From: Acidobacteriota bacterium
GTDB lineage: Bacteria > Acidobacteriota > Terriglobia > Terriglobales > Acidobacteriaceae
Direction of reading: 5' to 3'
Assembly: GCA_021793405.1 (NCBI GenBank)
Contig: JAJYSV010000023.1
Span: 1-53,591 of the forward strand
Length of the DNA stretch: 53,591 bases
Part shown: piece by piece, positions 1 through 53,591 of the stretch
How the letters are laid out: every line of letters begins with the position of its first letter
How positions within the stretch are numbered: the stretch's first letter is position 1
Position numbers and translations under genes: made by a program
Notes under the pieces: generated by a model
Told to the model about the DNA's origin: nothing
Database searches by the model: none
The model's input: only the letters and a program-made list of their open reading frames with translations

Positions 1-256
1 AGGCACGAACTAAAGAAACCCTCGATCAGGCCATCGCTGATGCTCTGCCATGCATCACGCCCGCCAATGCGCAAGCTTGGTTCAGACTCCCCATCAACGG
101 TTTACAGTAAAACAGAAAATGCTCTAGCCCGGATTTCCGCTGGTGGAGAGCAGATACAACCAAGAGTGTGGTCTTCCTGAACGAAGCGAAAGACGGTCCG
201 GTTCCTGCAATGTCGCGACATTCTCCATAGACCTCCATAGACGCTCTCAGGTTCGT
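1..256. other. Left edge, no gene recognised
   Basis: No reading frame in this stretch resembles a protein I recognise, and none has a convincing ribosome-binding site. It lies downstream of the family-20 glycosidase gene on the minus strand and may hold its terminator, but I see no clear hairpin with a T-run. Confidence 0.4.
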
Positions 257-2491
257 TCAGTTCGCGGGGTTGGCTGGCTGTTCCGCATTTGCCGCCGCCG
301 GCATGGGTGGCAACCCCAACTCTTCCGGCGGGGGTAACTTCTGCGTTTGCCGCCACTGCGCACGCGCTTCCTGGAAGCGAATCCCTCGCTGAATCCACAG
401 CTCCATATTCAGCTCATAGTGGGCCATCACGTTGTCCAGCCAGTATGGCCGATTCTCCTGGAGCCACGCATGGCGATACAAATCGCGCGTGAGCCCGTAG
501 CCATCCCGCAGATCCTGGCACCGGCCATTGCTGCTTGAGAGGTCCGATAACATTCGCCCAATGTCCTCGCCGCTGTCGGGATGGCTCTGCTGTCGATATG
601 CGCTGTCATATGCGGCGGCAATTTCCTGCGCGACCTCAAACTTGTAGCCGAGAAAGTCCATCCGTCGCGCCCCCATCTCCATCGCGTCCAGCGCATCGAC
701 TTCCCGCAAGGAACCGGCGGCACGTGCCTGCTGGATCAGGATGATGGCCTGCTCGGCTTGCTCCCGTATCGAGCTCACCACCGGGAGTAGCTTGGCGGAA
801 GCCTGCTGTCCTTCTTTGCTCCACGGATCCATCCAGAACAGCTCGTCGGTCGAATATCCAACGCCGCTATCGGTCACGGTTTTCTGCGCCGCCATCAGGT
901 CGATCTGCGCCTGGTTGATCTTACCGGTCAGGTCCCCATGGAAAATCTGCCCATAGCTGTTCTGAAATTGGGGAATGCTGCTCGACCCTGGCTGCCATCC
1001 CGCGGCGGCGCCAAACAGAACCCCGTACCAATCCAGATTGAACAATCCCTCGCCATCATCGTCCCACACCGTGTTCAACTCGCCGGTCGAGCCCAGTCGC
1101 TGTCCATCGCGCAAAAATCCTTGAATATTGAGCAGCGCCGCGTTGTTGTCCGGGTAGACGCGGTTCCAACTGTTCACACCCGGGGCAACCCAGGTTTCCA
1201 GCCCCGCGTTGGTAAACGGCAGCAGCCACTTGTCGTAGCCTCCAGGCTCCGGGCCGTACACCCATGCAATGGCGATCATGTCTTTCGGCAGTATCTTCAC
1301 CAGCTCCGGATCCTTCATGGCAATATCGCCCCAGAAAAGAAGCCGTTTGTGCAGCGGCTCCAGTGCCTGATGGATCTGAATTAGAAAGTCCATATAGACC
1401 TTCCCCAGCCCCTCTTTTTCAACCGCCGCTTTGGTTTGCCCTTGGCCCAACTCGAACGTCTCATCGGCGCCCACATGAAGAAATGGCCCAGGAAACATCG
1501 ACGCAATCTCCGTGAACCACTGCTGGATCAGCTGGATCGATCCCGGCTGGCCCGGAGCCAGCACGCTGCCGTGCGGGGTCTCAGCCAGCTTGGAATACTT
1601 GTCGTACATCAGTACATGGTGCAGATGCCCGAAGGCCTCCTGCTCGGGAACAATGGTGACGTGGTATTGCTGCGCATATCGCACTAGCTCCTCCACGTCC
1701 GCGCGCGTCATTGCTCCACCGGGCGGCGCCGGCAGCGGATTGGAGGCATACGCGAGCGTGTTCTCAAAATACGGCGAGTAGATATTCACCTTGTACTCCG
1801 ACAGCACGCGCACCTGGTGTTCCTGAAATTTCAGCGTCGGTACGGGACCGCGCGAAAGATCGTCGTCCAACCCGCGATACTTCATCGCCGGCCAGTCGCG
1901 AATCAACACTCCATGCAGCACAGCATTGGAACGCGATTTGCTATTCCCGCTCGCATCGCCGTCCACCACCAGCTGCTTGATCGTCTGCGCGCCGTAATAG
2001 AGTCCGGCACTGGTCGCCGCAATGTCATAGGTCGTATTGCCGTCGGTCAGCAACACGTACCCTTCATCGTGCATGGCCGGATCGAAGCTGATGTGCGAAC
2101 GCGCCAGCAGATCGACTGCTTTTTTGTCATCCAGCCGCATCAGAATGATCTTGACCTTGTCCTTGTGGCCCTCGTGAGCAGCGAGGCCGCGATCTTTCAA
2201 CCTGCCAACCAGATCCGTGACCGAAAATTTGTCCGCGGCATCCCGGCTAGTTGTTTCCACGCTTATGCCATCTCTCAACGACAAAACTGCCCGTTCCTGC
2301 ACTTCACGAGGCATCGGCACCAGCGCGAGCGAACTGGCGGCCGTCGCAGTAGCAGGGGAAGTCGAGCTGGGTGTTCCGGTCTGTGCCACGGCAGAAGTAG
2401 AGAGAACGAGGACGCACACGCCTGCCGACATCGCATATCCGGCGCAGCGGTGCAAACGATTCAGAGCGGTGGGAAGAAGTTTATTTTTCAC
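257..2491 (-). CDS. Secreted glycoside hydrolase family 20 (beta-N-acetylhexosaminidase-like)
   Basis: A predicted exported glycosidase that would remove terminal N-acetylhexosamine residues from glycans or chitin-like polymers. With the GTG start at 2491 the protein has 744 residues. It has an N-terminal signal peptide ending near STSAVAQ, then a GH20b-type accessory domain with the typical GYVLLT and AGLYYGAQT segments. The catalytic TIM barrel carries HVGADE (about residues 339-344), the GH20 signature whose Asp-Glu pair takes part in substrate-assisted catalysis. The frame is open back to an ATG at 2581, but that would start inside the terminator of the upstream helicase gene, so GTG 2491, which gives a clean signal peptide, is preferred. 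About 350 residues follow the motif, longer than a minimal GH20 enzyme. Exact substrate unknown. Confidence 0.85.
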   Translation of the reverse strand: MKNKLLPTALNRLHRCAGYAMSAGVCVLVLSTSAVAQTGTPSSTSPATATAASSLALVPMPREVQERAVLSLRDGISVETTSRDAADKFSVTDLVGRLKDRGLAAHEGHKDKVKIILMRLDDKKAVDLLARSHISFDPAMHDEGYVLLTDGNTTYDIAATSAGLYYGAQTIKQLVVDGDASGNSKSRSNAVLHGVLIRDWPAMKYRGLDDDLSRGPVPTLKFQEHQVRVLSEYKVNIYSPYFENTLAYASNPLPAPPGGAMTRADVEELVRYAQQYHVTIVPEQEAFGHLHHVLMYDKYSKLAETPHGSVLAPGQPGSIQLIQQWFTEIASMFPGPFLHVGADETFELGQGQTKAAVEKEGLGKVYMDFLIQIHQALEPLHKRLLFWGDIAMKDPELVKILPKDMIAIAWVYGPEPGGYDKWLLPFTNAGLETWVAPGVNSWNRVYPDNNAALLNIQGFLRDGQRLGSTGELNTVWDDDGEGLFNLDWYGVLFGAAAGWQPGSSSIPQFQNSYGQIFHGDLTGKINQAQIDLMAAQKTVTDSGVGYSTDELFWMDPWSKEGQQASAKLLPVVSSIREQAEQAIILIQQARAAGSLREVDALDAMEMGARRMDFLGYKFEVAQEIAAAYDSAYRQQSHPDSGEDIGRMLSDLSSSNGRCQDLRDGYGLTRDLYRHAWLQENRPYWLDNVMAHYELNMELWIQRGIRFQEARAQWRQTQKLPPPEELGLPPMPAAANAEQPANPAN

Positions 2492-2539
2492 CCTACGAGC
2501 ATACCCTAGGCGGCTCGCGCCATCGCACTTCGTCCCCAA

Positions 2540-2579
2540 ATAAAAAAGAGGCGCTTCCCCATGCAGCAGGAAGCGCCTC
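2540..2579 (-). terminator. Rho-independent terminator of the helicase gene
   Basis: The arms GAGGCGCTTCC (2548-2558) and GGAAGCGCCTC (2569-2579) form a perfect 11-bp stem with a 10-nt loop. On the minus strand the stem is followed by TTTTTTAT. It lies 28 bases past the helicase stop codon. Confidence 0.85.
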
Positions 2580-2607
2580 AAATTTCTTCAGTGATTTGTA
2601 GGTCTGC

Positions 2608-3780
2608 TTACGCCGTCAGCGGCATCTTGACCCGGAACCGTTCCATGGTGATCTTCAACGCGCGTTCAATCCGGCGCAGATCGCCTCGCTCTTCCGGCGC
2701 GGCAAAGGTGGAAGCAACTCCGCTCTTCGATGCGCGGCCGGTGCGGCCCACGCGATGAACAAAGTCCTCGGCCATCTTCGGCATGTCGTAGTTCACAACA
2801 TGCGCAATGTGCGACACATCGATTCCGCGAGCGGCGACATCCGTCGCCACCAGCACGCGATGCTGTCCTTGCGTAAAGCTGCGCAAAGCCGCGCTGCGCT
2901 GCGCCTGGGTGCGGTCGCCATGAATGCGGGTCGCATTCCAGCCCGAGAGGCTAAGCTTCTTCGCCACGCGGTCGGCCCCATGCTTGGTGCGAACGAAGAC
3001 CAGGAAGCTCCCTGCCTCCGAGCGCAACAGGTGCTCCAGCAGCGGCATCTTCTTGTCGGTCGTCACTTCAAACGTCTGAAGCCGAACATTCTCCGCCGGC
3101 TTCAGCGCTGAACCAATCTCAACGCGCACTGGATTTTTCACGTAATCGCGAACGATTTCCTTCACCGGCGACTCCAGCGTTGCCGAATAACAAAGTGTCT
3201 GGTGCTGCGCCGGCAACGCGGCCACAATGCGCTGGATGGCTGGCTTGAAACCCATATCCAACATGCGGTCCACTTCGTCCAGCACAAGAATTTGCACCTG
3301 ATCGAGCTGCACCAGCTTGCGGCGAAGATAATCTTCCAGACGCCCCGGAGTAGCCACGATCATGCGCGCCCCACGGCGAATCGCCTGCAGTTGCGGGCCT
3401 TCGGAGAGTCCGCCGACCACCAGCGCCGCCTGAGAAGACGGGTCGAGCGCCAGGTTGCGATAGGCCTGCTCCACCTGCATCGCCAGCTCGCGGGTTGGCA
3501 GAAGAATCAGCGCAAAGGGGCTTTTTCCCCGGCCCTGCGAACCTTGCCGCTGGCCTTGAACCTGCGCTGGCGCGCTGGATGCCTTCTGCAGACCTTCAAC
3601 AATCGGGATCAAAAAGCTGAGAGTCTTGCCGGTGCCGGTCTGCGCCGTCGCCAGAACATCGCGGCCTTCCAGTGCCGGCGGAATCGCGGCTGCCTGTACC
3701 GGAGTCAGAGTAATGAACTTGGAATGCGCGAGCTTCTTCTGAAGCGCGGGCAAAAGAGTGAAATCTGTAAATTGAGTCAA
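2608..3780 (-). CDS. DEAD-box-family ATP-dependent RNA helicase (DEVD variant)
   Basis: An ATP-dependent RNA helicase of 390 residues, likely acting in RNA remodelling, ribosome assembly or cold adaptation. The core motifs are in order: Q motif near residue 28, AQTGTGKT (46-53, Walker A), PTREL (95-99), TPGR (144-147), DEVD (168-171, motif II), SAT (199-201), and HRVGRTGR (342-349, motif VI). Motif II reads DEVD rather than DEAD; the Asp-Glu that binds magnesium is kept. A Gln/Gly/Arg-rich insert lies at about residues 68-87. The C-terminal tail is short, so no extra RNA-binding domain is present. The start is TTG at 3780, preceded by AAGGA at a 6-base spacing. RhlE-like by overall look, but I would not assign a symbol. 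Confidence 0.93.
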   Translation of the reverse strand: MTQFTDFTLLPALQKKLAHSKFITLTPVQAAAIPPALEGRDVLATAQTGTGKTLSFLIPIVEGLQKASSAPAQVQGQRQGSQGRGKSPFALILLPTRELAMQVEQAYRNLALDPSSQAALVVGGLSEGPQLQAIRRGARMIVATPGRLEDYLRRKLVQLDQVQILVLDEVDRMLDMGFKPAIQRIVAALPAQHQTLCYSATLESPVKEIVRDYVKNPVRVEIGSALKPAENVRLQTFEVTTDKKMPLLEHLLRSEAGSFLVFVRTKHGADRVAKKLSLSGWNATRIHGDRTQAQRSAALRSFTQGQHRVLVATDVAARGIDVSHIAHVVNYDMPKMAEDFVHRVGRTGRASKSGVASTFAAPEERGDLRRIERALKITMERFRVKMPLTA

Positions 3781-4298
3781 TGTTTTCCTTCGTTTCCTGG
3801 GCCGCGCTGCCTTGCACCCACGTGCAGACGGACCGGAACACAGCTTGCCTTTACGGTCTTCGCGGCCGCAAAAGGTAAGGGATGAAACCGCAGGGGATAC
3901 CGGAGTTTCAAAAGGAAACGCTGCTGGGAAACTGCGTCTCAGGAAACTCTAGGGGTCGAAACGAAGAACTTGGGTTCGACCTCGGATGCCGCATGACAGC
4001 TGGTAGGCGGAAGCACATCGCTTCGCCGCACCGCAACGCAAACTTCGCGAAGCGATCACGCTGTAGAGGCTTGGGAGGGTGCAACTGCGGACCACTTGCC
4101 GTTAGGCTGGCAAGAAAGGCTCACAACCAAATCACTGAGCGTAACTCAATAGTAACACATACAGGCACATATCTTAAGACTGATGTCCCCAAAATGGGTG
4201 GTTGGTTCGTTTGGATTCCGCGCTAGGGGGCTACTAATGGAGGACGGATAATCTGTCCTAAGGAATTTTCGCGTTGGCCGCAGTTCCGTGCTCATCCA
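3781..4298. other. Intergenic region with no gene seen
   Basis: About 520 bases between the helicase start and the end of the orphan membrane gene. Short frames here lack family resemblance and ribosome-binding sites. The part next to 3780 is probably the helicase leader. I see no tRNA, repeat or clear promoter. Confidence 0.5.
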
Positions 4299-4775
4299 TT
4301 ACATTAATGGTTTCATTTCGCCTCTGAGTCGGATTGCGTTGAACACAAATATCACAAAGGGGATTGCCAAAACAACGTAGATCCAGGCCGGCGCGGAGTT
4401 TAAGATAGCAAGGACTGCAACCACCAACAACGCCATGCTGATATTCCAATCGAAGACATAATACGTGAAATACGACGTCTTGAAATTCTCGATCTTGTTC
4501 ATATCCTCAGATGAAAAAAAACTCCACTTCAAGGGTTGGAATTTATCCAAGATGTGTTCCAGTATGAGGTCGCGTGCGGCGTCGAGAAGCTCACCCACAA
4601 GAAAAGCCCCAACTACGATAGAAAGGACCGCAATTGCCCCGCCTGAATTGTTCCTACCCATGAGGCTATCGCCTAGTGGAGAAGTGCTGAGAAGCACAGA
4701 TCGAACTGCCATGACCACAAGGAAGCCTGGTACCCAATGTGCCATCAGGACATGGGAACTGAGCGCAAATTTCAT
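4299..4775 (-). CDS. Orphan integral membrane protein, 158 residues
   Basis: I do not recognise the family. The protein appears to have four hydrophobic segments: about residues 10-30, 48-65, 110-128 and 130-148. A polar loop between the second and third pairs (about 66-105) contains aromatic residues and the sequence FFSSEDMNKIENFK. It is flanked by a helicase gene and a response regulator gene with no operon link to either. The DNA is visibly richer in A and T than its neighbours, which could mean acquisition by transfer. The start at 4775 is the only ATG that includes the first membrane segment. Coding status is supported by the coherent membrane topology; function unknown. Confidence 0.6.
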   Translation of the reverse strand: MKFALSSHVLMAHWVPGFLVVMAVRSVLLSTSPLGDSLMGRNNSGGAIAVLSIVVGAFLVGELLDAARDLILEHILDKFQPLKWSFFSSEDMNKIENFKTSYFTYYVFDWNISMALLVVAVLAILNSAPAWIYVVLAIPFVIFVFNAIRLRGEMKPLM

Positions 4776-4904
4776 AATGTAATCATCGTATCAGGTTGAA
4801 GATCAGACCTCTTCCCGCAATGGACATCCCGCGACTTCCTGTCCCATCGAGCTGACCTACCATCCCAAAATGTATCCAGCTTGCTCAACCTGGGTGAAAA
4901 TCTG

Positions 4905-5363
4905 TTATGTGCGAGCTGTCGCGCTTCGTGGTGCCACCTTGCGGTCCTTGGCTGCCGAGGCAACCAGTCTCGCCACCTTTTCTACCGGCCGCTTGCGATC
5001 TTCATGGGCGACCAGCAGGGCTTCCAGTTGATGGATCAGGGCGGTGCTGTTCATCGGCTTCACCAGCATCTCGTCCGCGCCATCGTCGCGCCATTCGTCA
5101 TCGCTCATGGGAAACGCCGTCAACAGCGCAACCGCAGGTTGATACGCGGCCTTCTTCGCTGCCCGGGCAACCTCCAGTCCTGCCTGGTCGTTTTCCATCC
5201 GCATGTCGGTGATCACCATGGCGAAGCTGGAGCTGCGCAGCTTGGATTTGGCATCGCGGGCCGAGGTCGCTGTTTCCACCTCAAAGCCGTGGATTTCGAG
5301 GAGAGCCTTCAGAGTCAGCAGGATTGCCGGTTCATCGTCTACCAAAAGAATGCGGCGCTTCAT
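4905..5363 (-). CDS. Stand-alone response regulator receiver protein
   Basis: A 152-residue single-domain response regulator. The receiver fold starts at MKRRILLVDDE. Acidic residues D9/D10, phospho-acceptor D53 in VITDMRM, T82 in LLTAF and K102 in MLVKP match the conserved receiver sites. There is no DNA-binding domain; the last 35 or so residues are a basic Ala/Arg/Lys-rich tail. The ATG at 5363 is chosen because AGAAGGGA lies upstream and the receiver begins there; the frame is open for 32 more codons upstream but without a match to the fold. No histidine kinase gene is adjacent. It is divergent from the methylthiotransferase gene. Confidence 0.85.
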   Translation of the reverse strand: MKRRILLVDDEPAILLTLKALLEIHGFEVETATSARDAKSKLRSSSFAMVITDMRMENDQAGLEVARAAKKAAYQPAVALLTAFPMSDDEWRDDGADEMLVKPMNSTALIHQLEALLVAHEDRKRPVEKVARLVASAAKDRKVAPRSATART

Positions 5364-5490
5364 ATCGATGGAGTTCCCTTCTGTACACGCAATCAATGTA
5401 AGCCAAGTCAGGCATATTGTCGATCTGCCAAGAGGAAATTCCGCCGTTTCGCATCGCAAATGTCCATCGCGCGATTGTTACACTGGCGAG

Positions 5491-6951
5491 GTGACAGGAT
5501 ATCACGTGGAAAGCTTCGGGTGCCGCGCCAGCCAGGCCGACGGAGATGCGATTGCCGCTGCTCTGGAAGCCTTGGGGGCGACCGCCGCCGATGGTTTTCC
5601 GCGGACCGACGTAGTCATTGTGAATACCTGCACGGTGACGGCGGAGGCGGACCGAGATGCGCGCGCCTATATTCGTCGTATCCAGCGCGTCCATCCGCAG
5701 GCCCGCATCGTCGTGACCGGCTGTTATGCGCAGCGGGCGCCGGAAGAAATCGCAGCACTGCCAGGCGTCTTCGCGGTAGTCGGCAATAGTCATAAAAATC
5801 GGGTGGCCTCCATCGCCCTTGCGCCGCGCACACGGTCCGCCAGTACGGCGGCGGACCTGGGCCACGGCTTTGTACCCGTGGCATCGCTGGAGTCGGCGAA
5901 CAAAGTGAGCGCGATACGACTGCCCGGCGCCCCGGCTTTCGTGTTGGCCGGAGACATCTTTGCCCATAGCGACTTTCAATTGCCGTCGCTGCCAGCTAGC
6001 GTTACGAACCGGCTGGCGCAGAATCCAGCGGCGCGCCGAACCCGGCCATCGCTGAAAATTCAGGACGGCTGCGGCAATCGCTGCACATTCTGCGTGATTC
6101 CATCGACGCGCGGCAACAGCCGCTCCTTGCCCAAGCGCGCGGTCCTGGACGCCGTGGAGGAATTTGTCGCTGCCGGCGGCCAGGAACTCGTGATCTCAGG
6201 TATCAACCTGGGCCGCTGGGGCCGCGATCTGGTTCCTCAGCAACGCCTCGAATATCTACTGGCGGAAATCTTCGACACGACGAAGCTCCCGCGCCTGCGC
6301 ATCAGTTCGGTCGAACCGATGGATTGGACCGATGGGCTCATCTCGCTGCTCCGCCACTGGGGCCAAGGGTCGCACCCCCGCCTGGCCCGGCATGTCCACA
6401 TCCCGTTGCAATCCGGATCCGACCCCGTGCTTCGACGTATGCACCGGCGCTATCGCCCCTGGCACTATGCCGACCGGCTGGCGAAGATTCGCGTGGCCTG
6501 TCCAGAGGCGGCCATCGGCGCGGACGTGATGGTGGGCTTCCCCGGCGAAACAGACGCGGAATTTCAGCAGAGCTATGATTTCATCGCGGCCCAGCCGTTC
6601 ACTTATCTGCACTTATTCCCTTTCTCCGCGCGGCCCGGCACCGCTGGATGGGAACTCCATCGCCAGTGGCCAGTGCCCGCCGCGGCCATCCGGGAACGCA
6701 TGGCCGCATTACATGCGCTGATCGACCGGAAAAATCTGCAATTCCGGTCCCAATTCATCGGCAAACATCTGAGCGCGGTGACACTGATCGCAGCGAAAGA
6801 AATGTCCGATCGCCGGCGAACCCCGGCCATGACCGACAACTTTCTGTCCGTAGAGGTCGCCGCGAATCTGGAGTCCAACCTGCTTGTGTCCGTCAAAATT
6901 ACCGGATTGGAGCACCATGCCCTTTCGGGCATGATCGCAGCCCAAATGTGA
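5491..6951 (+). CDS. mtaB: MtaB-like tRNA (N6-L-threonylcarbamoyladenosine37-C2) methylthiotransferase
   Basis: A radical-SAM methylthiotransferase expected to convert t6A37 to ms2t6A37 in ANN-decoding tRNAs. With GTG 5491 it has 486 residues. The N-terminal domain has the three cysteines of the auxiliary cluster, C11, C47 (NTCTVT) and C78 (TGCYAQ). The radical-SAM motif is CGNRCTFC with C194, C198 and C201. The C-terminal 60 residues resemble a TRAM domain. The stretch between the two domains (about 105-185) is longer than usual for the family. A long in-frame extension upstream to 5203 overlaps the response regulator gene on the other strand and is not part of the protein. GTG 5506, with AGGA six bases upstream, is an equally good start. 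MiaB or RimO are less likely from the sequence pattern. Confidence 0.85.
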   Translation: MTGYHVESFGCRASQADGDAIAAALEALGATAADGFPRTDVVIVNTCTVTAEADRDARAYIRRIQRVHPQARIVVTGCYAQRAPEEIAALPGVFAVVGNSHKNRVASIALAPRTRSASTAADLGHGFVPVASLESANKVSAIRLPGAPAFVLAGDIFAHSDFQLPSLPASVTNRLAQNPAARRTRPSLKIQDGCGNRCTFCVIPSTRGNSRSLPKRAVLDAVEEFVAAGGQELVISGINLGRWGRDLVPQQRLEYLLAEIFDTTKLPRLRISSVEPMDWTDGLISLLRHWGQGSHPRLARHVHIPLQSGSDPVLRRMHRRYRPWHYADRLAKIRVACPEAAIGADVMVGFPGETDAEFQQSYDFIAAQPFTYLHLFPFSARPGTAGWELHRQWPVPAAAIRERMAALHALIDRKNLQFRSQFIGKHLSAVTLIAAKEMSDRRRTPAMTDNFLSVEVAANLESNLLVSVKITGLEHHALSGMIAAQM

Positions 6952-7056
6952 TCGATCGCCTGAACTTTGGCAACCGCAGGCCTACGTCACTCATCTCCAC
7001 CTTTCAGTGGTCTTTTTTGTGGTCCTCCGTGTGATAGCGGTCCATTCGGATTGAAA

Positions 7057-7065
7057 TGGTATACT
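7057..7065 (+). promoter_or_regulatory. Extended -10 promoter for infC
   Basis: TGGTATACT matches the extended -10 pattern TGnTATAnT except for one base. The expected transcription start is near 7072, downstream of the ATG at 7056, so that ATG cannot serve as the infC start. No good -35 box is visible, as is common with extended -10 promoters. Confidence 0.6.
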
Positions 7066-7106
7066 TACGAGGCGAGGTATATCCCCGCGATATTTGGAGG
7101 CGACAC

Positions 7107-7745
7107 ATCGACAAGCGTTCGGCGAAACAGTTTATCCGCATCAACGATCGGATACGTGCGCGTGAAATTCGCGTCATTGACGAAAATGGAGATCAGCTCG
7201 GGGTTCTCCCACCGTTTGAAGCCCTGAAAATTGCCCGCGAACGCGGACTCGACTTAGTAGAAATCTCTCCCAATGCCGTGCCACCCGTTTGCCGCATTCA
7301 GGATTACGGCAAGTTTCTGTACGAGAAGGACAAGAGCGAACGGGCAGCCCGCAAGAAGCAGAAGGTCATCACCATCAAGGAAGTCAAGCTCTCGGTCACA
7401 GTCGATGAGCATGATTACCAGACCAAGAAGAACCAGGCCATCCGGTTTCTGCACGATGGGGACAAGGTGAAAGCCTCGCTGCGTTTTCGTGGCCGCCAAA
7501 TGGCCCACCGCGAGCTGGGATATACGATCATCAACCGGCTGATTCAAGATGTGGGCGACGCTGGCATCGTGGAGTTTCATCCCCGCATGGAAGGAACCAC
7601 CCTGCACGCGATTCTCGCGCCCGGCAAGAAGGTCGAGTCGGCGAAGAAGCCGGAGGCCGCAAAACCGGAGTCGCCCAGAAAAGCGGTTGCCGCAAAGCCC
7701 ATCGAAGCAACTGAGCCAGAGCCATCTCCAGCCGCCCAGGCATGA
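7107..7745 (+). CDS. infC: Translation initiation factor IF-3, apparent AUC start
   Basis: IF-3 binds the 30S subunit, prevents early 50S joining and checks the start codon and initiator tRNA. The N-domain begins at INDRIRAREIRVI, followed by the linker and the C-domain (VDEHDYQTKKNQ, VKASLRFRGRQM). A Lys/Pro/Ala-rich tail of about 37 residues follows the conserved core. The best start is ATC at 7107: TTGGAGG (7094-7100) lies six bases upstream, and the only in-frame ATG (7056) lies in the promoter. The infC genes of E. coli (AUU) and, as I recall, Myxococcus (AUC) use such rare codons for autoregulation by IF-3. The predicted protein has 212 residues. The usual partners rpmI and rplT do not follow. 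Confidence 0.93.
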   Translation: MDKRSAKQFIRINDRIRAREIRVIDENGDQLGVLPPFEALKIARERGLDLVEISPNAVPPVCRIQDYGKFLYEKDKSERAARKKQKVITIKEVKLSVTVDEHDYQTKKNQAIRFLHDGDKVKASLRFRGRQMAHRELGYTIINRLIQDVGDAGIVEFHPRMEGTTLHAILAPGKKVESAKKPEAAKPESPRKAVAAKPIEATEPEPSPAAQA

Positions 7746-7758
7746 GCGGGGCTGGCTC
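7713..7758 (+). terminator. Possible terminator at the end of infC
   Basis: GAGCCAG (7713-7719) can pair with CTGGCTC (7752-7758), or CCAGCC (7728-7733) with GGCTGG (7750-7755). TTCTTTGT follows. It overlaps the infC stop codon and the loop is long, so it is only a candidate. Confidence 0.3.
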
Positions 7759-7852
7759 TTCTTTGTAAGTCCACAGAACCGAATAGCCGTGCGATGGGAC
7801 GTTCCGCCATCTCCATCGTGCGGCTTTTGCTATGGACCCGCTCCCTCAGTCC

Positions 7853-9226
7853 TTATCGGTTTCTCGCGTGAGCCGTCAGCATCCAGTCCAGCGAATGTGC
7901 GGCTGTGGCTGGAATGAATGTCCTACGCGCGGATTTCGGAAGGTTCTGCGGGAATAGCGGATCGACGGTCGCCACGGCGCTGACATCGACGTCGGCAATT
8001 TTCGTATTCAAGGCCGCGTTCATACGATCTATGAAGATATTGGCCAGCAGGGCGTAACCGGTGTTGGTCGGATGAAGACCGTCAAGCGAGAAAAATCCAC
8101 CGAGGAACGCGAAGCTGGGCTGGATGCCATTGATTGTCGGCGGGGTGTTGTGAATCTGCGTCAGTGCCGTGTTCATATCGACCAGTGTTGCCCCCACCGC
8201 TTTCACCTGGTCCGCAATCGCGGTGTTGTATTGCTGGATCGTCTGCTGCACCGTGGCAACCTCCGCTGGACTCAGGAAGCCGCCGTCGTCCACCGGGCCA
8301 GCCTGTTTTCCAGCCAGAATGGCCTCAATTTCAGAGATGCCCGTGGCGTTGACCAGATCCGTTGCCTGAATGCCCAGCTCTGTGCTCAATTGCGCTACTG
8401 GAATTCCGCTCGACTGCGAGTATTCGGCCAGCAGTACGGAGCCGGGTGTGAGCGCCGCCACCAGCGTGATATCCGGGACATTCGCCACGATCAGGTTGGC
8501 GGTCGTATTCGTCTGCACGGCCTGCATCAACTGGGTAAATTCCGTGGCGAACTGCGCGGGCTGCGTCATGCTGGAGGGCATGCCGCTATGGACCGCCAGC
8601 AAAGCATCGTTCGAGCCGATCCATACGAAAAGAGTGGTCGGGCTTAGGTGCTCTGCCCACTGCAACTGCGTATACTGCTCCCCTAACGCCAAACCGGGGA
8701 ACCCCAACACCAGATCGGTGATGATGTCTTCATCCGTCGTCGGAATGGCGACTGGCTCCCGGTTGAGCAGGTCCGTTAACAGATGACCGGGAACTGCCAG
8801 ATCGGTAGCCTGGACCGTGACGTCGTCGCGGCCTGTGGTTACGCCCGAGGCCTGCTTCACGACGGCCGGTGGCCCAACGCTGACCAGTTGCAGGACCGCC
8901 GGAGCGCCTGGCGCGGCGATCAGTGGCAGCGCCAATTTGAATCCTGCCTGCTTTGCGATCAGGCTGGCATAGCCGTTCGGCTGCTGACTGTCGAGTAGTG
9001 ACCCATTCTGGAATCCTGCACTCAGCGAGTCGCCGATAAAAACCGTGTTGGTGAAGTTACCTGCGTTGGAGGAATGCGATCCGGTGGCAGGCTTGCTTGC
9101 GCCACCCACCAGATTGCAACCCGTGGCGAAAAGCAGCAGGGATGCGGACAATACGACGGCGGCGCAGAGTTCGGTACATCGCGCTATCGCGGCACGCGCG
9201 GAAACCGAAAAAATTGGGGTAGACAT
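7853..9226 (-). CDS. SGNH/GDSL-type hydrolase lipoprotein
   Basis: A predicted lipid-anchored esterase or lipase-like hydrolase of 457 residues. A hydrophobic signal ends in LLLFATGC with C37 as the likely lipidated cysteine. Block I is FIGDSLSAGF with nucleophile S67, block III is WIGSNDALL, and block V near the C-terminus is LDGLHPT with the Asp and His of the catalytic set. The stretch between blocks is longer than in minimal SGNH enzymes. ATG 9226 is chosen because GAGGTG stands just upstream; the open frame continues upstream to 9280 without support. It is divergent from the oxidoreductase gene. Substrate unknown. Confidence 0.8.
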   Translation of the reverse strand: MSTPIFSVSARAAIARCTELCAAVVLSASLLLFATGCNLVGGASKPATGSHSSNAGNFTNTVFIGDSLSAGFQNGSLLDSQQPNGYASLIAKQAGFKLALPLIAAPGAPAVLQLVSVGPPAVVKQASGVTTGRDDVTVQATDLAVPGHLLTDLLNREPVAIPTTDEDIITDLVLGFPGLALGEQYTQLQWAEHLSPTTLFVWIGSNDALLAVHSGMPSSMTQPAQFATEFTQLMQAVQTNTTANLIVANVPDITLVAALTPGSVLLAEYSQSSGIPVAQLSTELGIQATDLVNATGISEIEAILAGKQAGPVDDGGFLSPAEVATVQQTIQQYNTAIADQVKAVGATLVDMNTALTQIHNTPPTINGIQPSFAFLGGFFSLDGLHPTNTGYALLANIFIDRMNAALNTKIADVDVSAVATVDPLFPQNLPKSARRTFIPATAAHSLDWMLTAHARNR

Positions 9227-9366
9227 GAACACCTCGGTGTGGTGTTCTGTAGGATGCAAACCGATGCAGCGATGCTGCATGCGAGTCCGATCCTTGTCCG
9301 CCGCAACGTCGGGGGTGCAGCTCCACAGCGCTTCGAAACATGATATTTTCCTTCATGGGAGAGCTA

Positions 9367-10434
9367 ATGAGTCGTACGATTCGCGCTGGCGTAGTTGGAT
9401 TTGGACTTGGCGGAAGCATTTTTCATGCGCCGTTCTTACATGCCATTGACGGCTTCGAACTCGCGGCCATCCTGCAACCGCACGGAGACACGGCGGCGCA
9501 AGCGTATCGCAACGTCTCCATCGTGCGCACCATGGAGGAATTGCTGGCGCAGCCGAACCTCGAACTCATCGCCATCAGCACGCCGCCATCGACCCACTTC
9601 GAGCTGGCACGGCAAGCCCTGGAAGCCAATAAGCATGTTGTGATCGACAAACCCTTCGTCTCCACCAGTGACCAGGCACGCCAGCTGATCGAGTTGGCTC
9701 GCGCCCGAAAATTGATCCTCTCCGCCTACCAGAATCGCCGCTGGGATGGCGATTTCCTCACACTGAAAGGTTTGATCGCCGGAGGCGAGCTGGGCAGAAT
9801 TGTCAGCCTGGAGTCGCGTTTCGAACGCTACCATCCGGGCGTGCGCCCCAAGAAGTGGCAGGAGAAAAATCTTCCCGGCAACGGCATCTTGTACGATCTC
9901 GGGTCCCACCTCGCCGATCAGGCGCTGGTGCTGTTCGGCACGCCGGAGGCAATCTTCGCGGATGTACGCTACGACCGCGACATCACGGACATCAACGATG
10001 CCTTCACGATCTATCTGTTCTATCCGGGCGTGCGCGTCCTGTTGAAAGCAACCTTGCTCGCCCGTGCAGCCGGCCCTCGCTTCGTACTTCACGGAACGCT
10101 GGGATCGTATGTGAAGTACGGCGTTGACCCGCAGGAGCAGGCAATGAAGGACGGCATACTCCTGGGCGATCCGCATTGGGGAGAAGAGCCCGAATCCGCC
10201 TGGGGAACGCTGACCACCACGCGCGATGGTCAGATGATCGAACGGAAAGTGCCCACCTTGCCCGGCGATTATCGCCGCTATTACGAGAACGTGCGCGACG
10301 CGATTCTAAGCCTTGCGCCGCTGGCCGTGCCCGCCGAAGATGGCTGGCGCACCATGCGCCTGTTGGAGATGGCTCTCGAAAGCAGCGCGCAGCGCAGCGC
10401 AATTTCCTGCAACGCGCTGGACCAGTTACCCTGA
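9367..10434 (+). CDS. Gfo/Idh/MocA family NAD(P)-dependent oxidoreductase
   Basis: A cytosolic dehydrogenase of 355 residues, probably acting on a sugar or inositol. The N-terminal Rossmann fold has GVVGFGLGGSIFHAPF for dinucleotide binding. NKHVVIDKPF contains the conserved Lys-Pro pair of the family, and the C-terminal alpha/beta domain follows. The HAPF after the glycine loop is typical of the YdgJ-like branch (scyllo-inositol dehydrogenase-like), but the substrate cannot be read from sequence. ATG 9367 is preferred because GGGAGAG lies at the right spacing. No neighbouring sugar operon is present. Confidence 0.85.
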   Translation: MSRTIRAGVVGFGLGGSIFHAPFLHAIDGFELAAILQPHGDTAAQAYRNVSIVRTMEELLAQPNLELIAISTPPSTHFELARQALEANKHVVIDKPFVSTSDQARQLIELARARKLILSAYQNRRWDGDFLTLKGLIAGGELGRIVSLESRFERYHPGVRPKKWQEKNLPGNGILYDLGSHLADQALVLFGTPEAIFADVRYDRDITDINDAFTIYLFYPGVRVLLKATLLARAAGPRFVLHGTLGSYVKYGVDPQEQAMKDGILLGDPHWGEEPESAWGTLTTTRDGQMIERKVPTLPGDYRRYYENVRDAILSLAPLAVPAEDGWRTMRLLEMALESSAQRSAISCNALDQLP

Positions 10435-10452
10435 AGCGTCCTCGAAACTAGC

Positions 10453-10482
10453 ACCCGGCAGCGCGTGGAGCAACTGCCGGGT
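10453..10482. terminator. Hairpin between convergent genes
   Basis: ACCCGGCAG (10453-10461) and CTGCCGGGT (10474-10482) form a perfect 9-bp stem with a 12-nt loop between two convergent genes. There is no strong T-run on either side, so termination is inferred from position. Confidence 0.4.
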
Positions 10483-10505
10483 TGTAAAGGCTGCCGTCTA
10501 CATCA

Positions 10506-12074
10506 TCACTTCGCTGCGCCACCAGGCTGTCCGGAGGAATGGGTAGGCGCAGGTGCCTTGATTGCCAAGTACGTAAACGACTGCCCCGGCTCCAGAACAA
10601 GCAGGTGTGGAACCTGTGCGTCGATATGGACGATGGAGCCGGTTGTAATATGCTCCGCATGGCCTCCGGCGATACCACTTCCTCGCATCTCGCCATCGGC
10701 AACGGTGCGCGCATCGATCAGTTTCCCTCCGCTGACCAAAGTGGCGTCTCCGGCGATCACAACATAAATGTCGCACCAATCGCGGTGCTGCTCAGCGTCG
10801 CCGGTCTTCACCCGCGTAGTCAATCCGATCCCATGCGTGCCATAACGACCAATCGACTGGCCTGCAGCCCCATCGTTTCGCTTGGCTGCCTCCGCCTGGG
10901 TTGCTAACGTCCACATATCTATCTGATACGGGGAGATCGTTTCTGCAATGGGCAAAGGTGCCAGCGCGACGGTACCCAGTTCGCGAAAGTTCGACACGCG
11001 GGAAAAGATCAGGTAATTGGCATCGTGGTAGGAGTGTGCTCCGCCTTCCCCATCGTCATACGCTGTCCGCACCGCAGCGATCAGGTCGTCCCCATCAAAC
11101 TGCCAGTCCACATACTGGAATCCGTAATGCAATGGGTCCGGATGTTGGATAAGGATGGCCCGTGGGGTCCAGTGAATCAGGTCCGGCGAACTGATGACAG
11201 CCAGCGTGTTGCGCACATGTCCGGGTAAGCTCACGCTCAGCGACTCCCCACGGAGTGCTGGATTCACCAGAGACCAGTAGAGTTTCGTCTTCGGATCGAA
11301 ACGAATGGTGAACTTTTTCGATCCGCCGGGAAAGTCGATAAAACGGTCGAATTTCAGTTCTTTGCCGCTGAGCCGCAGAATGGCGACGCGCTCCCGCTGG
11401 TCGACACGCAGTATATCGACAATCGATCCGTCCGGCGCCACGACCGCGTTGCCCTCTTCCACCGAGATTGCCCCTTGTGCATCCTTGTCAACGGGGACGC
11501 GATTCGAGAAACTCCAGCTACTCGCCTTCGTCAGGTCGCTGTTGACGGAAGCCCACATGAGGAATGCCTCGCGAACCCGCGGAGCAGGAGGATGGTACTC
11601 GAAAGCGCGATAGATGACGCCGTCTTTGATCGCCATCGGGACCGGAGCTGTAAGATATCCTCTGTCTTCCGTCAGATAGTGGGCATCGCTCCAGTTTTGC
11701 CCATTGTCATCGGAGGTGCGAATGACAATGCGGCCGTACTCCGCAGTGGTCCCCATCAGATAGACGCGGTTCTTCAGCACAAACAGATTCGACCAGAACT
11801 GGTCGCGGAATGAGGAGATTTGCTTCCACGTTGCGCCACGGTCGTGCGAGACAAAGACTTTGGTCTCTGCGGAGGTTCTGCTGCCCGACTTAGGCCCGAA
11901 CAGGTCATGCGTGGCAAGGTAGTCGCCGTTGCCAAGCTTCACGATGGAGGGCGACCCAATGTACTGCTGCGTCGCCGCCGGCTGATGGTCGATTACGACG
12001 CCGGGCACGCTGGCCGCACCGGCCACAGAAGAAAACACAAGTGCAAGAGTCAAAGATGCAAGGAATCTGGCCAT
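10506..12074 (-). CDS. Exported sialidase-like beta-propeller fused to a C-terminal cupin domain
   Basis: A 522-residue exported protein with a signal peptide at its start (cleavage near VAGAA). Residues up to about 400 look like a sialidase-type six-bladed propeller: Asp-box repeats SHDRGATW and SDDNGQNW, a GSPSIVKL first blade and SSPDLIHW later. From about residue 425 the sequence changes to a cupin-like beta barrel: DWCDIYVVIAGDATLVSGG, then GGHAEHITTGSIVHIDA with candidate metal-binding His residues, and VPHLLVLEPGQSFTYL. The propeller may bind or cut a glycan; the cupin may bind or convert the released sugar. ATG 12074 follows AAAGG. I do not know a characterised protein with this order. 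Convergent with the oxidoreductase gene. Confidence 0.75.
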   Translation of the reverse strand: MARFLASLTLALVFSSVAGAASVPGVVIDHQPAATQQYIGSPSIVKLGNGDYLATHDLFGPKSGSRTSAETKVFVSHDRGATWKQISSFRDQFWSNLFVLKNRVYLMGTTAEYGRIVIRTSDDNGQNWSDAHYLTEDRGYLTAPVPMAIKDGVIYRAFEYHPPAPRVREAFLMWASVNSDLTKASSWSFSNRVPVDKDAQGAISVEEGNAVVAPDGSIVDILRVDQRERVAILRLSGKELKFDRFIDFPGGSKKFTIRFDPKTKLYWSLVNPALRGESLSVSLPGHVRNTLAVISSPDLIHWTPRAILIQHPDPLHYGFQYVDWQFDGDDLIAAVRTAYDDGEGGAHSYHDANYLIFSRVSNFRELGTVALAPLPIAETISPYQIDMWTLATQAEAAKRNDGAAGQSIGRYGTHGIGLTTRVKTGDAEQHRDWCDIYVVIAGDATLVSGGKLIDARTVADGEMRGSGIAGGHAEHITTGSIVHIDAQVPHLLVLEPGQSFTYLAIKAPAPTHSSGQPGGAAK

Positions 12075-12277
12075 GGAACAAGCCTTTCAAAAATATGGAA
12101 TGGCTTCGGGAACGAAGTCGCAACCGCAGAGAGGAGGAAGAATCAGAACGTACCGCCATCCTGGAGCATACGGCCCGACGCCGAAATAATCTATCCGAAA
12201 CTTGTGCAGACTATGCTTCGGCGATTTCTGTCTTCCGTTTGCCTGCCGAAGTTACTTGTACAGAATGTTGCTCCGCC

Positions 12278-12820
12278 TTAGCCGTTCTTCTGCATCGCGT
12301 GAATCGCATCCAGCACTTCCGCGCTGTGGTGATGCGGATCGACGCCAATCCATTCCTTCACGATCTTGCCTTCCGGGTTGATCAGGAACGTATTGCGATT
12401 TGCCATCATGCCCATCATGCCCAGCGAGCCGTACTCGGCGACCACTTTCTTGTTGGAGTCGGCCAGCAGCTTGAAGTGCAGTCCATCTTTCGCGCAAAAT
12501 TCCTGATGGCTTTTCACCGAATCCACGCTAACGCCCAGTACGACGGCGTTCACTGCGTCAAACTTTCCCATGTCCGCTTGGAAACCGCGGGCCTCAATCG
12601 TGCAGCCGGAGGTCATGTCCTTGGGATAAAAATAAAGGACCACCCACTTGCCGCGATACTGATGCAGACTGATGTTGGTGCCTTCCTGCGAAGGCAGAGT
12701 GAAGCCGGGGGCCATTTGCCCCACTTGCGGGATGGACTGGGAGTCAGCGAACATGCGCACTCCCAGAAACAGAACGACGGCGGCCAGCAATACTCCTAAG
12801 ATCGTACGGGTGAAGTTCAT
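12278..12820 (-). CDS. Membrane-anchored peroxiredoxin (Bcp/AhpC-TSA family)
   Basis: A thiol peroxidase of 180 residues that would reduce hydroperoxides. An N-terminal membrane segment (about 6-23) should place the enzyme in the periplasm. The active-site segment is YPKDMTSGCTIEARG, with peroxidatic C73 and the conserved Thr at 70. The resolving Cys found five residues later in typical Bcp proteins is Arg here (R78); C109 in QEFCAKDG is the only other candidate. GGGAGAT precedes the ATG. It stands alone between two same-strand genes, with a 200-base gap upstream in which I see no gene. Confidence 0.85.
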   Translation of the reverse strand: MNFTRTILGVLLAAVVLFLGVRMFADSQSIPQVGQMAPGFTLPSQEGTNISLHQYRGKWVVLYFYPKDMTSGCTIEARGFQADMGKFDAVNAVVLGVSVDSVKSHQEFCAKDGLHFKLLADSNKKVVAEYGSLGMMGMMANRNTFLINPEGKIVKEWIGVDPHHHSAEVLDAIHAMQKNG

Positions 12821-12896
12821 AGCGGCAATCTCCCGGCCTGATTATACGAGAGCGACTACAGCCGTGGCTGCCAACTTATTTCGGCTTGTGGCTCCA

Positions 12897-13823
12897 TCAA
12901 TCCTGGCGCGGATGGGACAGAGCCGAGGAGCCGGCATCGGCCACTATGGCGATTCCAGCCCGGTCGGCGGCCGCGGTCACTGCCGCCAGATCGAAAATAA
13001 GTGTTCGCCCGGCCTCCATGGCCAGGCAGGTCGCGCCCGCCTGCTGCATCGCCGTCACCGTGCCCGTCCCGATGACGGGCACATCGAAACGCATATCCTG
13101 CTTCGGCTTGGCCACCTTCACCACGGTCAGCGAACGCTCCAGCGTGGACGCCTCGCCTGCCGTTCCCGTTGATCCCAGGATCGTTCCTGCGCGCAGGATG
13201 GTCGCATCCGTGCCTTCCATCGCTTCCACGGCCACGCAGGCCCGCGCTGCGATCACCACCGTCTGGCCGATATCGTAGGCCGCCAGCGCCAGCGCGACCT
13301 CGCGCCCATAAGCAATATCGCGCTGCTCTCTCTCGTTGGGACCACGCGCCGTCAGGACCCCGGGACGCGCCAGCAACGGCTCCAGAAATATCGTCGAGGA
13401 GATCAGCTCAATCCCTTCTTCGTGGAGCACGTTCGCGATCGCGCCCAGCAATCCATCGGTATTGCGGCTGCCAAGCGAAAGCAGCAGCTTAGCCAGCTTC
13501 CAGTCGGGCCGAATACTGGAAAAGATCTGTCTATGTTTCACCTGCCCGGCCATCACCACCTGGGTCACGCCCTCGCGATGAAACATTTCAATCAGACGCG
13601 ACAACTCCCCGAGTGACAGCCAATGGACCCGCACGCCGGAGTCTTGCGCGGCCCGCATATCGATCTCCGCGTCCGTCTCTTCCCGAATCGCTGCAACGAT
13701 CACCTCGGTGCCATGGGAGCGAGCCGCGTCGAGCAGCAGAAACGGAAACCGCCCGCTCCCCGCAATCAGTCCCAGCTTCCCCGGTGCGGGTATGCGAGCA
13801 TCGCGATTGGAAGGCGTGGACAT
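12897..13823 (-). CDS. lpxI: LpxI-type UDP-2,3-diacylglucosamine pyrophosphatase
   Basis: This 308-residue protein belongs to the DUF1009/LpxI family, which hydrolyses UDP-2,3-diacylglucosamine to lipid X and UMP in place of LpxH. The N-terminus GKLGLIAGSGRFPFLL and the C-terminal domain with GTGTVTAMQQAGATCLAMEA and AGIAIVADAGSS are typical. It lies 18 bases after lpxA on the same strand, in the order fabZ-lpxA-lpxI. That context supports the lipid A role. No clear ribosome-binding site precedes the ATG, so coupling to lpxA translation is possible. Confidence 0.9.
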   Translation of the reverse strand: MSTPSNRDARIPAPGKLGLIAGSGRFPFLLLDAARSHGTEVIVAAIREETDAEIDMRAAQDSGVRVHWLSLGELSRLIEMFHREGVTQVVMAGQVKHRQIFSSIRPDWKLAKLLLSLGSRNTDGLLGAIANVLHEEGIELISSTIFLEPLLARPGVLTARGPNEREQRDIAYGREVALALAAYDIGQTVVIAARACVAVEAMEGTDATILRAGTILGSTGTAGEASTLERSLTVVKVAKPKQDMRFDVPVIGTGTVTAMQQAGATCLAMEAGRTLIFDLAAVTAAADRAGIAIVADAGSSALSHPRQD

Positions 13824-13841
13824 GTTCGAGTAGAGGACCGT

Positions 13842-14636
13842 TTACTTGATGATGCCGCGCGTGGAGCTTTCAATGAAGTCAATCAAATATGCGACTTCTT
13901 CGCTGCCGATTTTCTCCGCCTTCAATTTTTCCAGCGCCTGCGTCGTGTTTAACTTCGCCGCCAGCAGCGTTCGGTAGGCGCGATGCAAACTGCGCAATTG
14001 CTCCGCTGAAAATCCCCGCCGTTCCAGGCCCACTTTATTCAGGCTGAACGCGTGCGATTCCCGTTTCGCCGACGTGAGGGAAAACGGCAGCACGTCCTGC
14101 GTGATGGTTGTACCGCCGCCGATAAATGCGTACCGCCCAATCCGGCAAAACTGATGCACTGGGCACAGTGCGCCCACCGTGGCATAATCCTCGATGATTA
14201 CGTGGCCGGCCAGCGTCGCGGCATTGGCCAGGATGCAGTGGTTGCCGATCCGGCTGTCATGGCCGATGTGCGTATACGCCATGATCAGGCAATCGTCGCC
14301 GAGGCGCGTGGTGCCGCCCCCGCCGGCCGTTCCCCGCGAGATGGTGACATATTCGCGAATCACGTTGCGGTCGCCAATTTCCAGCCGCGTCGGTTCGCCT
14401 TGATACTTCAAATCCTGCGGAGCGACGCCGATCGCCGCAAAGGAAAAGATCCGATTTCCCTTGCCAAGCCGCGTACGCCCATCCAGCACGACATGCGACA
14501 CCAGTTCGCAGTCCTCACCGAGTTCCACATCTGGGCCGACGATAGAAAACGCGCCAATGCGACAACCCGCGCCAATGGTCGCCGTCTCTGCAACGATGGC
14601 CGACGGGTGAACCACCGCGGTTGGATGAATGCTCAC
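13842..14636 (-). CDS. lpxA: UDP-N-acetylglucosamine O-acyltransferase LpxA
   Basis: The first enzyme of lipid A synthesis, transferring a 3-hydroxyacyl chain from ACP to UDP-GlcNAc. The protein has 264 residues, the usual length. It begins with hexapeptide repeats (IHPTAVVHPSAIVAETATIG), which form the left-handed beta helix. The catalytic segment is MAYTHIGHD with H126 matching the E. coli catalytic His125. A helical C-terminal domain with SLNKVGLERRGFS follows. Its ATG overlaps the fabZ stop by four bases (ATGA), so the two are probably translationally coupled. Confidence 0.96.
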   Translation of the reverse strand: MSIHPTAVVHPSAIVAETATIGAGCRIGAFSIVGPDVELGEDCELVSHVVLDGRTRLGKGNRIFSFAAIGVAPQDLKYQGEPTRLEIGDRNVIREYVTISRGTAGGGGTTRLGDDCLIMAYTHIGHDSRIGNHCILANAATLAGHVIIEDYATVGALCPVHQFCRIGRYAFIGGGTTITQDVLPFSLTSAKRESHAFSLNKVGLERRGFSAEQLRSLHRAYRTLLAAKLNTTQALEKLKAEKIGSEEVAYLIDFIESSTRGIIK

Positions 14637-15184
14637 GCCTCGACAACGGCCTCTTGAGGAGTGTTCGCCGGAGTCGGGCTGTCATCCTTTGCTTTGCTGG
14701 GCCGCCGGCGAGGAACAATCTGGCACATCACGATCGACTCGCAGACCAGCTTGTCGCCGACATATACATTGCCCTGCATACGCACGGCGCGCGGACGCCA
14801 GTTCACCACCTCGACCACAATCCGCGCCTGGTCGCCGGGCACCACGGGACGTCGAAACCGCGCGTTCTCGATCCCGGTAAACAGAACCAGCTTCTCATGC
14901 CGGTCCGGGAACTCGGTCAGCAGCAGCGCGCCGCCCGCCTGCGCAATGGCCTCAATCATCAGCACGCCGGGCATGATCGGGAAATTCGGAAAATGCCCCT
15001 GAAAATATGGCTCGTTGGCAGTCACGTTCTTGATGGCAACAATGCGCTTCTTGCGCTCAATCTCGATCACACGGTCGATCAGCAAAAAGGGGTAACGGTG
15101 TGGAAGGATCTCCATGATCTCGACGATGTCGAGCGGCGCCTTCAACCAGGGTTCTTCGGGAATTGCGTTCTCGTTGTTTTCCAT
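14633..15184 (-). CDS. fabZ: 3-hydroxyacyl-ACP dehydratase FabZ
   Basis: FabZ dehydrates 3-hydroxyacyl-ACP in fatty acid elongation and competes with LpxA for the same substrate. The protein has 183 residues with a hot-dog fold: LPHRYPFLLIDRV, then GHFPNFPIMPG with catalytic H64, and E78 in IEAIAQ. About 20 extra residues at the N-terminus and a polar tail of about 25 residues at the C-terminus make it longer than the usual 150. It is first in the fabZ-lpxA-lpxI group. Confidence 0.95.
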   Translation of the reverse strand: MENNENAIPEEPWLKAPLDIVEIMEILPHRYPFLLIDRVIEIERKKRIVAIKNVTANEPYFQGHFPNFPIMPGVLMIEAIAQAGGALLLTEFPDRHEKLVLFTGIENARFRRPVVPGDQARIVVEVVNWRPRAVRMQGNVYVGDKLVCESIVMCQIVPRRRPSKAKDDSPTPANTPQEAVVEA

Positions 15185-15229
15185 AGCTGCCCAGCCGATT
15201 ATAAAACGCTAGAGGTACATCGCCGATTT

Positions 15230-15736
15230 CTATGAGGGAACTTCTTTCTCGTAGCGGCCTTTCAACTCCCGGTAACGGTCTGCGCGCGCGCTCCCCGTCA
15301 GGTGGTCTTCCAGGTGATCGAGAAAGGCGTGCCAACCCGCGCCCATCCCCGCCAGCAGCTCCGGACGCACCCCAATGTGGGAAAAGCGCAGTGTGGTTTT
15401 GGTGCTATCCCCCTCCAGGTTCCACTTCACCAGAGAATCCCCCCATGTGTAGATGAGGAGATTGGGCGCTTCCACATTGCAAACAACTCCATCGAGAGAG
15501 CCCTGCGAAGAGAAGTCGATATGAATGGTGCCGCCGGCCCGTAGCTCCAGTCGGGTCGCGAACCTCATCCACGCCGTGATCTCATGCTCATCCGAGATTG
15601 CCGTCCATACCCGCTCCAAACCCAGCGCGTAGTCGCGTTCCCAATCGAGCCGATAAATGGTCTCAACATTCGCAATCGCGTCGTTGCCGCTCCGATCTTT
15701 CATCGGATCGTTCTCGCGCACAGCGTCCTTACTCAT
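15230..15736 (-). CDS. SRPBCC (AHSA1-like) domain protein
   Basis: A 168-residue protein of the START/Bet v1-like superfamily, close to the activator-of-Hsp90 (AHSA1) type. Typical elements are ERVWTAISDEHEITAWM near the start, GTIHIDF and LIYTW strands in the middle, and AGWHAFLDHLEDHLTG in the final helix. Such proteins bind small hydrophobic ligands, but the ligand here is unknown. GGAGGAACG directly upstream supports ATG 15736. It is on the same strand as the fabZ group and about 45 bases upstream of it. Confidence 0.8.
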   Translation of the reverse strand: MSKDAVRENDPMKDRSGNDAIANVETIYRLDWERDYALGLERVWTAISDEHEITAWMRFATRLELRAGGTIHIDFSSQGSLDGVVCNVEAPNLLIYTWGDSLVKWNLEGDSTKTTLRFSHIGVRPELLAGMGAGWHAFLDHLEDHLTGSARADRYRELKGRYEKEVPS

Positions 15737-15757
15737 CGTTCCTCCATCAGGCAGCCA

Positions 15758-16585
15758 TTATTTGAAATGCGCGGCGGCGCGGTCGGGGTCAAACAGACCG
15801 TCCTTCAATACGACGTTGTATTCGACGCCGAGCAAATAACTCTGCCGTACGATTTCACTATTGTGCGTCCGCGTCACTGTAAAGGGTGTCGCGATATTGT
15901 CGATCCTTTGATAATTGTCGTACTCGACGGCATCCAGGTTTTTGTCGTGGAAGTGAGGGTCGCGCCACGTGAAACTCAGCCGCAATGGAAGATGGCTATC
16001 CGTGTCGACTTCCAGCGTGACCGCCTCGTTCGCAGCATTCATCAGCGTAATCTTCTCGGCCAGATGCCGTTCCACCTGCGACTGCCCTTGATCCATCAGA
16101 ACCGTCGCCGGATTCCGGTACCAATCCCCAAGTACTGTCCGGAGCGAATACTTCCGCCAGCGCAGATAGTCATCCAGACGTTCTGCTGGCAGCTCCTTCC
16201 TGCCCTTGTACGTGATCTCCCAGCCGCCGGTCCCGGAAAAAATCTGCACCACGCGCCCCTTCTCCAAATCGATGCGCTCCTTATCGGGAAGCTGGCGAGT
16301 AATCGTCGCCTCTGCAACGTTACCCGTCGGAGTTCCCTGAAAGAACGACGCGACGCGGACTTGGCTGCGGCTCGTACGAAGATCGAGCCATGCCTGCCCT
16401 CCCAGCGCCTGGATGGTCGCTGCCAGCGTCGCACGGGCCTTTTGCTGGTTCGCCTGCGCCATCGCGTCCGTCGCCTGAGCCGCCAGCAAAGAAGGCCACA
16501 GCAGGCAAAGCAGCGCCAGCCCTAGCCTTCCCAGTCTCCACAGTGACGCCACATTAGCCGACCAGGACCGATCCGCCATTGACAT
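15758..16585 (-). CDS. Exported protein, possibly outer-membrane lipoprotein-sorting-like
   Basis: A secreted protein of 275 residues whose family I cannot name with certainty. It has a signal peptide (core LGLALLCLLWPSLLAAQ), a helix with QQKARATLAATIQALGG, and then mainly beta strands with conserved-looking segments (GRVVQIFSGTGGWEITYKG, LPLRLSFTW). That pattern resembles LolA/LolB-like or zinc-protease-associated outer-membrane proteins of acidobacteria. ATG 16585 lies inside the end of the SDR gene and is preceded by GAGAGG at six bases; a GTG at 16552, just after the SDR stop, is the alternative. The 32-base overlap suggests coupling with the SDR gene. The frame upstream to 16762 is a shadow. 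Confidence 0.65.
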   Translation of the reverse strand: MSMADRSWSANVASLWRLGRLGLALLCLLWPSLLAAQATDAMAQANQQKARATLAATIQALGGQAWLDLRTSRSQVRVASFFQGTPTGNVAEATITRQLPDKERIDLEKGRVVQIFSGTGGWEITYKGRKELPAERLDDYLRWRKYSLRTVLGDWYRNPATVLMDQGQSQVERHLAEKITLMNAANEAVTLEVDTDSHLPLRLSFTWRDPHFHDKNLDAVEYDNYQRIDNIATPFTVTRTHNSEIVRQSYLLGVEYNVVLKDGLFDPDRAAAHFK

Positions 16586-17366
16586 TGAAAACCTCTCCGC
16601 TGACGAAACCGGCAAACGGAGTGCAAAGGAACAAGACCGGGCCGGCAATCTCCGCCGGAATGGCGGCGCGGCCCGCTGGGATGCCCGACAGAACCTTCTC
16701 GCGTTTCTGCGGATCGCGCAGTGTAGCCGCGGACATATCCGTATCCACCCAGCCCGGCGCAACGCAGTTGACGTGAATCCCGTCGCGAATCAGCTCACTC
16801 GACAGGCTCTTGGTGAAGCTGATGATCGCGCCTTTCGACGCGGCATAGTCGGCGTGCATCGCCTCCCCGCGCTGCGCCGCCGTCGAGCTGATCAGCACGA
16901 TCCAACCCGCCGCCGCATTCTTCGTCGGCCTGCCCTGCTGCTTGAACTGCGCCACCGCAGCCTGCACCACCCCAAACATGCTGTCCAGGTTGACGTGCAT
17001 CGTCCGATGCCACTGCGCATCGGCCATCGACTCGATCGGCGCGTCATGCGGCGGCCAAATGCCGTGATTGCCCACCAGGCAGTCCAGCCTGCCGAAGGTT
17101 CGGACCGTCTCCTCGACCAGTTCCCTGCCGTGTGCCGGACTCGTCAGTTCACGATGCACAGCGACACAGCGCTCCGGACCGCCGCATTCGACCGCCAGAA
17201 GTTCCGCTTCTTTCTGCGCGGTACGGTAGTTGAACATGACTTTCGCGCCCGCCTGCGAAAACAGGCGCACTGTGGCCGCACCAATCCCACGCGAACCGCC
17301 CGTGATGAGCGCTACCTTCCCGGCGAGAGAGAGCACCACTCCCGGATGAGTTTCCTTTTCTGTCAT
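16554..17366 (-). CDS. Short-chain dehydrogenase/reductase (FabG-like)
   Basis: An NAD(P)H-dependent oxidoreductase of 270 residues. TGGSRGIG (22-29) is the cofactor loop, VGNHGIW the central NxG-type motif, S161 and Y174-x3-K178 (YAASK) the catalytic residues, and VNCVAPGWVDTDM the segment after them. The C-terminus GEVFNVNGGSVLVG matches FabG-type enzymes. ATG 17366 is chosen because the fold begins soon after it; a TTG at 17402 behind GGAGGGG is possible. It overlaps the following exported-protein gene. Substrate unknown. Confidence 0.85.
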   Translation of the reverse strand: MTEKETHPGVVLSLAGKVALITGGSRGIGAATVRLFSQAGAKVMFNYRTAQKEAELLAVECGGPERCVAVHRELTSPAHGRELVEETVRTFGRLDCLVGNHGIWPPHDAPIESMADAQWHRTMHVNLDSMFGVVQAAVAQFKQQGRPTKNAAAGWIVLISSTAAQRGEAMHADYAASKGAIISFTKSLSSELIRDGIHVNCVAPGWVDTDMSAATLRDPQKREKVLSGIPAGRAAIPAEIAGPVLFLCTPFAGFVSGEVFNVNGGSVLVG

Positions 17367-17462
17367 AGTCTTGACGCTAAAAGAAGGCAGCCGATCCTGC
17401 AACCCCTCCAGCCCGGTTCCCGACAGGAATCGTCTCCGACGGGACCGGTGCAGAAAGCCGGA

Positions 17463-18065
17463 TCAGGGTGCCGACGGCCGCGTCACCGGACACGGCGGAG
17501 AAACATAATGCACATTGCCAGCCTGCTGGCGCCTTAGCGCGGCATCGAGCGCCCGCAGCGCCGCGGCATTGCGTGGGTCCATCAGTGCCTCAGAGCACGC
17601 GACCGTGTGTGTGGCGACCGCTTTCTGAAAGAATTCGTGGCTCCAGGGCAAGTACACCAGAGCCCCATAATTGCTGGCACAATTTTGCGCATCGCATCCG
17701 CTGAAGCTGACTCCAAACTTCGTTCCCACGCGCGACATCAGGACAAAATTGTCGGTGCTGGCGGCCTGGAACGGCCGCTTGAGAAATCCGGAATCCCAGT
17801 CCACGTTCGTCACTCCGCCATCGCGCAGAAATACCACGATCCTCCAGCCATGCTTGCCGCTGGTCAGCGCCGCCGCATACGGCGAAGCGTAGGTTGGCAT
17901 CTCCAGCCGATAGAGGTTCAGTTCATGGAACGTGAGCCATTGGCCCATGCGCTCCAGGTCCGCGCCCGTGTAGCCGTTCTGGCCGCGCGCGGGCATGGCT
18001 GCGGCCAGCCACACCGCCATCAGCAACCCTGCAACAGCAAGTGAAATGAAAGAGTGTCGCCGCAT
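17463..18065 (-). CDS. Small exported protein of unknown function
   Basis: I do not recognise this family. The protein has 200 residues: a signal peptide with core ISLAVAGLLMAVWLAAAM, cleaved near PARGQ, then a single globular domain. Four cysteines in the mature part (two in SGCDAQNC, one each in TVACSEA and PPCPV) could form disulfides. ATG 18065 is chosen because AGGAGGG lies four bases upstream; an ATG at 18089 is less likely. It is followed by the SDR gene about 97 bases downstream on the same strand. Confidence 0.65.
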   Translation of the reverse strand: MRRHSFISLAVAGLLMAVWLAAAMPARGQNGYTGADLERMGQWLTFHELNLYRLEMPTYASPYAAALTSGKHGWRIVVFLRDGGVTNVDWDSGFLKRPFQAASTDNFVLMSRVGTKFGVSFSGCDAQNCASNYGALVYLPWSHEFFQKAVATHTVACSEALMDPRNAAALRALDAALRRQQAGNVHYVSPPCPVTRPSAP

Positions 18066-18125
18066 CGGCCCTCCTTGTGACGCGTCCATGTCGAATTCGA
18101 TAGCGCGATGGTTCAGAAAACCTTC

Positions 18126-19325
18126 CTATAGCCCCCGAATCGCCAGCGCAAAACGTCCCAGTTCGTCCTCCGTATTGTAGTAATGCACCGAGGCCCGAAC
18201 CATCTCCGTCAGCCCCCGCTCCTCCATATCGATGCGCGTCGAGCCCACCGAAGTCACGCGGACGTTGATCCGCTGCTCTCGCATCCGCTCAAAGATGGCG
18301 TGCGCGGCGTGTCGTTCATGCGTGAACGTCACGATGCCGCAGCGCTTCCGACGACCATCGCCCGGCAAATCCAGCACCTTAACTCCCGCAATGGCTGCCA
18401 GCTCATCGCGCAACCGCTCCGCCAGCATCGTCACGCGCTCGGCAATATTTTCCAGTCCAATCTCCATTGCATACTCCACTGCCACGCCCAGTCCCAGCCT
18501 GCACGCAAGCGAGCTTTCCCAGGTCTCAAATCGCCGCGCATCCTTGCGCACCACATACTCATCGCGCGCCGTCCACGTCGCCGAACGCATATCGAGCGGC
18601 ATCGGCTCCAGCTGCTCCGCCAGCGACCGCCTCACGTACAGAAATGCAGTTCCGCGCGGCGCGCGCAGATATTTTCTGCCGGTCGCGGAAAGCATGTCGC
18701 AGCCAAGTTCCTCCACATCGAGCGGCATCTGCCCGGCAGACTGGCAGGCATCCAGCAGAAACAGCACGCGGTTCGCGCGCGCGACGCGACCCACCGCCGC
18801 CGCCGGTTGTATCAGACCGCCGTTGCTGGGCACATGCGTCAGTGCGATCAGTTTCACCCGCTGGCCATGCTGGTCGAGGACCCGTTCCAGCGCGGTCAAA
18901 GAAATTTCCCCGTTCTCCTCGCTCGGCACAACAACGATCTCGACGCCGCGTTTGCGCGCCACCTGTAGAAACGCCAGATAATTGCTGACGTACTCATTCG
19001 CAGCCGCCAGAATTTTGTCGCCGGTCTCAAACCCTTCGGCCAGCGCGTAGAAGGCCGCATCCCAGGCCCGCGTGGCGCTTTCGACCAGCGCAATCTCCTC
19101 GGCGGCACAGCCCAGCATCCCGGCAATGGATCGATAGACGCGCTCGGACTCCTCCGCCATGCGGTCCGCTGCCTCATAGCCGCCCATCGCCGCTTCCAGA
19201 TCGAGATGCGCCTTCACCCGCTCCACCACGGCCCTCGGCGGCAGGCTGGCGCCCGCATTGTTCAAGTGCAGCACCTTCTCGCACCCCGGCGTATCCGCTC
19301 GAACCCGTGCAACATCGATGGCCAC
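18126..19325 (-). CDS. Class V aminotransferase / cysteine desulfurase-like PLP enzyme
   Basis: A fold-type I PLP enzyme of 399 residues. [10 protein letters not shown] carries D192, which pairs with the pyridine nitrogen, and [13 protein letters not shown] carries K218 for the internal aldimine. The N-terminal [10 protein letters not shown] is typical of the branch containing isopenicillin-N-epimerase-like and SufS/Csd-like proteins. No scaffold protein gene is near, so a role in Fe-S assembly cannot be claimed. The frame extends to 19583, but that part overlaps tyrS on the other strand. GTG 19325, with GAAGGGG five bases upstream, is preferred. Divergent from tyrS by 52 bases. Confidence 0.8.
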
Positions 19326-19361
19326 AATCACCCCTTCGCGGGGAAAACCCCACGCACCTTT

Positions 19362-19367
19362 TATACT
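19362..19367 (+). promoter_or_regulatory. -10 box of tyrS
   Basis: TATACT lies 10 bases before the tyrS ATG. The transcript would start within a few bases of the start codon, and there is no ribosome-binding site between, so the mRNA may be nearly leaderless. No strong -35 box is visible. Confidence 0.45.
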
Positions 19368-19377
19368 GGGTTTCATC

Positions 19378-20637
19378 ATGTCAGATTTCGCTCCCCATGT
19401 ATTTGCGCCTGTAGAAGAGCAGCTGGAATATTTGCAGAAAGGCACGGCGGAAATCATTCCGCTGACCGAGCTGCGCACGCGCCTGGAACAGTCCCGCGCC
19501 ACCGGCCGTCCACTGCGCATCAAGGCCGGCTTCGATCCCACTGCGCCCGATCTGCATCTCGGCCACACCGTGCTGATCCGCAAATTGAAGCACTTTCAGG
19601 ACCTCGGCCACACCGTCATTTTTCTTATCGGAGACTTCACCAGCCTGATTGGCGACCCCACCGGGCGCTCCGTTACCCGCAAGCCGCTGACCCGCGAAGA
19701 AATCGACCAGAACTCCAAAACCTACACGGAGCAGGTCTTTAAGATTCTTGATCGAGAGAAGACAGAAGTTCGCTTCAATTCCGAATGGCTGGACAAGCTC
19801 GGCTTTGAGGGCGTGATTCGCCTGGCGGCCAAATTCACCGTCTCGCAGATGCTGGAACGCGACGAATTCCACAAGCGTTTTCAGGCCGAGCAGCCCATCT
19901 CTCTGCATGAAATGTTGTATCCGCTGGCGCAAGGATACGATTCCGTCATGCTGGAAGCAGACGTGGAGCTGGGCGGCACAGATCAGAAATTCAACCTTCT
20001 TGTCGGCCGCGAACTGCAACGCCAGATGGGCAAACCTGCGCAGATCGTCCTGATGATGCCGATCATCGAGGGTCTCGACGGCGTGCAGAAGATGTCGAAG
20101 TCACTCAACAACGCCATCGGCATCCACGAGCCGCCGCAGGAAATGTATGGCAAGCTGATGTCCATTTCCGATGAATTGATGTGGCGCTACTGGATGCTGC
20201 TGACAGACCTGCGCCCCTACGAAATCGAACAGATGCGACAAGATGTCGAGCGTGGCGCGCTCCACCCGATGCAAGCCAAGAAGCGCCTGGCGGGCACCAT
20301 TACCGCGGACTTCCACGGCGAAGCCGCCGCCCAGCAGGCTGACGAGGATTGGGCAAAACAGTTTCAGCGCAAGGAAATGCCTTCCAATGCAGAAGAAGTA
20401 CATGCCAACAGAGAATCGCTAGGCTGGAACCCAGAGGCGCAGACCATCCGCGTCGATAAGCTGCTGGTTCATTGCAACCTTGCGGAGTCGGCAACCGACG
20501 CCAACCGCAAGCTGAAAAGCAACGCAACCTACGTCAACGATGCGCTGCAAACTGCTCCCTGGCTCCGCCTGGAAAGCTTACCGGCGCGCGTAACCCTCCG
20601 CGTCGGCAAGCGCGCCAAGATTGCCGTGATCGAATAA
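19378..20637 (+). CDS. tyrS: Tyrosyl-tRNA synthetase, KMSKS-type
   Basis: Charges tRNA-Tyr with tyrosine. The 419-residue protein has the class I signature HLGH at 60-63 and KMSKS at 238-242. An S4 RNA-binding domain lies at the C-terminus (about 355-419, [15 protein letters not shown]). KMSKS in place of the KFGKT of E. coli TyrS puts it in the TyrZ-like branch. ATG 19378 starts the conserved protein; an upstream in-frame extension to 19258 overlaps the aminotransferase gene and the promoter. Confidence 0.95.
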
Positions 20638-20642
20638 ACCAC

Positions 20643-20717
20643 GAGTCATTCTGAGCGCAGCGAAGAATCCAGAAGGTGATCACGTTGCTCACCATGCGCA
20701 TGTCCTCTGGATTCTCC
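20643..20717. repeat. Interspersed repeat with GAATCC core
   Basis: GTCATTCTGAGCGCAGCG followed by AAGAATCCAGA, with a partial inverted copy CTCTGGATTCTCC at 20705-20717. A fuller inverted pair of the same sequence family occurs at 51095-51208. These elements recur in intergenic DNA of many bacteria. It lies just after tyrS. Confidence 0.7.
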
Positions 20718-20822
20718 ACCGCGGATGCTCGCGATGGAAGCGAACTTCGATCAAATGATTGGATCGTTTGAGACTCTCTGAAAGCACTTGTGCATCCGTT
20801 CAGCGCAAACTATTCTCGGCCC

Positions 20823-21503
20823 ATGGCCTTCCCCAAGTCGCTCGGCGTTGGCGCCACACTTCTATTGCTCTGTCTTCCTGTCGCTGCCAAGGTTCATTCC
20901 GTCGCACTGGGTGCGTGGCGCAAGGCTCCCTACACGCCACCATCGACAGTCTCCAGCACAACTGCCGTGGAACCGGATAGCCTACGGGTGCGCCCGCTCG
21001 TCATCGACGGCCAGGTGCGCGACTGGACCACCGGCGACATCCACGAGATCACGGACCGCACGTTCGTCGCCCGCCGCGCCGTCAAGCTGAACGACGACTT
21101 GCCCGGCGAAACTGGCGCGCACTGGTTGTGGGAGCTAGGACCATGGCTGCTGGTCGATCGCAGCTCGGCGCACATCTCGGTGCTGCGTCTGCCGGACTTC
21201 GATCCCGCCGTGTCGGAGGTGGTCTGGTTCCGCGACTATGCCGCGTATTGCGGTGTCAATGCAACCGGCAAACATCTCTACGCGGTCGTCTCGCAATTAG
21301 GTGTGCGGCGGCCGCTGATTGCCAAGCCCCTGACGCAATGGACCGTGGACGATCACCCCACGCCCGCCTGTGCTCCGGCCACATGGCACCGCCAGCCGCT
21401 CCAGGTTGTCTTCCATCCCACCAACAGCGCGGCCGTCAGTTACCACATCTTCGGCCTGGCATCCGCGTTGGTCGAAGATGGAGAATCTCCGGACGAGGAA
21501 TAA
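20823..21503 (+). CDS. Exported protein of unknown function
   Basis: I do not recognise this family. From ATG 20823 the protein has 226 residues with a signal peptide (core VGATLLLLCLPVAA) and a mature part with several Trp-rich beta-strand-like segments (HWLWELGPWLLVDRSS, VSEVVWFRDYAAY). It might form a partial propeller or WD-like fold, but this is weak. A GTG at 20790 would lengthen it by 11 residues. No ribosome-binding site is evident. It is flanked by repeats on both sides. Confidence 0.55.
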   Translation: MAFPKSLGVGATLLLLCLPVAAKVHSVALGAWRKAPYTPPSTVSSTTAVEPDSLRVRPLVIDGQVRDWTTGDIHEITDRTFVARRAVKLNDDLPGETGAHWLWELGPWLLVDRSSAHISVLRLPDFDPAVSEVVWFRDYAAYCGVNATGKHLYAVVSQLGVRRPLIAKPLTQWTVDDHPTPACAPATWHRQPLQVVFHPTNSAAVSYHIFGLASALVEDGESPDEE

Positions 21504-21541
21504 TGCTTAGGGAAACTCTGATCAAGCCTGTTTTGTATCAG

Positions 21542-21600
21542 GGCACGGCTTCAGCCGTGCCGTAAATGGCTGAAAATCTGCAGGGCTTTAGCCCCTGAGG
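21542..21600. repeat. Palindromic intergenic repeat (two hairpins)
   Basis: GGCACGGC (21542-21549) and GCCGTGCC (21554-21561) form a perfect 8-bp stem around TTCA. A second hairpin, CAGGGC with GCCCCTG around TTTA, follows at 21581-21597. The sequence resembles a repeat family common in intergenic DNA of acidobacteria and other phyla. It lies between two convergent genes and may also end transcription. Confidence 0.6.
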
Positions 21601-21630
21601 GACTTTCTATCGACTGAATCAGGACTTCCT

Positions 21631-22647
21631 TTAACGCCCCAGGTTTTCGTTTTGCATCGCGCCTAACTGTACTGGCTGCGTATTCATCTCAAAGATGATC
21701 CGATCATGCGGTACATCGAAGATCACGGCTTTGAAACTTTGCAGAACGCCGTTCCCCATGGAACCAGCCACTTCACATTTGGGGTGAATCGGCTCGGCCG
21801 GCTCAAAATAATCCACCGGCAGATTGTAGGTCTCTACACGTCCAATCCCCAGGGAATCGATCGCTCCCTGCGTGTTGGAAAAATCGCCATTCACACCGTA
21901 TCCGAGCCCCAATCGCGCCTGCAATATGCTCTGCTCCAGATGCAACCGATGCACGCAATGGCGATATACCGACAAGGTGGCATTGCTGCCCGTGTCGACT
22001 TCCATCTGTGCCGGGTGGCTGTCATATTCCGAGCCGCTCAGTATCACAGGAATCACAATCGAACTGCTTCTCCCGCTGATCCGGACGCTTTCTCCTGACC
22101 CATGGTAGGCGTAACGGTCGGCAGGAAACAAAGTTAACAATTTCTTTTGAAAATCCACCCTGGCCGTGAAGCGCTTGAGGAACGGAGAACCCAGCATCCC
22201 GTCTGTTGCATGACCAAAGCGCCGTTCGAATGGGGTTAAATCCATCACAGTCATGTCATCCGCAATGTCCGTGGAGTCAATTCTGGCGCGGACCGTCTTT
22301 ACCCCGCCTACAGAAATGCGTCCCGCTGCAAAGCCTACATTGCTTTCCCGCGCAATTTTTTCCGGATGCATGCCCAGCTGCCGCGCGGTGCGCAGATTCA
22401 GGATATTTTTATTCGCCCCGCTGTCCAGCATAAACAGCAGTCCCGGCGTGCCGTCCACGCTGACCCTGATATAAATGTGTCGTTTGAAATATTCAAAGGG
22501 CACGGTAATGTCGGTTGCAGTCCCTCTGGAGGAGACAGATTGTGCGGGCGCGATTGGCAATTTCTGGGCGCTCTCCGCGGAAGGACTTTGCTGAATCGGC
22601 TGACCTGGAATGGCTGCCGCAAGCAGAACGATGATTGTTGCGAGCAT
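21631..22647 (-). CDS. Exported two-lobed retropepsin-like aspartic protease (copy A)
   Basis: A predicted secreted peptidase of 338 residues. After a signal peptide (MLATIIVLLAAAIPGQ), the first lobe has FMLDSGANKNIL and the second MEVDTGSNATLSV; the two DS/TG motifs each give one catalytic Asp, as in clan AA proteases. Each is followed by a hydrophobic-Gly strand (DGMLGSPFL after the first). GGAGGTAAGCCC precedes the ATG. The gene lies directly downstream of a related gene (22771-23763) on the same strand. Whether it is active, and its substrate, are unknown. Confidence 0.75.
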   Translation of the reverse strand: MLATIIVLLAAAIPGQPIQQSPSAESAQKLPIAPAQSVSSRGTATDITVPFEYFKRHIYIRVSVDGTPGLLFMLDSGANKNILNLRTARQLGMHPEKIARESNVGFAAGRISVGGVKTVRARIDSTDIADDMTVMDLTPFERRFGHATDGMLGSPFLKRFTARVDFQKKLLTLFPADRYAYHGSGESVRISGRSSSIVIPVILSGSEYDSHPAQMEVDTGSNATLSVYRHCVHRLHLEQSILQARLGLGYGVNGDFSNTQGAIDSLGIGRVETYNLPVDYFEPAEPIHPKCEVAGSMGNGVLQSFKAVIFDVPHDRIIFEMNTQPVQLGAMQNENLGR

Positions 22648-22770
22648 GGGCTTACCTCCACATGCGGATTACTATATTGCAAATGCGATCGAGCCGAGGC
22701 ATTGGAGCAATACTGCAAAATAACGTCCGGTCGATGCCAGCCGACAAGGTACCCGTCCGTCAATATCTCG

Positions 22771-23763
22771 TTATCTCGTTCGATCCTCATTGACGTGGGG
22801 GACCGCAGACTGGTTGGCCGATATCTGGTCCGCCGGCTTCAATTCGAACATGACGTGGCCGCGCGGCACGTCGAAGACGACTTTCTGGAATCGGTCCAGA
22901 AGCGCCGTACCAATCAATCCGTCAAAGCCTTTTTGCGTCATGGCCGAATCGATTTTCAACTGGAAAATCGACAGATTGCTGGCTTCCGTGCGTCCCATCG
23001 ACAACGAGTAAAGCACCCCAAGCTGCATCGTGAAGTATCCGCCTAAACCGTATGACACATGGGGCGGCTGGGTCGGAAAAATTCCCTCCAGGCGAGCGCC
23101 ATGCACATAGTGCGAGTAGAGCAAAAGCGTGACGTCGCTGCCGGTATCAATCTCCAGCTTTGCCTGATGCTGCTTGTGGCCAGCTAAGCCCAGCATGACA
23201 TGAATGCAGGTCGATTTGGATTTGGAAGAAATCGAAAGTGTGTCTCCCGGACCCCGATAGGCGTACCTCTTCGAAGGCAGCAACGTCAGCACGTGTTTGT
23301 CAAAATCCAGCACGACGACGAAATTCCGGAGGAATGGAAATCCCAAGATGCCGTCGATATGATGGCCAAAGTGGTGCTCTAACGCCTCTAAATCGACAAT
23401 AGCCATTAGATTCGCCACCTGGATACCTCCGATACTCGCATCGATATCCTTTGCCGCCGCTATCTTGACCTTTCCGGAACCCAGGCCGAGCCCCTTTTTC
23501 TGCTGGATGCTAACGGGCTTTAATCCCAGTGCTTCGGATGTGCGCATGCTCAGGATGTTGCAGTTCGTGCCGCTATCGAGCATGAAAACCATCCCTGTCT
23601 TGCCGTTCAGGGTAAGGTCGATAAAAATGTGCCGGTTGAAATACTCGAACGGAACAGCTACCGGTGCAAAGTGCTCTGCGGGAATCAGCGGGGAGACACG
23701 CTGACCGGGGGCTGCTTGTGGAAACAGCGTCGTCGAAAGCGCCAGAAGAAGACTGCCGAGCAT
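22771..23763 (-). CDS. Exported two-lobed retropepsin-like aspartic protease (copy B)
   Basis: A paralogue of the next gene, 330 residues. It has a signal peptide, VPFEYFNRHIFIDLTLNG (close to VPFEYFKRHIYIRVSVDG in copy A), then FMLDSGTNCNIL in lobe one, IDGILGFPFL, and LEIDTGSDVTLLLYSHYVHG in lobe two. A further FDGLIGTALLDRFQ precedes the end. Copy A has the matching order throughout, so the pair arose by tandem duplication. GGAGGAAGCGGCC precedes the ATG. The two genes are 123 bases apart and may form an operon. Confidence 0.77.
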   Translation of the reverse strand: MLGSLLLALSTTLFPQAAPGQRVSPLIPAEHFAPVAVPFEYFNRHIFIDLTLNGKTGMVFMLDSGTNCNILSMRTSEALGLKPVSIQQKKGLGLGSGKVKIAAAKDIDASIGGIQVANLMAIVDLEALEHHFGHHIDGILGFPFLRNFVVVLDFDKHVLTLLPSKRYAYRGPGDTLSISSKSKSTCIHVMLGLAGHKQHQAKLEIDTGSDVTLLLYSHYVHGARLEGIFPTQPPHVSYGLGGYFTMQLGVLYSLSMGRTEASNLSIFQLKIDSAMTQKGFDGLIGTALLDRFQKVVFDVPRGHVMFELKPADQISANQSAVPHVNEDRTR

Positions 23764-23834
23764 GGCCGCTTCCTCCTATGTGACAGCCATCATATGCCGA
23801 TACAGGAAAACGTGCTTTTCGATGTTGTTCTACG

Positions 23835-23869
23835 CAAAACTCGCATACTGTACCTGTATGCGAGTTTTG
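23835..23869 (+). promoter_or_regulatory. Perfect 14-bp inverted repeat over the start of the FmdE-like gene
   Basis: Arms 23835-23848 (CAAAACTCGCATAC) and 23856-23869 (GTATGCGAGTTTTG) match perfectly around a 7-base spacer. The right arm includes the ATG at 23858. It could be an operator for a dimeric regulator or an mRNA hairpin hiding the start codon. A possible -10 (CATACT, 23844-23849) lies within it. Confidence 0.7.
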
Positions 23870-24463
23870 GAGGATCTACTAAAGGAAGCGGAAATCGCCC
23901 ACGGACACCTTTGCGCCGGGCAGGTGCTGGGCGTCCGAATGGCCATACTGGGATGCGCCCGCCTAGGCATCGAAGACCCGCGGGGTAAAGACCGCAAACG
24001 ATTGGTAACATTCGTGGAAATCGATCGCTGTGCCACCGATGCCATTGGGGTCGTTACCGGCTGCCGCCTGGGCAAACGCGCCTTGAAGTTTCGCGACTGG
24101 GGGAAAATGGCCGCGACCTTTGTCGACCTCGAAGGTGGCCGCGCCGTGCGCATCTCTGCGCGGGAATCGTCAAAGGAAGCCGCCCGCCAACTGCACCCGG
24201 AGCTAGGGAACAAGAACCAGCAGCAGATGCTTGCCTATCGTGAGCTGCCGGAAGAAGTTCTGTTTGCCGAGGAGTGGGTGCATGTCCAGCTCGATCCACG
24301 GGAATTTCCGGGCTATAAAGGCGAGCGCGCCATTTGCGCCATCTGCGGAGAAGGCATCAATTTTGGTCGGTACGTGATCCACGACGAGAAGCAGGTATGC
24401 CAGGGCTGCGCCGCGCCGGAGCAACGCTACTATCAGCCGATCGAGAACAAACAGTCGGGATAG
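23858..24463 (+). CDS. FmdE-like protein with C-terminal zinc finger
   Basis: A 201-residue protein. The N-terminal part (HGHLCAGQVLGVRMAILG, then DRCATDAIGVVTGCRLGKR) resembles the FmdE domain, first named from formylmethanofuran dehydrogenase operons and found in many bacteria without methanogenesis. The C-terminal CAICGEG...CQGCA forms a C4 zinc finger. Function in bacteria is not established; a link with molybdenum has been suggested for the family. ATG 23858 gives the cleanest family start but lies in a hairpin; ATG 23822 (12 codons upstream) is the alternative. Divergent from the protease pair. Confidence 0.7.
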   Translation: MRVLEDLLKEAEIAHGHLCAGQVLGVRMAILGCARLGIEDPRGKDRKRLVTFVEIDRCATDAIGVVTGCRLGKRALKFRDWGKMAATFVDLEGGRAVRISARESSKEAARQLHPELGNKNQQQMLAYRELPEEVLFAEEWVHVQLDPREFPGYKGERAICAICGEGINFGRYVIHDEKQVCQGCAAPEQRYYQPIENKQSG

Positions 24464-24543
24464 CAAGGGTTTTGGTCGCTGAGGCTGCATTCGGCTGCGA
24501 CAATTTCTTCGATCCGGCACCCGAAAAAAAGCCACAGAGCAAT

Positions 24544-24591
24544 TGGTTGCCTTAGCAACCAATTATGCGTAATTCGTTGCTAAGGCAACCA
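24544..24591. repeat. 48-bp nested palindrome
   Basis: The arms 24544-24559 and 24576-24591 pair over 16 bp. Inside, after one C-C mismatch, AATTA (24561-24565) pairs with TAATT (24570-24574) around TGCG. The left arm is itself part of a palindrome (24541-24564, AATTGGTTGC then CTTA then GCAACCAATT). Two alternative folds are therefore possible. Confidence 0.75.
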
Positions 24592-24660
24592 TATTTTCGA
24601 CCCGGATTTCAGCCCTGGTTTCGAGTCCGCAACAACTCCTCCGGAGGCTATCCTTCAGGC

Positions 24661-24696
24661 GCAAAAATGCCCGGCGGATTTGCCGGGCATTTTTGC
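24661..24696. terminator. Bidirectional rho-independent terminator
   Basis: GCAAAAATGCCCGGC (24661-24675) pairs perfectly with 24682-24696 around GGATTT. A-run and T-run flanks make it work on both strands, serving the convergent FmdE-like and histone-like genes. Confidence 0.9.
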
Positions 24697-24711
24697 TTGC
24701 CTTGCGTTGCC

Positions 24712-25317
24712 TTACTTCTTTTTTGCCGCTTTCTTTGCGGCTTTCTTCGCGGGTGCTTTCTTTGCCACAGCCTTCTTGGCTGGAGCCTTCTTTACTGCCT
24801 TTTTCGTTGCCTTTTTAACTGCCAATTGATTCTCCCTTGATGATTTTGAACTGCTGTGCTTCTTGGCCGCTTTCTTTGCGGACTTCTTTACGGCCGGTTT
24901 GGCCGAAACTTTTTTCGCTGCCTTCTTCGCAGCTTTCTTTGCCGGAGCTCTTTTCGTCGCCTTCTTGGCCGCAGACTTCTTCACAGCCGCTTTCTTCGCT
25001 GGTTTCTTGACGCTGGCCTTCTTGGCCGCGGGCTTGGCTGCCGCGCTCTTGCCGGCCAACTTCTTCGCAGGCGCTTTCTTCTTTGCCGGTTTTGCCGCCG
25101 GAGGGGCGACAGGCCGCGGGAGTTCGGCAATATCTCTCGACAGAACGATGATCGGTTCGTCTTCCAAATCAAGACGGTCTTCATCGTCGTCCGAGGTGAT
25201 GGAAATCGTTACTTCTTCTTCCTCTTCAAAGCCGTCATTGGCATCCTCGCCAAGTTCAGCCGCCTCGGCCTCATACTCATTGTCGTCGGACATTCGCTTC
25301 AATTGATCGTCGATCAT
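24712..25317 (-). CDS. Histone-H1-like Lys/Ala-rich protein with acidic N-terminus
   Basis: A 201-residue protein of two very different halves. Residues 1-65 are strongly acidic (FEEEEEVTIS, TSDDDEDRLDLEDE). Residues about 75-201 are repeats of KKAAKK/PAKK type, as in eukaryotic histone H1, chlamydial Hc1/Hc2 and the Pseudomonas AlgP tail. Such tails bind DNA without sequence preference and can compact it. A Ser-rich break (HSSSKSS) interrupts the repeats. GGGAGGCGAGG precedes the ATG. The acidic head may limit or tune DNA binding or contact another protein. Confidence 0.75.
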   Translation of the reverse strand: MIDDQLKRMSDDNEYEAEAAELGEDANDGFEEEEEVTISITSDDDEDRLDLEDEPIIVLSRDIAELPRPVAPPAAKPAKKKAPAKKLAGKSAAAKPAAKKASVKKPAKKAAVKKSAAKKATKRAPAKKAAKKAAKKVSAKPAVKKSAKKAAKKHSSSKSSRENQLAVKKATKKAVKKAPAKKAVAKKAPAKKAAKKAAKKK

Positions 25318-25484
25318 CCTCGCCTCCCATTCCCTGCTTCAACTCATCACCGTATCTTACATCTTTGACGGTGGAGCAGCAGGCGTGCATCCATTGCGTA
25401 CCAGCATAAGGATGCTACGACTTCGCCGGAAACACAAGCACGAAGTTTCGTCGATCCATAATTTCTGGCAGTGCTCGGGACAGT

Positions 25485-27293
25485 TCAACTTGTTTTCTTT
25501 TTGCGGCGATGGGAGGAAGCGGCGCTGGAATGCGCGGACGCGTGGCTGGAAATGGAAGCAGGTTTGCGGCGAGAGCGCGTCGACGATCGGCTGCGGGAGT
25601 GTGCCCCGGCAATCGTTACTGCGTGATGATGTCGTCGCGAAATTGAGCGCGTCCTCACCGGCTCGGAAACATAGAGCAATCGCCCGGCCGGAATACGATT
25701 GCCCCGAAGATGATTCCAGCGGCGCAGCTGACCGGTCGTCACGCCAAAACGGTCCGCCAGCGTCACCATCGTGTCGCCGCGCCGCGCCCGATAACGCCGA
25801 CGGGCAGACCTTATCGGCGGCGGCGCAGTCGGCACCACCAGAACTTCTCCAGCATTCAGAGGGTCGCTCGCGTGCAAATGATTGACCCCTACCAGCGCTC
25901 GGGTCGTGACATGGAATGTCTGGGCAATTGAGGCCAAGGTATCATCCGCGGTCGCGATGTGAAGACGCCAGGCATCGCGATGGCCTGCTGGAACCAAGGC
26001 CAGCCGCTGCTGAAACAGCGGCGCGGTTCCCACTGGCAGATGCAGGTCGTATGAGAAGTCGCTGGGAGTGCTCATCTGGAGCAGGCTGGGGTTCAACTTC
26101 TGGATCTCGTCCACCGTGGTACCGACCATGTCCGCCACCAGGTACAGACTGATGCTGGAATCGGTTATCACCGTGTCCGTGCGCAGCGGCGGATCCATGG
26201 TGAGATCGGAGAGCCCGTACTGGGTGGGATTCTTCGCCATGATGGCGGCGGCCAGGATGATGGGTACGTAATTTTTCGTCTCGGCAGGCAGAACGTTCCG
26301 TTGATACAGCTCCCAAAAATCGGCATACCCGGTGCGTTGCACGGCACGCTGCACTTTGCCCGCCCCCCAGTCATAGGCGGCCATGGCCAGGTACCAGTCT
26401 CCGAATTGTTCATGCAGCTCTTTGATGTAGTGGGCGTAGGCGATGGTGGATTTTTGCGGATCGAAGCGCTCATCGACCCAGGAGTTGCGCACCAGACCGT
26501 AGTCGCCATAGGGCATAAACTGCCACATCCCTCCAGCCCCGCTGCGCGAGTTGACCGCGGTGGGTCGAAAGCCAGATTCCGCGATGGCGAGATAAATCAG
26601 ATCTTTCGGCACGCCCGCATCGGTCAGAATTTTTTCGACCATGGTCCGATACTGTCCCTCGCGCGCCAGGGAGTTGGCAATCGTGTTGTGTCCCTTCTGC
26701 GTGTTGGTGAAGTAATTGATATATCCAGCCACGTAGTCGTTCACGACCAGGGGAAGGTCGGAACGGGTGGATTTCAAGTCTGCCTGAGCTTTGGCCAGCA
26801 GATTGGGATCGACTGGAAACGTGACGTCATTGGCCACGCCGACGGGAGTCTGGTCCTGTTCACTGAAACCATTGCTCTGCTGCAATGCATCGAGTTCCAG
26901 CGAGTTGATGGAATCGATCGTCTTCTCGAATGCATCGTCCAGGGTTGGATCGCTCCTCAGGTCGCGTCCGCTGGTGAGAAAGATATCAACGGCGCGGTCG
27001 AAGTCGGCGCGCGCCGCCTGATACTGTGCCGACTGATACAAGGCAATGCCGCTGTCATAGGCCTGCTTGGAAGCTGCGATGAGGGCCTGGTCCTGCTCCG
27101 CATGGCCCGCGGCGGAAACTGGCGAAGACGCCGGTGCTGAGTTTTTATCGGCCGTGATCGGCGCTTTCGCGCCATTCAGTGTGGGTGCGGTCGCATGCGG
27201 AGATGCGCCCGCGGGCGCGCCCGGCTGCTGCGCCGGGCATCCGCACAACAGAACGAGCAAGCCACTCGCAACCGGGAGGAGAAATAGTTTCAT
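25485..27293 (-). CDS. MltD-like lytic transglycosylase with LysM repeats
   Basis: A membrane-bound murein lytic transglycosylase of 602 residues. The signal ends in LLVLLCGC with C19 as likely lipidation site. A low-complexity region and a helical region precede the SLT domain, which has the catalytic E239 in LAIAESGFRP and GGMWQFMP soon after. Three LysM-like segments follow (around YLVADMVGTTVDEIQKLN, ADDTLASIAQTFHVTT and ARRGDTMVTLADRFGVTT), binding glycan strands. The last 55 residues are a very basic Ser/Arg/His tail unlike MltD. ATG 27293 begins the lipoprotein signal; the frame extends upstream without support. Confidence 0.88.
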   Translation of the reverse strand: MKLFLLPVASGLLVLLCGCPAQQPGAPAGASPHATAPTLNGAKAPITADKNSAPASSPVSAAGHAEQDQALIAASKQAYDSGIALYQSAQYQAARADFDRAVDIFLTSGRDLRSDPTLDDAFEKTIDSINSLELDALQQSNGFSEQDQTPVGVANDVTFPVDPNLLAKAQADLKSTRSDLPLVVNDYVAGYINYFTNTQKGHNTIANSLAREGQYRTMVEKILTDAGVPKDLIYLAIAESGFRPTAVNSRSGAGGMWQFMPYGDYGLVRNSWVDERFDPQKSTIAYAHYIKELHEQFGDWYLAMAAYDWGAGKVQRAVQRTGYADFWELYQRNVLPAETKNYVPIILAAAIMAKNPTQYGLSDLTMDPPLRTDTVITDSSISLYLVADMVGTTVDEIQKLNPSLLQMSTPSDFSYDLHLPVGTAPLFQQRLALVPAGHRDAWRLHIATADDTLASIAQTFHVTTRALVGVNHLHASDPLNAGEVLVVPTAPPPIRSARRRYRARRGDTMVTLADRFGVTTGQLRRWNHLRGNRIPAGRLLYVSEPVRTRSISRRHHHAVTIAGAHSRSRSSTRSRRKPASISSHASAHSSAASSHRRKKKTS

Positions 27294-27484
27294 CGAAAGC
27301 GCTAAAGGACGATTCGAATTCCATTGTATGGCCAGCGCACCCGCAGACTGCAAGAGATCCGCGCACCCAGCATCTGCCGAGACAAGTTTACGCTGATGGT
27401 AAACTCAGCTGAAGAGACTCGCTTCCCTCTGCTGATCGCGATCGGCACATGGAATCGTATCTTTTCCGCCAGCCGGCTTCCTTC

Positions 27485-29290
27485 ATGGATCGTGAACACA
27501 TCCGCAATTTCGCCATCATCGCCCATATCGACCATGGGAAATCCACGCTTTCTGACCGATTGTTGGAACTGACCGGTTCGCTGACCGCGCGCGAGATGCA
27601 AGCCCAGGTCCTGGATGCGATGGACCTGGAACGCGAGCGCGGCATCACCATCAAGGCACATGCCGTGCGCATGGCATACCAGGCGGAGAATGGCGAGACC
27701 TACCAGTTGAACCTGATCGATACGCCCGGCCATGTGGATTTTTCGTATGAGGTTTCGCGATCGCTGGCATCGTGCGAAGGCGCGCTGCTGATCGTCGACG
27801 CCACCCAGGGGGTGGAGGCGCAGACGCTGGCGAATGCGCACATTGCGATCAATAACGGTCTCGACATCATCCCCATCATCAACAAGATCGATCTGCCGAG
27901 CGCGGATGTGGAGCGCAGCAAGGAAATGATCGAGCAGACGATTGGCCTGGATGCCAGCCATGCGCTGCCGATCAGTGCGAAGACGGGGCTGGGCGTGGAG
28001 GCGGTGCTGGAAGCCGTCGTGCACCGCCTGCCGCCTCCCACCGGCGACGCGGAAGCCCCGTTGCAGGCGCTTATTTTCGATTCCTGGTTCGATTCGTACC
28101 GCGGCGTGGTGGTGTTGACCCGCGTCATTAATGGACGGCTGAAGCGGGGAGAGAAGATCCGGCTAATGTCGAACGGCAAATCGTTCGAAGTGGAATCAAT
28201 CGGGGTGCAGACGCCGAAGCCGGTCGTGGTGCAGGAGCTTTCCGCGGGCGAGGTTGGATTTTTTGTCGCCACCATCAAGAACGTGGCGGACGCCAAAATT
28301 GGCGACACGATTACGCACGAGGCCAACCCGTGCGCAGCGGCGCTGCCGGGGTTTGAAGACATCAAGCCGATGGTCTTTGCCGGCCTGTACACGGTGGACG
28401 CCCACGAACATACCTTGCTGCGCGAGGCGCTGGAAAAATTGCGCCTGAACGATTCTTCGTTCTTCTTCGAGCCGGAAAGTTCCGTGGCGCTGGGCTTCGG
28501 ATTCCGCTGCGGCTTTCTTGGACTGCTGCACATGGAGATCATTCAGGAGCGGCTGGAGCGCGAGTTCAATCTGGACCTGATCACGACGGCGCCGGGGGTG
28601 CGGTATCGGATCACGCTGACGGATGGCAAGGTGGTGGAAGTCGATAACCCGTCGCGCTGGCCGAATCCGACCAACATCGAAAAGATTGAGGAACCGGTCA
28701 TCACCGCGACCATCCTGACCAATGAAGAATATGTAGGCGGAATCCTGAAGCTGGTGGAAGACAAGCGCGGACGGCAGAAGAATTTTGAATATGTCGGCCC
28801 CACGCGCGTGATGCTGACGTATGAGCTGCCGCTGAATGAAATCGTACTGGATTTCTACGACCGGCTGAAATCCATCTCACGCGGCTATGCGTCGCTCGAT
28901 TACCACTTGTCCGACACCTGGGAGTCGCCCATGGTGAAGCTCGACATCCTGGTTTCGGGAGAACCCGTGGACGCGCTTTCCATCATCGTGCATCAGGAGT
29001 TTGCCTATGATCGCGGGCGGGCGCTGGTTTCCAAGATGCGCGAGCTGATTCCGCGCCAGATGTTCGAAGTGGCCATCCAGGCTGCGATTGGAGCCAAGGT
29101 GATTGCGCGGGAAACGGTAGCGGCCCTGCGGAAGAACGTGATTGCCAAGTGTTATGGCGGCGACATTTCTCGCAAACGCAAGCTGCTGGAGAAGCAAAAA
29201 GAGGGCAAAAAGCGGATGAAGCGGATCGGGCGAGTGGACATTCCACAGGAGGCTTTTCTGGCGGTTTTGAGGATCGGCGAAGAGTCCTAA
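27485..29290 (+). CDS. lepA: Elongation factor 4 (LepA)
   Basis: A translational GTPase that acts on stalled or immature ribosomes. With ATG 27485 it has 601 residues, the standard length. G1 is AHIDHGKS (13-20), followed by switch 1 with RGITIK, G3 DTPGHVD, and G4 NKIDLP. EF-G-like domains follow and the specific C-terminal domain ends with [16 protein letters not shown]. An in-frame ATG at 27449 would add 12 residues absent from the family. Divergent from the transglycosylase gene. Confidence 0.96.
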
Positions 29291-29612
29291 AAAGTCGGGA
29301 ATCCAGAACTGAAATTCATGCAGCCTTCACGATGGATTGTGGAAAGCGCAAAAGAGGTATTTCTAGCGTGTCCGCCGAACAAATTCCGACCCGGAATAAA
29401 TAGCCTAAATAAATCAGCAGCTTAGGGGAGATTTATCCTAAAGTAACCGCGCAAGCGATGATCGGCGGACGGAGGCCACGCGCGGGCCAAGATTTCCCAC
29501 AGTTTTTTCCACAGGAAAAGGGGCGGCTCGCCGACACTTGGCCGGAACCGCCCAACAGGGTACAAATCAGTTGCCGTCTTGATCTATCTATCGGCAGCGG
29601 AATTGCATACCT
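29291..29612. other. Intergenic region between lepA and ompH
   Basis: About 320 bases with no gene. It holds a small inverted repeat (ATAAATC near 29408 with GATTTAT), two DnaA-box-like 9-mers, and a hairpin listed separately. lepA and ompH converge here. Confidence 0.5.
29521..29553 (-). terminator. Candidate terminator of ompH
   Basis: On the minus strand GGGCGG (29553-29548) pairs with CCGCCC (29526-29521), with extra GGC/GCC pairs inside, followed by CTTTTCC. It lies about 60 bases past the ompH stop. The T-run is short. Confidence 0.45.
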
Positions 29613-30278
29613 TTAATGCGACGTGGTCGTGCTGCGGTGGTGGGTCGTTGCGCTCGGCGTGGTATGAGAGGCTGGCTGCGCCGCCGGAGCCGCGACACCA
29701 GATTTCTGGTTATATTCCTCGACCACGGCCGCGCTGATGTCCGCGCCCTTGCTCGCCCAGACAACTGGCGTCTGTTGCGAACTCATGTCAAACACGGCGC
29801 CGTACCCGTGAGTCTGAGCGTAATCCTGCAAAACGGCGTAGAATTTCTGCGCAATGCCCTGGTAGGCGTCGGTCATGGCCTGCTGGAAGTCCGACTGAGC
29901 ATCCTGCGCATCGCGCTGCAGCGTCTTTTCCTTGTCGTCGATGGTGCGCAGCCGTGCCGCTCGTTCGTCCGCGCTGAGGGTGTTGCCGTCGGTCTGCATC
30001 TGCTTTTTCAACGTGTTGATCTGGTCGTCCTCGGCCTTTAGTTCGGCCTGCTTGGGCGCGAATTTCTGCTGGATCTTCGCAAACGCAGCGCGGCCTTCAT
30101 TGGTGGCGGCCACCGCCGGCTGAAATGCGATGACTGCCACTTTCGTGGCTCCGGTAGGCGTGGGGGCGGGAGCGGCCGATTCCGGTGCCGGTGCGGATGG
30201 GGGTTGGCTGGTCTGCGCGATGGCGCCGACGGTGAAGGTCGCTGCCAGTGCGGCAACCGCGAATAGAGAACGCTTCAT
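29613..30278 (-). CDS. OmpH/Skp-family periplasmic chaperone
   Basis: A periplasmic chaperone for outer-membrane proteins, 221 residues. Signal peptide MKRSLFAVAALAATFTVGAIAQ, then an Ala/Pro-rich spacer, then the Skp-like core: a first strand (KVAVIAFQPAV), two long helices forming a coiled coil (FAPKQAELKAEDDQINTLKKQ and onward), and a return strand near GAVFDMSSQQTPVVW. The C-terminal Thr/Ser/His tail is an extra. It follows bamA on the same strand after 430 bases. The spacing means it may have its own promoter. Confidence 0.85.
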   Translation of the reverse strand: MKRSLFAVAALAATFTVGAIAQTSQPPSAPAPESAAPAPTPTGATKVAVIAFQPAVAATNEGRAAFAKIQQKFAPKQAELKAEDDQINTLKKQMQTDGNTLSADERAARLRTIDDKEKTLQRDAQDAQSDFQQAMTDAYQGIAQKFYAVLQDYAQTHGYGAVFDMSSQQTPVVWASKGADISAAVVEEYNQKSGVAAPAAQPASHTTPSATTHHRSTTTSH

Positions 30279-30709
30279 AATAATTTGGAACTCCTTTTAC
30301 TTCTACTCTGGCTTCCGCCATTTACGCGGAGCAAAATTTGCTAGTTCCATGGCCTACGGACGCCGTATGCGGGTCCGCGCTTACTGAACCTGCGCTAGTT
30401 TGAAACCGCAGTCGCACAACCGATTCTCCTGATGCCACCGGTTGCGAACATCATCGTAGACACTCTATCTGTCAGGAGAGACTGCATGCGGTTGGCTCTC
30501 CGTGCAACCTGTTCGGGGAACCGGAGCAGGAAAAGCTGCAAGATAGAAATCTGCGAGCATTATAGGAGGGGAGAAAATCGTCCGTCAAACGCCTCTCCGG
30601 ATTTTTCTCAATCGTCCAATTTCCTTTCCTCAAACATCTTCTCCTTCCGGCCGTTCCGGAGCAAGCAGGATGGGCGCCAGAAGAGAAGCATCCATCGGTT
30701 CCTTCAGTG
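30279..30709. other. Long spacer between bamA and ompH
   Basis: About 430 bases without a recognisable gene. Frames here are shadows or short. It probably holds the promoter and leader of ompH. I see no hairpin with a clear T-run. Confidence 0.45.
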
Positions 30710-33682
30710 TTAAAACGAAGTACTGACGGTAACGCGGAGCGTCTTGCGCGGCTCCCACAGGAAGTACTGCGAGCCGTAATTCGCATTAGCCTGCTGATAG
30801 GTAAAGTCTCCCGCCCCGCCCGGGGGGAACATGCTGCGATTGAAGATGATTCTTGAATTCTCGTCCATGTGGAGACGATTTGGATTGAAGGCAAAATAGA
30901 TCCGCACCGGCGCATTGATGATCGGCAGCATGGCGGTAATCTGCGGTCCAACCGAAGTGCGGGGAATAATGTTGGTGCCAGGAATCGCACCTAACCGCGT
31001 GGGGAACGGTCCCAACGATGTCCACGGAACGCCTCCCTGGCAGGTGCCATTCACCAGTTCCGGACAACCGTACAGGGCGCCGTTCAGATTGGAATTGGCC
31101 TGGGGATTCAATTGCAACTGGCTGTGGTTCAGGGCCATATCCAGGCCCATGTCGACGAAGAATGAAAAGTCCACCGGACCCGCGATGGGGATGCGATACT
31201 CGATGTTGTTCGTGATCTGGGTGTCGCCTCCAATGGACGCAACAGAATAGACCGGCAGCGGAACTACCACGGGACCGAGGGTTGGATTCGTCGGATCTCG
31301 CGGTACCAAGGACCCATCCGCATTGGTCAGGTTGTACAGAACCTTGGTGGGAACAAACGAATACGGGGTGGAAGTGCGAACATCGAAGCCGCGTACATCG
31401 TTTTCGCCACCCGTGTAGAAGCGGTCAAACGGCGACGCCACCAGTCCGGCGATTCCCTGAATATAGGACGCCTGCAGCCGGTACCCGAAGATATTGCGAC
31501 CCTCGGGATTGAAGTGCAGCCCGGAGATCGGCTTGAAGAACTTGAATTCCACCAGCGGGCTGATCGAGCTGACGTTGCCGCCGAGTCCTGAGCCCTGCAG
31601 GATCACATTGAGGCTCTTTCCATCCCGCGGACGGTAGGGGTTTGCGACCGTGCTGTAGCTGTAGCTAAGGGAAAGCTGGCTGGTGATAATGCCGTTCAAG
31701 GCGCTTTGCCCAGTGGTTCCGTGTCGAAAATTCAAGTACTGAAACAGATTCGTGGTGGCCGGACTGAAGGCCTGGACATTGGAGCGGTTCAGGCTGTACG
31801 TGGCGCCAATGCGTTTGAAGCTACGAGGAATCAGGTAATTCGCCGACACGCTGACGCCGGTTTTGGCTTGATTGTAATTCTGCACGAACGATTGTTGCGC
31901 GGTATCGAAATTCTGGCTTCGATTGGTCAGCGATAGCGGGTTCTTATAGGCGTTGTATTGGGACTTTTGCGTGGTGATCTGGAAGCCGATGCTGAGCGGA
32001 TAATTCCTTACATAAGGAATCGTCATGCCGAAGGTCAGGTTGCGCTGCAAATTGCCTAACGCGGCCTGCAAGGTGAGGGATTCGCCAAGACCGAGGAAGT
32101 TATTGGTCTGGTAGTTCAGTCCGACGAATGCTCCGGAAAGGCCGCTGAATCCACCATTCAATCCGATGGAGTTCTTGCCCTTCTCCTTGACATTCAGCAG
32201 CAGGTTGACCGTGCCGTTATCGGCATCCTGTTGCGTTTCCGAGTCCTGGTCCACCTTCAGCGGATTGAAATAACTCAATTGATTCAGACGCAACAAACTC
32301 ATCTCCCAAAGATGGCTGTTATAGACCTGCCCTTCTTCCAGCAGCAGTTCGCGTCGAATGACATTGTCGCGGGTAGTGGTGTTCCCGCGGAATTCGATGC
32401 GCGACACATAGTACGGCTTGCCTTCGTCGATATCGATGTTCAGATAGACAAGCTTCTTGGCTTCATCGATGCGCGGCGTCGGAACGGCGGTGAAATTGAT
32501 GTAACCCAGCTGTCCATAGGCCTTCCGCATGTTCTCCAAGCCTTTGCCAATCATAGAGGCATTAAAAATCTGCCCATCCTTCAGCTTGAAGAGAGCACGC
32601 AGCGCCTTCACGTTGGTCACGCGCTTGTTGCCGGTAAAGGTGATGCCGCCGAGGTGATACTGCTGTCCTTCATCCACTGGCATGGTAATGTCGATCACCT
32701 TGCCCTTGCGATTATGGATGAGCGGGATATAGAGTCCCCCCTCATTGCGAATGTGCGTCAACGGCGTGCCGATGCTGGCCCGAAAAAACCCGCGGTCCCG
32801 GTACGCCCCGCGCACCCTCTCGGAATCCTCCTCCAGCTTGCTTTCGTCGTAGGTACGGGCGAAGAGGTTTTCCAGGAGGATGGAATGCGGAATGCCGATC
32901 GGGCGCAGATTCGTCATAGCGGAGCGGAGGACACGGCCGGAGACATGCTTGTTGCCTTCAAAGCGGATATGTCCCACTTTGACGGTGGGGCCTTCTTTGA
33001 TGTTGAAATTGACGGAGACCGACGCCGGCGGAATAGTTTTGATGACGGTATGGATGGTCGCAAACTGGTGGCCGTGTTCCGCCAGCAACTCTTTCAGCAC
33101 AGTTTCCGCCAACTTGATCTTGGTGGGATCATATTGACTATCCACCGACAGCGGAACCTTGGCCTTCTTAAAGCGGTCCAGCACGTCGGATTGCGACACC
33201 GAGCTGAGGCCTTTGTAGTTGATCTCGCGAATCGTCGGCCGCTCGCGCACGATAACGGTGAGGATGACGCCTTTAGGCGTGGACTCGCGCTCGATCTGGA
33301 CATTCTCAAAATATCCCGTGTTCCAAAGGGAATTAAAGTCCCGCTCCACCGTCTGCGGATCGTATGCGTCCCCGACATGGGAGAACATGCGCGCGAGAAT
33401 GGTTTCCTTGGGGATCCTGCGATTGCCGATGACACGAATTTCGCTGATAATGCTGCCCTGCGGAACGCTGGCTTCGCTGGCCTGCGGAATGGACTGGATG
33501 GGTGACTGCTGCTGGGCCGGGGCGCTGAAGCCTAGGCCGAGAAAAAAGAGTACCACCGCAAGAACTTGGACAGTCCGGCGGACCCACAGGCGAACGCTCG
33601 TGGCTGGTTGGTTTGGGACATGAAAGCCCCCTACACTCGCGGGAAAAATATGCACACCCTCACTGCCAAAAATCGATTCCAA
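30710..33682 (-). CDS. bamA: Outer membrane protein assembly factor BamA
   Basis: The core of the BAM machine that folds beta-barrel proteins into the outer membrane. The frame gives up to 990 residues. A signal segment (VQVLAVVLFFLGLGFSAPAQ) precedes POTRA repeats that begin at ISEIRVIGNRRIPKETI; further repeats include TVKVGHIRFEGNKHVSG and YYVSRIEFRGNTTTRDNVI. The 16-strand barrel follows, with the family motif GGENDVRGF, and ends in a terminal Phe (VTVSTSF), as barrel proteins do. It is longer than E. coli BamA (810) because of long barrel loops. The exact start is uncertain: ATG 33682 or GTG 33655. Confidence 0.95.
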   Translation of the reverse strand: MESIFGSEGVHIFPASVGGFHVPNQPATSVRLWVRRTVQVLAVVLFFLGLGFSAPAQQQSPIQSIPQASEASVPQGSIISEIRVIGNRRIPKETILARMFSHVGDAYDPQTVERDFNSLWNTGYFENVQIERESTPKGVILTVIVRERPTIREINYKGLSSVSQSDVLDRFKKAKVPLSVDSQYDPTKIKLAETVLKELLAEHGHQFATIHTVIKTIPPASVSVNFNIKEGPTVKVGHIRFEGNKHVSGRVLRSAMTNLRPIGIPHSILLENLFARTYDESKLEEDSERVRGAYRDRGFFRASIGTPLTHIRNEGGLYIPLIHNRKGKVIDITMPVDEGQQYHLGGITFTGNKRVTNVKALRALFKLKDGQIFNASMIGKGLENMRKAYGQLGYINFTAVPTPRIDEAKKLVYLNIDIDEGKPYYVSRIEFRGNTTTRDNVIRRELLLEEGQVYNSHLWEMSLLRLNQLSYFNPLKVDQDSETQQDADNGTVNLLLNVKEKGKNSIGLNGGFSGLSGAFVGLNYQTNNFLGLGESLTLQAALGNLQRNLTFGMTIPYVRNYPLSIGFQITTQKSQYNAYKNPLSLTNRSQNFDTAQQSFVQNYNQAKTGVSVSANYLIPRSFKRIGATYSLNRSNVQAFSPATTNLFQYLNFRHGTTGQSALNGIITSQLSLSYSYSTVANPYRPRDGKSLNVILQGSGLGGNVSSISPLVEFKFFKPISGLHFNPEGRNIFGYRLQASYIQGIAGLVASPFDRFYTGGENDVRGFDVRTSTPYSFVPTKVLYNLTNADGSLVPRDPTNPTLGPVVVPLPVYSVASIGGDTQITNNIEYRIPIAGPVDFSFFVDMGLDMALNHSQLQLNPQANSNLNGALYGCPELVNGTCQGGVPWTSLGPFPTRLGAIPGTNIIPRTSVGPQITAMLPIINAPVRIYFAFNPNRLHMDENSRIIFNRSMFPPGGAGDFTYQQANANYGSQYFLWEPRKTLRVTVSTSF

Positions 33683-33807
33683 CGGAAAACACGATTATAC
33701 GGGAGATGCACCCTGCATCCTAGCGCCCGCAGTTTTCCTCTGGCCCGTTTTTCGTTGCGGAGCGCTGTCGAACTGCGCTCCAGGCTCCTCAATCGTCTTC
33801 AGGCCAG

Positions 33808-33996
33808 CTAGCTTTCCAGCTGGGCCTCAATGACAAACTCCTCCGCCGTATGGTTCCAGCAGATATCCAACACGTTCGGCTTGCAACATACCTGGCAATC
33901 TTCCACGCAGCGCTGATGGTTGCCGGCGGACTCATCGACCACCGTCTCATTCCATTCTCCGCATCCAGCGCACTGAAAACCCGCAGCGTCCGCCAT
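33808..33996 (-). CDS. CPXCG-motif cysteine-rich protein
   Basis: A 62-residue zinc-binding-type protein. CAGCG (C9, C12) and later cysteines (QRCVEDCQVCCKP) match the CPXCG-motif family, whose function is not known. It begins five bases after the molybdopterin oxidoreductase stop, with GGGGAAT overlapping that stop as its ribosome-binding site, so the two are probably co-transcribed and coupled. Confidence 0.8.
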   Translation of the reverse strand: MADAAGFQCAGCGEWNETVVDESAGNHQRCVEDCQVCCKPNVLDICWNHTAEEFVIEAQLES

Positions 33997-34001
33997 TCGA
34001 G

Positions 34002-36158
34002 CTATTCCCCAGGTGCTTCGTGCCCTGTTACAGACCGCCGCACTTCCACCACCGTGGAGTAAAAGGTCGGCCCCCCACCCAGATCGGTCAGCGTCTCACT
34101 GGTAAGAGTGTTGACTCCCTGTCCGTCTTTTGTGAGCTTGTTCCATCCTAAACGGGAAGCGACCACTCCGGGAGGGACAGATCCACTCACTTTCGCCCGC
34201 AGCGGTATTTTTCCGCGCTCGTTGAAGACCTCGACTGCATCGCCGTCCACAATCCCTCGAGCCGCAGCGTCCGCCGGGTGCATTTCGATCAGCCCGGAAT
34301 GCGCCGCTTCCATGGCTCGATGGCCGGGCAGAGCGGCGAATGTTGAATTCATGTAGTTGTCGCCCTTGCGCGCCAGCAGCTCCAGCGGAAACCTATCGGC
34401 CAGCGGTGAGTGACGCGACTCGTGCGCAGGCACATAACCGGGTAGAGGATCGAGCCCCTGCGCAGCCAGAGCTTCCGAGTAAAACTCCGCCTTGCCGGAT
34501 GGAGTACGGAACCATTCCTCGGAAATAAATGGCTGGAATGCGCCGCCATTTTGTTCCTGCGGAAACTTCAACCGCACGGAATGCTGCGATTCCAACTGCG
34601 CGCGCGTGATTCCATAGACCCACGGAGAATCCGCCTTGGTCACATCGAGCGCTTGGTCGATCATGTCATCTTCCGTATCCAAAAAACTGGGCTCGGTGAA
34701 ACCCATCCGCTTGGCCAGTTGACGAAACAGGGTGACGTTCGAGCGCGCTTCGCCCAGCGGCGCAATCGACTGCTCGGAGAGCTGCAAATGGTACTGACCG
34801 TAGGCGCCTTCAAAATCCTTGTGCTCAAAAAAAGTGGTCGCGGGCAGAACAATGTCGGCGTAATCGGTGGTGTCGGTGAAGAATTGATCATGCACCACGG
34901 TGAACAGGTCGGCGCGCCGCAGTCCGCGCAACACCGTGTTCTGGTTGGGGGCGATCGCAGCCGGATTCGAGTTGTAGACCAGCATCGCCTGCACCGGCGG
35001 GTCGTTAAGTTCGGTGAGAGCATGGCCGAGACGGCTCATATTTACCACGCGACCTTGCCGGCCAATCGGACTGCCGCAGGCGAGATCGGGCCGCTCCAGC
35101 GCTGCCTTGTTGAACTGAAACGCTCCGCTGGTGGAAAGCTGCAAGCCCCCGCCGAGATGCTTCCACGCTCCCGTGAGGCAGGGAAGCATGGCGATGGCGC
35201 GAGCGGCGGCTCCCCCATTCTGCCCACGCTGCACGCCATAATTCATACGAATCACCGCAGGAGTTGCCGTAGCATATTCGCGGGCCAGACGCACAATGTC
35301 CTCGACAGCGAGGCCGGTGAGTTCCGCCACGCGCGCCGGAAGATATTCCTCCGCGCGCGCACGGAGACGATCGAAGCCGTGGGTGAAGCGCGCGACATAG
35401 TCGGCATCGTAGAGATTCTCCGCGACCAAGACTTGCATCATTCCCAGCGCGAGCGCCGAGTCTGTTCCCGGGCGAATGGGCAGATGCCAATCGGCGGCGT
35501 GCGCGGTGCGCGTCTTGTAGGGATCGATCACAATCAGCCGGGCGCCCTGTTGCCGGGCTTCCTGCACAAACGGCCATAGGTGAACATTGGTGGCGAGGAT
35601 GTTCGCTCCCCAGGCCAGGATGGTGCGGGCGTGGCGAAAGTGTTCCGGATCGGTGCCGAGTTTGACGCCATACACGGACATCAACGCTTCGCCGCCGGCG
35701 GCGGCACAGATGGTGCGGTCGAGTCGCGACGCTCCCAGGCGAGCAAAGAAGCGCCGATCCATGGAGCCGTAGCCCAGCGCGGCCATATTTCCAGCGTAGG
35801 AATAGGGCAGGATCGATTCCGGACCGAAGGTGGCCGAGATGTCAGTGAAACGCGCCGCAATGGTGTCCAGCGCCTGGTCCCAAGAGATGCGCTCGAAGAC
35901 CTCCGCATGTTTCCCCGAGGGGACCGGTCCTTTGGCAATGCCGGATTTGCGGCGCATTGGGTACAGCAGCCTGTCCGGGGAATAGACGAGGTCGAGATAT
36001 TTCGTCACCTTGGCGCAAAGAAAGCCGCGCGTGACCGGATGGTTGGGGTTGCCTTGAATTTTTGTGGCGCGACCTTCGGTGTTGACAGTGATATGCACGC
36101 TGCAGGCATCCGGGCAGTCCAAGGGACAAGCCGCATGCACAACCTTCAAGGAATCCAT
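34002..36158 (-). CDS. Molybdopterin-dependent oxidoreductase (bis-MGD, 4Fe-4S)
   Basis: A DMSO-reductase-family enzyme of 718 residues. The N-terminal 4Fe-4S site is C11, C15, C19 and C48 (CPLDCPDAC then GFLCAKV). Segments WDQALDTIAARF, ILPYSYAGNMAALGYG, ILAWGANILATN and VHDQFFTDTTDYADIVLPAT are typical of the cofactor-binding domains. The C-terminal dinucleotide-binding domain has RGIVDGDAVEVFNERG. No signal peptide is present, so it is cytosolic. No partner subunit genes are adjacent, only the CPXCG protein. Substrate not predictable; formate- or YoaE-like oxidoreductases are candidates. Confidence 0.85.
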   Translation of the reverse strand: MDSLKVVHAACPLDCPDACSVHITVNTEGRATKIQGNPNHPVTRGFLCAKVTKYLDLVYSPDRLLYPMRRKSGIAKGPVPSGKHAEVFERISWDQALDTIAARFTDISATFGPESILPYSYAGNMAALGYGSMDRRFFARLGASRLDRTICAAAGGEALMSVYGVKLGTDPEHFRHARTILAWGANILATNVHLWPFVQEARQQGARLIVIDPYKTRTAHAADWHLPIRPGTDSALALGMMQVLVAENLYDADYVARFTHGFDRLRARAEEYLPARVAELTGLAVEDIVRLAREYATATPAVIRMNYGVQRGQNGGAAARAIAMLPCLTGAWKHLGGGLQLSTSGAFQFNKAALERPDLACGSPIGRQGRVVNMSRLGHALTELNDPPVQAMLVYNSNPAAIAPNQNTVLRGLRRADLFTVVHDQFFTDTTDYADIVLPATTFFEHKDFEGAYGQYHLQLSEQSIAPLGEARSNVTLFRQLAKRMGFTEPSFLDTEDDMIDQALDVTKADSPWVYGITRAQLESQHSVRLKFPQEQNGGAFQPFISEEWFRTPSGKAEFYSEALAAQGLDPLPGYVPAHESRHSPLADRFPLELLARKGDNYMNSTFAALPGHRAMEAAHSGLIEMHPADAAARGIVDGDAVEVFNERGKIPLRAKVSGSVPPGVVASRLGWNKLTKDGQGVNTLTSETLTDLGGGPTFYSTVVEVRRSVTGHEAPGE

Positions 36159-36298
36159 ACCGGCATTCTAGGTTCCCGGCGGGCAAGAAACAATGGAGAG
36201 AGCGCAAGTCTGGCGGCGATGCGCCGTTACCTGGGCGGTGAGCAAGGCTGGAGAATTTTCACAAGCCAAGTGAGTCGAGAGCCGGTTGCGATGAGCGG

Positions 36299-36886
36299 TC
36301 AGACTTGCATCACTTCTTTTTCCTTGGCCTTGCAAAGCTCTTCCATACGTTTGATCTCGTCGTCGGTCAGCTTCTGCATTTCGTCCAGCGACCGCTTCTC
36401 TTCGTCCTCTGAGATTTTCTTGTCGCGGGTGGACTTCTTCACCATGTCGTTGCCGTCACGGCGAATATTGCGAACAGCCGTGCGATGGTCTTCCAGCACC
36501 TTATTCAGATGTTTGACGACTTCCTTGCGGCGCTCTTCCGTCATGGGCGGCACCGGCACGCGCACGACCTTGCCGTCGTTTTGCGGGTTGAAGCCCTGCG
36601 GAAAGGCGCGCAACGCTTTCTCAATTTCGACGATCTGGCTGGTGTCGTAGGGTTGAATCAGCAACAACTGCGGCTCTGGAGCGCTGATCTGACCAACCTG
36701 ATTCAGCGGCATTTCCGTTCCGTAGGCGAGGACTTTTACCTGGTCCAGCATATGCACGGAGGCGCGCCCGGTGCGGATCGAAGCGAGATTGGCACGAAAA
36801 TCCTCAACCGCCTTATCCATCCGCGTCTTCAGCAGTTGATACGTTTCTTTCAGAGCCGGAATGCCGGCCATAGTCGATCCAGCCAT
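36299..36886 (-). CDS. frr: Ribosome recycling factor
   Basis: Splits post-termination ribosomes together with EF-G. The 195-residue protein has the full three-helix-bundle and beta-domain pattern: NLASIRTGRASVHMLDQV, YGTEMPLNQVGQISAPEP, QPYDTSQIVEIEKA, and the final helix with LDEMQKLTDDEIKRMEEL. AGAGGAAAA stands upstream of ATG 36886. In most bacteria frr follows pyrH; here pyrH is about 9.5 kb away in the same orientation. The first ten residues are extra compared with E. coli. Confidence 0.97.
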   Translation of the reverse strand: MAGSTMAGIPALKETYQLLKTRMDKAVEDFRANLASIRTGRASVHMLDQVKVLAYGTEMPLNQVGQISAPEPQLLLIQPYDTSQIVEIEKALRAFPQGFNPQNDGKVVRVPVPPMTEERRKEVVKHLNKVLEDHRTAVRNIRRDGNDMVKKSTRDKKISEDEEKRSLDEMQKLTDDEIKRMEELCKAKEKEVMQV

Positions 36887-37044
36887 AATTCAGTTTTCCT
36901 CTCCGCAACAAGATATTGTAACGAACCGCGGCCTATCCTGTTGCCAGCGTCATTCAGTCCGCGGAGATGCCAAGGGCGGCGTAAGCGCTGCCATCCAGTT
37001 AGAATGAACATTGTAGTGAGTGGCCTTTTTTGTAAGAAACCTCT

Positions 37045-37362
37045 ATGCACACCTGTCCCGTCTGCACGATGCCCCTCAGTCTTCGCCGAGCCTTCTTCCG
37101 TGCCGGATGGCGCGGATTTTTTCGCTGTCCGGCCTGTCGCGGCCACCTGCAGATCCACGGCCGTGTCATCCCGATCGTGACCGCGCTGGTTGTCGCGCTG
37201 GCCTTCATAGTGCTCGACTATAGCGGCTTGACGGATGTCAACTCCAAAACCTGGTGGTGGGACGCCTTCCAGATCGGCTCGGTGCTGTTTGTTCTGTTTA
37301 TGATGCTCGGTTGGCTGCTGCGCATCGATCGTCGTCAGCCGATGCGGAAATTCGTGCCCTGA
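37045..37362 (+). CDS. Small zinc-ribbon membrane protein
   Basis: I do not recognise a named family. The protein has 105 residues: CPVC and CPAC (residues 4-7 and 28-31) form a likely zinc ribbon, then two membrane segments (about 44-60 and 75-95) and a basic end. No ribosome-binding site is visible. It is divergent from frr and convergent with lipA. Confidence 0.6.
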   Translation: MHTCPVCTMPLSLRRAFFRAGWRGFFRCPACRGHLQIHGRVIPIVTALVVALAFIVLDYSGLTDVNSKTWWWDAFQIGSVLFVLFMMLGWLLRIDRRQPMRKFVP

Positions 37363-37399
37363 TCCGAAGCAATCAGTCGTTACAAGGCGACAGCGGAAC

Positions 37400-38329
37400 T
37401 CAGGCCGGGACTTTCAGGCCCGTAGATGCGGCCTGTTCATGCGCGTGGTAGGAAGATCGCACCAGCGGCCCGGACTCAATATGGCGAAAGCCCATCCGCA
37501 AGGCCTCCTCTTTCATCCAAGCAAATTCCTGCGGCGTATAGATTCGAGCCATGGGAAGATGGTCCTTCGACGGACGCAGATATTGTCCAATGGTGAGAAT
37601 GTCGACGCCAACCCGCGCCAGGTCGCGGAAGACATCGAGCAGTTCGTGCATCTCTTCGCCGAGCCCGACCATGACGCCGGATTTTGTGACGAGCATGGGA
37701 TTTAGTTCTTTGGCATACTCGAGCAGCCGCAGCGTGCGCTCATAGCGAGCGCCGGAACGTACCACGCGATACAGCCGAGGCACGCTTTCCGTGTTGTGAT
37801 TCAGCACTTCCGGAGCGGCATCGACCACGATGCGAATCGCTTCCTCTTTGCCTTGAAAATCCGGGACCAGGACTTCCACCTGACAGCCGGGAGCCTGCCG
37901 GCGAATCTGCTCAATCACCATGGCAAAGGCGCGCGCTCCGCCGGTGATATCGTCATCGCGATTCACACTGGTGATGACGGCATGTTGCAAGCCCAGGGCG
38001 GCGACGGCTTCGGCCACGCGGCGCGGCTCGTCAAAGTCGATGGCTTCGGGGCGACCCTTGGGCACCGCGCAAAAACCGCAGCGGCGCGTACACAGATTGC
38101 CCAGCATCATGAAGGTGGCCGTCTTGTGGTTCCAGCATTCGCCGATGTTCGGGCAATGCGCCGATTCGCATACCGTGTTCAGATTCAGACTGCGCGCCAG
38201 CTTTTTCAGATCGTGAAACGTTTCTCCCATGGGGGCGCGCGCCTTCAGCCAGTCCGGCTTGGGCTGAGGCCTCTTGGGCAGAATCTCGATCTGAATCAAT
38301 TCAGGAGCGGTAGCCATGGGGTAGTCCAT
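37400..38329 (-). CDS. lipA: Lipoyl synthase
   Basis: A radical-SAM enzyme that inserts two sulfurs into octanoyl-carrier domains to make lipoate. The 309-residue protein has both cluster motifs: auxiliary C-x4-C-x5-C in CESAHCPNIGEC, and radical-SAM CTRRCGFC. GKPEAIDFDEP-like and VTSVNRDD segments and the C-terminal RSSYHA with the conserved Ser are typical. ATG 38317, four codons in, is another possible start. lipB is not adjacent. Confidence 0.96.
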   Translation of the reverse strand: MDYPMATAPELIQIEILPKRPQPKPDWLKARAPMGETFHDLKKLARSLNLNTVCESAHCPNIGECWNHKTATFMMLGNLCTRRCGFCAVPKGRPEAIDFDEPRRVAEAVAALGLQHAVITSVNRDDDITGGARAFAMVIEQIRRQAPGCQVEVLVPDFQGKEEAIRIVVDAAPEVLNHNTESVPRLYRVVRSGARYERTLRLLEYAKELNPMLVTKSGVMVGLGEEMHELLDVFRDLARVGVDILTIGQYLRPSKDHLPMARIYTPQEFAWMKEEALRMGFRHIESGPLVRSSYHAHEQAASTGLKVPA

Positions 38330-38379
38330 TCCGGGCGCAACACTTTATTGTACCCGCGCGCAGAAGCCGAGAGTGAGAA

Positions 38380-40050
38380 CTACTCGTATGCGGGCCTGGA
38401 TGGCGCTGTCGGCGCACGATCGTCGCCGGAGATGCTCCAGATGGTCAAGTAATTCTTCCCTGTCCAAAGAATGTGGGAAGGAGGCAGCGGAATGTAGCCC
38501 GCAGGCGCGAGCGGCAGCCGCGAATAGACCTCGACACCTGTAATCATCCACTGCGGCTCGCCGTCCGGGCCCTTCGTCCATGGCTCGCAGGTATATTTTG
38601 TACTCTCGAGAAACAGATGGTCGCAATAGGTCTGTCTGCCCCACTCGTCGAACGGAACGGTCGGCCCGGCAAACGCGTCAATGTGATCCTTGCGGATGAA
38701 CGCTCCAATTCCGTGCCGCGCCAGATCGGTTTGAAATTGCCGGTCGGCCATCAGTCCGTCGAGCGGTACGACGGCGACATCGGTGAAGTAGGCCATCCCG
38801 CCGGGCTGATCGTACGCCAGCAAGCTGTGCACCTGATCGGCTGCAAGTGCCTCCCGCATCACGGGGATGGTTGTCTCTTCGGCCACCTGCTCCCGGCTAT
38901 GCTTCCAGCCCATTTTGTACCAGAGCAGCGCGGAGAACACGACGGCGACAAGGATTCCCAGAGAATGAAGCGTGGCGGCTACGGATGGCGTGCGGCCTCT
39001 CGACCCAGCCGGAGCCGCGCGGAACACACATGCAGCGGCGCGCGAGGCGGTCAACGCCGCCAGCAATGCCCAACTGACGTAGTACCAGGTCCAGCGAGTT
39101 TCTCGGGTCATGCGGAGAGTGATATACGCCGCGTGCATCAGAATGCCGAAAAAGAACGGCAACTCGGCGAACAGGAACCAGCGGTCCCGCTGCCTGCGCC
39201 AAAGAATCAGCAGAGAAACCGCGCAGATGGCGAGTGACAACAGCGCCGTATGCGGCAGGTTGCGGCCCAGCACATGGTCGTGGCTGTTGGTCGACTTCAG
39301 CAGTCCGCTGATCGGCATCAGGATGTGGAACCAGAACAGATTGCTGGCCAGGTACGCGCCCCATAGCACGGCATAGAGCGGAATCCACGTGAGGTGAATG
39401 CGGAGCGCGGCTGTTTCTCCGCGCTTTCTTTGCTGCCAGCACCAGACCAGAATCGCGATCCAAAGACAGGCGATGACAAAGATAGAATCCAGGCGGCTGA
39501 GGACGGCGAAGGCGGCAAGCAGATTGAAAGCAAATCCGCTGCTCCAATCGGGATGCTCGAAAAACTTGTAGAGCGCCAGCAACGTCCCAGCCAGCACCGC
39601 GGCGCTGAGAGAGGATTCGGTACCCAGTTGCAGGCCGAAAAGAAATGGAATCAGAATGGTCCAGGCGACCCATGCGGGAGCGCGCAGACGGCGCAGCAAT
39701 TGAGCCGCCACGACCAGCACCACGATGTTCAGCGCCACGATCAATGCCGCGATCAGATGTAACCCGATCACGCGATTTGGAATGACGCGGTATACGGCGG
39801 CGCAGAGCAACATCCAGATGGGATGGTAGCCATTCGTGGGCATCAAGCGGTTGAATGTGCTGCCATAACCGAGCGCAAAGTTGCGTCCCACCACCAGATA
39901 AAAAAAGCTGTCGTCAGCAAAGAACGGGCTGGGCTGGCGGATGAACAGGAATGCGTAAGCGGCTGTCAGCAGCGCGAAAAAAAAGTTCAACCAAAATGGA
40001 TTGCGCTCATGCCGACGCGGACCGGTTGCCTGGGGGTTCAGTTCTGTCAT
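38380..40050 (-). CDS. GT-C-like multi-spanning membrane protein
   Basis: A membrane protein of 556 residues with about 10-11 membrane segments and a C-terminal periplasmic domain. The first outer loop has FFADDSFFYLVVGRNF, like the acidic pair of GT-C glycosyltransferases such as ArnT or PMT-type enzymes. This suggests transfer of a sugar from a polyprenyl donor to a lipid or protein. Acceptor and donor unknown. No polysaccharide cluster is near. The gene ends about 50 bases before lipA on the same strand. No ribosome-binding site is obvious. Confidence 0.65.
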   Translation of the reverse strand: MTELNPQATGPRRHERNPFWLNFFFALLTAAYAFLFIRQPSPFFADDSFFYLVVGRNFALGYGSTFNRLMPTNGYHPIWMLLCAAVYRVIPNRVIGLHLIAALIVALNIVVLVVAAQLLRRLRAPAWVAWTILIPFLFGLQLGTESSLSAAVLAGTLLALYKFFEHPDWSSGFAFNLLAAFAVLSRLDSIFVIACLWIAILVWCWQQRKRGETAALRIHLTWIPLYAVLWGAYLASNLFWFHILMPISGLLKSTNSHDHVLGRNLPHTALLSLAICAVSLLILWRRQRDRWFLFAELPFFFGILMHAAYITLRMTRETRWTWYYVSWALLAALTASRAAACVFRAAPAGSRGRTPSVAATLHSLGILVAVVFSALLWYKMGWKHSREQVAEETTIPVMREALAADQVHSLLAYDQPGGMAYFTDVAVVPLDGLMADRQFQTDLARHGIGAFIRKDHIDAFAGPTVPFDEWGRQTYCDHLFLESTKYTCEPWTKGPDGEPQWMITGVEVYSRLPLAPAGYIPLPPSHILWTGKNYLTIWSISGDDRAPTAPSRPAYE

Positions 40051-40209
40051 GGGAAAATCTTACGCAGTCTTTATGATGCTCAACATGCGAGCTAACTTCC
40101 GCGGCGGTTCGAATTGCCCAGTATAAGGCGTGCGCTCTCATGATGAGGAACGATTATGGCGCTTGGCGCGATTCCATGGAGGTTTGTCGGGCAGCCAATA
40201 CAAGCACGC

Positions 40210-40839
40210 TCAATAGTAGAGATACTTGCGCCAGCGCAGGTCAGAGCTGCCGATCATGCGCATGATGTGGCGGCTGGTGTGCAGAGAAAACGGGCGCGGC
40301 TCGCGCATCAGTCGCATGTCCTCCAACTCCTGAATCAATTGATTCCCTTTGCGCCGGTTGCAGCTATGGCAGCAGGCGACCAGATTCTCCCAAGTGGACA
40401 GGCCGCCGCGCGAGCGGGGGACCACGTGGTCGAGCGTCAGTTCGCTCGCCGGCAAGATCGTGGCGCAGTATTGGCAGGTGTTGCGGTCGCGCAGCAGGAT
40501 ATTCTTGCGGGAAAGAGCGCGTGTCTGGTGCGGGATGCGGCGATATTCCAGCAGGCGGATGACAGACGGCACAGGAACACGGACGCGCGCGGCATGGAGT
40601 AAGGTTGCGTGCTCCTCTTCGGGGCGAGCTACGCCCTTCAAGATCAGGACCAGCGCACGCCGCGCGCCACAGATGTTGATGGGCTCGTAGGAGGCATTCA
40701 GCACCAGCACGGGGGTGTGCATGGGCGAGGCCGTGGCCAGCGACGAACGCTCCTGCACTCCAGAATCGGAGTGAGGCGTGTGACATTTCGCCGGAAGTTT
40801 TTGTTTGCGAGCATACACCATGGCTCTTCCCGTCGACAT
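40210..40839 (-). CDS. HNH endonuclease
   Basis: A 209-residue protein with an HNH nuclease domain: [35 protein letters not shown] give the His-Asn-type metal finger and the zinc-binding CxxC pairs. The N-terminal [19 protein letters not shown] is typical of a stand-alone chromosomal HNH family found in many bacteria. GGGAGGAAG before ATG 40839 supports this start; ATG 40722 would match shorter homologues. It lies 14 bases after comF and is probably in the same operon. Target unknown. Confidence 0.85.
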
Positions 40840-40853
40840 CTGGTTCTTCCTCC

Positions 40854-41891
40854 CTAATCGCGAACGCCGAAGCCTTGCACTACACTTGCCTCATCTATTG
40901 CCGCCATGCCAACGGCCGTAAATTTTCTGGCGGGCACAAAATCCCAAAACGCTACGCCCTCGCGCTGTGAACGAGCCAGCGTCGCCACATATACGGATGC
41001 TGCACCGGCACGAAGCAGAGTCCGGGTGCATTCGCGAGCCGTGGCCCCGGTGGTGTAGATATCGTCAAGCAGTAGAATCGCGCGCCCCGTGATTTGCTCC
41101 GGCTGGCGGATGAAAAATGCTCCGCGCAAGTTGCGTCGCCGTTGGTGCGGCCTCAAGCCCGATTGACTTTCAGTGGCTCGCTGCCGGCCCATGGCTTCGC
41201 GCGCCAAGTCGATCTGAAGATCCGGCCGCCGTTTCCGCAACGCACGTACCGTGACTTCCGCCAGCAGAACTGTCTGATTGAAACCGCGCTCGCGCTGCTT
41301 GGTGGCGTGCAGCGGGACAGCGACCACTGTCAGATTGGCCGGTAGATCGTTCTTCTGCGCAATGGAAGCGGCCAGCAGCTTGCCCAAAGGCTGCGCAATT
41401 GTAGGGATGCGCTCATACTTCAGTAGATGGATCAGCCCGCGCAGGCTATCCTGATACACCCCGTAGGCCACCGCCCATTGGAACGGAGGCCGCGCCTGCT
41501 CGCACAAAGGACATAAAGATTCCCCATCCGACTGGTTGCGTGTGGCGTTCGTCGCAAAGCGTATACCACCCAAGCTGAGGAGTTCGCCGCAAATGCCGCA
41601 GAGATTTGTTGGAGCTTGTTCCGGCAGATCGTGCCAGCAGTCGGCACAGATAGGCACAGTGGAAAGATGTAAGAGAGGTTGGTTGCAGAGCCTGCAAAGG
41701 GAAGGAAAAACGGCACAACTGACAGCATCCAGCGGACTTCGAAGAACACGCGCAACAGCGCGCCATGCAGCCAACTCCGATGGCGGAAAACTACCGGCCA
41801 GATTCGAGGACTGCCTGGAAAACTGCTTAGGGAAGACGCACCTCCCAACCATAAATCGTTCCCATCGGGAACGGTTCACACGCCGGAGCAT
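40854..41891 (-). CDS. ComF-family phosphoribosyltransferase-like protein
   Basis: A 345-residue protein related to ComF/GntX. The N-terminal half has CxxC zinc pairs (CRLCN, CADC, CGICGE, CPLCEQ). The C-terminal phosphoribosyltransferase domain has [13 protein letters not shown] as PRPP loop and [15 protein letters not shown], the family hallmark. ComF homologues take part in natural transformation, and others have no known role. The C-terminus after the loop is extended by about 45 residues. The start may lie downstream of 41891. Confidence 0.85.
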
Positions 41892-42313
41892 GGCGGCGAT
41901 GCGCGCGCTCGATCCGGCTGAATGCAGTATATTCGGAAATCGTGAAACCGACAGCGTGCATGGACAATTTTTTTTGATATCGGTGGGATTATTGGAGAAG
42001 AGGTCGCACGGAACGGTGGCCTGAAACGATTCGCAGTTTTGGCTCTACTGGTCGGGATACCCTGTTTGGCGTCAGACAAATTTCGACGATAAGATTTTCG
42101 CTGACTTCATTGTTTGCCCGTTAACGAAAGAACGTGCGGGAGAAATGCGTCTGGTGGTTGTGAAGTCAGCAAGCCATGTTGTCGACCGACCTGAACCGTC
42201 GAACTGATTCGCGAAAATCACAAACACACCCGCCACCGATTTGACCTATCGCGGACCATAGCGAATGCACTACACTCGACCGTTTGCGGAAGTTTGTTTC
42301 ACGGAGGCACAAC
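41892..42313 (+). promoter_or_regulatory. Upstream region of the OPT transporter gene
   Basis: About 420 bases with no gene. TACACT at 42271-42276 is a possible -10 that would start the mRNA near 42284. GGAGG at 42303-42307 is six bases before the TTG start at 42314. The rest shows no structure I can name. Confidence 0.4.
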
Positions 42314-44569
42314 TTGACGAGCACTACCGGACCACCGTCCAGTCAATCAGCCGATTCGCATTCCGAGCCACTCGCTGACCGAACCGCACCACTTTCTGCG
42401 GAATTTCAACCCTACGTCCAGCCGGAGGATTCGCGACGAGAGTTTACCTTCCGTGCGATTTTCCTGGGATGCATCTTCGGCATTCTGTTTGGCGCGGTCA
42501 CGGTGTATGTCGGGCTGCGCGCCGGACTCACGGTTGCGGCATCGATTCCCATCGCGGTGCTTTCGATCAGCGTGCTGCGCGCGCTGGGGCGGGCTTCAAT
42601 CCTCGAAAACAACATCGTGCAGACGACCGGTAACGCTGGCCAGTCCATTGCCGCGGGAGTGATCTTCACGCTGCCGGCGCTGATCTTTCTGGGCTTCGAT
42701 CTGGAATACTCGCGCATCTTTTTTCTGGCGCTGCTGGGCGGATGGCTCGGCGTGTTCTTCATGATTCCGCTGCGACGGGAATTGATCGTGAAGGAACACG
42801 GCCACCTTACCTATCCCGAGGGCACGGCCTGTGCCGACGTTCTGCTCGCCGGGGAGCGGGGCGGATCGTTTGCCAGTCGCGTCTTCTGGGGTCTCGGCTT
42901 GGGCGCTGTGTACACGCTGTTTCAGAATGGAAACCTGTTCAGCGCATGGCCCAGCACGCCGAATTACGAGCCGCGGTGGCTGCCCGGCTCAGCGATTCGC
43001 GCCGATGCCACACCGGAGTATCTCGGAGTCGGCTATATCATTGGCCCGCGCGTTGCAGGAACTATTTTCTCCGGGGGCGTCTTCTCCTGGCTGGTGCTGA
43101 TGCCGGCGATCCATTTTTTTGGCTCCCATTTCAATAGCCCAATCTACCCGGGAACGCAGCCCATCGCACAAATGAATCCCAGCGACTTGTGGGCAGCGTA
43201 TGTGCGGCCCATGGGCGCGGGCGCGGTGGCGGCGGCCGGCATACTAACCTTGCTGCGCACGCTGCCTACCATCTGGGGCGCCTTCCGCGAAGGCATCGCA
43301 ACCATCGGAAAGTCACGTGCTGCAGCGGCGGCGGAAATGCGCACGGATCGCGACTTCCCCATGTCAGTGGTTGTCGGCGGCTCGGTCCTGCTGGTTATTT
43401 TGATGTTCCTGTTTCTGACCTTCAAGCCGGTACCGGGAGCGCAGACCAGCTTGCTGGCCAATCTGGCGGCATCCCTGTTGGTGGTCGTATTTGGATTTTT
43501 GTTCGTTACAGTTTCCTCGCGCATTGTGGGCCTGATCGGCAGCTCGGCGAATCCGATCTCCGGCATGACGATTGCGACATTGATGGCAACTTCGGCCATA
43601 TTTCTGGTCAAGGGCTGGACCGCCCCAGCCTTTGGCGCCCTGGCCATTACGATTGGCGGGGTGGTGTGCATCGCATCCGCGAACGCCGGGGACACATCGC
43701 AGGACCTGAAGACCGGCTTTCTGATCGGAGCCACTCCGTGGAAGCAGCAGCTGGCGCTGCTGATTGGCGTCTGCATCTCCACGCTTTCCATCGGCGTTAC
43801 CTTGACCGCCATGAATCGCGGCCTGGAAGAATTTCGTCTGGCGAACGAGGTCTACAGCCTCGCCCATCCCGACGACGGGGTGACGGTCGAGCAGGAACAT
43901 TTTTCTCGTGCGCAGTTCCGAGTGAAGCTCCCGAACGGCAAAGAACAGCTCGACTATGGCAAGAATTATGTCCTGCTGAATGCTCTGGGATCGCACAAGC
44001 TGGCCGATGGAAAATATCTCTACAATCCGGCGACCGGACGGATCGAAGCGCAGTGGATTGAAGGCATCGGCAGCGAACGAGCCGCTGCGCCGCAAGCTCG
44101 CCTGATGGCCACGGTGATCAATGGAATCCTAACCCGCCAGCTTCCCTGGGGCCTGATTCTGCTAGGCGTTTTTCTTGTCGTTGCGGTCGAGCTGCTCGGA
44201 GTCCGCTCTCTTTCCTTCGCGGTCGGCGCGTATCTGTCCATCGGCACAACGCTGGCCATCTTCTGCGGAGGCGTGGTGCGCTGGATGGTCGACCGCGCGG
44301 TCGAACGAAGCGGCGAGTCCGGCGACCTGGAAGGCGAGATCAGTCCGGGTTCGCTTTATGCCAGCGGACTGATTGCGGCGGGAGGCATTGTGGGACTGCT
44401 CGGCGTGGCGCTGAAGCTGTATGAGTCGGCCACGGGGAAATTCGACCTGCTGAAAATGTCGACGAAAAACCCGCTCTATCATGACTGGGTTTCGGTGCTG
44501 ATGTTCGCGCTGCTGGCGGCATCGCTGTTCTATTTTGCCCGCCGCCCGCTCGATTCCAAGCAAGGATAA
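42314..44569 (+). CDS. OPT-family oligopeptide/metal-chelate transporter
   Basis: A large inner-membrane transporter of 751 residues with about 14-16 membrane segments. FRAIFLGCIFGILFGAVTVYVGLRAGLTVAASIPIAV-type first helices (45-85) and the glycine-rich pairs TTGNAGQSIAAG and LTYPEGTACADVL are OPT hallmarks. A soluble insert (about 510-600) lies before the last helices. Substrates in this family are small peptides or siderophore-like chelates; the actual one is unknown. The TTG at 42314 is the likely start, because GGAGG is six bases before it. Confidence 0.87.
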   Translation: MTSTTGPPSSQSADSHSEPLADRTAPLSAEFQPYVQPEDSRREFTFRAIFLGCIFGILFGAVTVYVGLRAGLTVAASIPIAVLSISVLRALGRASILENNIVQTTGNAGQSIAAGVIFTLPALIFLGFDLEYSRIFFLALLGGWLGVFFMIPLRRELIVKEHGHLTYPEGTACADVLLAGERGGSFASRVFWGLGLGAVYTLFQNGNLFSAWPSTPNYEPRWLPGSAIRADATPEYLGVGYIIGPRVAGTIFSGGVFSWLVLMPAIHFFGSHFNSPIYPGTQPIAQMNPSDLWAAYVRPMGAGAVAAAGILTLLRTLPTIWGAFREGIATIGKSRAAAAAEMRTDRDFPMSVVVGGSVLLVILMFLFLTFKPVPGAQTSLLANLAASLLVVVFGFLFVTVSSRIVGLIGSSANPISGMTIATLMATSAIFLVKGWTAPAFGALAITIGGVVCIASANAGDTSQDLKTGFLIGATPWKQQLALLIGVCISTLSIGVTLTAMNRGLEEFRLANEVYSLAHPDDGVTVEQEHFSRAQFRVKLPNGKEQLDYGKNYVLLNALGSHKLADGKYLYNPATGRIEAQWIEGIGSERAAAPQARLMATVINGILTRQLPWGLILLGVFLVVAVELLGVRSLSFAVGAYLSIGTTLAIFCGGVVRWMVDRAVERSGESGDLEGEISPGSLYASGLIAAGGIVGLLGVALKLYESATGKFDLLKMSTKNPLYHDWVSVLMFALLAASLFYFARRPLDSKQG

Positions 44570-44655
44570 ATCGGAAGTAACCGCGACCGGCAGGAAAGAG
44601 TTGACGGTCGTTGGGCTGTCTGTCAGACTTTGGTCGGCACCGCTGGAGCCAACCC

Positions 44656-45009
44656 TTGACTATAGCAATCTGCGTTCAATGTGGCACAAGAAAATTCGGC
44701 GCATTTTCTCCCTGCGCTACGTGTGGTTTCACTCCCACAACTAGTACGGAACAAGCCAAAAGCGTCCTTTTAAGCGATCATCACCATACACGCGATGAAC
44801 TTGACCAGCTTGGCAGCATCATTCAGTCTGGCGACCCGGTTGTCTACGATGCGCCTGCACTTGCCCTGAATGAGCGCGTTTTCGAATGCATGGATGCAGA
44901 CCCGGACGCTTTCCAATGCGCCATCTGCGGTGAAGATGTGGACTGGTTTAATGAAACGCTCTGTCGAAAATGCAAAGAAAAAAAGGCCGCCGAAACAGGA
45001 CCGCAATAA
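44656..45009 (+). CDS. Small protein with two zinc-ribbon CxxC pairs
   Basis: A 117-residue protein with CVQC...CATC near the start and CAIC...CRKC near the end; each pair of motifs can hold one zinc ion. The middle (EQAKSVLLSDHHHTRDELDQLG) is helical. I have seen similar unnamed small proteins in other bacteria but cannot give a function. The TTG start follows GGAG at seven bases. It lies about 90 bases downstream of the OPT gene on the same strand and might share its transcript. Confidence 0.6.
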   Translation: MTIAICVQCGTRKFGAFSPCATCGFTPTTSTEQAKSVLLSDHHHTRDELDQLGSIIQSGDPVVYDAPALALNERVFECMDADPDAFQCAICGEDVDWFNETLCRKCKEKKAAETGPQ

Positions 45010-45023
45010 CTAAGGAGTAGGCC

Positions 45024-45216
45024 GTGACAAACAAAGCACAAAAGGTTGCAAAACGGAAAGCGCTCCTCGAACATAACAGCGCATGGCCAAGCACGCGAGG
45101 AGGGAAAACAGCCCGCGCCGTGCGTGGGCTTTCACCCGTATGATGGGCAGCCGCGATTTGAAAGCGGCTTCCTGATTGTCCAGGGCGGATTGATTGAAAG
45201 CGGAAAGCGCCGATAG
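45024..45216 (+). pseudogene. Possible small gene broken by a one-base shift
   Basis: GTG 45024 has a very good ribosome-binding site, AAGGAG, six bases upstream. Its frame (VTNKAQKVAKRKALLEH...) ends at TGA 45141-45143 after 39 residues. Moving one base forward at the AAAA run near 45105-45108 gives another frame that continues as QPAPCVGFHPYDGQPRFESG and ends at TAG 45214-45216. The two parts together look like one protein of about 63 residues. A sequencing error, a true frameshift mutation or a programmed shift are all possible. Confidence 0.4.
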
Positions 45217-45239
45217 CGCTGGGGGTTTTCGCCGCCCAC

Positions 45240-46427
45240 TCAACCTTCGGAAGCCTGCTCCGCCGCAATAGCCTGCGGACCGGCAACCCGCGCCGCTGGA
45301 AATTGTTCCCGCGCATGCTTCAACGCCGGCAGCACCTGGTGCAGCCAGTTGCGGGTCGGCCGCTCCAGGAACCGATAGGCCAGCAGCGCGGCAACCTCCA
45401 GCATGAAATAGGAGATCCATGGATCGAAGCGCGCAATGTGCAGCCGAACCAGGATGCCGCTCTCGTGGATCCAGCGCCACAGGTTGAAGTGAAGAATGTA
45501 GAGGCAATAACTGGCCTCGCCCACCGCGACGAATAGCGGAAAACGCAGGACCCGCGTGATTGGATGATGTCCCGTCAGGCCCAGAATTGTAATGGCGAAC
45601 AACGGCGTGATCAGCCCATCGTGCATCAGCAGAAACGGCATCTTCTGTCCCTGCATCAACACCGTACACACAGTGCCCAGCCCTACAATCGCCAACCAGT
45701 AGCGAGTGCGATTCGCCAGCTGCATCCGGTCATTCAGTTTGGAGAGCACAATGCCGGCGGTAAACGTCGGCAGATGCGGCAGCGGCGTCATTTTTACCGC
45801 TCGCAGCCAGTAGCTGTTGGACATGCGAGTGATCGGCCCCAGCCCATCCGGCCGCACCCACATGTAGACCAACGGAACCACCAGCGAAGCCAGCCAGCAC
45901 CCTGCCAGGATCATCAGCAGCTTGCGTGTTTTCTGCGGCCATTTGATGGCCACCAGCATCGGAAACAGCAAATAGAACACCGTCTCGCAGGAGAGGGTCC
46001 AGGCCGGCGTGTTCCAGAACGTGCATAGCCTCGGGCTCCAGCCCTGCTGCATGATCGCCGTCAGCCCCACACCCTGAAAAAACTGCGCATGGGTCCGGTA
46101 TTTCCATTCCAGTTCCAGAATTGGAATCGAAATCAGCAGCCCCAGAAGATAAACCGGATACAGCCGCGAAAACCGCGTCTGCCAGAATTGCTTGCGGTCG
46201 AACTGGCCGGCATCCGATCGGTCGGAATAGTTGTAGGCGAGAATGAATCCAGACAAGAGAAAAAAGAAGTTCACGCCTACGTAACCGTTATCCATCATGG
46301 GAGCCAGCGGACCGAACCATGCCGGATTCCAAAAATGAAAGAACACGATATTAGTCGCGGTAAAGGCGCGGAGACCCGTCAGTGCGGGCATGACGGGCCG
46401 GCGTGGAATGGGAATCGCGAGTGCCAT
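45240..46427 (-). CDS. Acyltransferase 3 family membrane protein
   Basis: A membrane O-acyltransferase-type protein of 395 residues with about 10 membrane segments. LTGLRAFTATNIVFFHFW holds the conserved R and H, and GYVGVNFFFLLSGFIL and FWQTRFSRLYPVYLL are the typical next segments. Such enzymes acylate polysaccharides, lipids or antibiotics. ATG 46427 lies five bases after the pyrH stop, so the two are likely co-transcribed. Substrate unknown. Confidence 0.85.
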   Translation of the reverse strand: MALAIPIPRRPVMPALTGLRAFTATNIVFFHFWNPAWFGPLAPMMDNGYVGVNFFFLLSGFILAYNYSDRSDAGQFDRKQFWQTRFSRLYPVYLLGLLISIPILELEWKYRTHAQFFQGVGLTAIMQQGWSPRLCTFWNTPAWTLSCETVFYLLFPMLVAIKWPQKTRKLLMILAGCWLASLVVPLVYMWVRPDGLGPITRMSNSYWLRAVKMTPLPHLPTFTAGIVLSKLNDRMQLANRTRYWLAIVGLGTVCTVLMQGQKMPFLLMHDGLITPLFAITILGLTGHHPITRVLRFPLFVAVGEASYCLYILHFNLWRWIHESGILVRLHIARFDPWISYFMLEVAALLAYRFLERPTRNWLHQVLPALKHAREQFPAARVAGPQAIAAEQASEG

Positions 46428-46432
46428 TGTGC

Positions 46433-47137
46433 CTATGTAGTGACCAGGGAGCCAACTTTTTCGCCGGCAATCGCTCGTCGAATGTTGCCCGGTTGGTTCA
46501 TGCTGAAAATGATCATCGGCAGATCGTTGTCCTTGCAAAGACTTACGGCTGTCATGTCCATCACTCGCAGGTTCCTCTGCAGGATTTCCATGTAGCTGAT
46601 TTCGTCAAACTTGATCGCATCCTTATGCAGGACGGGATCGGCACTGTAAATGCCCTCCACCTTGGTGGCTTTCAGCAACACATCCGCCTTGATCTCCATC
46701 GCGCGAAGCGAGGCGGCGGTGTCGGTCGAAAAATATGGATTGCCGGTGCCGGCGGCAAAAATCACCACTCTTCCTTTTTCTAGATGCCGAATGGCTCGAC
46801 GACGGATGTACGGCTCCGAAACCTGGTTCATTTCAATGGCGCTCATCACGCGGCAAAAGACATTCTGCTTTTCCAGCGCATCCTGAATCGCCAAGGCGTT
46901 GATGATAGTCGCCAGCATGCCCATGTGATCCGCGGATACGCGATCCATTTCCTGTGCCTGCTCCGCCACCCCGCGGAAAAAATTGCCTCCGCCCACCACG
47001 ATCGCCAACTCCACGCCCATGGTATGCACATCAGCGATTTCCGCGGCGATTTCATGCACCCGTGTGACGTCGACCCCGAAGCCGCGGTCGGCGGCCAGCG
47101 CCTCGCCAGAAAGCTTAAGAAGAACTCGTTTGTACAT
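46433..47137 (-). CDS. pyrH: UMP kinase
   Basis: Phosphorylates UMP to UDP in pyrimidine synthesis. The 234-residue protein has the amino-acid-kinase fold: [73 protein letters not shown] and [22 protein letters not shown] 47137 is preceded by AAAAGG. It is in the same orientation as rplM-rpsI-rpsB-tsf, but separated from tsf by about 3.3 kb of other DNA. The upstream open frame to 47206 is not part of the protein. Confidence 0.96.
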
Positions 47138-47244
47138 GCCTTTTGAGTATCTCAGAAGTTGGACGAAGCGGGGAAATCGAACTCGTATGCCCGTAGATCT
47201 TCTCATCGTGATCTCGCGGTGGAACTGTTCTGGCGTCCCAAATG

Positions 47245-47250
47245 TATACT
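47245..47250 (+). promoter_or_regulatory. -10 box of the YVTN-propeller gene
   Basis: TATACT lies nine bases before ATG 47260, with no ribosome-binding site between. It overlaps another in-frame ATG (47242), which is therefore unlikely as the start. The transcript would be almost leaderless. Confidence 0.45.
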
Positions 47251-47259
47251 GCGTTTGCC

Positions 47260-48297
47260 ATGCGAAAGCCTATCTTGCTGTCTCTTCTACCTGCCGGTCT
47301 TTGCCTGACCTTCCTTTCGGTATCGGCCCGCGCACAGACCTCTGCTATAACCCCCTCCAAACCTGCCGCGCCGGTGTTATTGGTCATCAACCAGGGCGAC
47401 AAAAACGTCAGCATCGTGAATCCTGCAAGCGGCGAACAAGTTGCGACCATCTCCGAGGGCGTGACGGCCGTCCATGGCCATGAGGCAGCGGCATCACCCA
47501 ATGGCCGCATCGCTTATGTGCCCATCTACGGAAACGTCGGCGTAGGCAAGCCGGGACTGAATGGCCATGAAATGCTGGTCATCGATATTCCCACGCGCAC
47601 CATTATCCACCATGTCGAGTTCAGCCACGGCGTGCGGCCACATTGCGCGATCTATAACCCCCATGACGGAATGCTGTATGTGACCACGGAACTCGACAAG
47701 GATGTGACGATCATCGACCCGCATACGCTCAAAATTGTTGGCACGATTCCGACTGGGCAGGAACAGTCTCACATGCTGGCCATCTCGCATGATGGCCGCC
47801 ATGGGTACACCGCCAATGTGGGACCGGGCACCGTTTCGGTGCTGGATATAAAAGCGCGAAAGACACTTGCTGTCATTCCGATTTCGGCGGAGACACAGCG
47901 CATTTCCGTTTCGAACGACGACAGCATGGCTTTCACCTCCGACCAGAGGAAGCCTCAACTTGCCGTCATCGATACGGCCGCCAACAAGGTGAAAGCATGG
48001 GTTGCGTTGCCTGGATTGGGCTACGGAACAGCTTCCACCAAAGATGGACGCTCACTGCTGGTGGCGATTCCGGCGAAGGGCCTGGTCGCGGTCGTCGATC
48101 TCCACACCCTGAAAGTAGTACATACGATCGCGGTTCCCAGCGCGCCGCAGGAGATTCTGGTACGCCCGGATGGCAAGGTAGCCTATGTTTCCTGCAATGT
48201 GAAACATCAGGTGGCGGCGATCGATCTTTCGAACTGGAAGGTGCAGAAACTGATCGATGTGGGGGCGGGCGCGGACGGACTCGCCTGGGCGCGATGA
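47260..48297 (+). CDS. Exported YVTN/YncE-like beta-propeller protein
   Basis: A 345-residue exported protein with a signal peptide ([20 protein letters not shown]). Repeats such as [56 protein letters not shown] and [18 protein letters not shown] are the blades of a seven-bladed propeller of YVTN type. Role is binding or scaffold; some such proteins bind DNA or surfaces. No partner is adjacent. Divergent from pyrH. Confidence 0.8.
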
Positions 48298-48367
48298 GCA
48301 GGCGTGACGAATCGCGGACAATTTCGCCGCAAATAAAAGGGTAATGATCCCCTCAGAACAAGTTATC

Positions 48368-48373
48368 TATAAT
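48368..48373 (+). promoter_or_regulatory. -10 box of the tRNA-Leu-like gene
   Basis: A perfect TATAAT whose last base is six bases before the first base of the tRNA, so the transcript should begin at or near the tRNA's own 5' end. The -35 region (about 48345-48350, TGATCC) is weak. Confidence 0.6.
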
Positions 48374-48379
48374 AGCAAT

Positions 48380-48489
48380 GCGGCTGTGGTGAAATGGCAG
48401 ACACGGCGGGTTGCCTGAGCGCCTTCGACGAGGACGCTGAGGAACCCGCCGAGCGCAAGCTCGTGGGGGTTCAAGTCCCCTCAGCCGTA
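48380..48489 (+). tRNA. tRNA-Leu-like gene with an enlarged anticodon arm
   Basis: The 110-nt gene folds as a class II tRNA except for one arm. Acceptor: 48380-48386 with 48482-48488 (seven pairs, one G-T), discriminator A 48489, no encoded CCA. D stem GTG/CAC (48389-48391, 48402-48404). Variable arm CGAGC-GCAA-GCTCG (48450-48463). T arm 48465-48481 with loop TTCAAGT. The anticodon stem is GCGGG/CCCGC (48406-48410, 48445-48449), but its loop is 34 nt (48411-48444) instead of 7. That loop continues the helix: TT/AA, then CCT/AGG, AGCG/CGCT, CC/GG with small bulges and a G-G mismatch, closing on TTCGACGA. The long variable arm and A73 suggest leucine; the anticodon cannot be assigned. Confidence 0.75.
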
Positions 48490-48490
48490 C

Positions 48491-49087
48491 TCATTTCAGG
48501 TCTAGTAGGTGTTGGGAAGAGAGTCTTACAGGATCTTGCGATTGAATCAGCAAGTCCGTCCTTTGGTAGTCCCTGTCCCAACGCTGTAGCACATCGCAAT
48601 TGCGCGAGAGGGCGGACGCGACATGGAGAGAATCCGCAGCTTTCATATTGTGACTCCGGGCAATTTCGGCTGCTCTATGTGAAATGGAGGGGATGACCTG
48701 TATCTTTTTGATCCATGGCCACTCGAACATCTGCTTGATTTTTACCGCGTGCGCCTCCGAAAGATGTCTTGTTGGGAGGGTATTCCGTTTGTAGTAAGTC
48801 CAAATCTTCTCAAATTCTCCCGGCGCTTCTGGATGTATAGCATTTCCGTCTTTGTCTGTTCCTTTGAGCAATTCTGCCCAAAGAGGAACAGGGAAGGGCT
48901 GAAACGGCGCTTTTGGCCGAATCGTTTCTACGATAGTCCACACAGAAGTCCATATTTCAATTTCGTCGTTTCTGGCGTGTTTGAGTATGTCTTCGCAGAT
49001 CAACGCCCTCGCGACTTCGTCTGGATGGGTGCCGCTCAGGTAGCTAATAAAACAGCTAGTGTCCCAATAGACTTTTCGGGGTGCCAT
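48491..49087 (-). CDS. PIN-domain ribonuclease-like protein
   Basis: A 198-residue protein of the PIN superfamily, which includes VapC toxins. Candidate metal-binding residues are D9 (YWDTSCFISYL), E54 (TIVETIRPK), D152 (KAADSLHVASAL) and D171/D173 (RWDRDYQR). It is longer than typical VapC (about 130), with an insert near 70-105. Its ATG overlaps the previous stop by one base (TGATG), so the two are translationally coupled. Its stop codon begins one base after the 3' end of the convergent tRNA-like gene. The DNA is AT-richer than the ribosomal genes nearby, suggesting acquisition. Confidence 0.8.
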   Translation of the reverse strand: MAPRKVYWDTSCFISYLSGTHPDEVARALICEDILKHARNDEIEIWTSVWTIVETIRPKAPFQPFPVPLWAELLKGTDKDGNAIHPEAPGEFEKIWTYYKRNTLPTRHLSEAHAVKIKQMFEWPWIKKIQVIPSISHRAAEIARSHNMKAADSLHVASALSRNCDVLQRWDRDYQRTDLLIQSQDPVRLSSQHLLDLK

Positions 49088-49875
49088 CAATCACAGTCCT
49101 CAAAGAACTCTTTCAGAGATAGACCGCCAGTAAAATCAGGAATCAGTCCTCGCATTTCCTCAATCGTTGGAAGTCTGGTGGGATTCAAGATTGAATCGAA
49201 AGTTTCCACCGTCATGGATAGAGGTCTACCATAACGATCGGCTTTTACCATGCCAGTCACCAATACCCTCACTCCCAAAAGCTCCATCGCTTGGGCCTTT
49301 TGCTTGGGCTGAAGGTAGCAGCGAACTGGTCTCTTAGATTCCTCATCCCACACGCGAAATTCCAAGCCACGATGTACGGAAATAGTGTCCAAGTTTCCCA
49401 CAACAGTTCCAAACGATACGGACTTTGGGCTCGTGAGGTCTTGAACCTGCGACAGCGTTTTGATGGTCACAGTAGTAGTCAAGGTCCGCGAGTCTCGTAC
49501 ATCCGTGTAAATAGCGGATGCGCCCATTTTAGGAGCAGTTTTAGCTATCCTTTCTACCCTCGTCAATGCAGCGTCGGACAGAAACTTGTTTCTCTCCCCG
49601 CGGGCGGTAAGCGAATCGATATTCGCGATGACCTGCCGTCCGACTATTTCGCTCGTGTCACGGACGGCGCGGCGCAGCGAGGGCGTCACCCCTATGATCG
49701 GCGAAGGATTATTTTGCAGCGTCGTTACACGCCAGCGAAGATTGCCGCTTTTTCTTTCAGCGACGGAAGAATCAACTTCCTGAAGAAGTCCTAGAAAGTT
49801 TCCAGTTGCGCGAACAAACTCCTGTAGATCAACGGTGTTTCCCTCGCCAACACGCATGAAGATCGATTCGGCCAT
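49087..49875 (-). CDS. Partner protein of the PIN nuclease, unrecognised family
   Basis: I do not recognise a named domain. The 262-residue protein begins MAESIFMRVGEGNTVDLQEF, has a helical region with LGLLQEVDSSVAERKSG, then a likely beta-rich middle (IYTDVRD, TTTVTIKTLSQVQDL, VSFGTVVGNLDTISVHRG) and LLGVRVLVTGMVKADRYGRP, and ends in an acidic tail (LPTIEEMRGLIPDFTGG ... EFFEDCD). The tail could contact the PIN protein, as antitoxin tails do, but this is inference. ATG 49875 is preceded by GAGGAT. It is the first gene of a two-gene operon with the PIN gene. A toxin-antitoxin-type unit is possible; it is unusually long for an antitoxin. Confidence 0.65.
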   Translation of the reverse strand: MAESIFMRVGEGNTVDLQEFVRATGNFLGLLQEVDSSVAERKSGNLRWRVTTLQNNPSPIIGVTPSLRRAVRDTSEIVGRQVIANIDSLTARGERNKFLSDAALTRVERIAKTAPKMGASAIYTDVRDSRTLTTTVTIKTLSQVQDLTSPKSVSFGTVVGNLDTISVHRGLEFRVWDEESKRPVRCYLQPKQKAQAMELLGVRVLVTGMVKADRYGRPLSMTVETFDSILNPTRLPTIEEMRGLIPDFTGGLSLKEFFEDCD

Positions 49876-50008
49876 GGCGCTATCCTCGCAGTGATAAGCT
49901 TCCGGTAGGCCGCAGATTGCACTCGGTGTTTGCGTCACCGGGGACAAAACATGCGGAAGGCGCAGGCAAAATCGTCAGAACAGAAATGAGAATCACCATC
50001 ACACCCGT

Positions 50009-50302
50009 TCACGCGGGTTGACTATCACAACTTAGTTGAAGCGGGTTATTGCGACACCCGCTCAGAACCTGCTCCAAAAGCGAAGTGAACATCGGCTGTC
50101 CAGCATTCCTGCGGTTACACCGGAAACTATACTCGTCTAAGTAGGTTTGCAGGTATTTTTTGCTGACCGAATGGTATACCCGGCCGATACCCCTCGTTAC
50201 GAAACTCAAGAACCGCTCAATCGTACTCTTGTTGGTGTCGCCCACAACGTAGGCTCCCGCACTTTGATTGATGAGGCGATGTGGTGTCGTTAACACTTTC
50301 AA
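50009..50302 (-). pseudogene. IS1595-family transposase remnant (C-terminal part)
   Basis: The frame encodes the end of a transposase of the ISXO2/IS1595 type: GDTNKSTIERFLSFVTRGI then GRVYHSVSKKYLQTYLDEYS and FRCNRRNAG. The N-terminal zinc ribbon and most of the catalytic core are missing, and no full transposase lies upstream. Small inverted repeats flank the end (49999-50014 and 50039-50060), but no clear terminal repeats or target duplication could be set. It marks past insertion between tsf and the PIN module. Confidence 0.75.
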
Positions 50303-50342
50303 GACCCTAGTACGATGCTAACTCAGTGGATAACCGCAAAAC

Positions 50343-50371
50343 AAAAAAGCCCGACCGGAGTCGGGCTTTTT
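50343..50371. terminator. Rho-independent terminator after tsf
   Basis: GCCCGAC (50349-50355) pairs with GTCGGGC (50360-50366) around CGGA, flanked by AAAAAA and TTTTT, so it can work on both strands. It ends the rpsB-tsf unit. Confidence 0.9.
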
Positions 50372-50404
50372 GTTTGAAGAGGAAGGCCGTCTAGCGCCTG
50401 CGGT

Positions 50405-51049
50405 TTATGCAGTCGTCTTGATCTGCGCAATGGTCCAGTTGGCGTCGCCAACCTTGAAACGGGCGAAGCGGCGCACCACGATGTTTTCCCCCAGCTTGCC
50501 GACCTTCTGCGCGATCAACTGGGCGATAGTCACGGTCTGCTCCTTGATGAACGGCTGCTCCAGCAGGCAGACTTCCTCGTAGAACTTCGACATTTTTCCT
50601 TCGACGATTTTTTCAATCACCGGAGCGGGCTTGCCGGTCTGCGCAGCCTGTGCGCGATAGATATCCTTCTCGCGTTCCAGGTCTTCCGGGGTCACGTCTT
50701 CCTTGCGGATGTAGCGCGGATCGGTGGCTGCGATATGCATGGCGATATCCTTCAGCAGTTCTTGAAAATCGGGGGTACGGGCGACAAAATCGCTTTCGCA
50801 GTTCACCTCAATCAACACGCCAATCTTGCCGCCGGCGTGGATGTAGGTTCCCACCGCGCCTTCGCTGGCGGTACGGCTGGCCTTCTTCGCGGCCGACGCC
50901 ATCCCCCGTTTGCGCAGCACGACCACAGCTTCTTCCATGTCGCCTTTTGCTTCTGTCAGAGCATTGCGGCAGTCCATCATAGGAGCGCCGGTTTTCTCGC
51001 GCAGCTCCTTCACCATTGCGGCTGAAATTGTTTCCGTCACGGATGACAT
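50405..51049 (-). CDS. tsf: Elongation factor Ts
   Basis: The guanine-nucleotide exchange factor of EF-Tu. From ATG 51049 it has 214 residues, the shorter form common outside Enterobacteria (E. coli 283). The UBA-like N-domain has VKELREKTGAPMMDCRNAL, followed by KGDMEEAVVVLRKRG and IEVNCESDFVART, then the C-terminal FYEEVCLLEQPFIKEQTVT. GTG 51040 would be a better-spaced start after AAGGA. It is downstream of rpsB, with a repeat pair between. Confidence 0.96.
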   Translation of the reverse strand: MSSVTETISAAMVKELREKTGAPMMDCRNALTEAKGDMEEAVVVLRKRGMASAAKKASRTASEGAVGTYIHAGGKIGVLIEVNCESDFVARTPDFQELLKDIAMHIAATDPRYIRKEDVTPEDLEREKDIYRAQAAQTGKPAPVIEKIVEGKMSKFYEEVCLLEQPFIKEQTVTIAQLIAQKVGKLGENIVVRRFARFKVGDANWTIAQIKTTA

Positions 51050-51094
51050 CCTTTTTACGTCCAATCTTAGAATTTTGGCTATGGAAAGTGAGAG

Positions 51095-51208
51095 TTGTCA
51101 TTCTGAACGGAGGTCGCCATGGCGACCGAAGTGAAGAATCCAGAGCTTCCTCGCCTCGCAAGAGGAGCCATTACCGCTTTGGATTCTTCGCTGCGCTCAG
51201 AGTGACAA
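51095..51208. repeat. Inverted pair of GAATCC-core interspersed repeats
   Basis: TTGTCATTCTGA (51095-51106) with GAAGAATCCAGAG (51132-51144), then the inverse TTTGGATTCTTCGCTGCG (from 51178) and TCAGAGTGACAA (51197-51208). The outer arms can pair in the rpsB-tsf mRNA. The same repeat family occurs at 20643-20717. Confidence 0.75.
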
Positions 51209-51241
51209 ACCTATTTCAATTGCAGCGTCGCTGAACCAGCG

Positions 51242-52150
51242 TTAGACGCCGCTCTCGGCAGCGGCGGCTTCGGGCTCATCCGCAATTGCAGAAACGGCGG
51301 ACGGAGCCTTGCGAATCCCGCCGCCCAGCGCCTGTTCCAGATCGACATCTTCATCGGCCAGTTCGGGATCGTACTTGGCTGCATTGAAGCTATCCGGAGC
51401 GCCATCGCCAGCGGCTTCGTCTGCGCTGGCCGTTACGCCGGCAAGCTCGGCCTGCTGCTTGTCGCCGCTCATCTGCACACCTTCGACGATCGAATCCGCG
51501 ACTTTGGAGGTGAACAGGCGAATGGCGCGCAGCGCATCATCGTTGCCCGGAATAATGTAGTCCACCAGCGTGGGATCGCAATTCGTGTCGACCACGGCGA
51601 CCACGGGAATGCCCAGCTTGCGAGCTTCCTTCACCGCGATGGTTTCATTGTTCGAATCGACCACGAACAGCGCATCCGGCAAGCGCCGCATGTTCTTGAT
51701 ACCGGCCAGATTCGCTTGCAGATGCTTGCGCTCGCGTTCCAGCTTGATGACTTCTTTCTTCGTCATCAGGTCGTATCGGCCGTCGGTGGCCATCTCATCC
51801 AGTTCCTGAAGGCGCTTCACAGACTTCTGCACGGTCGTCCAATTGGTCAACAGACCGCCCAGCCAACGCTGATTGATGTAGAACATGCCGCAACGGGTAG
51901 CCTCTTCGGCAATAGCATCCTGCGCCTGCCGCTTGGTGCCGACAAACAATATCGTCTTGCCATCGAGAGCCAGGTCGGTCACATACTTGCTGGCTTCCTT
52001 GAACATCTTCAAGGTCTTTTGCAGATCGATGATGTAAATCCCGTTCCGTTCGCCAAAGATATATTCCTTCATCCTTGGGTTCCAGCGCTTCGTCTGATGC
52101 CCGAAGTGGACTCCCGCTTCGAGCAGTTCCTTCATGGTGATAGTGGCCAA
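51242..52150 (-). CDS. rpsB: 30S ribosomal protein S2
   Basis: S2 binds the 30S head-body junction and is needed for S1 binding. The 302-residue protein begins at TTG 52150 with AGGAGG four bases upstream. Typical segments: [51 protein letters not shown] and [26 protein letters not shown]-like end. The C-terminal 70 residues are an acidic Ala/Glu/Asp-rich tail not found in E. coli S2. First gene of the rpsB-tsf pair. Confidence 0.97.
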
Positions 52151-52322
52151 ACGACCTCCTTGTGATTTGCATCCGGCCAGATTGGAAACTGGCTCAGATT
52201 CATCCCCGCGGGGAAATTTTGATACTCAGTAGACTCTGCAACTTTCACGCGCAAAGGCTGCACTCGTCCGGAGCGCAGCCCATCGCATATCTGTAAAGAA
52301 CTGCCAGCCCGAAAGCTGGAAA

Positions 52323-52718
52323 TTACCGCTTGCTGAACTGGAAGCGCTTGCGAGCGCCCTTCTGCCCGTACTTCTTACGTTCCTTCATGCGGGCATCGCG
52401 GGTCAAAAAGCCTTGTTCCTTCAGGCTGGCGCGCAATTCAATGTTGTATTCGAGCAATGCGCGGGCGGTACCCATTTTCACGGCATCCGCCTGCGCGGTC
52501 ACGCCGCCGCCCTTCACCGTGGTCAGTACATCGAACGTGGCCGCCAGGTCGGTTGCGACCAGGACGCGCTTGGCCGCGATGCGCTGCTGCTCGGTGACAA
52601 AATAATCCTCAAAGGCGCGGCCATTCACGGTAATCTTGCCACTGCCTGGACGCAGAAACACGCGAGCAATGCTCGTCTTGCGCCGACCGGTTCCGTAATA
52701 CTGAATCAATTCTGCCAT
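52323..52718 (-). CDS. rpsI: 30S ribosomal protein S9
   Basis: A 131-residue ribosomal protein whose basic C-terminal tail reaches the P-site t[22 protein letters not shown] near the start and the final [17 protein letters not shown] with the conserved terminal Lys-Arg are diagnostic. It follows rplM by 18 bases, the universal order. Confidence 0.98.
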
Positions 52719-52736
52719 ACGTTTTTCGCTGTCCCG

Positions 52737-53195
52737 TTACGAAGTTTTCTTTGCGGTTGCTGAATCGTTCAGTGTCATCGCAATCGGCTTCTGTGCCTCA
52801 TGCGGATGCGTGTCGCCCCGGTACACCTTCAACTTGGTGGCCATCTGGCGGCCCATCTTGTTCTTCGGCAACATGCCGGTAATGGCCTGCTCCACCACGC
52901 GATCGGGCCGACGCGCCATCAGGCGTACAAACGACTCTTCGCGCATGCCGCCCGGAAAGCCGGTGTAGCGGCGATACATTTTCTGCTGGCTCTTCAACCC
53001 GCTCAGGCGGACCTTCTCCGCGTTCAGCACAATGACATGGTCACCCGTGTCGATGTAGGGCGTATATTGCGGACTGTTTTTCCCAGTCAGGACCCGCGCA
53101 GCCTCAGTAGCCAACCGTCCCAGCGTCTTGCCGCTGGCGTCCAGCACGTACCACTTGCGTGTAATGTCCTGCGGACGCGGAATAAAGGTAGACAT
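52737..53195 (-). CDS. rplM: 50S ribosomal protein L13
   Basis: A 152-residue early-assembly protein of the large subunit. [19 protein letters not shown] at the N-terminus, [18 protein letters not shown], and [20 protein letters not shown] are the standard segments. GGGAGAAC precedes the ATG. First gene of the rplM-rpsI operon. Its leader of about 220 bases could hold an autoregulatory RNA. Confidence 0.98.
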
Positions 53196-53414
53196 GGTTC
53201 CAGTTCTCCCAAAACAAACTTCAAAAAAATAGTTGCCAAGCTTCGCGAGGCAGAACGCACCGGACAGTCAGCTGCCGGAAAACCTGCTGCAGATCACGCG
53301 ATGGAGCGCAGAGAACAAACCGTTTGCTGCGTCGAGGGGCAATAAAACCGAAAGACGCTTTGCGTGCCGCCATGCACCGGAAAGTGCAGGCAGAGAAACG
53401 CAACACTGCGCAAG
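53196..53414 (-). ncRNA. Predicted mRNA leader of rplM-rpsI
   Basis: From the predicted start near 53414 to the rplM ATG there are about 219 bases without a gene on this strand. Long leaders before rplM often hold an L13-binding structure in other bacteria. I can point to no confirmed fold here. Confidence 0.35.
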
Positions 53415-53420
53415 AACTTA

Positions 53421-53449
53421 AGGATAGCGAAAAGCGCACCCAGAGTCAA
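53421..53449 (-). promoter_or_regulatory. Sigma-70-type promoter of the ribosomal operon
   Basis: On the minus strand TTGACT (53449-53444) and TATCCT (53426-53421) are 17 bases apart, the ideal spacing. Five and four of six bases match the consensus. It reads toward rplM. Confidence 0.6.
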
Positions 53450-53483
53450 CGAAACTCCACGCATTACCCAGGGCAATCGCATT

Positions 53484-53591
53484 TCAAAATAGCTCCAGTA
53501 GGCGGAATAGGTAGTGATCGTCCCACCCGGCGCGTTTGAACTTGCCGCGCAGGGAGCCTTTCGATCCCTTTTTTTGCATGGCGTTGATGGC
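53484..53591 (-). CDS. C-terminal end of a gene cut by the window edge
   Basis: The minus-strand frame runs in from the edge and ends with TGA at 53484-53486, giving 35 residues (AINAMQKKGSKGSLRGKF then KRAGWDDHYLFRLLELF). Composition is protein-like (Lys/Gly run, then aromatic and Leu), but I do not recognise the family. Confidence 0.4.
   Translation of the reverse strand, partial: AINAMQKKGSKGSLRGKFKRAGWDDHYLFRLLELF

What the first reader, a model, noticed from the sequence alone, without database searches (positions are those of the whole stretch)
48380..48489. tRNA-Leu-like gene whose anticodon arm is replaced by a long hairpin
All other arms of a class II tRNA are intact and perfect, and a consensus -10 box sits at the right distance for transcription to begin at the tRNA's first base. 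The anticodon loop has 34 nt instead of 7 and continues the stem for about 17 pairs. It is far too short for a group I intron. Cutting out any contiguous 27 bases leaves AGG, GGG, GCG or GCC in the anticodon position, not a leucine anticodon. It may be a tRNA-like RNA that is charged but does not decode normally, or a decoy.
Basis: partly seen in the sequence, partly recalled or inferred. Interest (0 to 1): 0.8.

Follow-up and report, generated by a model that had tools for sequence, protein, structure and literature searches.

The report
Anticodon-less tRNA beside a toxin gene
A soil bacterium carries, inside what looks like the remains of a small jumping element, an RNA shaped like a leucine tRNA whose codon-reading loop is replaced by a long hairpin; related RNAs in a few other bacteria of its family sit end to end with toxin-type genes, so it may be a decoy or antidote for a toxin that cuts tRNAs.

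Summary
Window 48380-48489 (+) has all arms of a class II tRNA, but its 34-nt anticodon loop folds into a hairpin. It is not an ordinary tRNA gene: the genome has a normal leucine set, and no single excision leaves a 7-nt loop with a Leu anticodon. It is not a lone freak either: I found seven relatives, six of them in the same Acidobacteriota family (one cut by a contig end). In the seven complete copies, window included, hairpins have 17-21 pairs, mostly different sequences, and stem pairs that change on both sides.

The gene lies in a 2-kb insertion absent from a genus mate. The insertion has an IS1595-type end, a VapC-like PIN nuclease gene and a partner gene. In four of six complete family copies the RNA is tail to tail with the second gene of a two-gene toxin-type module, 1-13 nt from its stop: PIN (PF01850) twice, DUF4411 (PIN-like from recall and weak matches) twice.

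Best reading: a mobile tRNA-like non-coding RNA, probably decoy or RNA antidote for tRNA-cutting nucleases. The linkage is shown; the function is inferred. A review already suggests that irregular acidobacterial tRNAs go with transposons or toxin-antitoxin systems, so I call it a new variant.

The parts
48380..48489 (+). tRNA-Leu-like RNA gene (G1 to A73; no CCA encoded)
48406..48449 (+). long hairpin in place of the anticodon arm (5-bp stem, then a 34-nt loop that folds; 18 pairs in all)
48387..48404 (+). linker and D arm TGGTGAAATGGCAGACAC, identical to that of the host's normal tRNA-Leu(GAG)
48450..48464 (+). class II variable arm CGAGC-GCAA-GCTCG plus one base
   Evidence: sequence; alignment
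48465..48481 (+). T arm GGGGG-TTCAAGT-CCCCT
48368..48373 (+). TATAAT, -10 box candidate 6 nt before G1
   Evidence: no full promoter
48340..48365 (+). terminal inverted repeat of an IS1595-type element; 23 of 26 bases match the right end of the element in G027
   Evidence: (0 of 1000 shuffles score as high)
48491..49090 (-). PIN-domain nuclease, VapC-like, convergent with the tRNA-like gene (1 nt between)
   Evidence: PF01850, 2.3e-8; D10, E55, D153, D172 invariant in 6 of 6; model (mean pLDDT 76.7) best matched by PIN toxins of toxin-antitoxin complexes
49087..49947 (-). partner protein 'u286', no Pfam, PADLOC or NCBIfam family; residues 173-260 modelled as an OB fold
50009..50302 (-). C-terminal fragment of an IS1595/ISXO2-type transposase
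   Evidence: PF12762, 3.1e-10
48304..50342 (.). stretch without counterpart in G005, where the beta-propeller gene and tsf are 93 nt apart

Best explanation
The gene encodes a mobile, structured, non-decoding RNA made from a leucine-type tRNA. It is found in IS1595-type and other mobile DNA, often with two-gene modules whose second gene is a PIN or DUF4411 nuclease. Probable working: the RNA is transcribed from its own start, folds as a tRNA (stability, RNase P/Z processing, perhaps CCA addition) and offers the nuclease an anticodon-arm look-alike whose cutting costs the cell nothing. It so titrates or inhibits the toxin, as a decoy or RNA antidote beside the protein partner. Shown: structure, recurrence with changed but still paired stems, an insertion with an empty site, tight convergent linkage, conserved PIN catalytic residues. 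Suggested only: the toxin's natural target could be tRNA-Gly(GCC), whose anticodon loop is the best match to the hairpins. Inferred: transcription, binding to the nuclease, protection of the cell.
For: Relatives: 6 of 398 family genomes hold a complete hairpin-bearing copy, window included; one more is cut by a contig end (L345, 1 of 85 genomes); of 48 stretches from a scan of 84,980 genomes, three are of this design, two already known and one in Chloroflexota (L203). The seven complete copies have 7/7 acceptor and 5/5 T pairs, and the anticodon stem changes on both sides between copies. Linkage, tail to tail: window 1 nt and G210 13 nt after a PF01850 PIN gene next to u286; G154 2 nt and G206 13 nt after DUF4411. 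G292 lies by a PIN_12 two-gene operon, but divergent. These gene families are rare here: 29 DUF4411 stretches in 300 genomes, two of them pieces of one gene, and u286 in 6 of 300; chance abutment is negligible (my rough estimate, about 1e-6 per RNA). [quoted passage not shown] Mobility. Target hint: of 35 distinct host anticodon loops, Gly(GCC) shares most with the hairpins (52, next 36); 0 of 5000 shuffles reach 52 with three letters fixed at each loop end.
Against: Most such modules lack the RNA: it is at 2 of 29 DUF4411 stretches and 2 of 7 u286 loci, window included, so the toxin does not need it. That DUF4411 is PIN-like is mainly recalled: 2 of 8 members match PF01850 (best 5.7e-4), and a profile comparison with the window's PIN family finds nothing (probability 0.3%). 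No PIN family was found by G111 (five neighbours) or L203 (four neighbours). No expression, charging or binding data exist. The window copy shares only 5 of 9 bases with the Gly(GCC) loop, and the copies share ancestry, so the shuffles overstate that signal. The transposase of the window element is broken, and its left end was not found. The minimum-energy fold of the single sequence does not show the D and T arms.
Confidence: 0.42

Rival explanations
1. The RNA is cargo of mobile DNA with a job unrelated to the toxin, for example in regulation or at the end of the transposon, or its inverted repeat merely ends transcription of the neighbouring gene.
For: It sits just inside an IS1595-type end in the window; IS1595-type transposases lie near it in G210 and G154; phage-integrase pieces lie near it in L203; most of the toxin-type modules do without it.
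Against: It abuts the second gene of two different module types. A terminator would not need intact acceptor, D and T arms. Five G-T and no A-C pairs in the lower anticodon stem favour the tRNA strand as the structured one (small number).
Confidence: 0.29
2. It is a recent tRNA-Leu pseudogene with a palindrome inserted in the anticodon loop.
For: Present in 1 of 10 genus genomes; D arm identical to host tRNA-Leu(GAG); broken transposase next to it.
Against: Seven relatives in other genera and one other phylum have the same design; other arms of the complete ones are intact. Acceptor pairs 5 and 6 differ from tRNA-Leu(GAG) on both sides and still pair.
Confidence: 0.08
3. It is a tRNA whose hairpin is an intron or is cut out, leaving a normal or a missense tRNA.
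For: Removing one stretch can leave anticodon GCC in 7 of 8 copies; viral class II leucine-like tRNAs with anticodon GCC exist (L336, L329/L343).
Against: No common splice point: by reading, the cut falls after TTG, TTGC, TTGCC or TTGCCAA. A Leu anticodon with a 7-nt loop appears only for G292 (1 of 7). With three letters fixed at each end, GCC is expected in 42-54% of shuffles for five of the eight copies. All usual Leu anticodons are served elsewhere in the genome.
Confidence: 0.06
4. It is a leucine-charged RNA used outside ordinary decoding, for example as an amino-acid donor.
For: Leucyl-tRNA synthetase does not read the anticodon (recalled); A73 is kept in six of seven complete copies.
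Against: No enzyme that would use it was recognised beside it; CCA is encoded in four of seven complete copies (G111, G206, G210, L203); G292 has G73.
Confidence: 0.09

Closest known systems
Allo-tRNAs and other irregular tRNAs of Acidobacteria (Mukai et al. 2017, seen only through passages of the review PMC7609411)
   Same: Odd class II-like tRNA genes, also in Acidobacteria; one overlaps a transposon-related gene; the review says some could not be used in translation in E. [quoted passage not shown]
   Different: Those have 8/4 or 9/3 acceptor/T stems, mostly serine-type identity and an anticodon; here the stems are 7/5, the D arm is leucine-type and a hairpin replaces the anticodon. Direct linkage to toxin-type genes is shown here.
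VapBC type II toxin-antitoxin systems
   Same: PIN nuclease with conserved acidic residues and a VapC-like model; two-gene module.
   Different: Partner is a 286-aa protein with a modelled OB fold rather than a small VapB (recalled); an RNA gene is added.
RosmerTA-type defence module (name recalled; PADLOC family RmrA)
   Same: The first gene of the G154 and G206 modules matches RmrA models (best 1.2e-13 and 1.8e-17) and is followed by DUF4411.
   Different: The DUF4411 proteins matched no PADLOC model; 27 of 29 DUF4411 stretches have no hairpin-bearing RNA within the 1.5 kb or less held on each side.
Phage tRNAs that counter tRNA-cutting defences (PMC11555353, passages; PMC10264068, listing and start of abstract)
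   Same: A mobile element supplies tRNA to blunt a tRNA-cutting effector.
   Different: Those are tRNAs with anticodons, of the kind that is cut; this RNA has no usable anticodon.
Engineered tRNA scaffolds (recalled)
   Same: A cargo hairpin replaces the anticodon arm of an otherwise intact tRNA.
   Different: This one is natural, in mobile DNA and linked to toxin-type genes.
Phage T4 RNA C
   Same: Small stable phage RNA with a tRNA-type T arm.
   Different: No leucine-type D arm; longer and different in the middle (by reading).

Membership tests
Ordinary tRNA-Leu | 7-nt anticodon loop with a leucine anticodon | tested here: not met
   34-nt loop; no Leu anticodon after excision to 7 nt
Ordinary tRNA-Leu | 7/5 acceptor and T stems, class II variable arm, A73 | tested here: met
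Intron-containing tRNA | Removal of one stretch restores a fitting anticodon at a common site | tested here: not met
Allo-tRNA | 8/4 or 9/3 acceptor/T stems | tested here: not met
   7/5 pairs in all seven complete copies
Allo-tRNA | Serine charging | not testable with these tools
   no biochemistry
tmRNA | Alanine-type G3:U70 pair (recalled) | tested here: not met
   third acceptor pair is G-C in the window
VapBC toxin-antitoxin | PIN toxin with conserved acidic residues and VapC-like fold | tested here: met
   window protein:
VapBC toxin-antitoxin | Small DNA-binding VapB-type antitoxin (recalled) | tested here: inconclusive
   u286 has no Pfam or NCBIfam match; only an OB-fold part was matched
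PIN domain, for DUF4411 | Sequence match to PIN families | tested here: inconclusive
   2 of 8 members match PF01850, best 5.7e-4; no match to the window's PIN profile
Type III toxin-antitoxin | RNA antitoxin as short tandem repeats before the toxin gene (recalled) | tested here: not met
   no close-set direct repeats in 46400-51300; the RNA lies after the toxin gene
IS1595 family element | DDE transposase of the family | tested here: met
   fragment in the window; long proteins with both Pfam domains in G210, G027 and G154
IS1595 family element | Inverted ends and 8-bp target duplication | tested here: inconclusive
   window: right end clear, left end not found; both ends and an 8-bp duplication read in G027

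The most novel reading that the evidence does not exclude
A three-part toxin system in which a tRNA-shaped RNA without an anticodon is the antidote or sensor for a tRNA-cutting nuclease. The hairpin mimics the anticodon arm of the toxin's target, perhaps tRNA-Gly(GCC), and the RNA cassette moves between different toxin modules, settling at the 3' end of the toxin gene.
Probability: 0.33. Interest if true: 0.9.

Novelty: new variant of a known kind. Interest (0 to 1): 0.7.

Why it matters
RNA antidotes are known for a few toxin types (recalled), but I know of none shaped as a tRNA for a PIN toxin. If the reading is right, it explains some irregular tRNAs of soil bacteria, predicts what these toxins cut, and gives a natural tRNA scaffold that can be tested in a laboratory strain.

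Tried and rejected
Rejected or without result. (a) Intron. (b) A chance hairpin. (c) The gene as sole carrier of a leucine anticodon: normal genes exist for TAA, TAG, CAA, CAG (two) and GAG. (d) A near copy in phages: 117 of 50,697 records match at E up to 1, none covering 80% of the query; 16 of the 25 listed lie under an annotated tRNA-Leu. u286 has no match in plasmids, phages or viral contigs. (e) Left inverted repeat of the window element: no better than shuffles (387 of 1000 as good). (f) Two viral scans for this design: two stretches, neither of it by reading (L129 is a leucine-like RNA with a longer middle), and six stretches, of which L244 and L245 were not examined. (g) Fold of u286 (mean pLDDT 78.1, pTM 0.60): Foldseek has no match at or below 0.001; VIA-align gives Z 9.5, rmsd 2.8, 72 aligned for PriB and similar values for many OB folds over residues 173-260 only, so no function is claimed. 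(h) Solved structures of DUF4411 exist (9vzy, 9vzz); I did not compare folds. (i) A tally of the phylum: 396 genomes, 5 matching, only the window copy of this design (stricter T-arm pattern).

Rows dropped before counts; 3 of 6 matching genomes (G162, G242, G361); 7 of 13, those three and G282, G307, G347, G374; L281, L285, L286, L287 failed the scanner, and L067, L068, L072 failed the filter; 4 of 5; L246, L247, L249 failed the scanner, the two G461 stretches were judged by eye; 45 of 48; L216 and L220 passed the pairing filter but are a tandem piece and a tRNA with a normal anticodon arm; 2 of 3.

Not found in print: ten searches of the open library showed, in the parts of the lists displayed, no hairpin-bearing leucine-like tRNA with a PIN gene; subscription papers are mostly not held, and a look-up by DOI that I took to be the primary allo-tRNA paper found nothing held.

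Full report
What is there. Window 48380-48489 (+) has every arm of a class II tRNA except that the anticodon arm is a hairpin of 18 pairs, counted with the ordinary 5-bp stem. ARAGORN does not call it; the Rfam tRNA model matches over its full length in the more permissive modes but not in the gathering scan of the window. The single-sequence minimum-energy fold shows acceptor stem, hairpin and variable arm, not the D and T arms. TATAAT ends 6 nt before the first base, although the scanner finds no full promoter. No CCA is encoded, whereas the six normal leucine genes found in the genome encode it.

It is extra to translation. The genome (4.6 Mb, 137 contigs) has normal genes for the TAA, TAG, CAA, CAG (two) and GAG leucine anticodons. 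The 18 bases from position 8 through the D arm are identical to those of the tRNA-Leu(GAG) gene and differ from the other four types. Acceptor pairs 5 and 6 differ from that gene on both sides yet still pair. So it probably came from a leucine tRNA and was kept paired.

It sits in an insertion. In G005, a genome of the same genus, the beta-propeller gene and tsf are 93 nt apart. In the window about 2.04 kb (48304-50342) without counterpart there hold the tRNA-like gene, a PIN gene, a 286-aa partner gene (u286) and a piece of an IS1595-type transposase. In G027 relatives of both proteins lie behind a long IS1595-type transposase in an element with inverted ends and an 8-bp target duplication. 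The window keeps the right end of that element type at 48340-48365 (23 of 26 bases, 0 of 1000 shuffles as good); its left end could not be found. The nine other genus genomes, 72-98% complete, gave no match to a 25-base piece with up to 3 mismatches nor to the relaxed arm pattern.

It has relatives. A pattern for leucine-type D and T arms set too far apart matched 13 of 398 family genomes; six of these carry a complete hairpin-bearing copy, the window included: G000, G111, G154, G206, G210, G292 (stricter version). A seventh family copy (G126, L345) is cut by the contig end. A scan of 84,980 genomes gave 48 stretches with one further copy, in Chloroflexota (L203). In 396 phylum genomes only the window copy was found with the stricter T-arm pattern. 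The element is rare and scattered, and patterns fixed on these arms will miss variants. The seven complete copies have 7/7 acceptor and 5/5 T pairs and hairpins of 17-21 pairs; loop energies against shuffles range from z -1.4 (L203, 28 of 300 shuffles as good) to -6.1 (G111). Pairs in the lower stem change on both sides between copies, and five G-T but no A-C pairs occur there, which points to the tRNA strand.

It goes with toxin-type genes. In the window 1 nt separates the RNA from the stop codon of the PIN gene, tail to tail. In G210 the order transposase, u286, PIN, RNA is the same, with 13 nt between PIN and RNA. In G154 and G206 the RNA follows, again tail to tail, a different module, an M78-peptidase-type gene and a DUF4411 gene, with 2 and 13 nt between. 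The first gene of those modules matches PADLOC RmrA models. In G292 the RNA is divergent from a PIN_12 two-gene operon. No PIN family was found in five neighbours of the G111 copy, one of them an Eco57I-type methylase, nor in four of the L203 copy. The reverse does not hold: 2 of 29 DUF4411 stretches and 2 of 7 u286 loci, window included, have the RNA.

How far these are tRNA-cutting toxins. The window PIN protein keeps four acidic residues in 6 of 6 aligned relatives. Its model is best matched by the PIN toxin of a toxin-antitoxin complex (Z 14.3, rmsd 2.4, 136 aligned) and by VapC of VapBC15 (Z 13.5, rmsd 2.4, 124 aligned), with Foldseek agreeing (best 2.1e-5). For DUF4411 I rely on recall that it is PIN-like; here 2 of 8 members match PF01850, best 5.7e-4, and a profile comparison with the window's PIN family finds nothing. 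[quoted passage not shown]

A hint at the target. In 7 of 8 copies removal of one stretch of the loop can leave anticodon GCC, in six as TTGCCAA, the loop of host tRNA-Gly(GCC). Among 35 distinct host anticodon loops parsed from 42 ARAGORN records, Gly(GCC) shares most with the hairpins (52, next 36, mean 31). With three letters at each loop end held fixed, 7 of 8 is reached with probability 0.0006 and the score of 52 in 0 of 5000 shuffles. The copies share ancestry, so these values are too small; the window copy shares 5 of 9 bases and G292 only 3. I take this as a lead, not as proof.

How it most likely works. A decoy or RNA antidote is the simplest account of an anticodon-arm look-alike that is kept on a stable tRNA frame and found repeatedly at the end of toxin-type genes. 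Its weak points are that most such modules lack it and that nothing is known of its expression. Passenger, pseudogene, spliced and charged-donor readings are given as rivals.

What is known. A review (PMC7609411, passages) reports irregular acidobacterial allo-tRNAs that E. [quoted passage not shown] That idea is prior; this RNA differs in stems, identity and lack of an anticodon, and the linkage to toxin-type genes is shown here. Toxin-antitoxin cargo in Tn3 transposons is also known (PMC7157771, abstract and outline). I therefore rate it a new variant of a known kind, with a three-part toxin system as the bold reading.

Noticed in passing
viral contig loci, e.g. L150, L128, L140, L175: Of 62 distinct pattern hits with paired acceptor and T arms, 59 are viral, and 44 of these 59 lack an ordinary 5-bp, 7-nt anticodon arm by a simple test; a few, such as L094 and L101, look like chance composites. 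In L150 and L128 an anticodon-arm loop and the variable-arm loop look complementary (by eye). This may be a separate class of phage RNAs.
   Followed up: partly
L336, L329, L343: Viral class II leucine-like tRNAs with the loop TTGCCAA, i.e. anticodon GCC.
   Followed up: no
L275 (G027): IS1595-type element with PIN and u286 relatives as cargo, inverted ends and an 8-bp target duplication, without the RNA.
   Followed up: yes
L005, L023, L020: 3' halves of leucine tRNA genes preceded by sequence that looks like the end of an intron or of an integrated element (by eye).
   Followed up: no
L021 (G008) around 963-988: Broken piece of a tRNA-Leu(GAG)-like 5' half ending in unrelated sequence (by eye).
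   Followed up: no
L203: The Chloroflexota copy lies about 0.7 kb from two pieces that match the phage integrase family.
   Followed up: partly
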